From a virus, in IMG/VR virus record IMGVR_UViG_3300033571_010371, positions 1 through 34,865 of that record: a stretch of 34,865 bases of DNA; one strand, 5' to 3'. This document shows positions 1-34,865 of this stretch, one piece after another (within the stretch, counting starts at the first letter, position 1; each line of letters begins with the position of its first letter). The notes under the pieces are model-generated. The model was not told where the DNA came from. It saw only the letters and a program-made list of their open reading frames with translations, and did not search any database. A program made the position numbers and the translations under genes.

Positions 1-104
1 CCGCCGAGGCCGGAGCCCCGAACGCGTTCGGATTGGTCGGCGCGGAGGCGAATCTCCCTGCGCCCCCCTTCTCGCTGTGCTTGCAGGGTCCCGAATCTGG
101 GGAT

Positions 105-149
105 AACCCTGTGGATATGTGGACAACCCTGTGGATATGTGGACAACCC
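105..149 (+). repeat. 20-bp tandem direct repeat in the origin-like region
   Basis: Two exact copies of a 20-bp unit occupy 105-124 and 125-144, and the first bases of a third copy follow. Each unit carries two overlapping DnaA-box-like sequences, TGTGGATAT and TGTGGACAA. The unit equals about two helical turns, so bound proteins would lie on one face of the DNA. Confidence 0.8.
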
Positions 150-214
150 GAGGGTCATGGGTGGCCTTGTGGAAAAAGCTGTGAATATGTTGTGGACAAC
201 CGGGATCGTCAAAA

Positions 215-244
215 AACCGGCAGGTTGTGGAAAACCTGCCGGTT
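215..244 (-). terminator. 12-bp perfect hairpin, minus-strand terminator or origin hairpin
   Basis: A perfect 12-bp inverted repeat (215-226 with 233-244) surrounds a 6-nt loop. On the minus strand the stem is followed by a T-run, complementary to the A-run at 211-216, which is the form of a rho-independent terminator reading leftward. No minus-strand gene lies upstream, and two DnaA-like boxes overlap the structure, so a role in replication is also possible. Confidence 0.5.
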
Positions 245-308
245 GTGGATAACCAGTCGACCGCTGAAACCCCTACTCTGTGGAAAACCCCCGACGAATC
301 GAGGACTC

Positions 309-734
309 ATGCCCCCAGGCTCAAAACCCCAACCGCCAGGCAAATCAGATCAACGCGAATCAGTGTTCAAATGGAACGTTGCTGAACATGAAGGCTGGCA
401 ACACGGCAAAGTCCCGCCCTGCCCCAAAGGCCTTTCCAGCCACGGCCAGAAGGCCTGGAAGACATGGATGAACGCGTGGTGGGCAAGTTTCTATTCAGCC
501 GAAGATTTGCCGGGCCTCGAGTTACTTGTCTTCCTTTATGACCGGGTCATGAAAGAAGAAATCGACGTCACAAAAATCATGCCGCTACTGGATCGGTACG
601 GCATCACCCCGAAGGGACGGCAAGACCTTCGATGGGCACAGTTGCCGGAGAAGAAAGCCGATCCAGTTCTCAGCTCCGATGTTCAAGACGAAATTGCCGA
701 ACGCCGCCAGCAACGCCGAACAAATCTGGCCTGA
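309..734 (+). CDS. Terminase small subunit
   Basis: This 141-residue protein directly precedes the large terminase and has the look of small terminase subunits, which bind phage DNA and deliver it to the packaging motor. A middle helical stretch (LELLVFLYDRVM) is followed by GITPKGRQDLRW near residue 100, a pattern common in actinophage small terminases. The C-terminus is charged (ERRQQRR), as expected for contact with DNA or the large subunit. The reading frame is open back to base 33, but that extension runs through the DnaA-box repeats and has low complexity, so I start at ATG 309, with GAGGA just upstream. The role rests on position and general family features rather than a diagnostic motif. 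Confidence 0.75.
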   Translation: MPPGSKPQPPGKSDQRESVFKWNVAEHEGWQHGKVPPCPKGLSSHGQKAWKTWMNAWWASFYSAEDLPGLELLVFLYDRVMKEEIDVTKIMPLLDRYGITPKGRQDLRWAQLPEKKADPVLSSDVQDEIAERRQQRRTNLA

Positions 735-739
735 TCACG

Positions 740-2365
740 ATGCCCCTTACCCGACTAGTAGCCCCAACAGAATGGCCGACCCTCGGCTGGCAGGTCATTG
801 ATTGGACTGAGCAGTATCTATGTCACGGCCCTGGAGACATCCAAGGCGAACCGTTGGTGTGGGATGAAGAGTTCTGCCAGATCATCCTTGATTGCTACCG
901 GATTTTCCCGAAAGGCCATGAGAACGAAGGCCGAAGGGTTGTGTCCTATTTCGGCATTTCCATGCCAAAGGGAAGAGCCAAATCGGAATTTGCCGGCGCT
1001 TTGGTTTGCGCCGAACTTCTCGGACCGGTCCGATTCGATGGTTGGGACGCCAATGGTGACCCGGTCGGAAAACCTGTCACCTACCCCTTCATTCGGCCGT
1101 TGGCGACGGAGGAAGGCCAGACCGGCAACACCTACGGAAACATTCAGACAATGTTGGAACACGCGCGCGAACTGTTTCCCACCGAATGGCAGTTCAACCA
1201 ACTCGATATCGGGTCAACTCGGACACTTCTAGGCAAGGGCGGCCGATTGGGCGAGGTTCGACCGTCAACAGCCGGCGCCGCTTCAAAGGATGGCGGTAAA
1301 GAATCTTTCGCAGTTGTCGACGAACCCCATTTGTATTACTTGCCGGAGTTGCGGCAAATGCACGCCATGGTTCGTCGAAACACTAGGAAGAGAAAGATTG
1401 CCCAACCTTGGATGTTGGCGACAACCACAATGTTCCAACCAGGTCAACATTCGGTAGCTGAGGATCTTTACGATGAGGCCGAAAAGTTGTTGGAGAAACC
1501 GAAACGATCTTTCGGGTTTTGTTGGCATCATCGGGAAGGGATCATGTCGGAATCTGATTGGGATGACGATGCCGCACAGTTGGCGTCTCTGCGCGAGGCG
1601 TATGGCCCGGCCGCCGATTGGATGGATTTGGCTGGCATGGTTGAACACGAAATCCGTGCCCCCGGTTCCGTAAAAGCCGAAAACGCCCGTTATTTCCACA
1701 ACCTCCGATGGAAGGGCGACCAACGCGCGATCGATCCCGACAAATGGGATGCGTTGGCAGCTCCTTCTTTGAACCCTCAAGGAGGCGAGTTCATCGCTAT
1801 CGGCTTTGATGGTTCGGACCGTGGCGAACACGCCGACGACACTGTCCTTGTCGGATGGGTTCTCACAGAGAAACCCCATTTGTTTCTAATTGATCGTTGG
1901 CGCCGTCCGGAGTTCGCCGGCAGGGACTATCGGGTGCCTCGAGAGGAAATCCGAGAGAAAGTGGCGGAATTGCGGGAAACATATGAAGTTCGACGTTTCG
2001 CGTGCGATCCGCCTGGTTGGCGTGAGGAAATCGACTCTTGGGACAAGGAGTTCGGAGAACGCTATGGAGAACCGGTGGTGGTCGAAGTATTGACAAACCG
2101 TCCGACTCGGATGGGACCGGCCATCGACCGGTTCCTCGAGGCGATCGATGAACAATCTTTCACCCATGACGGTTCAGAGGAGTTGCGGGAATACGCTTTG
2201 AACGCCTTGTTGACGAAGTCAAAAGGTAGAACCGACTTGCCAGCCGTCGTGAAGCCTACAATTGATGCAAAGATCGACGGTTTAGTAGCCGCAATTCTCT
2301 CTTATGACGAGGTAGCCAAGATGTCCCCCGAACAGCCCGTCGCCCCGTTCGCGCTTCTCGCATGA
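740..2365 (+). CDS. Terminase large subunit (packaging ATPase/nuclease)
   Basis: This 541-residue protein has the two-part plan of phage large terminases, which pump DNA into the prohead and cut it. The N-terminal ATPase has a Walker-A-like segment SMPKGRAKSEF (about 74-84) and a Walker B, FAVVDEPH (about 190-197). The C-terminal RNase-H-like nuclease shows its acidic residues in GFDGS (D357), FACDPP (D423) and AKIDGLVAA (D513). Length is normal. ATG 740 follows the small-subunit stop by five bases; the same frame is open from 632, but that part overlaps the previous gene and looks non-coding. The next gene overlaps its stop by 4 bases. Confidence 0.95.
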   Translation: MPLTRLVAPTEWPTLGWQVIDWTEQYLCHGPGDIQGEPLVWDEEFCQIILDCYRIFPKGHENEGRRVVSYFGISMPKGRAKSEFAGALVCAELLGPVRFDGWDANGDPVGKPVTYPFIRPLATEEGQTGNTYGNIQTMLEHARELFPTEWQFNQLDIGSTRTLLGKGGRLGEVRPSTAGAASKDGGKESFAVVDEPHLYYLPELRQMHAMVRRNTRKRKIAQPWMLATTTMFQPGQHSVAEDLYDEAEKLLEKPKRSFGFCWHHREGIMSESDWDDDAAQLASLREAYGPAADWMDLAGMVEHEIRAPGSVKAENARYFHNLRWKGDQRAIDPDKWDALAAPSLNPQGGEFIAIGFDGSDRGEHADDTVLVGWVLTEKPHLFLIDRWRRPEFAGRDYRVPREEIREKVAELRETYEVRRFACDPPGWREEIDSWDKEFGERYGEPVVVEVLTNRPTRMGPAIDRFLEAIDEQSFTHDGSEELREYALNALLTKSKGRTDLPAVVKPTIDAKIDGLVAAILSYDEVAKMSPEQPVAPFALLA

Positions 2366-2502
2366 AAACCGCTTTGCTGTTTGTCATCGTGGGCCTTGTC
2401 TCTTTGACTGTCGGCCTCGCCCTTTCCCCTCTCCCATGGCTCGCATTTTGTGTCCCTGGGATTGCATTGATAGCCGCCGGCCTCCTCAAGGATGTTGAAT
2501 GA
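2362..2502 (+). CDS. Small two-helix membrane protein between terminase and portal
   Basis: This 46-residue protein has two hydrophobic segments (about 4-22 and 25-42) separated by a Pro-rich turn, and a short charged tail KDVE. It starts in an ATGA overlap with the terminase stop and ends in an ATGA overlap with the portal start, so it is tightly coupled on both sides, strong evidence that it is translated. Small membrane proteins are unusual at this point of a head operon. I do not recognise a family. It could be holin-like or could help place heads at the membrane; both ideas are speculative. Confidence 0.75.
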   Translation: MKTALLFVIVGLVSLTVGLALSPLPWLAFCVPGIALIAAGLLKDVE

Positions 2503-3836
2503 GACTTCTAGACCGCCTCCGAAATGCCGGTGAACCCGAGCGTTCCTATAGCAACGGACTCACTTTTGAAGATGTCCTCGCCATGTTTTCTTTCAACGGA
2601 AACGTTTATCAGGGGATGGCTTCCCCGTTACGGGCACCAGGGCAGGCAGTCTCCGCCAACTTCTCCGGATATGTCCAAGGCGTCTACAACTCTTCTGGAG
2701 TTGTCGCCGGCGCTATCACAGCGCGCGCTTTGTTGATGTCTCAGATTCGGTTTCAGTGGCGTTCGTTGTTGCAAGGCGAAACAGGAAGACTGTTCGGCAA
2801 CACTGAGCTTTCCATTCTTGAACGCCCTGGCGATCTGACACGCGCCGAACTTCTTTACACGGCCGAACAACATAACAGTCTCGCCGGCAATGCCTTCTTT
2901 TACCGCAATGGCGGACAGTTGAAACTTTTGCGTCCGGATTGGGTCACAATCGTTTTCGGTTCCCTCGAGGGTGACATCGACCCAACTACCAGTCTTGACG
3001 CCGAACTTGTCGGCTACACATATCAGCCGGGTGGCCCGACAACTAAAAACGATCCAATCTTTTTGGCACCCTCCCAGGTTGCACATTGGAAACCTGAACC
3101 GGACCCGATGTTCTGGTGGAGAGGCCAATCATGGATTGGTTCGGTGCTTTCGGAAATCACAACCGACCGGCAAGCCACAGAGTTCAAATCAAAGTTTTTT
3201 GCTAATGCCGCAACACCACAATTGATTGTCACCCTCGACCCGCACACCACACAGCAACAGGCCACAGATATCGCCGGAGTCATCAATCAGCGCCATGAAG
3301 GTTCCGCCAACGCCTACAAAACTCTTGTTTTGGGTGGCGGAGCTGATGTCACAGTCGCCGGTTCGAATCTTCAACAACTCGACTTGAAAAACACTCAAGG
3401 CGTCGACGAAACCCGAATTGCGCTCAGATCCCGAGTGCCGGCCACTGTTCTCGGCATTTCCGAAGGACTGGCAGGATCCGCTTTGAACGCCGGCAATTAT
3501 TCTCAAACCCGGCGCCTCTGGTCTGATGCATGGTTCACCCCCACAGCACAGAACCTGTGTGCCGCCATGGAACGGATCCTTGCCTTACCGGTCGGCACCC
3601 CAGCGGAACTTTCCTTCGATCAATCCCAAATCATGTTCCTCCAAGAGGATCGCAAAGACGAAGCGGAAATTAGGGCTACACAGGCGTCATCGATGCGGCA
3701 ACTTGTCGAAGCCGGTTATGAACCGTCCACAGTCACAAAGTTCATTGAAACCGGGGATTCCACAGTGCTCACCCATACAGGCGTTTTCAGTGTTCAGTTG
3801 CAAGCCCCAACAAATGGTGAATCCGATGCCGTATGA
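2499..3836 (+). CDS. Portal protein (HK97/phi-C31-like)
   Basis: This 445-residue protein fits the HK97-type portal family, which forms the dodecameric ring through which DNA enters and leaves the head. Typical features are the early segment SGVVAGAITARALLMSQIRFQW, given here only as a landmark near residue 65-87, the loop HNSLAGNAFFYR (about 125-136), and a late helical region followed by the Gln/Asn-rich GSALNAGNYSQTRRLW-type motif near residue 325. Length and position between terminase and protease agree. It starts in ATGA overlap with the preceding membrane protein. Confidence 0.92.
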   Translation: MRLLDRLRNAGEPERSYSNGLTFEDVLAMFSFNGNVYQGMASPLRAPGQAVSANFSGYVQGVYNSSGVVAGAITARALLMSQIRFQWRSLLQGETGRLFGNTELSILERPGDLTRAELLYTAEQHNSLAGNAFFYRNGGQLKLLRPDWVTIVFGSLEGDIDPTTSLDAELVGYTYQPGGPTTKNDPIFLAPSQVAHWKPEPDPMFWWRGQSWIGSVLSEITTDRQATEFKSKFFANAATPQLIVTLDPHTTQQQATDIAGVINQRHEGSANAYKTLVLGGGADVTVAGSNLQQLDLKNTQGVDETRIALRSRVPATVLGISEGLAGSALNAGNYSQTRRLWSDAWFTPTAQNLCAAMERILALPVGTPAELSFDQSQIMFLQEDRKDEAEIRATQASSMRQLVEAGYEPSTVTKFIETGDSTVLTHTGVFSVQLQAPTNGESDAV

Positions 3837-5379
3837 AGTGACTGACGATGCGGAAGGATGCGACGGCTACGCCGTAATCAAATCTGAAACCGGTGAAATC
3901 ATGGGTTGTCACCTCAGCGAAGCCGAAGCCGAAGACCAACTCACCGCCCTGAACATTGCCGAATATGGTGAAGACAGTCGGGCAGCTGATTCATACCCCC
4001 CAACTGACGGCATGGTCGATGAAGCCCAAAAAGGTTTGGATTGGCGCAGCGAATACGGGCGAGGCGGAACCCGCATCGGAATCGCGCGCGCCCGTGACAT
4101 AGTCAACCGGCGGCAACTCTCAATCGATACTTGGCGTCGGGTCAAAGCCTATTTTGATCGGCACGAAATCGATAAGAAGGCTGAAGGCTGGTCTCCTGGT
4201 GAAGACGGCTACCCCAGCAATGGCCGGATTGCATGGGCTTTGTGGGGTGGAGACGCAGGGCGCAGCCGTGCAACTGCCATCATGGAAAACGTGAACAATG
4301 ATGAAAGGTCCGTCATGGATGATCAAACCCGAAGCATCGAAGGTATTTATCCTGTGACGCCTTTGCAAAACAAACTTTATGAAGACCTCGAGGAAATCGT
4401 CGACATCTTCGGCAAGTTTGATCAGGGCATCGGAGCGCAGGGCGCCCATTACGCCGGACCCGACGTCAACCCTTTCGCCGCTGAAGGGCTTGTTTGTTCT
4501 AACTGTGCATTTTATGAAGGTCCGCGCGCTTGCGAAATTGTTGAAGGCGACATCGACCCGGCCGCAATATGCAAATTCTGGATCATTCCAGAATCTTTAC
4601 TTTCAAACCCCCCGGCTGAACCCGTTGATGAGGAAGAACCCATGATGGAAATGGAATCAGCACGATCAACCGAAAACCGGTCTGATCTTTACCGTGACGT
4701 CCCATTCGAAATTCGTGCGGCCGAAGACACAGGCGACGGGCTTACCCTCACCGGCTACGCCGCCGTTTTCAACCGATCAACCATGATTGACAACTACGAA
4801 GGCCGCTTCGAAGAACGAATCCGACCAGGGGCATTCAAACGATCCATCAACGCCAAAATGCCAGTCCTGCAATTCGAACACGGCCGGCATCCCCTTCTCG
4901 GATCAATGCCACTCGGACAGATCACAAAACTTCGTGAAGACGAACACGGTTTGTATGTCGAAGCACGACTCGCCGACAATTGGCTGATCCAACCAGTTCG
5001 CGATGCCATCGCCTCCGGATCGATCGACGGAATGAGTTTCCGTTTTCAAGTAGTTCGAGACAGTGTCGACGAATCAGGGAACATCCCCGTTCGGACTTTG
5101 GAAGAAGTCAAACTCCTAGAGTTGGGTCCTGTAGTATTCCCGGCATACGAATCGACAAGCGTTGGCGTACGGTCCGCTGATCTGTCACCATTGTTCTCAC
5201 TGCCCCAAAACGATCGGCAAGCGATCGCCAGGGCACTTGTTCTCGGCACCCAACCTGAACCCGCCAGTGATGGCACTTCGGGACGGCCCGCCGAATCGAA
5301 ACCGGACTCGCATACGCACTCCGGACTTACACCCACCCAGCGCAGCTCACAGTTGCGAGAAATCGAAGGAGTCCTCTAA
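3826..5379 (+). CDS. Multidomain prohead protease with Cys4 module
   Basis: This 517-residue protein is much longer than a simple HK97-type prohead protease (about 200 residues). Residues 1-55 are a small acidic domain. Residues 65-155 are a Gly/Arg-rich domain (SEYGRGG, then EGWSPGEDGYPS and RIAWALWGG). Residues 222-255 hold a Cys4 module, C224-x2-C227-x8-C236-x12-C249, resembling HiPIP-like cysteine modules seen in some phage proteins. Residues 290-450 are the S78/U35-type protease with the likely catalytic His in QFEHGRHP (H352) and Ser in GMSFRF (S404). It would trim capsid and scaffold during maturation. Start: ATG 3826 is preceded by GGTGA; ATG 3814 is the alternative. It overlaps the portal by 11 bases, and the capsid gene by one. 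Confidence 0.88.
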   Translation: MPYEVTDDAEGCDGYAVIKSETGEIMGCHLSEAEAEDQLTALNIAEYGEDSRAADSYPPTDGMVDEAQKGLDWRSEYGRGGTRIGIARARDIVNRRQLSIDTWRRVKAYFDRHEIDKKAEGWSPGEDGYPSNGRIAWALWGGDAGRSRATAIMENVNNDERSVMDDQTRSIEGIYPVTPLQNKLYEDLEEIVDIFGKFDQGIGAQGAHYAGPDVNPFAAEGLVCSNCAFYEGPRACEIVEGDIDPAAICKFWIIPESLLSNPPAEPVDEEEPMMEMESARSTENRSDLYRDVPFEIRAAEDTGDGLTLTGYAAVFNRSTMIDNYEGRFEERIRPGAFKRSINAKMPVLQFEHGRHPLLGSMPLGQITKLREDEHGLYVEARLADNWLIQPVRDAIASGSIDGMSFRFQVVRDSVDESGNIPVRTLEEVKLLELGPVVFPAYESTSVGVRSADLSPLFSLPQNDRQAIARALVLGTQPEPASDGTSGRPAESKPDSHTHSGLTPTQRSSQLREIEGVL

Positions 5380-6782
5380 TGGACGAAAAGAACCTTCGTG
5401 AAGGCGTCGAATACGTCAAGTCGGTCCTTCGCGAAATGCACACAAACGCTGAAGAGCGTTCATTTGATCCAGACGAACAGGCTTCATGGGAAGCCGGCGC
5501 AGAGTATGTCCGCACCTCCGAGGCTGAACTAACCGCCCTCGAGGAGCGTAAAGCTCGCATCGCCGACTTTGCACCGGCCGCAACCGAAACAGGAGACGGA
5601 GCTATGGCCTCCATCAACGTCAACACTCACACCGCGCGCGACGCGTTCGACCACAGCACGCTCCCCCATGAGTCGGGAAGCGAACTTCGTGGCCGTGCCC
5701 TCGACGTCATCGAAAAGCATCTTCCGTCCTTCGTCACCGACGAAGCGCGCGAGAATGCAACGAAGATGCTGGAGAAGCGTTCCGGGGATCTGGACATTGT
5801 GGCCCGCCACATCGTCCGCACCTCTTCGCCGGAGTATCTCGAGGCTTTCGAGGATTACTTCCGCGCCCCTGGTGCCGGGGTTCCCCGCATCCTTTCCAAC
5901 GCTGAGGCCCGCACCGCCATGTCGCTCACCGCGGCAAATGGTGGGGTTCTTGTCCCCCAGTTCCTTGACCCGACAATCGTTCTCACCAACGCCGGTTCTT
6001 CGAACCAGGTTCGCGAGATTTCGAATGTGACGTCAATCACGACTGACCAGTGGGATGGTGTCACCTCCGCCGGAGTGACCGCCGAATGGCTTGCAGAGGG
6101 TACGGAAGCGGCAGACGCCACCCCGACTTTCGTTGGCCCGACGATCAACGTTCACAAGGCGGCAGCGTTTCTGTTCGGTTCGTACGAAGTCATCTCCGAT
6201 TCGGGTTTCAACGAGGTTGGCGCACTCATCGCCGACGCTCGCGACCGTCTCGAGGAGGCCGCGCACATCAACGGAACCGGTTCAGGTCAGCCCTACGGGC
6301 TTATCACCCGCCTGTCTGGCACCGGTCCGGTTGTCAACGGCACGTCCGGCGCAGCCGGTGCGGCATCCCTTGTCGCCGCCGACGCTTACGCCCTGGACAA
6401 TGCCCTTGGCGCCCGATTCCGTCGAAGCGCAGCGTTCCTAGGCCCCCGTTCCACCTACAACGCGCTTCGTACCGCAACCGATGCCAACGCTAACTTTTGG
6501 GCGGCATTCGGTGGCGGAGTCCCAGCACAGATGATCGGATACAACACGTATGCGAACGAATCAATGGACACCACCATTGTTTCCGGATCAAACGATTTTG
6601 TCCTCATCCTCGGGGCGTTCGAAAACTACAAGATCATCGATCGCGTTGGCGTCGAGATCATGTATCAGCCGATGGTCATGGGCGCCAACCAGCGTCCGAC
6701 CGGACAGGCCGGCTGGTTCGCCTTCTGGCGTACCGGCGCAGACGTCCTTACCTCCAACGCCTTCAAGGTTCTGAAGGTCTGA
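5379..6782 (+). CDS. Major capsid protein, HK97 fold
   Basis: This 467-residue protein forms the head shell. The first 130 or so residues are charged and helical, like the delta/scaffold domain removed by the prohead protease. The mature part begins near SLTAANGGVLVPQF, the usual start of the HK97-fold core, and continues through TAEWLAEGTEA, NGTGSGQPYGL and the C-terminal GWFAFWRTGADV. A strong AAGGAG (5366-5371) lies 7 bases before the ATG, and the start overlaps the protease stop by one base (TAATG). A long hairpin follows the stop, so this gene likely ends a high-level transcript. Confidence 0.95.
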   Translation: MDEKNLREGVEYVKSVLREMHTNAEERSFDPDEQASWEAGAEYVRTSEAELTALEERKARIADFAPAATETGDGAMASINVNTHTARDAFDHSTLPHESGSELRGRALDVIEKHLPSFVTDEARENATKMLEKRSGDLDIVARHIVRTSSPEYLEAFEDYFRAPGAGVPRILSNAEARTAMSLTAANGGVLVPQFLDPTIVLTNAGSSNQVREISNVTSITTDQWDGVTSAGVTAEWLAEGTEAADATPTFVGPTINVHKAAAFLFGSYEVISDSGFNEVGALIADARDRLEEAAHINGTGSGQPYGLITRLSGTGPVVNGTSGAAGAASLVAADAYALDNALGARFRRSAAFLGPRSTYNALRTATDANANFWAAFGGGVPAQMIGYNTYANESMDTTIVSGSNDFVLILGAFENYKIIDRVGVEIMYQPMVMGANQRPTGQAGWFAFWRTGADVLTSNAFKVLKV

Positions 6783-6800
6783 GCGTCTGAAAAGAAGTGA

Positions 6801-6836
6801 ACCGGGCCTCTCAGCGTCGGGGCTGAGAGGCCCGGT
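6801..6836 (+). terminator. Hairpin terminator after the capsid gene
   Basis: A perfect 15-bp GC-rich stem (6801-6815 with 6822-6836) with a 6-nt loop lies 18 bases after the capsid stop. No U-run follows, as is common for actinobacterial terminators. It may partly stop transcription or protect the 3' end of capsid mRNA. Confidence 0.75.
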
Positions 6837-6846
6837 CCACAACTCC

Positions 6847-6880
6847 CCCCGATATTTCCCCGATATTTCCCCGACATCCC
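6847..6880 (+). repeat. Short tandem CCCCGATATTT repeat upstream of the glycosyltransferase block
   Basis: Two exact copies of an 11-bp unit (6847-6857, 6858-6868) and a degenerate third copy (from 6869) fill the short gap between the capsid terminator and the next ribosome binding site. No -35/-10 pair is visible. A regulatory or mRNA-structure role is possible but unsupported. Confidence 0.6.
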
Positions 6881-6894
6881 GACAAGGAGCAGTC

Positions 6895-8322
6895 ATGGCA
6901 TCCACCCCGAAGGTCGCCGTTGGCATTATCTACGGCAGTTTCGAACCAGACTTCGTTTTTTCCCTCTTGGCACTCAAATCGTGGGACGACAAAAACAACG
7001 GGGTTCTAGATCATGCCGGTTGGCTTATCGCGCAGGCAGGAACAAACCTGCCCCAACAAAGAAACACAGTCGTCAAAGCGTTTTTAGAAACAGACGCAGA
7101 TTGGCTGTTGTTCATCGACACTGACCAACGATTCGCGTTCAACATTGTCGACCAGCTCCTCGAATCAGCCGACCCCATCGAACGGCCCATCCTGTCGGCC
7201 TTGATCATGGCCGAAAAGTTCAACCCTCATCATCGGATTGTCCCAGCGTGCATCGGTTTCGAAACCCTCGACCCGCCAACCCCACGCGAATATCAAACAA
7301 TCCCCGCCGAACAGCACTGGCAGGTCGGAGCAGTCGGCTCCGGATGTGTCCTAATCCATCGAACCGTTTTCGAAAAGATTTGGGCAGCGAACCCGAAAGA
7401 CGCTCAACCATGGTTCAAATATGTTCAATGGGATTGGGTTGACCCCGACACCGGAAAAACTGTTTATGACATCATGGGCGAAGATTATGTGTTCAGTCTG
7501 CGCGCGCAGGCGTGCGGGTTTCGATGTTATGTCGACACCACAATCGAAGCCGGGCACATAAAGAAACGAACGTTGACGACACGGGACTTTTGGCCTCAAA
7601 TCCCGCCGGAACTCATCCCAATCAAAACCTTTGTGATCATCCCAGTCAAAGACAATTTGAAGATGACGAAGGCTTTGCTACGCCAACTTCATGACCAGGG
7701 CGAACACGACGGCATCCTTGTCCTGGATAACGGTTCAAATCCTGAAACGCGCAAATGGTTAGGCGCTCAAACTTTCGCCAAAGTTTTAGACACCGCCGGA
7801 ATGGGTATCCACGAAATGTGGAATGCCGGCGCACATTGGGCAATGAATCGGCATCCGAAAGCCAACATTGCTTTTCTCAACAATGACATTGTGATTGGTG
7901 AAAAGTTTATTGTCACAATGGCTGAAGCTTTACGATCCGATGATCGTCTTGTGGCCGTCTGCCCCAACTATGACGGACGAGAAGCCCCCGAAAAGGTTGT
8001 TCAGTTGCACGGCATTTGTGCCGACCGCTATGACGGAACCGGCGGCCTCGCCGGATTCGCGTTCATGGTCAAATCCGAATGGTTCCAGGAAGGCTGGCAT
8101 TTTCCGGAGGATTGCAAATGGTGGTTTGGAGACAATGACCTTGTCTTGTCGGTTGACATGGCTGGCGGCTGGTATGGCATGGCAACTGAAACGACTGTGG
8201 AACATATCGACGGAGGTTCAAAAACCGGGGACTGGGAAGATCCCGCCATGCAACAGCAACTTGCGAAAGACAAAGCCGCTTTTATGCGTCGATGGGCGCG
8301 TCATGGGGTTCAGGTTCAATGA
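6895..8322 (+). CDS. Two-domain glycosyltransferase
   Basis: This 475-residue protein appears to join two glycosyltransferase-like domains. The N-terminal half has the pattern NLPQQRNTVVK followed by WLLFIDTDQRF, with a DTD metal-binding motif at 75-77. The C-terminal half (about 244-475) begins TFVIIPVKDN and contains LVLDNGSN and IAFLNNDIVI, typical of GT-A fold family 2 rhamnosyl-type transferases. It would move a sugar from a nucleotide donor to a protein or glycan. AAGGAG (6884-6889) lies 5 bases before ATG 6895. It leads a block of five overlapping sugar genes located inside the structural operon, which suggests the target is a virion protein. Donor and acceptor cannot be read from the sequence. 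Confidence 0.8.
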   Translation: MASTPKVAVGIIYGSFEPDFVFSLLALKSWDDKNNGVLDHAGWLIAQAGTNLPQQRNTVVKAFLETDADWLLFIDTDQRFAFNIVDQLLESADPIERPILSALIMAEKFNPHHRIVPACIGFETLDPPTPREYQTIPAEQHWQVGAVGSGCVLIHRTVFEKIWAANPKDAQPWFKYVQWDWVDPDTGKTVYDIMGEDYVFSLRAQACGFRCYVDTTIEAGHIKKRTLTTRDFWPQIPPELIPIKTFVIIPVKDNLKMTKALLRQLHDQGEHDGILVLDNGSNPETRKWLGAQTFAKVLDTAGMGIHEMWNAGAHWAMNRHPKANIAFLNNDIVIGEKFIVTMAEALRSDDRLVAVCPNYDGREAPEKVVQLHGICADRYDGTGGLAGFAFMVKSEWFQEGWHFPEDCKWWFGDNDLVLSVDMAGGWYGMATETTVEHIDGGSKTGDWEDPAMQQQLAKDKAAFMRRWARHGVQVQ

Positions 8323-8951
8323 AACCCAAACTTGCTTTGATGGTTGTAACCGATGGTCGTTGGGACTATCTCCAACGAACTCTCGAGTCCGCCGCTCAAT
8401 GTTTAGATTGGCCTTGGCATCAAAAACTTTTGATTGACGATTCAGGGGAAAAACAAGGGTTCAGCCCTGACGGGTTTGATTTTGTGAAAAACATGCCTCG
8501 ACGCGGTTTGGCCGGGGCGATTCAATCCGGTTGGGACGCTATTGACTCGGAAGTGGATTACGTCTTCCACCTCGAGGACGATTTCATTTTCCCTGATGTC
8601 GTAGACCTTGAACTCATGATTGAATTGTTGGAATACGAACCGGAACTCGCCCAAATCGCCTTGTTGCGTCAGCCCTGGTCTCCCCAGGAACAACAAGCCG
8701 GCGGAATCTATGGGGTAGACCCCGTCCGGTTCAAAAATAAATATGGTTTTGTCGAACAACGGCACCTTTTCACATTCAACCCGTGTCTTTATCCGGCTTC
8801 TATCACACGCGAATATGAGGCAGGTTTAGAAGCCGAACTCACTTCGGAATTGTTGAAAGATGGTTGGAGGTTCGGGTATTTGGGCGAACTTGGCGACGAA
8901 CCAAAAACTTTTCACATCGGACTTCGACGCTCAAAGAATTATCAACTATGA
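8319..8951 (+). CDS. Glycosyltransferase-like protein
   Basis: This 210-residue protein starts LALMVVTDGRWDYLQRTL and contains HLEDDFIF with an EDD triad at 86-88, the usual acidic metal site of GT-A fold glycosyltransferases. It is shorter than most family 2 enzymes and has a compact C-terminus, so it may be a minimal version. It overlaps both neighbours by ATGA. Its role as a sugar transferase is inferred from these motifs and from its place in the sugar block. Confidence 0.7.
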   Translation: MKPKLALMVVTDGRWDYLQRTLESAAQCLDWPWHQKLLIDDSGEKQGFSPDGFDFVKNMPRRGLAGAIQSGWDAIDSEVDYVFHLEDDFIFPDVVDLELMIELLEYEPELAQIALLRQPWSPQEQQAGGIYGVDPVRFKNKYGFVEQRHLFTFNPCLYPASITREYEAGLEAELTSELLKDGWRFGYLGELGDEPKTFHIGLRRSKNYQL

Positions 8952-9526
8952 GTCCGGTAGTTGTTCTTTGTGCTGGTGGGCATGGGCAAGATATCGCCGC
9001 CATTTTGAAAGATGCCGGCCAGCCGTTCGCCGGATACTTAGACGACGAAGTCGACGGGCCCGACATTCTCGGCCCCTGCATCGATCTTCATTTATATGAC
9101 CGCTACCTAATCGGGCACAACAACTCTCGAATTCGAGAAGCATTAGACCGGGCTGAAGGAGCAGCGACAGCCATACACCCTTCAGCGGCCGTTCATTCGA
9201 CGCTACAGGCCCTTCCTGGTGTCGTAGTAGGGCAACACGCCACCATCGGCCCCAAAACCCGTCTAGGGCGCCACACACACATCAACGGCAACGTCTTCAT
9301 CACACGCGCGCAAATCGGCGATTTCGTCACCATCGGACCAGGGGCCACGATCTGTGGACACGTCACCATCGGGGCCGGCGCCCAAATCGGCGCAGGAGCT
9401 GTGATTTCCAACCTGGCCGAAATAGGGCCACGGGCCACAATTGGCGCCGGCACCGTTGTTTTACCTCGACAGAACATTCCACCAAACTCCACATGGGTCG
9501 GAGTCCCGGCAAGGCGGATCAAATGA
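8948..9526 (+). CDS. NeuD/PglD-like acetyltransferase with left-handed beta helix
   Basis: This 192-residue protein has a small N-terminal Rossmann-like part (VVVLCAGGHGQDIAAIL) matching the substrate-binding domain of NeuD/PglD sugar acetyltransferases. From about residue 75 it is built of hexapeptide repeats (for example IGPKTRLG, IGDFVTIG, IGAGAQIG), which form the left-handed beta-helix that binds acetyl-CoA. It ends in GVPARRIK, the usual end of this family. It probably acetylates an amino sugar or sialic-acid-like sugar used by the adjacent transferases. The length is typical of the family. It overlaps both neighbours by 4 bases. Confidence 0.85.
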   Translation: MSPVVVLCAGGHGQDIAAILKDAGQPFAGYLDDEVDGPDILGPCIDLHLYDRYLIGHNNSRIREALDRAEGAATAIHPSAAVHSTLQALPGVVVGQHATIGPKTRLGRHTHINGNVFITRAQIGDFVTIGPGATICGHVTIGAGAQIGAGAVISNLAEIGPRATIGAGTVVLPRQNIPPNSTWVGVPARRIK

Positions 9527-10272
9527 AAACCGTGGCAATCACAATGGTTCGAGACGAAGAAGACGTCATCGACTGGACAATCGATCATCTTCTCAACCAG
9601 GGAATCGACCACATCATCGTCGCCGACAACCTCTCTGTAGACGAAACGCCCTGGAAACTCGCAGCCCTCGCCAACACCGGACAAATCACAATCATCCAAG
9701 ACGAAGAACCCGGCTACTACCAGGACGAAAAAATGACCCGGTTAGCCCACATGGCGGCCGACCAGTTCGAAGCCGAATGGGTTCTCCCCTTCGACGCCGA
9801 CGAATACTGGTATTGGACCGGCGGCACCCTCGCCGAATTCTTCAGCAAAACCACCGCCGACATCATCACCGCTACCGGCTGGGACCACATCGCCACCGAC
9901 GACGACGACCCCACCGAACTCAACCCGTTCCGAAGGATCATCCGCCGCCGCCAAAAACCCCAAAAAATGGGCAAAGTAGCGTTCCGATATCACCCCGGCA
10001 TTCACATCGATTTTGGAAACCATTTCCTTTTCAACCATCCCGGCCGACAAGCTCAGGCCCTCAATTATCGCCACTACCAATATCGATCCTTCGAACAACT
10101 CATCAGCAAAGCCCGCAACGGAGCCGCCGCCTACAACGCCACCACCCTCCACCCCACCTACGGGGCGCACTGGCGGCAACTCGGAAACCTCAACGACGCT
10201 GAACTATGGACCACCTGGCGGAAACTATGCGAAGAAACCGGCCTCATCAACGATCCGGCCCCCATGCCATGA
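9523..10272 (+). CDS. Glycosyltransferase family 2-like protein
   Basis: This 249-residue protein opens with MKTVAITMVRDEEDVIDWTI, the signature of family 2/92-like transferases, and has the catalytic metal motif DADE at 91-94 in LPFDADEYW. A conserved-looking HPGIHIDFGNH segment lies near 170. Coding-strand composition is strongly rich in A and C compared with the preceding two genes. Start is the ATGA overlap with the acetyltransferase. It likely acts with its neighbours in decorating a virion component; this is inferred from context. Confidence 0.8.
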   Translation: MKTVAITMVRDEEDVIDWTIDHLLNQGIDHIIVADNLSVDETPWKLAALANTGQITIIQDEEPGYYQDEKMTRLAHMAADQFEAEWVLPFDADEYWYWTGGTLAEFFSKTTADIITATGWDHIATDDDDPTELNPFRRIIRRRQKPQKMGKVAFRYHPGIHIDFGNHFLFNHPGRQAQALNYRHYQYRSFEQLISKARNGAAAYNATTLHPTYGAHWRQLGNLNDAELWTTWRKLCEETGLINDPAPMP

Positions 10273-10943
10273 CCGTCGCAGTCATCATCCCCACCTTCAA
10301 CCGGCTTGAACTGACACAAAACTGTCTCAACTCCATCGCCAGACACGACCCGATCTACGAACTCATCATCGTCGACAACGGATCCACAGACGGAACCGAT
10401 CAACTCGCCACCATCGCCCTTGAAACTAATAAAGGTTTCGCCTATGCCTGCAACGCCGGGGCCGACCTCGCAACATCAGACCGCCTTATCTTCCTCAACA
10501 ATGACACCATCGTTCACCCCAACTGGACATCATTTACCGAACTTCTAGACGAACCTGAAATCGGAGTAGTGGGGCCGAAACTCATCTACCCCGACTGCCA
10601 AATCCAATCCGCCGGAATCGCCGTTGACTTCACACGGCCCCCAGGATTAGAAGCCTGGAACCTAAACACAGATTGGGCAACCACCCCCGCCGACGTTGAC
10701 GCCATCACCGGGGCATGTCTCGGCATCCGAAAAGAACTATTCCACCAACTCGGAGGCTTCGATATCGGGTACTGGAACGGCTACGAAGACGTCGACCTCT
10801 GCCTCGCATCCATACAAAAAGGATTCCGCAACGTCTACGATCCAAGGGCAACTGTGACCCATCTAGAGTCCCAATCCGGTCCGGCACGTTGGGCCGCCGT
10901 CACTGAGAACGTGACCCGACTTCGAAACAAATGGAGCCAATAA
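10269..10943 (+). CDS. Glycosyltransferase family 2 (rhamnosyl/galactosyl type)
   Basis: This 224-residue protein is the most typical family 2 glycosyltransferase of the block. It has VAVIIPTFNR at the N-terminus, IIVDNGSTDGT (about 33-43), RLIFLNNDT with the NND metal motif (77-79), GACLGIRKELF, and GGFDIGYWNGYEDVDLC with the likely catalytic base ED near 172. It ends the sugar block: its TAA overlaps the next start (TAATG), which begins the connector genes, so the sugar genes are translated with the virion genes. Confidence 0.88.
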   Translation: MTVAVIIPTFNRLELTQNCLNSIARHDPIYELIIVDNGSTDGTDQLATIALETNKGFAYACNAGADLATSDRLIFLNNDTIVHPNWTSFTELLDEPEIGVVGPKLIYPDCQIQSAGIAVDFTRPPGLEAWNLNTDWATTPADVDAITGACLGIRKELFHQLGGFDIGYWNGYEDVDLCLASIQKGFRNVYDPRATVTHLESQSGPARWAAVTENVTRLRNKWSQ

Positions 10944-11578
10944 TGGCAATCACCAACGGCTACGCCACCCTAAACGACTTCAAAACCTATCTTTTCCCCT
11001 CATCAAATTACGGGACATCCGAAGACCCGCAAATGGAAGCCGCGATCGAAGCCGCATCGCGAAGCATCGACGCCTACACCTCAAGAAGGTTTTATTCTGA
11101 TTCCACAGTTAGCGCGCGCGTCTACTACGCAGACAGTCCGATCCGTTGCGTCATCGACGATTTCTCAACCATCACAGGGTTGATTATAAAAACCGATACT
11201 GGCGATAATGGCACTTACGATCAGACGTGGGATAGCACCGAATATGTTTTGGAACCCATCAACAGCGAAATCGGTGGCATTTCCGGTCAGCCTTACAACA
11301 CCATCATTGCCACGATCCCCAAAATGTTTCCTACAACCGGTCGACGCCCTCGAGTCCAAGTAACGGCCAAATGGGGTTGGGCCGCTGTCCCCAACACTAT
11401 TTTTCAGTCGTGCCTTATCCAGGCGGCAAGGGTTTATCGTCGGGCACAAACCCCCGAAGGGTTCGCAGCTGGCGAAGGATTCGGCGCCATCCGAGTTTCA
11501 ACACGCCTCGACCCTGACGTCCAAATGATGATCGCCCCATATCGTCGACAAGGCGGACAAGGTCTGGTCATCGGATGA
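10943..11578 (+). CDS. Head-tail connector protein (gp6/adaptor-like)
   Basis: This 211-residue protein begins with YATLNDFKTYL and has helical segments followed by ASRSIDAYTSRRFY, a pattern of the head-completion/adaptor proteins that extend the portal ring (HK97 gp6 family). GGAG (10933-10936) sits before ATG 10943. An in-frame ATG at 10931 is less well placed. It overlaps the preceding glycosyltransferase by one base and the next gene by four. Function is assigned from sequence character and position. Confidence 0.78.
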   Translation: MAITNGYATLNDFKTYLFPSSNYGTSEDPQMEAAIEAASRSIDAYTSRRFYSDSTVSARVYYADSPIRCVIDDFSTITGLIIKTDTGDNGTYDQTWDSTEYVLEPINSEIGGISGQPYNTIIATIPKMFPTTGRRPRVQVTAKWGWAAVPNTIFQSCLIQAARVYRRAQTPEGFAAGEGFGAIRVSTRLDPDVQMMIAPYRRQGGQGLVIG

Positions 11579-11970
11579 ACCTCGCATCAGTTAGGGCCGG
11601 CATCACCAACACACTCCAAAACATCAACAACCTCCGCATTTACGAATGGATCCCCTCCCAAATTTCACCGCCCGCCGCTGTGGTTTCACTCGGAACAGGT
11701 CAATTCGACTCCGACAACCTTGACGGAATGCTTGTCGGCTACGGAGTCCTGGTGATGCTCACCAGGGCAGACGACCAAAAAGGTCAGGAACGCCTTGACG
11801 AATTTTTAGGGCAGGGCACAAACTCGATTTATCATGTCATCGACGCAAACCCCTCTCTGAACGGGGCTTGTGACTCATGTCGGGTAACCAGTTGGAACAA
11901 CCCCGGGACTTTCAACATTGGCGGAATCGAATATTTGGGGGTCGAAGTAACCCTCGAGGTTCTCGGCTGA
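11575..11970 (+). CDS. Tail terminator / head-tail joining protein
   Basis: This 131-residue protein has the layout of actinophage proteins that cap the tail tube: an N-terminal helix (LASVRAGITNTL), a beta strand region ending PPAAVVSLG, a short helix with DDQKGQERLDEFLG, and a C-terminal strand YLGVEVTLEVLG. It lies between connector and major tail protein genes as expected. It begins in an ATGA overlap. Head-tail stopper is the alternative role. Confidence 0.68.
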   Translation: MNLASVRAGITNTLQNINNLRIYEWIPSQISPPAAVVSLGTGQFDSDNLDGMLVGYGVLVMLTRADDQKGQERLDEFLGQGTNSIYHVIDANPSLNGACDSCRVTSWNNPGTFNIGGIEYLGVEVTLEVLG

Positions 11971-13005
11971 ATGCGGATTCTCACAGTAGAACCCGGGCCG
12001 GCTTTCTCAGTCGCAGACGTCCACAGAGGCTGGTTGAAAGCCTTTCAACGGACAGGAAACCAAACTCACAACTTCAATCTTGCCGACCGAATCAACTTTT
12101 GCGAAAACGCCATCAGAGGCAAAGTCCCTGAAGCGGAAAAAGGGCATACAGCGGCACGCATGGTCGGAGAACAATTACGCGCCGTCTGTTTCGACTTTTG
12201 GCCCGATCTTGTCGTCATAACTTCAGCGTTTCTGGTACCGCCCGAAACTTTCGACATCATCCGATCACGCGGAATCAAAATCGCAGTAGTCCTCACGGAA
12301 TCACCCTACGAAGACCCTTCACAGCAACCCATCGCCGCCAGAGCCGACATAGCGTTCATCAACGACCCCAGCAACTTGGATCAATACCGGCTCACCCAAC
12401 CAAATACGTTTTACAGCCCCCAGGCGTATGACCCCGAAATTCATTACCGTCGACCAGTCCAAGACGACCTCCGTTCCGATTTCGCCTGGGTAGGAACAGC
12501 GTTCCCTTCCCGAATCGCCTTCTTCGAACAAGTCAACTGGGACGGGATAAACGTTGCTTTAGCCGGAAATTGGCAGGAACTAGACGAAAATTCACCGTTA
12601 CAACAATTCCTCATTCATGATGACGGCTGTTTCGCCAACGAAGACGCCGCAAACCTTTATTCATCAACTCATGTTTCGGCCAACCTATATCGAAAAGAAG
12701 GCGCCGCCGGCTTCGACACCGGATGGGCCATGGGGCCTCGAGAAATTGAACTAGCAGCAACAGGAACCTTTTTTCTTCGCGAACCCCGCCCCGAGTCCGA
12801 CCATGTCCTCCCCATGCTTCCTTCATTCGCAAACGCCGAAGACTTTGGTGAGAAACTAGGATGGTGGCTTCACCATCCCCAGCAACGCGAAGCAGCAGCG
12901 TTGAAAGCCCGAAACGCAGTAGCGGACCGGACCTTCGACAATAATGTCCGGCAAATGCTGGAACATGTCTCAGCTCTTCCGACCATCCCGACGGGCCGGC
13001 AGTAA
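11971..13005 (+). CDS. CgeB-like glycosyltransferase inserted among tail genes
   Basis: This 344-residue protein resembles the CgeB/DUF3880 type of GT-B fold glycosyltransferase: an N-terminal Rossmann-like half with PDLVVITSAFLVP and a Ser/Thr-rich middle (VVLTESPYEDP), then FAWVGTAFPSRIAFFEQV and a C-terminal half with GFDTGWAMGPREIELAATGTFFLRE (donor-site-like, about residues 250-275) and FANAEDFGEKLGWWL. Such proteins transfer sugars, and some sit in phage and spore glycosylation systems. The gene abuts the tail terminator stop directly and precedes the major tail protein, which is the obvious candidate target. The specificity is unknown. Confidence 0.75.
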   Translation: MRILTVEPGPAFSVADVHRGWLKAFQRTGNQTHNFNLADRINFCENAIRGKVPEAEKGHTAARMVGEQLRAVCFDFWPDLVVITSAFLVPPETFDIIRSRGIKIAVVLTESPYEDPSQQPIAARADIAFINDPSNLDQYRLTQPNTFYSPQAYDPEIHYRRPVQDDLRSDFAWVGTAFPSRIAFFEQVNWDGINVALAGNWQELDENSPLQQFLIHDDGCFANEDAANLYSSTHVSANLYRKEGAAGFDTGWAMGPREIELAATGTFFLREPRPESDHVLPMLPSFANAEDFGEKLGWWLHHPQQREAAALKARNAVADRTFDNNVRQMLEHVSALPTIPTGRQ

Positions 13006-13038
13006 ACCCCAAAACCCCAACTCTCCAAGGAGAAACCA

Positions 13039-13443
13039 ATGGCACGTCGCCACGGCCGCAACGGTCGCCTTTATCTCGGCATTGCTACCAGTGCTGCCGC
13101 CCCGTCTTCTGTCGCATTCCTCAAGCAGTGGTCAGCGGAGTTTGCCGTAGACACCGCTGAAGTCACGTCATTCGGTGACACAAACAAAGTCTATGTTTCG
13201 GGTCTCCCTGACGCTCAGGGCAGCTTCTCCGGATACTTCGACGACGCCACCGCTCAGTCCTACACCGCCGCCGTCGATGGTGATGCGCGCAAGTTTTACT
13301 TGTATCCCGACATCACTAACGCTCCGACCGTGTATTGGTACGGAACCGGCTTCTTCGACTTCTCAGTCGATTCGCCCGTCGACGGTCCCATCACCGTTTC
13401 GGGCAGCTGGCGCGCCGCCAGCACCATCGCCAAGAACGGCTGA
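13039..13443 (+). CDS. Major tail protein
   Basis: This 134-residue protein is at the position of the tail tube subunit and has the expected beta-rich composition with the motif GSFSGYFDDATAQ and a Gly/Ser-rich end, GPITVSGSWRAAS. It has one of the best ribosome binding sites in the window, AAGGAG at 13027-13032, six bases before ATG, which fits a highly made structural protein. It is at the short end for tail tube proteins. The next gene starts in its stop codon (TGATG). Confidence 0.82.
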   Translation: MARRHGRNGRLYLGIATSAAAPSSVAFLKQWSAEFAVDTAEVTSFGDTNKVYVSGLPDAQGSFSGYFDDATAQSYTAAVDGDARKFYLYPDITNAPTVYWYGTGFFDFSVDSPVDGPITVSGSWRAASTIAKNG

Positions 13444-13874
13444 TGGCTGTAGGCGCTGGGGTTTATGTCAGCAACCTGGCCGAGGTTCGGAAGTATCTGA
13501 GGAAGATACATCCGGACCTCGTCCCGGTTCTACGCGAAGACCTCAAAACCGCCATCATCATCAACACAATCCCTGCCATTCTTCGCCGGGTGCCATCAAA
13601 GTCGAATCGTGCCAGATTCACTGTCAAAGCCCGAGCTGGTGGAAACACTCTCTATGTTTTGGCTGGCGGCAAATCTTCAGTGGCCCCATATTTCGGTTGG
13701 CTGGATTTCGGTGGCACCCTCAAAAACAGGGGCAGGGGAAGAAACACCACAATTGTTCGGCCTATCATCAAAAAAGGCCGATATGTCTACCCTGGCATCA
13801 TGGAAACTCAAGACAGACTTGTGGAAGCCGCCGGCCGCGCAGTTGACAAAGCCGTCCAATCCGCTCTGAGATAA
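13443..13874 (+). CDS. HK97 gp10-like tail/connector component
   Basis: This 143-residue protein is basic, with an N-terminal helix (NLAEVRKYLRKI), a central RRVPSKSNRARFTV segment, then PYFGWLDFGGT and a C-terminal amphipathic helix LVEAAGRAVDKAVQSALR. The GxLDFGG-type motif and the closing helix match the gp10-family proteins found between tail terminator and tape measure genes. It starts in a TGATG overlap with the major tail protein. It is unusual, but not rare, that this gene follows the tail tube gene. Confidence 0.6.
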   Translation: MAVGAGVYVSNLAEVRKYLRKIHPDLVPVLREDLKTAIIINTIPAILRRVPSKSNRARFTVKARAGGNTLYVLAGGKSSVAPYFGWLDFGGTLKNRGRGRNTTIVRPIIKKGRYVYPGIMETQDRLVEAAGRAVDKAVQSALR

Positions 13875-13889
13875 AGGAACAGCCCGATC

Positions 13890-14186
13890 ATGTTCGCAAA
13901 ATATCGGATCACCCATCAAGACGAGACAGTGACCGAAGTTGAAGGCCGCAAAGTTGACGCCGTCAAGTTCGAACGTCGATTCAAAATGCCGGTATCAAAC
14001 CTTTTCGTAGACGGAGGGTTATACACCGAACATCTATGGTTCTTTGGTTGGTGCGCCGAAAAACGCGTCAATTCTGAACTACCCGATTTTGATGAATGGA
14101 TGGAATCGGTAAACGGGGTCGAAATCGTCATGGAAGACGAAACCGAAGAACACCCTACGGACCCGAGTTCTTCACCCTCGCTGTAG
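13890..14186 (+). CDS. Tail assembly chaperone, short form (gpG-like)
   Basis: This 98-residue protein sits directly upstream of the tape measure gene, the standard place of the gpG-like chaperone that keeps the tape measure soluble during tail assembly. It has a beta-like N-terminal part (FAKYRITHQDETV) and ends in a low-complexity Glu/Ser/Pro tail, typical of gpG. A second open frame, -1 relative to it, continues to 14329 without a good start of its own, suggesting a frameshifted long form. GGAAC at about 13876 acts as a weak ribosome binding site. Confidence 0.72.
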   Translation: MFAKYRITHQDETVTEVEGRKVDAVKFERRFKMPVSNLFVDGGLYTEHLWFFGWCAEKRVNSELPDFDEWMESVNGVEIVMEDETEEHPTDPSSSPSL

Positions 14187-14329
14187 CAGCGTTGGCGATC
14201 GACTCGGGGATCCCGATGACAACCCTTCTCGAGGAACCCGACCATTACCTCGACGCAATGTTCGAAGTCCAAACCAGACGCCGAGAAGCCACCGAATACG
14301 GACCGGATGCGAAGCGTTGGGACGAATGA
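14096..14329 (+). CDS. Tail assembly chaperone extension in -1 frame (gpGT-like)
   Basis: The -1 frame is open from 14096 to 14329. From about 14160 it encodes protein-like sequence (YGPEFFTLAVAALAIDSG, LLEEPDHYLDAMFEVQTRRRE), while the first 20 residues look like a shadow of the chaperone frame. No ribosome binding site precedes a suitable start. This matches the G/GT arrangement, where a programmed -1 shift makes a longer chaperone. The slip must occur between 14096 and 14186, yet I see no canonical X-XXY-YYZ heptamer in frame. An independent start at ATG 14216 remains possible. Confidence 0.6.
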   Translation: MDGIGKRGRNRHGRRNRRTPYGPEFFTLAVAALAIDSGIPMTTLLEEPDHYLDAMFEVQTRRREATEYGPDAKRWDE

Positions 14330-14338
14330 GGAACCAAA

Positions 14339-16630
14339 ATGGCCGGTGACAAAAGGGAAGTGAGGGTCGCCGTTGTAGGTGACGCCGCACAACTCCAACG
14401 CGAACTTCAAAAAGCCGAAGGCAAACTCGCCGGCTTCGGTGACAACGCCAAAAAGTCGGGCGATATTCTCCGCTCAGCTCTTTTCGGAGGAGCGGTTCTT
14501 TACGGGGCGAAGCAATTAGTGGACGCCGCCGGCAGTCTCCAACAGTCAATCGGTGGAACTGGCGCAGTGTTTGAAGACGCCGCTGGTTCAGTAAGCCAAT
14601 TTTCCAAAGAAGCCGCCAACCTTGTTGGACTTTCGGAGAATGCGGCTCGGACATTGACAAGCCGATTGGGGGCGTCCCTCAAAGGTTTCGGCATGTCGAC
14701 CGAAGAAGCGGCCAAACAAGCAGTGAACCTGACAACAATCGGCGCCGATCTTGCCGCCACTTTGGGCGGCAAAACTGACGACGCAGGAGCCGCCCTGGGA
14801 TCTGCATTGCGCGGAGAATACGACCCCCTGGAACGGTTTGGAATCGCCCTCAAAGCCTCCGAAGTGAACGCTAAGGCTGTGGCGATGGGGTTGGCGGCCT
14901 CGGAATCTGATGTGTCGGCATACGCCAAAGGGCAAGCCTCCCTTGCACTCATCACCGAACGGTCCGCATTTGCACAAGGCCAGTTCGCCAGGGAGGCTGA
15001 TACAGCCCAAGGACAGGCGCAGAGAGCCTCCGCAAGCATGGAAGACGCCTCCGCCAAACTTGGGGAATCATTACTTCCGATCTACACAAACATTCAAAAA
15101 GCAGTTAGCACAGCGGCAACAGCGTTCGGGGCTTTGCCGGATTCGATGCAAACCGGAGTTATCGCTTTCGTAGGGGTGGCCGCTGTTGCGAAACCTGCCA
15201 CAGAGGCAATCGGTTTCATGGTTTCGGCTGTGAAAATGGTTCCAGATTTATTCAACCGGGCGGCCCTAAAGGCCTACGACATGGCCGGTGCGATCGACAC
15301 AGCCGGCGCGAAGGCAAAGTCATCAGCGGCCAGCCTCGGAAAAATTGGGTTAGCCGCCGCCGGAGTTTTCGCAGTCGCCGAAGGATTCAAAGCAATCATT
15401 GCCGCTCAGGCAGATTTCAGTTCTACAGACGTCGAACGTGTCACCGCCTCCCTCAAAACCTTCGCCGGTGACGATGTCGGGGGTGTCCTCGCCGAAGACA
15501 TCAACAAGCTTCGTGACGCCATCAAATCTCTTGACAACACCAGCGGCACTTTCAACCAGTTGAAACTTGGGTTTAGCCAATACATCGGACAAGGCGAAAC
15601 AGACAAAGCGCGCAAATCGGTTGAAGCCGTAGATGACGCTTTGAAATCATTGTTTGAACAGGACCCGACGACCGCCGGATCCGCATATCAAAAACTGTTG
15701 TCCGATCTTGGCATTTCCGCCGAAAAAGGCCAGAAACTATTTGACGGATACGCCGGAGCCGTCGAAGACGCAAAACTTGCGACAGACGACTTGAAAAACC
15801 CGGTTGAAAACGCAACTCAGGCTTTGACCGATGAAGCCGTCGAAGCCGACAAAGCAAAAAAGGCTTTGGAAGATTTGTATGAAGTCACAACAGACCTTTT
15901 CGGTGCAAACATTTCTCTTGAAGAAGCCCAAATCGCTACTCGGAAAGCATTGACGGAATACACAAAAAGTTTGACTGACGGGAGTCTCACGGCCGACGAC
16001 CGTTTGGAAAAAGAACTTGCTTTGACAAAAGCAATCGAAAAAGAATCTGAAGCCGCCCTCGAGGCCGCAACCGCTCAAAGCATCCTTCAAAATAAAACGT
16101 TGACGGCCGGGGAATCAGCAAAAATCCAGTCGGACAAACTGATGGAACTTGCCGACACTCTCGCCCCCGATTCTCCGGTGAGGAAGCGGGTCCAAGGGCT
16201 TGCCTACGATTTGTTGGTGTTGTCTTTGCAAAAACCCAAAATTGAAGTTCAAGCTGAAACCACTGAAGCCGAAAGAAAAATTCGGACCTTGTTGGGTTTG
16301 ACTGGTGAATTGACCGGAGAATACGGGCAGGGACTCGGATTCAAAAAGCGCGCGTCGGGTGGTCCTGTCGACTCGGGTAGTCCGTACCTGGTGGGAGAGA
16401 AAGGCCCTGAACTGTTTATCCCATCGGGTTACGGTCGCATCATTGATGCTTTCTCAACCAGCAAAGCACTTCTCAGCAACGCCGGAGCCGGCATGGGTGG
16501 CAACAGTGGCAACAATGTCACTATCAACGTCAATGTTGCCCCGACCGCCGACAAAGCCGCCATTGGACAAACCATTGTCGAAGCAATATCTAGTTACGAA
16601 CGCCGCTCCGGTCCCGGGTGGAGATCATGA
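14339..16630 (+). CDS. Tape measure protein
   Basis: This 763-residue protein is the longest of the tail genes and sets tail length. The N-terminal part (to about 250) has Ala-rich helices and the family pattern SLQQSIGGTGAVFEDAA, TIGADLAATLGG and LGSALRGEYDPLERFG. Hydrophobic segments occur around 265-350, followed by long charged helices. The C-terminus has the motif GGPVDSGSPYLVGEKGPELF common to many siphovirus tape measures. At about 0.15 nm per residue the tail would be near 115 nm. GAGGA (14328-14332) precedes ATG 14339. No lysozyme or peptidase domain is visible in it. Confidence 0.93.
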   Translation: MAGDKREVRVAVVGDAAQLQRELQKAEGKLAGFGDNAKKSGDILRSALFGGAVLYGAKQLVDAAGSLQQSIGGTGAVFEDAAGSVSQFSKEAANLVGLSENAARTLTSRLGASLKGFGMSTEEAAKQAVNLTTIGADLAATLGGKTDDAGAALGSALRGEYDPLERFGIALKASEVNAKAVAMGLAASESDVSAYAKGQASLALITERSAFAQGQFAREADTAQGQAQRASASMEDASAKLGESLLPIYTNIQKAVSTAATAFGALPDSMQTGVIAFVGVAAVAKPATEAIGFMVSAVKMVPDLFNRAALKAYDMAGAIDTAGAKAKSSAASLGKIGLAAAGVFAVAEGFKAIIAAQADFSSTDVERVTASLKTFAGDDVGGVLAEDINKLRDAIKSLDNTSGTFNQLKLGFSQYIGQGETDKARKSVEAVDDALKSLFEQDPTTAGSAYQKLLSDLGISAEKGQKLFDGYAGAVEDAKLATDDLKNPVENATQALTDEAVEADKAKKALEDLYEVTTDLFGANISLEEAQIATRKALTEYTKSLTDGSLTADDRLEKELALTKAIEKESEAALEAATAQSILQNKTLTAGESAKIQSDKLMELADTLAPDSPVRKRVQGLAYDLLVLSLQKPKIEVQAETTEAERKIRTLLGLTGELTGEYGQGLGFKKRASGGPVDSGSPYLVGEKGPELFIPSGYGRIIDAFSTSKALLSNAGAGMGGNSGNNVTINVNVAPTADKAAIGQTIVEAISSYERRSGPGWRS

Positions 16631-18600
16631 CTGAAACCTTGTTTGACGGAATGGTTTTGACAGTAGAAATCGGCTTTTCTACTTCCGCCGGACCAGGGAC
16701 GGTCCCTATCGGCTCAACCCTTGCGTCAATCACCTGGACTGATGTGACCGAACACATTCGGCAAGTGTCAACAACTCGAGGCCGATCCTCAGAACTAGAC
16801 ACCTATCCGGCCGGATCCTGCCAAATCATTCTTGACAACCGAAACCGACTGTTCGACCCCGAAAACACGGCCGGCACTTACTACGGCCAACTCACCCCTT
16901 TACGGCCCATCCGGATTCGAGTTACCCCTAATGGTGGGACGATCCGCTCTATTTTCTTCGGGTTCGTAGACCAATGGCCTCAGTCTTACGACTACCCCAA
17001 CGACGCAACTGTGACTGTGACCGCATCCGATGCGTTCAAAGTCCTCAACGAATTCAAACTCAACGCCTATTGGGGCACTGTGATCAGAGCTGCCAACCCG
17101 GTCGCCTGGTATCGACTCGCCGACCCGACCGGCACTGTTTACCCCTTCGAAACTCAAACCGGAATTTCTGGTTCGGCGATCTGGTATTCGTCGACACCAT
17201 TTGTGCAGTCGTCATGCACATCAGGCCAAAGCCTTATCGTCGACGACTCGGCCACGTCTTCATCATTCGACGGGAACAAAGCCATCCAAATCGTTGACCC
17301 ACTTCCTACATTCGGAAAGTTTTCAACCAACGAATGGTCCGCCGAAATGTGGATCCAAACCACAGAATCGACAACCGGCAACTACGGGATTTTCAATCAT
17401 GGCGATCATGACGGGGCAACCATCGGGATGGTTGTTTCCGGTGGAGTGGGAACAATCGTCGGCCAGTTCGGGAACTACGGCAATTCGGCATCTTTCGTCA
17501 CAAAAAACGTTCAAATCACCGTCAACGATGGGCAACCCCACCACATCGCCATTTCTTACAAATCCGACGCCCCGGTGGGGATCATCAATCAAATTTGGGT
17601 TGATGGCGTTTCTACTGCAACAACCTCAAGTTTCAGCGATGAAGTTGTCAACAATTACACTTTCGTCGATGTCGGGTATCCAACCAGCAAAAGCGCGACA
17701 CCGGCCAACAATTTCACCGAATACTTTCGAGGTTCGATACAGGATCTGGTTTTGTATCGGGAAACAACCTTGTTGGCCGCCGATGTTCTCGCCCATTACC
17801 AGGCCGGATCGGGACAAGGACGCGCTGGTGAACGCACAGACCAACGAATCACCTATCTCGCTTCTCTCACATCTTGGATGTCTGACGGTCTCGACCTTTC
17901 AACCGGAGACACCACCGTCCAAGGAATTCGAGTCAACGGTAAAGGCCTTCTCGACGCGTTGAAAGAAGTAGAAACAGCCGAACAAGGCCGCCTTTTCATG
18001 TCAGTCGACGGAAAAATCCGGTTTATCGACCGCAACGCCGAAGGGTTCGGCAACTTCATCACTTCCCAACAAACATTCTCGGATAACCCTGGCATTGGCG
18101 AAATCGCCTACTCCGACATTGTTTTCACATACGACGACCGGTACATAGCAAACGAAATCACGGTCACTCAACCCAACGGCACGACCTACACAGCGTCGGA
18201 CGCCACCAGCCAATCCAAATATTTCAAACGGACTTTAGATATTTCCGGTTTCATCGCCGACGACGGGTACTACACCACCAACACGGCAATTTCTAAACTC
18301 GGACAATATAAAGACCCGCAAATGCGAATTGACCAGCTCACCGTAAATGTTCGCCGATCAGACACCTACCAGTCGCCTTGTGTCACCCTCGACATCGGCG
18401 ACCGAATCACCGTAGAACGCACCCCCCAAAACGTGGGAAGTGAAATCCTGAAATATCTGATCATCGAAGGCGTAAAGCATTCGATAACTCGAGACAAGTG
18501 GGTTGTCACATTCAACACGACACCCACTTTGCAAAACGCACCGTTTGTCCTGGACTCGGCCACACTGGGAGTTCTCGACACCAATATCCTCGCCTATTAG
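16627..18600 (+). CDS. Baseplate hub/minor tail protein with inserted LamG-like domain
   Basis: This 657-residue protein follows the tape measure in an ATGA overlap. Residues 1-155 and about 400-657 form the tail hub type of protein (RSSELDTYPAGSCQIILDN-like segment at about 55-72, GKGLLDALKEVETAEQGRLF near 430). Between them, about residues 158-395, sits a concanavalin/LamG-like beta domain: AWYRLADPTG at the start, SAEMWIQT, HHIAISYKS, IWVDG, and GSIQDLVLYRETTL at the end. LamG-like domains bind carbohydrate, so the insert may contact the host surface. GGAG lies just before the start. Confidence 0.85.
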   Translation: MTETLFDGMVLTVEIGFSTSAGPGTVPIGSTLASITWTDVTEHIRQVSTTRGRSSELDTYPAGSCQIILDNRNRLFDPENTAGTYYGQLTPLRPIRIRVTPNGGTIRSIFFGFVDQWPQSYDYPNDATVTVTASDAFKVLNEFKLNAYWGTVIRAANPVAWYRLADPTGTVYPFETQTGISGSAIWYSSTPFVQSSCTSGQSLIVDDSATSSSFDGNKAIQIVDPLPTFGKFSTNEWSAEMWIQTTESTTGNYGIFNHGDHDGATIGMVVSGGVGTIVGQFGNYGNSASFVTKNVQITVNDGQPHHIAISYKSDAPVGIINQIWVDGVSTATTSSFSDEVVNNYTFVDVGYPTSKSATPANNFTEYFRGSIQDLVLYRETTLLAADVLAHYQAGSGQGRAGERTDQRITYLASLTSWMSDGLDLSTGDTTVQGIRVNGKGLLDALKEVETAEQGRLFMSVDGKIRFIDRNAEGFGNFITSQQTFSDNPGIGEIAYSDIVFTYDDRYIANEITVTQPNGTTYTASDATSQSKYFKRTLDISGFIADDGYYTTNTAISKLGQYKDPQMRIDQLTVNVRRSDTYQSPCVTLDIGDRITVERTPQNVGSEILKYLIIEGVKHSITRDKWVVTFNTTPTLQNAPFVLDSATLGVLDTNILAY

Positions 18601-18608
18601 GAGCATCA

Positions 18609-19271
18609 ATGGGGTCCGGTTTCAAAACCTTCACCGCAACAGTTCTGACCGCATCGGAAATGAACAATTATCTGATGGAACAATCGGTGATGACGTTTGC
18701 GTCTACCGGCGCGCGTGACGTTGCCGTAACCGCCCCTGAAGCCGGGATGGTCGCGTACATCCGTTCCAACGACTCCTCAGAAGGTTTGTACCATTACTCT
18801 TCGGCCTCAGCATGGCGCAAAGGCCCAGGCTGGAACTCCCCTTGGGGTGTTCAAGCGGCCGCCAAAATCACTAGCGGCACCTCATCGTCTGGCGCAACTC
18901 CGACGACAGTTTCAGGGTTCAGTATTTCAACTCCGAGCCTGCCAGCAAACCGTTACTTGAAACACACTGTTTCGGGTCACATCATTTTTGGTTCAGTGAA
19001 CGACACCGGCCGAATCGCTATCTACAACGCCGCTTCTAGCGGATCTGAAGTCGCAGCATCGGATTACACGCCCTATGCGAATTCAACGACAATCGCTTTC
19101 GGGATTTCGTTTAGCTGGTATGAAACGACCACGACAACCGCCGCTCTGGATCGCCGGATTGTCGTATACCGGGCAACGGGTTCATCATCGAATATCAGAT
19201 TTTTTGCTGATGCAACCCGGCCCGCTATCTACACCATCGAAGACATTGGACCTTCGGGGGCGCCGGCCTAA
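18609..19271 (+). CDS. Minor tail protein
   Basis: This 220-residue protein opens with GFKTFTATVLTASEMNNYLMEQ, and then FASTGARD, a sequence pattern frequent at the start of minor tail or fibre-related proteins in actinophages. The rest is Ser/Thr-rich and beta-prone. AGGAG (18599-18603) lies five bases before ATG. Its position between hub and endolysin agrees with a tail tip role. The exact role is not known. Confidence 0.72.
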   Translation: MGSGFKTFTATVLTASEMNNYLMEQSVMTFASTGARDVAVTAPEAGMVAYIRSNDSSEGLYHYSSASAWRKGPGWNSPWGVQAAAKITSGTSSSGATPTTVSGFSISTPSLPANRYLKHTVSGHIIFGSVNDTGRIAIYNAASSGSEVAASDYTPYANSTTIAFGISFSWYETTTTTAALDRRIVVYRATGSSSNIRFFADATRPAIYTIEDIGPSGAPA

Positions 19272-20071
19272 TGGGTTACTACCTAATCGACAACCCACCG
19301 GCTTCCCCACAGTTTTATCCCTCAAGGTCGAACACGCCGACATACGCTGTAGGGGTTCATACCAGCGAAGGCCCCACCGGACCGGGAAGCGCGCGCAACC
19401 TCGCCGCGTTCATCGCGAAACGCTCCGACCCGGGGTCATACGCCTGTATCGTTGACAGTGAAGAAACGGTTGTGATGGTCCCGCCGGACTACACCACCTT
19501 TTCGGTAGCCGCATCCGGCTACAACTCTCGCACCTGGCACATTTGTCTAGCCGGACGATCCAGCGAATTGGACCCCGACGATCCGAACACACAATCGATG
19601 ATCTCCAGGGCCGGTGAAGCAATCAACGCATTGTGGAACCTTTTGGGCATTCCGTTATCAAACGCTGAATGGGTGGGCACCGCCGCACTCGAACGCCCCG
19701 GGTTATTCTGTCATGGTGACGTTCAGCCTTGGGATAGGTCTGATGCCTGGTCGACACATCCGGACCGCGCCCGTCTCGATCAGCTCCTCATCAACGCAAT
19801 CAATCCGCCGATCCCCCCAACCCCTCAGGACGATGAAATGAAACGGTATCTGATAAAAGGCAAGAATCGTCCGGACGTTTTTCTTTGTGACGCCGGTTTG
19901 GGTTGGAAATGGCATATTCCGGCAGGGCAAATGAAAAATGTTGTTTATGTCATCACCCAACCGTCTGGCGGCCAGTTTCTTATACCAGCCGGCGCCAATA
20001 CTGTCGTTGTAGAAGGCCAAACAGTTTGGGTTGCAGATCAGGCATTCACTGACGCAATCCCCACCATCTAA
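19271..20071 (+). CDS. Endolysin: N-acetylmuramoyl-L-alanine amidase (Amidase_2)
   Basis: This 266-residue enzyme cuts the amide bond between muramic acid and the stem peptide at the end of infection. The catalytic domain (about 1-175) shows the zinc ligands of the Amidase_2 family: H30 in VGVHTSEG, H148 in LFCHGD, and a later Asp/His in SDAWSTHPD. A Pro-rich linker (NPPIPPTPQDD, about 178-188) joins a 76-residue C-terminal domain that probably binds the cell wall; I do not recognise its family. No signal peptide is visible, so it needs a holin. It starts in a TAATG overlap. Confidence 0.9.
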   Translation: MGYYLIDNPPASPQFYPSRSNTPTYAVGVHTSEGPTGPGSARNLAAFIAKRSDPGSYACIVDSEETVVMVPPDYTTFSVAASGYNSRTWHICLAGRSSELDPDDPNTQSMISRAGEAINALWNLLGIPLSNAEWVGTAALERPGLFCHGDVQPWDRSDAWSTHPDRARLDQLLINAINPPIPPTPQDDEMKRYLIKGKNRPDVFLCDAGLGWKWHIPAGQMKNVVYVITQPSGGQFLIPAGANTVVVEGQTVWVADQAFTDAIPTI

Positions 20072-20091
20072 CAGGATCGGTAGCCGATGTC

Positions 20092-20337
20092 ATGGAATGG
20101 GAACCGATTATCGCCGCGTCAGTCACCGGGTTTCTAGCGTTCGCTGGGGTGATTTGGCAGTCACGGAAAACACGTCGCATCAACACCGACGAACACTCCG
20201 AGAATTCTAAAAAGTTGGATCGTATTGAACAGAAGGTTGACTCGACCGCTGTAAGGGTTGAAACTGTTTCGGACCGGCTTGACGATCACATCGTCCTTCA
20301 CCGCATGACATCCCGAAAGCCTTGGTGGCGTAGATGA
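20092..20337 (+). CDS. Membrane protein with coiled coil, holin-like candidate
   Basis: This 81-residue protein has one transmembrane helix (about 6-23, PIIAASVTGFLAFAGVIW), a basic patch (RKTRR) and a helical, coiled-coil-prone tail with DRIEQKVDSTAVRVETVSDRL. Its place just after the endolysin and its topology suggest a lysis role (holin, or antiholin to the r1t-like protein at 22261), though such single-helix proteins are diverse. The ribosome binding site is weak. It overlaps the next gene by ATGA. Confidence 0.65.
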   Translation: MEWEPIIAASVTGFLAFAGVIWQSRKTRRINTDEHSENSKKLDRIEQKVDSTAVRVETVSDRLDDHIVLHRMTSRKPWWRR

Positions 20338-20564
20338 CCTTTGCTGATGACGTCCGAGCAGAAACCCGCACCCCTGGCGTTGAATGCCGGTTGTGTTTTC
20401 TTTTGCGAAACCAAACCCCGAAAATCCGGGAAGAAGTCATGGAAGTTTTGGCCGACCCATCTTGGGATGCCGAAGCAATCTCTAGGGCTATGAAGCGGAG
20501 AGGGTGGGAAATCCGTGGCGAAGGAATCAGGAAACACCGACGAAACTGCCTCGTTCCGAAATGA
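20334..20564 (+). CDS. Small helix-turn-helix-like DNA-binding protein
   Basis: This 76-residue protein has a C-x2-C pair (C18, C21) and then helices with the pattern DAEAISRAMKRRGWEIRGEGIRKHRRNC, which resembles a winged or simple helix-turn-helix seen in small actinophage proteins (often ending in KRHRRGEC-like). It may bind DNA or take part in packaging or regulation. It begins in an ATGA overlap and its last 50 bases overlap the phosphoesterase gene. Confidence 0.6.
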   Translation: MTFADDVRAETRTPGVECRLCFLLRNQTPKIREEVMEVLADPSWDAEAISRAMKRRGWEIRGEGIRKHRRNCLVPK

Positions 20565-21747
20565 AGTAGCGGCCGGATCGCGACATCGACGAACCCACCC
20601 TCAAGGCTGGGAACCTGGTGTCGCCTGGAACGGCCGTGAAGGCACCCTCACCACCCCACCCCTCGAGGCCGACCCGACGACAGGGGTGTGGTCTGAACTT
20701 GTTTCCGACTGGGGACTAGACCCGCTAACCACCGAAGTTGTCGAAGGATCTGTCCAGGTTCGGGCATGGGACACCCATGACGGCCGCCGGCTCCGTTACT
20801 ACCGGGCCACCCTACGCGCACGCGAATTCGACTACGACCGCCCCGACGTAGACGCCCTTTGCCGACTTATTGAACGCCGCAAACCAGTCAAAGCCACTGA
20901 ACCGTCCACACAGCCCCTCAGATCGCTTGTGTGCCTCTTAGCGGACTGGCAATTGGGAAAGGCAGGCGAAGCCAATGGCGGCACTCCAGAGACAATCCAA
21001 AGGATCTGTCAGGCCATCGACCAAATCCCCAAACGAATCCGTGAACTCAAAAAAGCCGGCCGCCCCGTCGACTCCGTCTACCTTGTCGGCCTTGGCGATC
21101 TAGTCGAACAATGCCACGGCCACTACCCCGGCCAAACCTTCAACGTCGACCTTGACAGACGAGAACAACTTCGCCTCGCTCGCCGACTCATACTCCGCAC
21201 CGTCGACAACATCATCGGGCACACCCCTCGAATCGTTTTGGCAGCTGTACCAGGCAACCACGGAGAAAACCGGTTGAACGGCAAAGCCTTCACCCGAACC
21301 ACCGACAACGACGACCTGGCAGTAGTGGAACAGGTCGCCGAAATCTTGGCCGCCAACCCCGACCGCTACGGATCTTGCACCACCGTCCTAGCCGCCGGAA
21401 ACAATCTGGTTTTAGACATCGCCGGAATCCCCGTCGGGTTCGCCCACGGCCACAAAGCCGGCGCCTCCGGACATCCAGCCGCCAAACTCGAAAACTGGTG
21501 GAAAGGCCAAGTGATGGGACGCCAACCAATCGCCGACGCCGACATCCTCATCACCGGCCACTATCACCATTTCATATGTTCAGAAACATCCGGCCGAACA
21601 TTCATGCAAGCCCCAGCGATGGACGGAGGATCCGGATGGTGGACCGACATGAGCGGCCAAAACTCCCCCTCCGGATTTCTCACTCTCGGCATCGGAACCG
21701 GCTACGGCCCTCGAGGCTGGGGCGACCTCCACATCCACTCCGTATAA
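20515..21747 (+). CDS. MRE11/SbcD-like metallophosphoesterase
   Basis: This 410-residue protein has the calcineurin-type phosphoesterase motifs in order: ADWQLG (D144, Q146), GLGDLVE (D195), PGNHGE (N248, H249), FAHGHKAG (H311, H313) and ITGHYHH (H349, H351). They bind two metal ions and hydrolyse phosphodiesters, so a DNA nuclease role is likely. The first motif has Gln in place of the usual His of DxH. The first 130 residues, with GWEPGVAWNG and TTPPLE, are the extra N-terminal part typical of this actinophage group. GTG 20515 follows a purine-rich GGGTGGG. It lies among lysis genes rather than replication genes. Confidence 0.82.
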   Translation: MAKESGNTDETASFRNEVAAGSRHRRTHPQGWEPGVAWNGREGTLTTPPLEADPTTGVWSELVSDWGLDPLTTEVVEGSVQVRAWDTHDGRRLRYYRATLRAREFDYDRPDVDALCRLIERRKPVKATEPSTQPLRSLVCLLADWQLGKAGEANGGTPETIQRICQAIDQIPKRIRELKKAGRPVDSVYLVGLGDLVEQCHGHYPGQTFNVDLDRREQLRLARRLILRTVDNIIGHTPRIVLAAVPGNHGENRLNGKAFTRTTDNDDLAVVEQVAEILAANPDRYGSCTTVLAAGNNLVLDIAGIPVGFAHGHKAGASGHPAAKLENWWKGQVMGRQPIADADILITGHYHHFICSETSGRTFMQAPAMDGGSGWWTDMSGQNSPSGFLTLGIGTGYGPRGWGDLHIHSV

Positions 21748-21758
21748 AGGAACCCGAC

Positions 21759-22136
21759 ATGGAAGAAATAGAACCAGAAGAAGAATTCGACGCCCACTGG
21801 CCCTCCATCCTCCTGGACGCCTTCGCTTTAGTCCATGGGGATCGGGGCCGAGCGTACGGACCGCCCTGGGAGGATTACGCGCGCGTCACCTACACATTCA
21901 ACAGCCTTTGGGGTGCCGACGTCTTAGATGCCAACGCCGGCATTCTGTTTATGGTTTGCATGAAACTCGGCCGAATCGCCCACGGCCTCGAACAGGGTTT
22001 CGATGCCGACCAGTTGAAAGACTCAATCACCGACGCCGCCGGGTATTTGGACTGCCTTTACGGGTCACTTCTCAACCCGCTTCAAACCACTGTTCTTTTT
22101 GAAGACGACGAATCCGAATGGGACGAAGAGGAATGA
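21759..22136 (+). CDS. DUF6378-like protein
   Basis: This 125-residue acidic protein has RGRAYGPPWEDYARVTYTFNSLWG, followed by a helical stretch with FMVCMKLGRIAHG and a late segment SITDAAGYLDCLYGSLL. This is the layout of the DUF6378-type phage proteins (RGKxYGxPxxD...KxxR...DxxGY), whose function is not established. The all-helical shape resembles MazG-like nucleotide pyrophosphohydrolases, but catalytic acidic motifs are not clear. AAGGA lies 7 bases before ATG 21759. The same frame is open further upstream inside the phosphoesterase gene, which I treat as chance. Confidence 0.7.
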   Translation: MEEIEPEEEFDAHWPSILLDAFALVHGDRGRAYGPPWEDYARVTYTFNSLWGADVLDANAGILFMVCMKLGRIAHGLEQGFDADQLKDSITDAAGYLDCLYGSLLNPLQTTVLFEDDESEWDEEE

Positions 22137-22261
22137 CGATCACGATTGAACCCGAGAGCATCCCAATCACCCGACCCGAAGAAGAACCGGAAGAGTACGA
22201 TCCTCAAGAGCATGAGTTTCCCGACGAACAGCCATACCCAACTCCTGACTGGAAACCGTGA
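22133..22261 (+). CDS. Small acidic protein of unknown function
   Basis: This 42-residue protein is rich in Glu, Asp and Pro (EEEPEEYDPQEHEF). It starts in an ATGA overlap with the preceding gene and its TGA overlaps the ATG of the holin (TGATG), which supports translation. The family is not recognised. It may simply couple translation into the holin gene. Confidence 0.6.
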   Translation: MTITIEPESIPITRPEEEPEEYDPQEHEFPDEQPYPTPDWKP

Positions 22262-22494
22262 TGTTCACAAAATCGTTTTTGAAGCAACTGGCGGAACGGG
22301 CCATCAAAACTTTCTCTCAAACCATCGTTGCTTTGGCCGGTGCAACCCAAATGGATTGGCTAAACCTTGACTGGCAACACCTTCTCGCCACTTCCGTTGT
22401 CGCCGCCCTCTTGTCTGCCCTGACCTCGATTGCATCCGACAAAATCGGACCCGCCGGCTCCCCGTCAGTCGTGAACACCTATCAGGGGCCGTGA
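22261..22494 (+). CDS. Holin, r1t-like
   Basis: This 77-residue protein fits the phage r1t holin family: a basic amphipathic start (FTKSFLKQLAERAIKTFSQT), a first hydrophobic stretch around IVALAGATQMDWLNLDW, and a second helix ATSVVAALLSALTSIASD, then a short polar tail. It would form the membrane lesion that lets the endolysin reach peptidoglycan. It starts in a TGATG overlap. It is separated from the endolysin by five genes. Confidence 0.85.
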   Translation: MFTKSFLKQLAERAIKTFSQTIVALAGATQMDWLNLDWQHLLATSVVAALLSALTSIASDKIGPAGSPSVVNTYQGP

Positions 22495-22495
22495 A

Positions 22496-22837
22496 ATGCC
22501 GGCCACATACAACATCACAATTCGGATGGGGGACACGGAAACCATTTCGGTCACCATTCAAGATTCGGCTGGGGCAGCGGTTGACATTTCGGGCCGTAGT
22601 TATGCCGCTCAGATCCGAAGCAACGCCGACGACACAACCGTCTTGGCAACGTTCGCTTGTGCCGTGGTTTCCGGTCCCGCCGGGACTTTGTCTGCAACTT
22701 TGACTTCCACCCAAACAGCGGCCCTTACTCCTGGGGTTGGGGTATGGGATTTGCAGGAAACAAACCCGGTTGGCCCTGTAGTCACGACATTGTTGGCAGG
22801 GCAAGTCACAATTGTTCAGGATGTCACTAGGTCATGA
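22496..22837 (+). CDS. Ig/BppU-like baseplate or fibre-base protein
   Basis: This 113-residue protein is beta-rich: YNITIRMGDTETISVTI, DISGRSYAAQIRS, GTLSATLTSTQTAALTPG, and VWDLQETNP are the repeated features of the N-terminal BppU-like or Ig-like domains that attach fibres to the baseplate. It lies directly before and overlaps the collagen-like fibre gene, so it probably connects the fibre to the tail. The stop overlaps the next start (ATGA). Confidence 0.65.
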   Translation: MPATYNITIRMGDTETISVTIQDSAGAAVDISGRSYAAQIRSNADDTTVLATFACAVVSGPAGTLSATLTSTQTAALTPGVGVWDLQETNPVGPVVTTLLAGQVTIVQDVTRS

Positions 22838-24054
22838 GTGAATCAGTAGTCCTGAAGTTGACTGATGTGACGTTGACGAATACGGAGTCAACGGTCGAAG
22901 TGACGCGCACAGTCCCCGAAATTGTGATCGCTGGCATTGCCGGGCCTGCCGGTCCCGCCGGAGCTGGTGGAGCACTCGGCTACTACGGGGCTTTTTCGGA
23001 TTACACAACCCAAACACCGGTAGCAGATACCGCAACAGCCATGTTGTTGGGAACGACTGATGAAGCCAACGGGGTTTCAATTGTTTCCGGTTCACAGATT
23101 ACGTTCGCTAATGCTGGAACTTACAATGTGCAATGGTCCGGCCAGTTCGTAAACACTGCAACCGCCGATTGTGATGTTTCCGTATGGTTCAGAAAAAACG
23201 GGGTCGATGTCCCGGGTTCCACAGGGATTGTGAATGTCCCGTCTAAGCACGGGTCTAGTTCGGGCCACGCGTTGCCTTCATGGAACTTTGTGTTGACTGT
23301 CGCCGCGAATGATTACGTCCAGTTTTACTGGTCGTCGCCGTTGACGTCTGTCGCTATCACGACTTTTCCGATTTCTGGTTCACCGACTCGACCGACTACG
23401 GCGAGTCTGGTGGTTACTGCTACGCAGGTCATGTATACGCAAGCCGGCCCGCAAGGCGCGACTGGCCCGCAGGGGTTTCAGGGCAATCAAGGTGTTCAGG
23501 GCAGCCAAGGTGTTCAAGGCACACAAGGTAACCAGGGCGCGCAAGGCAACCAGGGGGCGCAAGGCAGTCAAGGTGTTCAGGGCGTTCAGGGCAGCCAAGG
23601 CGCACAGGGCGCACAGGGCGCACAGGGCACACAAGGCAGTCAAGGTGTTCAGGGCGTTCAGGGCAGCCAAGGCGTTCAGGGCAGCCAAGGCGTTCAGGGC
23701 GCCGATGGGGCACAGGGCGCACAGGGCAGCCAAGGCAATCAAGGCGCACAGGGCGCACAGGGCGCGCAAGGCGCACAGGGCAGCCAAGGCGCACAGGGCG
23801 CCGATGGGGCACAAGGCGCACAAGGCAGCCAAGGCGTTCAGGGCAGTCAAGGCGTCCAAGGCAATCAGGGCGCACAGGGCGCACAGGGCAGCCAAGGCGT
23901 TCAGGGGGCGCAGGGCACCGCCGGCGCGCAGGGCGCACAGGGCAGCCAAGGCGTTCAGGGGGCGCAGGGCACCGCCGGCGCGCAGGGCGCACAGGGCGCA
24001 AACCCGCTGCCCGATGACGACCAACTAATCCTGTCCTATCAAGTCTTCTCGTAA
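22834..24054 (+). CDS. Collagen-like tail fibre
   Basis: This 406-residue protein has an N-terminal beta domain (about 1-200; TNF/C1q-like character with ITFANAGTYNVQWSGQF) and then 62 uninterrupted Gly-X-Y triplets (bases 23446-24003), followed by a short C-terminus NPLPDDDQ. In most triplets the Y position is Gln and X is Ala, Val, Ser or Asn. Gln-rich Gly-X-Y repeats can form a triple helix without hydroxyproline. It should be a trimeric fibre protein. The domain order is reversed from many phage fibres, with the globular part first. DNA repeats make it prone to length changes. Confidence 0.88.
   Translation: MSESVVLKLTDVTLTNTESTVEVTRTVPEIVIAGIAGPAGPAGAGGALGYYGAFSDYTTQTPVADTATAMLLGTTDEANGVSIVSGSQITFANAGTYNVQWSGQFVNTATADCDVSVWFRKNGVDVPGSTGIVNVPSKHGSSSGHALPSWNFVLTVAANDYVQFYWSSPLTSVAITTFPISGSPTRPTTASLVVTATQVMYTQAGPQGATGPQGFQGNQGVQGSQGVQGTQGNQGAQGNQGAQGSQGVQGVQGSQGAQGAQGAQGTQGSQGVQGVQGSQGVQGSQGVQGADGAQGAQGSQGNQGAQGAQGAQGAQGSQGAQGADGAQGAQGSQGVQGSQGVQGNQGAQGAQGSQGVQGAQGTAGAQGAQGSQGVQGAQGTAGAQGAQGANPLPDDDQLILSYQVFS
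23446..24003 (+). repeat. Gly-X-Y coding repeat with 54-bp exact tandem duplication
   Basis: A 558-bp array of 9-bp units of the kind GGCGCACAG or GGCAGCCAA encodes 62 collagen triplets. Inside it, 23887-23940 is repeated exactly at 23941-23994 (54 bp, six triplets). This indicates a recent duplication and likely size polymorphism between relatives. Confidence 0.92.
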
Positions 24055-24062
24055 GGATCATC

Positions 24063-24422
24063 ATGGCTTCCTATTCAAAACTCATCCTTTCCGGGTCAAC
24101 GGACGGTCGTGCCATCAAAGTCGCAGCGACCGCGACAGCTGGCACCACGATCCACACCGGATCGGCTACCGCTGCCACGCTCGACGAAATATGGCTGTAC
24201 GCGCAGAACACCGACACAACTGCGCGCAAGTTGACGATCGAATGGGGTGGCACCACCGCCCCCGACGATCTCATTGAAGTCACGATCGGACCCGAACAGG
24301 GTCTCGTTCTGATCGCACCGGGTCTCATTATCAAAGGAAACGCCACGCCGCTAGTGGTGCGAGCGTTCGCCGCAACGACCAACGTCGTCACGATTCACGG
24401 TTACGTCAACAGGATCGCCTAA
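24063..24422 (+). CDS. Fibre-associated beta-rich protein
   Basis: This 119-residue protein is beta-rich with YSKLILSGSTDGRAIKVAATA near the start, EIWLYAQNTDTTARKLTIEWGG in the middle and NVVTIHGYVNRIA at the end. Small proteins of this kind often follow tail fibre genes and can decorate the tip or the capsid. AAGGA (24053-24057) lies five bases before ATG. A named family is not certain. The next gene overlaps its stop (TAATG). Confidence 0.6.
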   Translation: MASYSKLILSGSTDGRAIKVAATATAGTTIHTGSATAATLDEIWLYAQNTDTTARKLTIEWGGTTAPDDLIEVTIGPEQGLVLIAPGLIIKGNATPLVVRAFAATTNVVTIHGYVNRIA

Positions 24423-25171
24423 TGCGTCGGAAGCCGAAACGTGGGGAAGCGTCAAGGTTCACGGCCGTTCCGGTTGCAACTGCGCCAAGTTTCTCGCCGC
24501 TCTCATTGCGTCCGCACCTATGGTTAGACGCCGCTGATCCGTCAACGATCACGTCTTCTTCGGGGCTGGTTTCGCAGTGGAGTGACAAGAGCGGAAACGA
24601 GCGTCACGCCACACAGGGAACCTCAGCGCTTCAACCATCGACGGGCACGACAACTAAGAACGGGCTGAACGTCATATCGTTCACCGGTCGACATCTGACG
24701 ACTCCGGACGCGTCGGGAGTAAACCCGCAAACCGGTGGGGTGACCTACTTTATCGTCTCCGTTCAGACGACAGCGACGACCGGTCAGGCATGGGGACAGC
24801 GAGACGGAACCGGTCTTAGTCGCCTCATCTTGCAGTATCTCGCGGGAACAACCATTCAAAGCGCTACGGGCGGACTCCCGGTTTCTGTCCTATCGGTCAC
24901 GTACGCGAACGTCTGGAACCTAATCAGAATCGACCTTCCTGCAGGAGTAACGCAGATACGCGTCACGTCTTACAACGGAGGCGCTCTTTCCACCTCCGAT
25001 ACAACCACCGGAAACGAACAGGGAAACGGAGGGTATGTCTTCGGAAACAATAAGACTCTCAACACTGCAATGACTGGACACATCGCCGAAGTCATCGCGT
25101 GCCCATACACACAACTTCAGCAAGCGCAGCAAGTCGAAAGATATCTCAACGCGAAATGGGCGATATTCTGA
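24422..25171 (+). CDS. LamG/concanavalin-like tail adhesin
   Basis: This 249-residue protein has a basic N-terminus (MRRKPKRGEASR) and then LRPHLWLDAADPSTI, SGLVSQWSDKSGNERHATQ and VISFTGRHLTT, which are hallmarks of LamG/concanavalin-like sugar-binding domains; it ends in AQQVERYLNAKW, a common closing helix of such proteins. It probably binds surface glycans of the host. It overlaps both neighbours by one base, and AGGA (24411-24414) precedes the start. Confidence 0.75.
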   Translation: MRRKPKRGEASRFTAVPVATAPSFSPLSLRPHLWLDAADPSTITSSSGLVSQWSDKSGNERHATQGTSALQPSTGTTTKNGLNVISFTGRHLTTPDASGVNPQTGGVTYFIVSVQTTATTGQAWGQRDGTGLSRLILQYLAGTTIQSATGGLPVSVLSVTYANVWNLIRIDLPAGVTQIRVTSYNGGALSTSDTTTGNEQGNGGYVFGNNKTLNTAMTGHIAEVIACPYTQLQQAQQVERYLNAKWAIF

Positions 25172-25437
25172 TGCACTACCGATGGAACTCCCTTACCGAC
25201 TTCACCGCATGGCACGACTTAGTTTGTGCGGCTCTCGGCATTCCTCACCCCAACCGCAACGCCGCTACTGGTGAGATCGACTACGACGCGCAATGGACGA
25301 CGGCCTACACGACGGTCACCGAAGTCGCCGCCGATGACTGGCGCGCGTTCGTCGAAGACGACATCGCAGCTCAGTTCCCCGATGGGCTTGGCGTGCCATC
25401 CGAACCACCGCCCGCCCAACCATTACCCCAGGAGTAA
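25171..25437 (+). CDS. Small protein ending the fibre block
   Basis: This 88-residue protein has the features YRWNSLTDFTAWHDLVCAALGIP, HPNRNAATGEID and a C-terminal Pro-rich stretch. Similar small proteins follow tail fibre genes in other actinophages; function unknown. It begins in a TGATG overlap. A -1 frame beginning inside its end continues to 25565 with protein-like sequence, so a longer frameshifted form is possible. Confidence 0.6.
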   Translation: MHYRWNSLTDFTAWHDLVCAALGIPHPNRNAATGEIDYDAQWTTAYTTVTEVAADDWRAFVEDDIAAQFPDGLGVPSEPPPAQPLPQE

Positions 25438-25565
25438 AGATCCCCGGTTCGACGACGACAACCACCGCTCCCCTGGTTGTCGAATGGACACTCGAGGCGT
25501 ACGCCACGTACTCAGAGCCACCACCCGAACCGGACGACAGAAGCCCCCACACAGCCTTCCCCTAG
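25338..25565 (+). other. Open frame without clear start (possible -1 extension)
   Basis: After a TGA at 25335-25337 this frame stays open to TAG 25563-25565. Its last third reads like protein: GVKIPGSTTTTTAPLVVEWTLEAYATYSEPPPEPDD is shown here only as the positions 25431-25535 with the key parts TTTTTAPLVV and YATYSEPPPEP. No ATG, GTG or TTG lies in frame; a -1 shift from the preceding gene, or a rare start such as ATT 25422, would be needed. Its end overlaps the terminator stem. Confidence 0.35.
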
Positions 25566-25585
25566 GGCCAAGTGTGGGGGCTTCT
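25539..25585 (+). terminator. Terminator hairpin ending the structural block
   Basis: A perfect 14-bp stem (25539-25552 with 25572-25585) with a 19-nt loop separates the late structural genes from the early promoter. No U-run follows. Its position right before a strong promoter supports a real terminator. Confidence 0.8.
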
Positions 25586-25606
25586 GAACGCCCAAACACA
25601 AAATCC

Positions 25607-25635
25607 TTGACATCCTTGAAAGCATCCTTTATAAC
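25607..25635 (+). promoter_or_regulatory. Sigma70-type promoter of the early/replication block
   Basis: A perfect -35 box TTGACA (25607-25612) and a -10 box TATAAC (25630-25635) are 17 bp apart. The start of transcription is expected near 25642, giving a leader of about 48 bases before ATG 25690. The repeat ATCCTTGA occurs at 25603 and 25612 and in part (ATCCTT) at 25624, overlapping both boxes, and CCGGAC occurs twice (25647, 25656) just after the start; these could be operator sites. It is the best promoter in the window. Confidence 0.8.
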
Positions 25636-25689
25636 TTTCGATGTGGCCGGACAGACCGGACGCAACCCAAGAAGACAAGGAACCCCGAC

Positions 25690-26034
25690 ATGAGCGCAGT
25701 AAAAGAACTCAACCGGATCATCGGCGAAGCCATCCACCACGAAGACAAACTCGAGGAACTCGCCCAAATCATCGGCAACGTCGACCACATCACCGACGAA
25801 TACGAACCCGCCGACGATTTAGAAGACGCCTACATTACACACCTCGTCTACGCCGAAATTCGGGCCGAAGAAATCGTCAACATCATTCACCCCGAAGACT
25901 TCGCCGACCACGACACCTACTGGCATGCAGTCATCAACACTCGGCTTTACATCCAAAGCACCGACGTCAACGAAATCACCATCAAAGACCTCAGGAACGT
26001 CATTGCCAAAGGATTCCAGCCATGTGGACTCTAA
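25690..26034 (+). CDS. First early gene, possible DnaB N-terminal-like protein
   Basis: This 114-residue acidic, helical protein is the first product of the early promoter; AAGGA (25677-25681) lies 8 bases before ATG. The second half, AEEIVNIIHPEDFADHDTYW followed by a helix and ITIKDLRNVIAKGF, is reminiscent of the N-terminal domain of DnaB helicases (the LxxEDFYxxxHxxIYxAI pattern). If so, it is a free-standing domain with no ATPase, and could modulate the host helicase or bind the phage primase-helicase. The likeness is by eye and weak; unknown function is the safe reading. Confidence 0.6.
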   Translation: MSAVKELNRIIGEAIHHEDKLEELAQIIGNVDHITDEYEPADDLEDAYITHLVYAEIRAEEIVNIIHPEDFADHDTYWHAVINTRLYIQSTDVNEITIKDLRNVIAKGFQPCGL

Positions 26035-26171
26035 TATGCCTCACCCCAGCGGCCCTCCTCCTCGCCCACCAGGTCAACAAGGCGCGCGCCCTCCCCAAAC
26101 CATCAGCTCCGACAATGGCGGACATTCCAGTCATCGTCCTCATCGGCAACGACCTCGAGGTGGAATTGTGA
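26022..26171 (+). CDS. Small membrane peptide
   Basis: This 49-residue protein has a hydrophobic N-terminus (WTLICLTPAALLLAHQV), a basic Pro-rich middle and a second hydrophobic stretch (IPVIVLIG) before an acidic end. It overlaps the preceding gene by 13 bases and the next by four (GTGA). Function is unknown; it is one of three consecutive small membrane proteins here. The same frame is open back to 25641, but that part is a His/Arg/Pro-rich shadow. Confidence 0.55.
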   Translation: MWTLICLTPAALLLAHQVNKARALPKPSAPTMADIPVIVLIGNDLEVEL

Positions 26172-26311
26172 CCGAACAAAACTGGATTCACTGCCTACTT
26201 TGCCGGCAGATATTCGACCGCACCGAACACGGCACCTTCTCCTATCTTCACCATCGTTTGACCTGCAACCAACGCTCCGAACATCCGTCTAACCCGAAAA
26301 GACCCGCATGA
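26168..26311 (+). CDS. Small C2HC zinc-finger protein
   Basis: This 47-residue protein has C9-x2-C12, then H28/H29 and C33 in the segment IHCLLC...YLHHRLTC, a C2HC zinc-finger layout. The tail is basic and Pro-rich. GTG start in a GTGA overlap, and ATGA overlap with the next gene. It may bind DNA or act as a small regulator. A longer version from ATG 26036 would be low complexity and is not preferred. Confidence 0.6.
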   Translation: MTEQNWIHCLLCRQIFDRTEHGTFSYLHHRLTCNQRSEHPSNPKRPA

Positions 26312-26478
26312 AACAAACAGGCATCACCCTCGCAATCATCACCTCAATCATGCTCCTACCCGCCCCAATCGAATATTTGGCGACCTCAGACGCACTCGGG
26401 CCACTAATCGGATGGACATTCCTGTCCGCCCTGGCAGCCGTCGCAATCTTCGCTTTGCCAGTAAAGAACCGTCGATGA
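26308..26478 (+). CDS. Two-helix small membrane protein
   Basis: This 56-residue protein has two hydrophobic segments, about 5-21 (GITLAIITSIMLLPAPI) and 34-51 (PLIGWTFLSALAAVAIFAL), followed by VKNRR. Positive end and topology suggest an inner membrane protein with the C-terminus inside. It is linked to both neighbours by ATGA overlaps. Function unknown. Confidence 0.65.
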   Translation: MKQTGITLAIITSIMLLPAPIEYLATSDALGPLIGWTFLSALAAVAIFALPVKNRR

Positions 26479-26567
26479 TCAAAGATTGGCTTGCCCTAAT
26501 CGGATATTTCATGATCATCACCATTGTTTTGACTTGGATATGGGCTATTTCCGAAGGTTTGCTGTGA
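26475..26567 (+). CDS. Very small single-helix membrane peptide
   Basis: This 30-residue peptide, MIKDWLALIGYF followed by MIITIVLTWIWA, is almost entirely one hydrophobic helix. ATGA overlap with the previous gene and GTGA overlap with the next support translation. It is too short to place in a family and could serve mostly to couple translation. Confidence 0.5.
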   Translation: MIKDWLALIGYFMIITIVLTWIWAISEGLL

Positions 26568-26905
26568 CTAACGCCAACAAAGCCAAAGGTTCAGCTGCCG
26601 AACGGGCCACGTGCGACTATCTGAACCTTCGGGGCGTAGACGCCGAACGTGTACCGGCCGGCGCCAGTTTGGACCGTGGCGACCTTTGGATCCCCGACAA
26701 AAACTGGCCGGCCATTCAAATCAAAAACCATGCCCGACTCGACCTTTCCGGATGGGTCGATGATGTCGCCGCACAAGCCCTGAACGCCGGCCGTGACACC
26801 GGAGTTGTAGTGCACAAACGACGAGGCAAAGGCAACCCCGGCTCCTGGTATGTCACCTGCACCCTCTCCGATTTCGTCACCATCGTCGAAAGGAACCGAC
26901 CATGA
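26564..26905 (+). CDS. Holliday-junction-resolvase-like endonuclease (Hjc type)
   Basis: This 113-residue protein has the layout of archaeal-type Hjc and related PD-(D/E)XK nucleases: NKAKGSAAER with E13, then RGVDAERVP, LDRGDLW with D40, and AIQIK with K54 (Q52-x-K54), followed by a helix DDVAAQALNAG, the strand TGVVVHKR and SWYVTCTL. It would resolve branched DNA before packaging. The start is GTG 26564 in a GTGA overlap, with GAAGG upstream; ATG 26540 is an alternative. It overlaps the next gene by 4 bases. Confidence 0.75.
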   Translation: MTNANKAKGSAAERATCDYLNLRGVDAERVPAGASLDRGDLWIPDKNWPAIQIKNHARLDLSGWVDDVAAQALNAGRDTGVVVHKRRGKGNPGSWYVTCTLSDFVTIVERNRP

Positions 26906-27099
26906 CCCAATTGCATATAGAAAACCTTTGGGCACAATTGATGGCAGCAGTAGAAACAGAAGACCCCGACCCCGAACTGTTCCTTGACGCCTGCACCGCA
27001 ATCAATGAGCTCCTCGACAAACAACACGAATTGGAAGCGATGATCGCCAACCTCAAATCCGAAAACGCCACATTGAAACAATTCGGGTTTTACGAATGA
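26902..27099 (+). CDS. Small coiled-coil protein
   Basis: This 65-residue acidic protein is helical, with a C-terminal heptad-like stretch INELLDKQHELEAMIANLK ending QFGFYE. It is wedged between the resolvase and WhiB by 4-base overlaps on both sides. No family is recognised. Confidence 0.55.
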   Translation: MTQLHIENLWAQLMAAVETEDPDPELFLDACTAINELLDKQHELEAMIANLKSENATLKQFGFYE

Positions 27100-27440
27100 T
27101 CGAAAACCCCGGCACCCTCGACGAATGGACCGAACAAGCCGCGTGTAAAGGCCAAACAAATCTGTTTTTTGTGAACCGTGGCGACACAAACTCCATGTTG
27201 AAAGCGAAAGCGGTTTGTCAACAATGCCCCGTCCTTGACGAATGCCGCTCTTATGTTCTCTACCATCCGGAACGCTTCGGGATTTGGGCTGGCATGACCG
27301 AAAAAGACCGACGCAACTATCGACTGGAACTGGGGGTGAGGTTGCCGGCCGCGCAACACGGCACAATCTCGCGTTACCGATCCGGATGCCGATGCTCCCC
27401 CTGCCGGGCTTCCTACAACTCGATCATGAGAAGCCGTTGA
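27096..27440 (+). CDS. WhiB-family regulator with extra Cys-rich tail
   Basis: This 114-residue protein carries the four iron-sulphur cysteines of WhiB proteins, C17 (AACKG), C41 and C44 (VCQQC) and C50 (LDEC), and the G-W/F-G-like turn GIWAGMTEKDRR (62-73). WhiB proteins bind a 4Fe-4S cluster and act with the primary sigma factor; they are confined to actinobacteria and their phages. Beyond residue 85 there is an extra module, HGTISRYRSGCRCSPCR (H88, C98, C100, C103), which reappears at the N-terminus of the HTH protein at 31292. The phage WhiB may redirect host transcription. ATGA overlap with its predecessor. Confidence 0.9.
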   Translation: MIENPGTLDEWTEQAACKGQTNLFFVNRGDTNSMLKAKAVCQQCPVLDECRSYVLYHPERFGIWAGMTEKDRRNYRLELGVRLPAAQHGTISRYRSGCRCSPCRASYNSIMRSR

Positions 27441-27453
27441 ACTGTCACACCCG

Positions 27454-27675
27454 TCAACGACGCTTCCGGAACCACGACCAGCAGTTCCAACCGTTCACCA
27501 GCTGCCACATCCCGAACATGAACAGGAAACCGGGTTGGCCGGACTCCAACGCATAAAACATCCAAGGCCAGGAATGCAACATCACGACCAGCCAACCCCA
27601 CCAGCGACCACGACCGGCCTGCCACATACCAAACACACCTAGCAACTCAAAACCGCTCAGCACCAACGGCCACAT
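27454..27675 (-). CDS. Only minus-strand gene: small Trp-rich membrane protein
   Basis: This 73-residue protein has two or three hydrophobic segments rich in Trp, Gly and Met (MWPLVLSGFELLGVF, WWGWLVVMLHSWPWMFYAL, PGFLFMFGMWQLV). On the minus strand GGAGG (27685-27681) lies 5 bases before the ATG, a textbook ribosome binding site, and the + strand is otherwise empty here, so the gene is convincing. Small membrane proteins like this (MWPLVL start, GRxRWWGW) occur in many actinophages, function unknown. Its end converges with the WhiB gene (13 bases apart) and its start diverges from the nuclease gene (29 bases apart). Two TTGACA sequences on the minus strand at 27733-27728 and 27711-27706 could be -35 boxes; no good -10 follows. 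Confidence 0.8.
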   Translation of the reverse strand: MWPLVLSGFELLGVFGMWQAGRGRWWGWLVVMLHSWPWMFYALESGQPGFLFMFGMWQLVNGWNCWSWFRKRR

Positions 27676-27704
27676 GACATCCTCCGACCCGACAGGAAAC
27701 CCGA

Positions 27705-29318
27705 ATGTCAACGCTAAACCCTGAAACTGTCAACAGTCTCAATCAGCCACAAACCGAAGTCCGACGCGATCGATGGGGCCGCTACCAGGTACTCCCCCCA
27801 GGTCAAAACAAACTTGTCGGATACACCAGAGCCACCACCATCGCCAAAATTTTGGATGACCAATCCTCATTGATGGCATGGAACAGCCGCATGACCGCCC
27901 TAGGACTCGCACAAAGGCCCGACCTGGTAGCAATGGTCGCAACCACTCCGCCAGACGACAAAAAGGCTTTGGACGGCATTGTGAAGCGCGCGTCGGAAGC
28001 CGGAGGCGCAACCGTACGACGCGACCTCGGAACCGCCATACACGGGATGCTTGAAAACCGGTTGGCCGACCCCACCTACATCGCCCCCGACCCATACCAG
28101 GCAGACATTGAAGCGATAATCGCCGCCATTGCCGACGCCGGCCTCGAGTTCGTCGAAGGCATGGCCGAAAGAATCGTTGTGAACGACGACCTCCAAGTAG
28201 CCGGAACATTCGATCTGCTTCTCACCAACGGAGACGAAACATTCATCGCCGACCTCAAAACCGGAAGTTCCGTCAAATACGGGGGCCTCGGATTCGCTAT
28301 TCAACTATCGATCTACGCCCACGCCCACAACCTCTACACTCAAGGGGCAGCGAAAGACGGTTCTGAAGACATCCGTGAACAAATGCCGGATGTTTCGAAA
28401 TCGGTGGGCATCATCATTCATTGCCAACCCCAATCATCCGAAGTGACCCTCCATTGGGTTGATTTGGAAGCCGGAACAGAGGCGTTGAATATTGCGATCG
28501 AAGTGAAACGGCTAAGGAAATACCAGCCCCTTCACCAGTTCACACTTGAACAAGCAACAGCTGCCATGCACGGCCACAGCCGCCCCGGGCAAGTTCAACA
28601 CGTCGAAGACTCCTGGCGGATCGCGACAATGGACCGAATCTCCGCTTTAGTCGTCGCCGGACACATCCAAAAAGTTTTGGAAGCATGGCCGATCGACCAT
28701 CCCACTTTGAAATCCGGTGACCCCATCACCCTCGACCAGGGCGACGGTATTTCCCGGGTACTTGACGTCCTCGAAAAAGAATTGGGAATGCCGTTCTCAT
28801 CGCTACCCGAACTGAACCCGCCACCGAAACCAGCAAAAAAGTCGAATCGACGCAAAGCCACCAACGATTCCCTAGACAAGCTCGTCAACCTCGAAACCGT
28901 CGACAAACTCAACGACCGGGCCATGAAAACACTGACACCCGCCGGACTGGAATGGGTCAAAAAGGTTTTGGAAGAAGCGAAAACATCAGGCCGGACCCTC
29001 GCCCTCTCACCCCCGCAAGGAGTCCCATACCTTCGGCGCTTCTGGATATGCGACCTCATAATCACCATCGCCGACCACGCCGACGACGACCTTGCATGGT
29101 GTCTGATAGACCATGCCACCGGCCACACAATGCCCCACCATTCTCTCGGAGACGCCTTCGGCACCCTCCGAAAGACCGAAGCCCAAAAGGGCCTCGGAAT
29201 CGCCTACGCAATCGACAACCTCGATTTGATCCCCATGTGGGACGAATCAGGCATCCGATTCGAAGGCGACATCAACGCCGCCATGAGCGGCCGCCCGACA
29301 GACAAGGAAACCAAATGA
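27705..29318 (+). CDS. Cas4/RecB-like PD-(D/E)XK exonuclease
   Basis: This 537-residue protein has the RecB-nuclease core in residues 105-210: GTAIHG (H113), GTFDLLL (D170), ADLKTG (D183-x-K185), and AIQLSIYA (Q200...Y204). These are the Cas4/AddB/RecB-type metal and DNA-binding residues, so it should degrade or trim DNA ends, likely in recombination or replication together with the SSB-like protein encoded just after. The C-terminal half (about 300-537) is charged and unassigned, and much longer than a Cas4 protein. AGGAA (27694-27698) lies six bases before ATG. No CRISPR array is present. Confidence 0.85.
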   Translation: MSTLNPETVNSLNQPQTEVRRDRWGRYQVLPPGQNKLVGYTRATTIAKILDDQSSLMAWNSRMTALGLAQRPDLVAMVATTPPDDKKALDGIVKRASEAGGATVRRDLGTAIHGMLENRLADPTYIAPDPYQADIEAIIAAIADAGLEFVEGMAERIVVNDDLQVAGTFDLLLTNGDETFIADLKTGSSVKYGGLGFAIQLSIYAHAHNLYTQGAAKDGSEDIREQMPDVSKSVGIIIHCQPQSSEVTLHWVDLEAGTEALNIAIEVKRLRKYQPLHQFTLEQATAAMHGHSRPGQVQHVEDSWRIATMDRISALVVAGHIQKVLEAWPIDHPTLKSGDPITLDQGDGISRVLDVLEKELGMPFSSLPELNPPPKPAKKSNRRKATNDSLDKLVNLETVDKLNDRAMKTLTPAGLEWVKKVLEEAKTSGRTLALSPPQGVPYLRRFWICDLIITIADHADDDLAWCLIDHATGHTMPHHSLGDAFGTLRKTEAQKGLGIAYAIDNLDLIPMWDESGIRFEGDINAAMSGRPTDKETK

Positions 29319-29743
29319 CATTCGATCCGAATGCCGCCAAATCCCTCACCAGAAAAAGTGGGGGCAACTTCGCCAAATTCAACAACATTGGCGACACAGT
29401 AAAAATCAGGATCACCGGACTCGAGGAACGGGAACAAACCGACTTCATTTCCGGTGAAGTAATTCGATGGGCAGACGGCAAGCCGAAAATGCAGTTTGTT
29501 TTTACCGGCATCGACCAGGACACCCAAGAAGAAACCCGAATCTTCGCCAAGGGATATCTTCTCGGAGCCATCAAAGACGCCCTCACAGCGGCAGACGCCA
29601 ACCTTGAGGCCGGCGGAATGCTGGCCGTCAAGTTCTCCCATGAGGACGAACCATCCAAGCCGGGACTCAACCCAGCGAAACGGTATAAGGCGCAATATCA
29701 GCCGCCCAAGCCGGCATCGATCTCAGCAGAGGACTTGATGTAA
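29315..29743 (+). CDS. Putative single-stranded DNA-binding protein
   Basis: This 142-residue protein resembles the OB-fold-type single-strand binding proteins of actinophages: GDTVKIRITGLEEREQTDF, RWADGKPKMQFVFTG, and ETRIFAKGYLLGAIKDAL in the middle, then GGMLAVKFSHEDEPS and a Tyr-rich end (YKAQYQPP). The last residues, ISAEDLM, are acidic, like the tip by which SSBs bind partners. AAGGA (29304-29308) precedes ATG. It follows the RecB-like nuclease in an ATGA overlap, which suggests joint action on DNA ends. Confidence 0.72.
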   Translation: MTFDPNAAKSLTRKSGGNFAKFNNIGDTVKIRITGLEEREQTDFISGEVIRWADGKPKMQFVFTGIDQDTQEETRIFAKGYLLGAIKDALTAADANLEAGGMLAVKFSHEDEPSKPGLNPAKRYKAQYQPPKPASISAEDLM

Positions 29744-29898
29744 TGGGAAAGCAGCTCATCGGCGCCCAAGCCGACACCGACTTCATCGCAATGATCGATG
29801 AAGCAGCGAAACAAGCAGGAGTGAACCGGTCCGAGTTCATCCGTCAGGCACTCGAGGAACACGCCCGACAGATCCTCAACCAGCCGCCCCGCCCGTAA
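29743..29898 (+). CDS. Ribbon-helix-helix (CopG-like) protein
   Basis: This 51-residue protein has the ribbon-helix-helix pattern: a short strand, DFIAMIDEAAKQAG as first helix, NRSEFIRQALEEHARQ as second helix. Such proteins bind operator DNA as dimers and often regulate phage or plasmid genes. AGAGGA lies upstream and the start overlaps the preceding stop (TAATG). A terminator follows. Confidence 0.78.
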   Translation: MGKQLIGAQADTDFIAMIDEAAKQAGVNRSEFIRQALEEHARQILNQPPRP

Positions 29899-29910
29899 CA
29901 ACCCCAATCT

Positions 29911-29951
29911 GAAACCCCCACCATCCTTTCCCCGACGATGGTGGGGGTTTC
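29911..29951 (+). terminator. Hairpin terminator inside the early block
   Basis: A perfect 15-bp stem (29911-29925 with 29937-29951) with an 11-nt loop lies 12 bases after the ribbon-helix-helix gene and 22 bases before the next gene. No U-run follows. No promoter is visible after it, so readthrough or a separate weak promoter must supply the genes downstream. Confidence 0.75.
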
Positions 29952-29973
29952 AACCCAACCCGAAAGAACAAAC

Positions 29974-30183
29974 ATGGACGCCGCGCATCTACTCATCCGC
30001 AAAGACCACAACCGCAACATTTACCTGATCGAAGCGGCAATGGGAGCCGACCGAATCACCCTGGCAACTTCACAAGACCACGCTGAAGCCTTCCAAATAG
30101 CGCAACATTTACGGGGCTGGACTCGACGCGACCCCGACAACGTCCCATTCCCGATCTACGACAAAACCACACAACTTTCGTGA
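29974..30183 (+). CDS. Unknown small protein
   Basis: This 69-residue protein has LLIRKDHNRNIYLIEAAMG, ITLATSQDHAEAFQIAQHLRGW and no Cys. It could be a small alpha/beta fold. ATG 29974 follows GAAAG; an upstream in-frame start would run through the terminator stem and is rejected. The next gene overlaps in GTGA. No family is recognised. Confidence 0.6.
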   Translation: MDAAHLLIRKDHNRNIYLIEAAMGADRITLATSQDHAEAFQIAQHLRGWTRRDPDNVPFPIYDKTTQLS

Positions 30184-30347
30184 AAGGAAACACACACTGG
30201 ATTTGCAACCGCTGTAAATCCACCTATCACACACCACAGCCCTCGAAAGCTGTGCTTTGCAACACCTGTAGCCGCCAATCAAGGAGTCAAACATGGATGA
30301 AACCGGAAACAACCTCCCCAAAACCCTCACAGGATTCGCAGCAGTAA
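30180..30347 (+). CDS. Zinc-ribbon protein overlapping the Rpf gene
   Basis: This 55-residue protein has C9-x2-C12 and C27-x2-C30 (WICNRC ... LCNTC), a compact zinc ribbon. The GTG start overlaps the preceding stop by four bases. Its last 55 bases overlap the Rpf gene in another frame, where this tail (rich in Thr, Pro, Gln, Ser) is probably unimportant. It may be a regulator or a DNA/RNA-binding adaptor. Confidence 0.55.
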   Translation: MKGNTHWICNRCKSTYHTPQPSKAVLCNTCSRQSRSQTWMKPETTSPKPSQDSQQ

Positions 30348-30847
30348 TCATCCTCATCGGAGCCGGCATCGCTTTAGGAAGATGTTCCGCACCGGCCGCC
30401 GCACAAAGCCAAGAAACACAAGCTCCACTCACCCTCGACGCCGCCACCAGCATCGCCTACGACTTCCATGACACGGCAGGGCGCGCGCTTGCCGAACTCG
30501 GAATGTTCCTACATTCCGCAACAACGACAACTTTGCCACAGACAACGACGAATCCAGACGCTCGCCCATCGGAACCCGTGATTCTTCCGGATGACCGGTG
30601 GGATCAGCTCGCACAATGCGAAACCGGTGGCAACTGGACTGCCAACACTGGCAACGGATACGGAGGCGGATTGCAGTTCGCCCATACCTCCTCTTGGTCA
30701 ACATGGCTCAGCTACGGAGGAGGCGACTACGCCCCACACCCATGGGAAGCCTCGAGGGAACAACAGATCGCAGTAGCCGAGAACGTCTTGGCCGGATCCG
30801 GTTACAAAGCGTGGCCTGGATGCTCACGAAAGTTTGGATGGATCTAA
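30293..30847 (+). CDS. Exported Rpf-domain (transglycosylase-like) protein
   Basis: This 184-residue protein has an N-terminal hydrophobic segment (about 13-30), ending GRCSAPAAAQS with an AAA-Q site that could be cut by signal peptidase. A Thr/Pro-rich linker (77-97) leads to a domain of about 80 residues, WDQLAQCETGGNW to AWPGCSRKFGW, matching resuscitation-promoting factors: catalytic Glu E110, the paired cysteines C109 and C177, and GLQF and SSW motifs. These enzymes cleave peptidoglycan glycan strands and wake dormant actinobacteria. AAGGAG (30281-30286) precedes ATG. It sits with early genes, not with lysis or tail genes. Confidence 0.88.
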   Translation: MDETGNNLPKTLTGFAAVIILIGAGIALGRCSAPAAAQSQETQAPLTLDAATSIAYDFHDTAGRALAELGMFLHSATTTTLPQTTTNPDARPSEPVILPDDRWDQLAQCETGGNWTANTGNGYGGGLQFAHTSSWSTWLSYGGGDYAPHPWEASREQQIAVAENVLAGSGYKAWPGCSRKFGWI

Positions 30848-31074
30848 TGGGGGAAATACTTGATGCCTTTATCAAAGCATTCGACGCCGACGAAACGAAA
30901 CGTTGCGCCAAATGCTGGCAATACCTACCCCTCAGCGACTTCGGCCACGACGGACGCACCAGGGACCATCTCACCTACCGATGCAACACCTGCCGCACGA
31001 TCGTGCCGAAATTGAAACAAAGCAGCAGAAAAACGCCTCGAAAGGCGTCGAATCCGAACAAGGAAACCAAATGA
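30847..31074 (+). CDS. Small protein with HNH-like zinc ribbon
   Basis: This 75-residue protein has C20-x2-C23 and C46-x2-C49, with the pattern KRCAKCWQYLPLSDF ... YRCNTCR of small zinc-binding proteins in phages, often next to HNH-type motifs but without catalytic His here. The C-terminus is basic (KLKQSSRKTPRKASN) and probably binds nucleic acid. TAATG overlap with the Rpf gene. Confidence 0.65.
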   Translation: MGEILDAFIKAFDADETKRCAKCWQYLPLSDFGHDGRTRDHLTYRCNTCRTIVPKLKQSSRKTPRKASNPNKETK

Positions 31075-31295
31075 CCGAAACCCCCGACATTCTCGACCGA
31101 CTCCGACACTCCCGACCACTCGCACGCGGCCCCTACTGCCGACTTATCGACGACTCAATCACCGAAATCGGGGCTTTACGCACCGCCGGCAACGACCTCG
31201 AGGCCCAACTAATCAAACTCCACCGAAACCATCACGGCCCATCATGTGAAACCTGCCAGGCACTTTCCAACTGGTGGACAGTCACCGGCCGATGA
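31071..31295 (+). CDS. Small Cys/His-containing protein
   Basis: This 74-residue protein has a charged helical N-terminal region and then HRNHHGPSCETC (H51, H54, H55, C59, C62), which could hold a metal. It is joined to both neighbours by ATGA overlaps. Function unknown. Confidence 0.55.
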   Translation: MTETPDILDRLRHSRPLARGPYCRLIDDSITEIGALRTAGNDLEAQLIKLHRNHHGPSCETCQALSNWWTVTGR

Positions 31296-31633
31296 GAGAA
31301 CACGGAACGAAACAGCGATACCAAAGCAACGGATGCCGATGTGATCCCTGCCGAAACGCATACAGCGACTATAAAAAAGCGTATTGGATTAGCAGAAACG
31401 GTCCGCCAACCCATCTGTTCCGCTGGCCCCTCCAACCATTGTTCGAAGCGGCCGGCACCAGCGAATTTTTAGAACTCGCCTACCTCACTGGATTTGCGGC
31501 AAGAACAGTGCATCGATGGGCCGAAGCTGGCCTGTCAGACCAATCAGCCGACCGGGCCGCCATAGCCCTCGGACTTCACCCATACACAATCTGGCCCGAA
31601 TGGTTCGACCCATATTTAGAAGGAGCGGCATGA
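31292..31633 (+). CDS. HTH protein with WhiB-tail-like Cys module
   Basis: This 113-residue protein begins with HGTKQRYQSNGCRCDPCRNAY (H4, C15, C17, C20), nearly the same module as at the end of the WhiB protein. It continues to a helix-turn-helix, ELAYLTGFAARTVHRWAEAGL, then a second helix SADRAAIALGLHPYTIWPEWF, a pattern typical of actinophage DNA-binding proteins. It is likely a transcription regulator. It starts in an ATGA overlap. Confidence 0.72.
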   Translation: MREHGTKQRYQSNGCRCDPCRNAYSDYKKAYWISRNGPPTHLFRWPLQPLFEAAGTSEFLELAYLTGFAARTVHRWAEAGLSDQSADRAAIALGLHPYTIWPEWFDPYLEGAA

Positions 31634-31827
31634 CCCCCGACGAAATACTCCAGGCACTCAAAAACCAAAGGTTCTGGCCCAACCCCGACACCCTCGACGA
31701 AGACCTCCACAACGCCATTGGCCTCATCGAACATCTCTGCCAAACAAACGCCGCCTATATCGGACAAATGATGGAAATAGTGGCCGTAATCGAAGACCAC
31801 AACGAACAAGTCAACAAACAACCATGA
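31630..31827 (+). CDS. Unknown small helical protein
   Basis: This 65-residue acidic protein contains PDEILQALKNQRFWPN, EDLHNAIGLIEHLCQ and a helix IGQMMEIVAVIEDHNE. AGGAG (31621-31625) lies just before ATG and the start overlaps the previous stop. It could be a partner of the primase or nuclease encoded after it. No family is recognised. Confidence 0.6.
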   Translation: MTPDEILQALKNQRFWPNPDTLDEDLHNAIGLIEHLCQTNAAYIGQMMEIVAVIEDHNEQVNKQP

Positions 31828-32183
31828 CTCAATACGGAACAACCGATCTTTACCGGCTCTACGACGGCAACCAACTTCTCTACATCGGCATATCCCGAAA
31901 TTACAATCAACACAGAAAACACGACCACGCGCGCCGATATGGGAAACACATAGCGGACAACCCAGTCATCGAAACTTTTGAACTTCGATTCGAAGCAGAA
32001 CTCGCCGAAGTCGTAGCCCAATACCTCGAACAGCCAAGAGACGGCCGATACCAAAAAACTCTCAGAGGAGTCAACCGGGAAATCGACAGAATCACCGCTG
32101 TCTATGCAGAGCATCCGGACCGACTCTTCACAGACTTAGAAACCCACGCGACTCACGCCCTAGCCGAATACTTGGGAATTTGA
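31824..32183 (+). CDS. GIY-YIG nuclease-like protein
   Basis: This 119-residue protein has LYRLYDGNQLLYIGIS (9-24), the GIY-YIG-type strand pair with a degenerate first motif, followed by R25, H30 and R31, and a later EAELAEVVAQYLE (57-69) with E59 as a candidate metal residue. GIY-YIG domains cleave DNA; small actinophage and plasmid members exist and their role is poorly known. The C-terminal part, EIDRITAVYAEH to ATHALAEYLG, is helical. Starts in an ATGA overlap. Confidence 0.68.
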   Translation: MTQYGTTDLYRLYDGNQLLYIGISRNYNQHRKHDHARRYGKHIADNPVIETFELRFEAELAEVVAQYLEQPRDGRYQKTLRGVNREIDRITAVYAEHPDRLFTDLETHATHALAEYLGI

Positions 32184-32185
32184 CA

Positions 32186-34342
32186 ATGACATCCCCGCTC
32201 CCGACAGCCATTGAATACATTCGGCGAGGATGGCGTGTCGTCCCCATCCGACCAGGCGAAAAACGACCGGCCCTCACCAACTGGCAAAACATTGCCAGCA
32301 ACAACCTAGAAACCGTCACCGAATGGTTCACCGGACCATACCGTGACCACGGAATCGGCATCGCCACCGGCCCCGAAACCGGCATCTTCGTACTCGACGT
32401 CGACATCACCGAAACCAAAGCCGGAGACGAAACCCTCGCCGAACTTGAACAAAGCCACGGCAAACTCCCCGACACAGCCACAGTCATCACCGGATCCGGA
32501 GGATGGCACCTTTACTACCACTACCCGCCAAACCTTGAAATCCGAAACGACGCCGGCCGACGCCTAGGACCAGGACTCGACATCCGAGGAACAGGCGGCC
32601 AAGTAGTCGCACCCCCAACCATCCACCCCAACGGACACCCCTACCAATGGGACCACGGATGCGACACCATCGCCGACGCCCCCCCATGGCTCCTCCAACT
32701 CCTCACCGAACGCGACCAACCAACCAACCCCACACCATCGGCAACCATCGGCGACACCAACGACTCCATAGCCGCCCGATACAACGAAACAACCAACTGG
32801 CCCCAACTACTCACCGAAGACGGCTGGACACTCACAGAAACACACACCAACGGAGAACAACACTGGACCCGACCAGGCAAAAACCCTGAACAAGGAATCT
32901 CCGCCACCACCGGCCACGAAGGTCGCGACATCCTCACCGTCTTCACCTCGAGTATCCCATGGCTTCCAGAAGGCTCCTACAGCCGCTTTGGCTACCACGC
33001 CTGCCGACATCATGAAGGCGACCGCTCACAAGCCGCACGACACCTCCACAACATCACCAGCAGAACAACCGAAAACTATTTCGAAACCCAACTCATCACC
33101 CCAACCACACCAAAACCCATTGAACCAGCCGAACGAATCGAACTCGCCCACCTGGTCAACTGGGAAAAACTTTGGACCGACGATCGACCCGACGAAGAAT
33201 GGATCGCCGAACCAATCATCCCCAAAGGCCGATCCATAGCCCTATACGCCCCAGCCAAAGCCGGAAAATCCACCATCACCCTCGCCATAGTCGCAGCCGT
33301 AGCAACCGGCGGACGGATCCTCGGACAAACCAGAGCCACCCCCACCAGCTGCCTATACCTCGACTACGAAATGACAGAAGACGACCTCATCGAACGCCTA
33401 ACCGACCTCGGCTACGGACCCCAAGACAACCTCCAAAATCTTCACTACGCCCTACTCCCATCACTCCCCCCACTCGACACACCAGAAGGCGCCCACGCCA
33501 TACTCAACCTCGTCGACCAAACCAAAGCCCAACTAGTAGTCGTCGACACATTCGGCCGTGCCGTCGAAGGCGACGAAGACAAAGCCGACACAGTCCGCAA
33601 CTTTTACAGACACACAGGGCTATCGCTAAAAGCCCGAGGGATAGCCGTCCTCCGAACAGACCATTCCGGAAAATCTGTTGAAAAAGGAATGAGAGGAAGT
33701 AGCGCAAAGGCAGACGATGTCGACATCGTCTGGCAACTATCCAGAACCGACACCCGCAACGGAGACGGAATCCGCCTCAACCGCACCCACTCCCGACTCT
33801 CCTGGGTGCCCCAAGACATACGAATCAGCCGCACCGAAACCGACTACGGCCACGACTACATCATCGACGCCCAAGACCAAACATGGCCCAACGGCACACG
33901 ACAAGACGCAGACCTACTCGACACCCTCCAACTACCCAACAACATCGGCTTCAACCACGCCAAAACAGCCATCCGAGAAGCCGGACACAAAATGCGAGAC
34001 GCCCGCATCCGAACCGCCCTCAAATTCAGAAAACAAGCCGCCCACAGCGAAGCCGACCTACGACTCAAAGCCGGAATCACCGACAATTCACAAGCGCACA
34101 AGCGCGTCGGACGCGATGAAAACCAGCCGGACGCGCAACGCGTCCCAAAAAACCGGGACGCGCACCCCGAAAAGCGGGACGCGCCGGCCTCTAAACAAAA
34201 CCCCCACGTCACAGGCTCAGAAAAACGGGACGCGATAGACCCCGAACGGGACGCGCAAAGCGACGGTCCAACGGGACGCGTTCCCCCCTATAGGGGGACG
34301 CACCCGGACTCACCCACAAACACCCCACCCCCGCTCTTCTAA
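32186..34342 (+). CDS. Primase-polymerase/helicase fusion
   Basis: This 718-residue protein has a prim-pol (AEP) domain first: RRGWRVVPIRPGEKRPAL (14-31), GIFVLDVDI with D71/D73, SGGWHLYY with H108, and GLDIRGTGGQVVAPP. The second half is a RecA/RepA-like ATPase: Walker A LYAPAKAGKST (about 353-363), Walker B QLVVVDTF (about 449-456), RTDHSGK and MRGSSAKADDVDIVW. It should prime and unwind at the phage origin. The last 85 residues form a charged low-complexity tail with repeated RDA, encoded by iteron-like repeats. ATG 32186 is preferred; TTG 32180 would give a TTGA overlap. The coding strand is strikingly A/C-rich. Confidence 0.88.
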   Translation: MTSPLPTAIEYIRRGWRVVPIRPGEKRPALTNWQNIASNNLETVTEWFTGPYRDHGIGIATGPETGIFVLDVDITETKAGDETLAELEQSHGKLPDTATVITGSGGWHLYYHYPPNLEIRNDAGRRLGPGLDIRGTGGQVVAPPTIHPNGHPYQWDHGCDTIADAPPWLLQLLTERDQPTNPTPSATIGDTNDSIAARYNETTNWPQLLTEDGWTLTETHTNGEQHWTRPGKNPEQGISATTGHEGRDILTVFTSSIPWLPEGSYSRFGYHACRHHEGDRSQAARHLHNITSRTTENYFETQLITPTTPKPIEPAERIELAHLVNWEKLWTDDRPDEEWIAEPIIPKGRSIALYAPAKAGKSTITLAIVAAVATGGRILGQTRATPTSCLYLDYEMTEDDLIERLTDLGYGPQDNLQNLHYALLPSLPPLDTPEGAHAILNLVDQTKAQLVVVDTFGRAVEGDEDKADTVRNFYRHTGLSLKARGIAVLRTDHSGKSVEKGMRGSSAKADDVDIVWQLSRTDTRNGDGIRLNRTHSRLSWVPQDIRISRTETDYGHDYIIDAQDQTWPNGTRQDADLLDTLQLPNNIGFNHAKTAIREAGHKMRDARIRTALKFRKQAAHSEADLRLKAGITDNSQAHKRVGRDENQPDAQRVPKNRDAHPEKRDAPASKQNPHVTGSEKRDAIDPERDAQSDGPTGRVPPYRGTHPDSPTNTPPPLF
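34109..34301 (+). repeat. Iteron-like GGGACGCG repeats with about 21-bp spacing
   Basis: The 3' end of the primase-helicase gene carries GGACGCG at 34109 and 34129 and GGGACGCG at 34155, 34176, 34227, 34248 and 34273, with a near copy at 34294 and one inverted copy at 34139-34146. Start-to-start distances are 20, 26, 21, 51, 21, 25 and 21 bp, close to two helical turns. A 14-bp palindrome, CCCCCTATAGGGGG, lies at 34284-34297. This resembles the binding array of a replication initiator. It could also be a by-product of a repetitive protein tail. Confidence 0.6.
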
Positions 34343-34365
34343 ACCACCACCCTCGAGGAACCGAC

Positions 34366-34710
34366 ATGGCACAACGACGATGCGAAAAATGTGGGGGCTG
34401 GACCACCCCACCCCAACCATGCAAACCCTGCCGGCAAGCATACGAACGGGGCCGCCCCAGGGGCAGGGGCACCAGAGAGGAGTACGCCGGAGCATGGCGC
34501 TACAACTCCCAACAACTACGTCACGAATGGATCACACAACACGGCCACTGGTGTCCAGGCTGGAATATCCAAGGATGGGCAGGACGCCCACCCCACCCCT
34601 CCACCGATCTAGTAGTCGACCACGACCTCGGAATCATGTGTCGTAGCTGCAACAGCCATAAAGCCGCAACCCACGACCGGAAGAGGAACACCCCCAACCT
34701 CGAGGAATAA
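34366..34710 (+). CDS. HNH endonuclease
   Basis: This 114-residue protein starts with a C6-x2-C9 ... C19-x2-C22 zinc region, then the HNH core QHGHWCPGW, DLVVDHDLG (the DH pair), and MCRSCNSHKA (C-x2-C, N, H). HNH proteins of this size assist terminase in cutting cohesive ends in many siphoviruses, and lie next to the terminase genes. Here it is the last gene; the terminase genes are the first, so it would be their neighbour if the ends join. GAGGA (34355-34359) precedes ATG. The final Leu-Glu-Glu precedes the right DnaA-box cluster by some 20 bases. Confidence 0.85.
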   Translation: MAQRRCEKCGGWTTPPQPCKPCRQAYERGRPRGRGTREEYAGAWRYNSQQLRHEWITQHGHWCPGWNIQGWAGRPPHPSTDLVVDHDLGIMCRSCNSHKAATHDRKRNTPNLEE

Positions 34711-34730
34711 CCCACAACATACCCACAGCC

Positions 34731-34820
34731 TCATCCACAACTTCATCCACACACAGCCCCCATCACACCAAGTTATCCACACCCCAATATCCACAACCTT
34801 GTCCACAGCCCTGTGAATAA
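34731..34820. other. DnaA-box-like cluster, right half of a putative origin
   Basis: Within 90 bases there are TCATCCACA at 34731-34739 and 34743-34751, a perfect TTATCCACA at 34773-34781, ATATCCACA at 34787-34795, TTGTCCACA at 34799-34807 and, inverted, TGTGAATAA at 34812-34820. The remaining bases to 34865 are G-rich and hold no gene. Most boxes point opposite to those of 110-287, so the two clusters mirror each other across the ends, about 150 bases apart if joined. Confidence 0.62.
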
Positions 34821-34865
34821 GGGGGAGGGGCCTGGGGACAACGGGGTCGATGGGGGCCTCTCAAC

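Follow-up and report, generated by a model that had tools for sequence, protein, structure and literature searches.

An iteron-like repeat array in the 3' end of a phage primase-helicase gene, predicted to form part of the replication origin, with a motif that changes together with the C-terminal domain of the encoded protein

The last large gene of a 34,865-base phage record (IMGVR_UViG_3300033571_010371; the whole of this stretch is referred to as the window) encodes a primase-helicase, the presumed initiator, and ends in an array of short repeats. We predict that the phage carries the iteron part of its replication origin in this array, within the 3' coding sequence of the gene for its initiator, and we put the probability of this reading at roughly 0.8. 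Comparison with relatives showed that the repeats are under DNA-level constraint and fixed in place, while their motif changes together with the C-terminal domain of the helicase. The proposal in the original prediction that an origin is embedded in the initiator gene is supported, by inference, by this association between motif and domain. Features of the locus are listed in Table 1.

Table 1. Positions of the primase-helicase gene, its domains, the repeats and neighboring elements in the window.
Feature	Position	Strand	Basis
Prim-Pol (PF09250) and AAA_25 (PF13481) primase-helicase gene, presumed initiator	32180..34342	+	Pfam matches
AAA_25 RecA-fold helicase domain	33182..33676	+	nearest solved fold RSF1010 RepA
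C-terminal three-helix domain, proposed iteron reader, residues 569-632	33884..34075	+	predicted structure, no Pfam family
Codons of R606 and D607, start of helix 3, residues covarying with motif	33995..34000	+	covariation
Iteron 1, TCGGACGCG context	34109..34115	+	motif search
Iteron 2, CCGGACGCG	34129..34135	+	motif search
Iteron 3, inverted; 7+3+7 inverted repeat with iteron 2	34139..34146	-	sequence
Iteron 4, GGGACGCG	34155..34162	+	motif search
Iteron 5, GGGACGCG	34176..34183	+	motif search
Iteron 6, GGGACGCG	34227..34234	+	motif search
Iteron 7, GGGACGCG	34248..34255	+	motif search
Iteron 8, GGGACGCG, different reading frame	34273..34280	+	motif search, frames
Iteron 9, degenerate GGGACGCA, third frame	34295..34302	+	motif search, frames
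Palindrome/hairpin CCCCCTATAGGGGG, 14 bp, closes array	34284..34297		sequence, comparison with relatives
DnaA-box cluster, right part	34731..34820		box search, comparison with L011
DnaA-box cluster, left part	98..287		box search, comparison with L011

GGACGCG occurs eight times without mismatch in the last 240 bases of the primase-helicase gene, seven times in forward orientation and once inverted, alongside degenerate copies. On the plus strand, GGACGCG starts at 34109, 34129, 34156, 34177, 34228, 34249, and 34274, followed by GGACGCA at 34296, with start-to-start distances (GGACGCA included) of 20, 27, 21, 51, 21, 25, and 22. The original prediction had given these distances as 20–26 bp, once 51 and mostly 21; the single 51 stands, while the true range is 20–27 and only some distances are 21 bp, and the inverted copy (iteron 3) was missing from its list of repeats. 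GGACGCG is not enriched over the whole window (10 copies versus 9.05 expected), but 8 of the 10 lie within 172 bp. When synonymous codons were redrawn from the gene's own usage in 5000 trials, the last 240 nt carried 0.80 ± 0.89 copies and never more than 5, against the 8 observed; with eight exact copies so far above the recoding expectation, the iteron-like array in the 3' end of the gene is real. Several direct repeats in or beside an initiator gene are also what is found in iteron-type origins.

The plus-strand repeats occupy two reading frames, or three when the GGACGCA copy is counted; copies in one of them translate as RDA or PDA, those in another as VGR or TGR. The claim that the repeats encode an RDA-rich tail therefore holds for one frame and fails for the others, and the RDA amino-acid repeat appears to be only part of the array and a by-product of it. 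The reverse explanation, that the tail is a low-complexity, RDA-rich disordered extension maintained at the protein level with the DNA repeat as its by-product, could appeal to the several copies that share one frame and encode RDA, but other copies are inverted or lie in other frames, and the codons at the repeats are rare ones: before the last 85 codons of the gene, GCG is used for none of 51 alanines and CGG for 2 of 45 arginines, and both turn up at the repeats. Moreover, in some relatives the tail is unrelated or the array lies past the stop codon. On the grounds of frames, codon choice, and homologs, we rejected this explanation as hardly credible. The recoding excess, the several frames, the codon choice, and the homologs with other tails all argue for selection on DNA rather than protein, as originally proposed.

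Profile searches of IMG/VR and GTDB yielded, after removal of repeated contigs, about 130 examinable relatives, including phage mu1/6. In most of them such an array occupies the corresponding position, either within the 3' end of the helicase gene or just 3' of its stop codon. A location at or directly after the end of the helicase gene also characterizes the origin repeats of SaPI Rep and Cch2 type initiators. About 30 different motifs were distinguished, for example GGGACGCG, GGGAACCG, and GGGACAC, the metagenome contigs being fragments and the motifs called automatically and partly by eye. In 93 loci of the first set that had sequence past the helicase stop, many of them closely related so that counts overstate independence, the densest 7-mer array of the locus was near the helicase stop in 66 and tied in 15, with a mean of 6.7 copies versus 3.9 elsewhere. 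The array is within the coding end in most loci, while in Mycobacterium elements and some others it extends past the stop codon or is found entirely beyond it. Chromosomal elements of Mycobacterium gordonae, M. colombiense, M. europaeum, and others (L122–L126) have up to 14 copies of GGGACAC or 9 of a GAAACGT type in the end of the helicase gene and the sequence that follows it, some as inverted pairs. The cultured Streptomyces phage mu1/6 has ten copies of CCTGCCC in the end of gp21. Among more distant cultured phages, dense arrays follow the primase-helicase stop codon in Arthrobacter phage PeggyLeg03 (L031, 5472–5800; 8 copies of AGTGACA) and Streptococcus phage Javan311 (L212, 3790–4150; 11 copies of AGGGACA). 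The array was absent or weak in a few relatives (L018, L127–L129), and none was found in record ctVRi840, a distant RepA relative.

Where close relatives have different motifs, the change affects every site, with the spacing mostly preserved. In L014, whose protein is 71% identical to that of the window, the repeat positions are unchanged but GGGACGCG has given way to a CCGCCGCG type, in different frames, and the residues at the replaced sites change from RDA to PAA or SAA and from GTRQ to PPRQ. The pattern named as speaking against the original prediction was an RDA tail conserved among homologs with freely varying DNA repeats; the opposite was seen, with the RDA tail lost and the array kept in place with another motif. 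Repeat positions coincide at 7 of 11 sites between L036, from the window's clade, and L040 (p = 0.0005), and 10 of 11 positions are common within one base between L048, with GGGAACCG, and L050, with GCGTCGCG (p < 0.0005). A distance series of 20-14-13-21-9 recurs, also in the window's clade. With indels disallowed, spacing was not significantly shared between L036 and L046, L047, or L049, nor between L050 and L047; for the window against L048 alone, p was 0.12. Given that irregular spacing is kept, spread of new motifs by unequal crossing-over is unlikely and site-by-site selection is favored. The likely cause of the turnover, reasoning from these alignments, is a single changing DNA-binding protein that selects each site.

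The encoded protein offers a candidate for this role. Its true start codon is probably the ATG at 32186, because the homolog in L011 begins at the equivalent ATG. The helicase domain has a RepA fold: fold comparison placed RSF1010 RepA nearest (VIA Z 21.8, 4.1 Å over 229 residues), with RadA, DnaB, and KaiC close behind (Z about 20–21). The C-terminal domain is predicted to be a compact unit of about 60 residues with three helices and no wing (pLDDT 95.8). Pfam, PDB-sequence, and fold searches returned nothing significant for this domain, and no known DNA-binding domain was a significant structural match (best Z 5.2), although in these fold searches the absence of a family from the match list does not count against that family. 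FF domain, ribosomal eS17, homeodomain, and Fur appeared as weak three-helix matches (Z 4–5) and were discarded as having no evidence value.

This C-terminal domain tracks the motif. In pairs whose helicases are 85–100% identical, C-terminal domains average 71–94% identity when the motif is the same and 32–50% when motifs differ, with motif classes curated by eye. L099 and L105 have helicases that are 97% identical, C-terminal domains that are 32% identical, and different repeats; in the related pair L099 and L100, DNA identity drops in the C-terminal domain and the array, with the sequences on either flank alike again. At the level of single residues, motif base 4 was A in 17 of 17 cases with lysine or arginine at residue 607, versus 6 of 25 with other residues (42 representatives, which correct only in part for relatedness; Fisher 5e-7), and among all columns of the domain residue 607 was the one best associated with base 4 (permutation p < 0.001). 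This idea was recorded before a second set of loci was fetched, and the second set alone gave 6 of 6 versus 2 of 11 (p = 0.0023). R606 is associated with G at motif base 1 (Fisher 2e-4; permutation 0.006, rising to 0.083 when representatives were chosen more strictly). On the helicase tree, residue 607 and the motif changed together on 4 common branches versus 2.1 expected, which is not significant (p = 0.12), and we therefore regard the two-residue 606/607 code suggested by these associations as a strong lead, not a result.

These associations also bear on two other readings of the array. The repeats could be a packaging signal, with terminase-binding (cos/pac) sites near the right end of the genome, and in L011 the terminase genes are indeed near, about 0.7 kb downstream of the array, and an HNH-like ORF lies in the interval. 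However, in mu1/6 the array in gp21 (12.7–14.4 kb) and the large terminase gene (18.9 kb) are 4.5 kb apart, and the motif varies together with the helicase C-terminal domain, which makes packaging a very improbable function. Alternatively, the array could consist of regulatory sites, bound by a phage repressor as operators or stoperators, or acting as an attenuator or terminator of the operon. Short repeated sites together with a hairpin would be in line with this, as would terminator-like matches on the minus strand (7 versus 2.6 expected), but that is the strand opposite the gene, the sites lie within a coding end where a promoter-like site was looked for and none was found, and for a regulator encoded elsewhere, covariation with residues in the C-terminal domain of the helicase would be unexpected. 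We consider regulation improbable. That the array is tied to the helicase C-terminal domain, and not to a DnaA cluster or the terminase, fits an initiator–iteron pair.

The 14-bp palindrome reported together with the repeats is present (Table 1), and hairpins are common at this position: in the 93 loci, many of them closely related, the strongest hairpin of the locus was near the helicase stop in 62, versus 5.7 expected. Many of these stop-proximal hairpins close the array and have a TA-rich tip, while others are built from inverted iterons. In the window's clade, the hairpin is kept while its stem sequence and register differ among relatives.

The right DnaA-box cluster starts 429 bp past the last repeat, in agreement with the distance of some 430 bases given originally. 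In L011, one uncut cluster of about 14 DnaA-like boxes (5543–5890) lies just before the terminase genes, and the two ends of the window look like two halves of such a cluster, inside which the window was cut. DnaA boxes are thus near the array in the window's clade, as in iteron-type origins, and sit there between the HNH-like ORF and the terminase genes. This adjoining large cluster would suit a reading in which it is the origin proper and the array binds the initiator for copy number or incompatibility control only; given that most other clades keep the array and no cluster was found there, we give this reading a slim chance. For the same reason, a DnaA cluster was rejected as a common feature of these loci. 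The cluster could assist initiation or titrate DnaA. A small ORF between the array and the cluster (34366–34710) has an HNH-like VVDHD...CxxC pattern, with no Pfam or PHROG match, and similar ORFs come after the array in other clades too.

No AT-rich unwinding element was found beside the array, where GC content is 0.63–0.65 within the array and 0.54–0.70 around it; the lowest value, 0.50, occurs at 34700–34799, some 400 bp away. The locus is therefore described as working like an iteron origin and is not filed as a canonical one. GC skew gave no clear origin signal. Elsewhere in the window, a long region of 9/18-bp repeats of CAGGGC type (23477–24000) is probably a collagen-like segment of a tail or fiber protein. 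At 6847–6874, between the major head gene and a glycosyltransferase-like ORF, CCCCGATATTT is repeated 2.5 times exactly; an ORF among the head genes (6895–8322) matches the phage glycosyltransferase family phrog_34859.

In the mechanism that we propose, the C-terminal domains would bind the iterons and thereby bring several helicase subunits to the end of the gene that encodes them. The RecA-fold helicase, once loaded at the iterons, would open the DNA toward the hairpin that closes the array, which would become exposed as a single strand. The Prim-Pol domain could then lay primers at the hairpin, followed by the host polymerase, and host DnaA may assist in the window's clade, where the DnaA-box cluster is nearby. 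Iteron binding and all later steps are modeled on the RSF1010, pRN1, SaPI, and SCC systems (PMC4234260; PMC7581432).

In SaPI Rep and SCCmec Cch2, a C-terminal domain binds iterons located after the gene of the protein itself (PMC7581432). The window's system resembles them in having a helicase with short iterons directly 3' of, or at the end of, its own gene, a C-terminal reader (here proposed), and a primase that is fused or adjacent (PMC7581432). It differs in helicase class, with a RecA/RepA(RSF1010) fold here and the D5 family in Cch2, in the location of the iterons inside the coding sequence in most relatives, and in its C-terminal domain, a 60-residue three-helix unit without a Pfam family. 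Given that no D5-type helicase domain was found in the protein, but Pfam AAA_25 and a RecA/RepA fold instead, we describe it as working like SaPI Rep and Cch2, not as a member of that group. To our knowledge, RepA of the Vibrio cholerae satellites PLE has no fused primase-helicase. The DNA-binding domain of PLE RepA covaries with its origin (PMC8263062), but this protein is a RepA_N-type initiator with an N-terminal DNA-binding domain and an intergenic origin (PMC8263062), and no RepA_N Pfam match was found in the window's protein. RSF1010 combines a RepA-fold hexameric helicase, iteron recognition, and a primase that starts at small hairpins (PMC4234260), divided among three proteins (RepA, RepB', and RepC), whereas a single protein with its own proposed reader domain is present here. 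ORF904 of plasmid pRN1 likewise joins Prim-Pol, helicase, and a C-terminal DNA-binding domain (here proposed), and a stem-loop 3' of its gene, the pRN1 origin, is comparable with our hairpin; however, its helicase belongs to SF3, there are no iterons, and the stem-loop is 100 nt long (PMC4234260). In plasmid RA3, oriV has been mapped to the 3' end of the gene for the initiator RepB (PMC9455977), a likeness in location within a different replicon. Three elements thus each have a precedent among SaPI, SCC, PLE, and RA3: an origin in or right after the initiator gene, a C-terminal domain that reads iterons, and a reader and origin exchanged as a module. The combination here joins a RepA-fold helicase to a small reader domain of no described family, iterons embedded in coding sequence, and wide turnover of motifs at fixed positions. 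No description of this combination turned up in the literature searched, nor any report of such arrays in Prim-Pol/AAA_25 phages, most subscription papers being outside the reach of that search.

At most about 400 bp separate the reader domain from its sites, so that both would be exchangeable as one specificity cassette. In a broader reading, on which we are evenly divided, a large and mostly uncultured group of phages and prophages, many apparently actinobacterial, carries such a replicon identity cassette at the end of the helicase gene (60-residue reader domain plus iterons, about 400 bp), with a code (residue 607 to base 4, residue 606 to base 1) subject to exchange by recombination and to change by point mutation, on a site layout that stays largely fixed. 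If true, origins of a large unstudied phage group could be read from sequence, each with its matching protein reader. The roughly 30 natural pairs of motif and domain would allow changes in initiator specificity, affecting about nine sites at once, to be tested, and phages could be assigned to replication-compatibility groups by this small domain and its candidate two-residue code.

Follow-up and report, generated by a model that had tools for sequence, protein, structure and literature searches.

We analysed a 34,865-bp virus record from IMG/VR, hereafter the window, in which DnaA-box-like 9-mers are packed at both ends (Table 1). Read across the joined ends of the genome, an HNH-type ORF is followed by forward boxes, a flip in orientation near 34808, reverse near-boxes around the G-rich GGGGGAGGGG, a cos site, reverse boxes, and then the genes for the small (TerS) and large (TerL) terminase subunits. 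The first forward box lies about 390 bp beyond the end of the Prim-Pol/helicase gene. The HNH-type ORF gave no Pfam or PHROG match, and 79% identical homologues occupy the same place in the relatives L009 and L010. In the genomes searched, TerL had no relatives in a first scan and relatives of 35–38% identity in a second. No DNA similarity to known phages was found for the right end of the window, and the left array had one weak match, pointing to the Arthrobacter phage Tiff81. The N-terminus of TerS occurs in two allelic forms that are mixed among the relatives (window 309–734, L010–L032), which suggests recombination beside cos.

Table 1. Features at the two ends of the window, in order of position
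Feature	Position	Strand	Remarks
Extra 73% GC sequence	1–55	.	Absent in every relative whose junction was read
cos core CCCTGCGCCC	56–65	+	Not at most contig ends of relatives; found in contigs spanning the junction
Left genome end CCCTTCTCGCTGTGCT	66–81	+	Start of many relatives' contigs; same left end in box-free L302
Left array, ten reverse DnaA-box-like 9-mers (98, 110, 118, 130, 138, 168, 191, 226, 244, 279)	98–287	-	Seven exact
12-bp perfect inverted repeat, box in loop	215–244	.	Hairpin z -4.3; T run on minus strand
Terminase small subunit (TerS), probable	309–734	+	Position; weak Pfam Terminase_7, below cut-off; conserved in relatives
Terminase large subunit (TerL), ORF start uncertain	632–2365	+	phrog_9, E 1e-57
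Prim-Pol + AAA_25 primase-polymerase/helicase	32180–34342	+	PF09250, E 1e-46; PF13481, E 4e-26
HNH endonuclease-type ORF	34366–34710	+	HNH by the sequence-only reading and by position
Right array, forward 9-mers: 34731, 34743 (TCATCCACA), 34773 (TTATCCACA), 34787 (ATATCCACA), 34799 (TTGTCCACA)	34731–34807	+
Reverse near-boxes flanking the G-rich element: 34812 (TTATTCACA), 34833 (TTGTCCCCA)	34812–34841	-
G-rich element GGGGGAGGGG	34821–34830	+	Kept in relatives; similar GGGGAGG after box arrays of unrelated phages
Right genome end ..CAAC, adjoining the cos core	34862–34865	+	Same final base in L009 and L371

Boxes were called as 9-mers that differ from TTNTCCACA at no more than one position. 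By this measure the left array holds ten sites, all reverse, and the right array five, all forward, with two further reverse sites beyond it. An earlier sequence-only reading had counted 16 boxes at 110–287 and 34731–34820; these intervals yield 15, although the arrays themselves are real and, as it stated, two boxes are perfect, namely the TTATCCACA at 244 and 34773. Exact TTNTCCACA boxes number nine in the whole window, and every one falls within the two end clusters, which make up 1.2% of its length. Nine exact boxes in 400 bp compares with an expectation of 0.033, and none of 5000 simulations exceeded two. Matches to the DnaA-box consensus in the arrays are thus far above chance. The comparison with shuffled sequence that had been proposed as a check gives a split answer: the local clustering is clear, but the one-mismatch count over the whole genome is ordinary (33 vs. 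28.9 in shuffles, not significant). In a 34,851-bp relative, 11 of 13 exact boxes likewise lie at the two ends, and the remaining two are TTCTCCACA.

In six related contigs the sequence continues across the join, giving CAAC, CCCTGCGCCC and CCCTTCTCG in succession, so that the two box clusters lie next to each other on the circular genome. The join has the HNH gene on one side and the terminase genes on the other, as in the sequence-only reading; that reading had also expected base 34865 to meet base 1, and while the ends do join, the partner in the window is base 56. Many relatives' contigs begin exactly at CCCTTCTCG, and the right end of the 34,851-bp relative likewise stops at CAAC. With ends that are fixed, that are joined in some contigs, and that lack the overhang, the junction is a cos site. 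The overhang is probably a 10-nt 3' CCCTGCGCCC, with its polarity read from the positions at which contigs end; ends without the ten central bases would fit the loss of 3' overhangs during library preparation, and assemblies without the overhang have been described (PMC5000459). Among relatives, bases 1–55 of the window were found only in L030, which is identical to the window across 900 bp and has the same start, and one 18-mer from them recurs in two unrelated contigs, about the chance expectation. These bases look foreign and are probably chimeric or artefactual.

The arrays are retained across the window's family. Forward boxes occur at the same place in six relatives (L010, L020, L026, L032, L009 and L371), the left region of the relatives has 7–11 boxes, and the place of the array, the orientation switch and the G-rich neighbour are all kept. 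Across the left array, box cores are 92% identical and other columns 68%, a comparison in which the aligner may favour repeats. The conservation of the boxes is selection-like. Among 131 sites, positions 1–2 are TT in 106, and position 3 is T in 49, A in 44, G in 37 and C in one; this variation is close to the degeneracy of DnaA boxes, for which the E. coli consensus is TTATNCACA (PMC5448010). The arrays had been described as mirror images facing each other over about 150 bases. Their opposed orientations are borne out, but an empty gap of that size is not: the flip is at 34808–34811, and the longest stretch between the arrays without an exact box measures 120 bp in the window, with exact boxes in part of it in relatives. 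L010 has exact reverse boxes (TTGTCCACA) at both near-box places, either side of the G-rich element, so the gap is no conserved feature. The inverted repeat in the left array is kept in L011 and L017 only, and not in L010 or others, and a candidate G-quadruplex was rejected as a conserved feature, being present in the window and L009 only.

Are such arrays found in other phages? We searched IMG/VR contigs for three same-strand boxes within 77 bp, and at least 120 contigs had such arrays. Raw counts alone do not discriminate, as a control motif also gave 109 matches, but 103 non-tandem, non-coding arrays were present among the matches listed, vs. 2 of 109 for the control. Contamination by host oriC was considered and set aside, as neither DnaA nor DnaN was among the 25 of 27 neighbouring-ORF Pfam families listed; the triple-box pattern did not mark oriC in four actinomycete genomes, so it is no general oriC signature there. 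Spacing in the other viral arrays peaks at 11–12, 21–22 and 32–33 bp, whereas the window's family is less helically phased, with 12 commonest and 14–18 also frequent. Several ssDNA microviruses also match the query (H102, H104, H105, H115 and H116; Microviridae, bajarodmic records). A narrower pattern, two boxes plus GGGGAGG, was found in 78 contigs vs. roughly 0.2 expected by our own estimate. Most of these resemble one podovirus-like group unrelated to the window, in which the array and GGGGAGGGG are followed by an AT-rich tract of 26–39% GC within loci of 44–47% GC. Where individual loci were examined, the array sat between the genes for primase and terminase, an oriC-like layout. At L387:4890-5130, and in most of the 78 contigs, this group (44% GC) has about ten boxes, GGGCCGGGGAGGGG and then an AT-rich tract, in a divergent gap separating the primase genes from the terminase genes.

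Boxes at the genome ends are found in two further groups of phages. Like the window, seven phages of Arthrobacter globiformis (Tiff81, Seahorse, Auxilium, Faja, Richie, Isolde and BillyTP) carry boxes together with G-rich sequence in the interval from the HNH gene to the cos end; they differ in having only two or three exact boxes, confined to one side of cos, and a different TerS, that of Tiff81 showing no similarity to the TerS of the window. No boxes were found at the right end of Hum25, which is the same as that of Tiff81, or of Eileen, whose end is near-identical. The second group has perfect TTATCCACA boxes clustered at both physical ends: five per terminal repeat in the T7-like phiEap-1 (L452), four in Shigella phage A7 (L453) and six in the SP6-like Klebsiella phage ZK1 (L455). 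Here the ends are direct terminal repeats rather than cos, both copies have the same orientation, and the hosts are Gram-negative. The boxes are unannotated in these three records, and similar matches occur in other Klebsiella podophages. The claim that phages rarely carry such arrays is contradicted by these two groups and by the more than 100 viral contigs. From these sequences, clusters at the ends of unrelated phages look like a recurrent means by which phages exploit or sequester host DnaA.

Sequestration is the first alternative to be weighed. The array would act as a DnaA sink, a decoy like E. coli datA: the boxes on all phage copies in the cell would together deplete the host oriC of free DnaA and stop host initiation; in a variant, boxes at the ends could enter the cell with the leading DNA. 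In E. coli, regions dense in boxes are documented to titrate DnaA (PMC12371093). The window shares with datA and other titration sites a dense cluster lacking an unwinding element, and the perfect-box arrays in the terminal repeats of phiEap-1, A7 and ZK1 would suit such a sink. T7/SP6-like phages are not known to need DnaA for replication, so their terminal arrays fit titration, or a role linked to the ends, better than an origin. Titration needs no fixed place, yet the window's putative DnaA-binding array is fixed at the genome ends and kept there with its orientation switch and G-rich neighbour, and oriC-like layouts are present in other phages. We regard a sink as possible, though less likely than not.

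The box-free outgroups bear on the readings tied to packaging. L301–L303 have a TerL 81–82% identical to that of the window and no boxes around it; L300 (TerL 78% and TerS 57% identical) has none there either, and the TerS of L301 is 53% identical. L302 starts with the same CCCTTCTCGCTGTGCG left end yet is without boxes around TerL, and its region before terS is about 65 bp long vs. 160–260 bp in the boxed family. The expectation that boxes occur wherever this terminase and cos end occur fails for L301 and L302, so the boxes are not obligatory terminase sites, and the array is a separate module beside cos, outside the minimal machinery. The left-end motif TCTCGCTGT is common to distant actinophage terminase loci (L273, L275, L276 and L300–L310), and the right end GACCGCCGGTGA to Tiff81 and Hum25 although their TerS differ; cos motifs thus outlast terminase sequence. 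That the boxes are cosB-type repeats recognised by TerS, merely resembling DnaA boxes, would suit repeats in one orientation between cos and terS. It is nevertheless highly improbable, as a 53–57% identical TerS in L300–L302 does without them, and the motif is also present both next to the unrelated TerS of Tiff81 and within the terminal repeats of T7-like phages.

DnaA itself might instead serve at the ends, as an architectural factor for cos cleavage, end joining or end protection. In phage lambda, IHF is such a host factor at cos, and cosB lies at the place corresponding to the array. The window resembles lambda and the 3'-overhang actinophages in having a cohesive-end junction beside terS and an HNH gene, with sites for a host protein, here predicted, at cos, but its arrays flank cos on both sides, and close relatives that share the left end lack them. 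Such a role would agree with the array straddling cos and occupying the place of lambda cosB, and with the recurrence of arrays at the ends of unrelated phages whose end types differ. However, the box-free L301 and L302 retain the same left end and a homologous terminase, and Hum25 lacks boxes at a right end like that of Tiff81, so that DnaA is at most an optional helper at the ends; we consider this role unlikely. A transcriptional switch, in which DnaA bound upstream of terS would regulate the late operon and tie the packaging genes to the replication state, draws on the seven exact boxes directly upstream of terS, and DnaA is a known transcription factor (PMC8203912). No sigma-70-like forward promoter was found upstream of terS, and the switch leaves unexplained both the forward boxes beyond cos and the Arthrobacter phages with boxes on the HNH side alone, which makes it quite improbable.

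The likeliest role, which we put forward tentatively, is a landing array for host DnaA serving replication start on the circularised genome. It shares with the three DnaA-based alternatives the binding of host DnaA, which we infer from sequence alone. Both arrays would form one element, a cluster of about 15 sites that cos divides in the linear DNA of the virion and that becomes complete after entry, when the cohesive ends join. Host DnaA would then bind, with convergent complexes forming around the G-rich/cos core, and the bound array would mark or load a replication start for the neighbouring Prim-Pol/helicase; cleavage at cos would split the element again ahead of packaging. We rank an origin first among the single roles because of the Prim-Pol gene next door, the boxes in two orientations, and the arrays with an oriC-like layout in other phages. 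Bacterial oriC clusters (such as Streptomyces oriC and B. subtilis incC) share with the window the 9-mer consensus, many boxes, two orientations and a replication gene nearby. Unlike them, the cluster in the window is split by cos, its phage has its own Prim-Pol, and neither an AT-rich unwinding element beside the boxes (the sequence after the G-rich element is 62% GC) nor a DnaA-trio was found in it.

The origin of phage P1, oriR, carries DnaA boxes. It likewise belongs to a phage replicon with perfect host-type TTATCCACA boxes, but it has RepA iterons and an AT-rich segment, whereas the window has many more boxes, no iterons seen, and an element that spans cos. Third-position GC skew, a measure suggested for locating the replication start, is negative throughout the window and shows no bidirectional-origin switch; since all genes are on one strand, skew is weak evidence here. 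The proposal that the arrays recruit or titrate host DnaA is still the best reading, but its origin part lacks an unwinding element, a DnaA-trio and a skew switch, and the weaker helical phasing of the boxes in this family is a further point against it. The lack of an AT-rich element, together with the arrays of T7-like phages, keeps titration and an end-linked role serious rivals to an origin. A broader scheme, and a rather unlikely one, is that cos actinophages and T7-/SP6-like podophages have converged on end arrays, and that in the window's family joining the ends would switch a DnaA complex on (for replication start or host shut-off) and terminase cutting would switch it off.

In the freely accessible full-text literature searched, we found no account of arrays of DnaA boxes at the cos sites or the terminal repeats of phages; a predicted phage origin with DnaA boxes has been placed at 70.5–70.9 kb of its genome (PMC11512268). 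The window comes from an uncultured actinobacterial phage in which a dense cluster of predicted DnaA sites straddles cos, as it does in relatives. Together with the other phages, it suggests that the genome ends of several unrelated phage groups may be bound by host DnaA, an idea we did not meet in that literature. As arrays are present in seven A. globiformis phages and in T7-like phages of Enterobacteriaceae, laboratory systems exist in which to ask whether they act as origin, sink or end factor.
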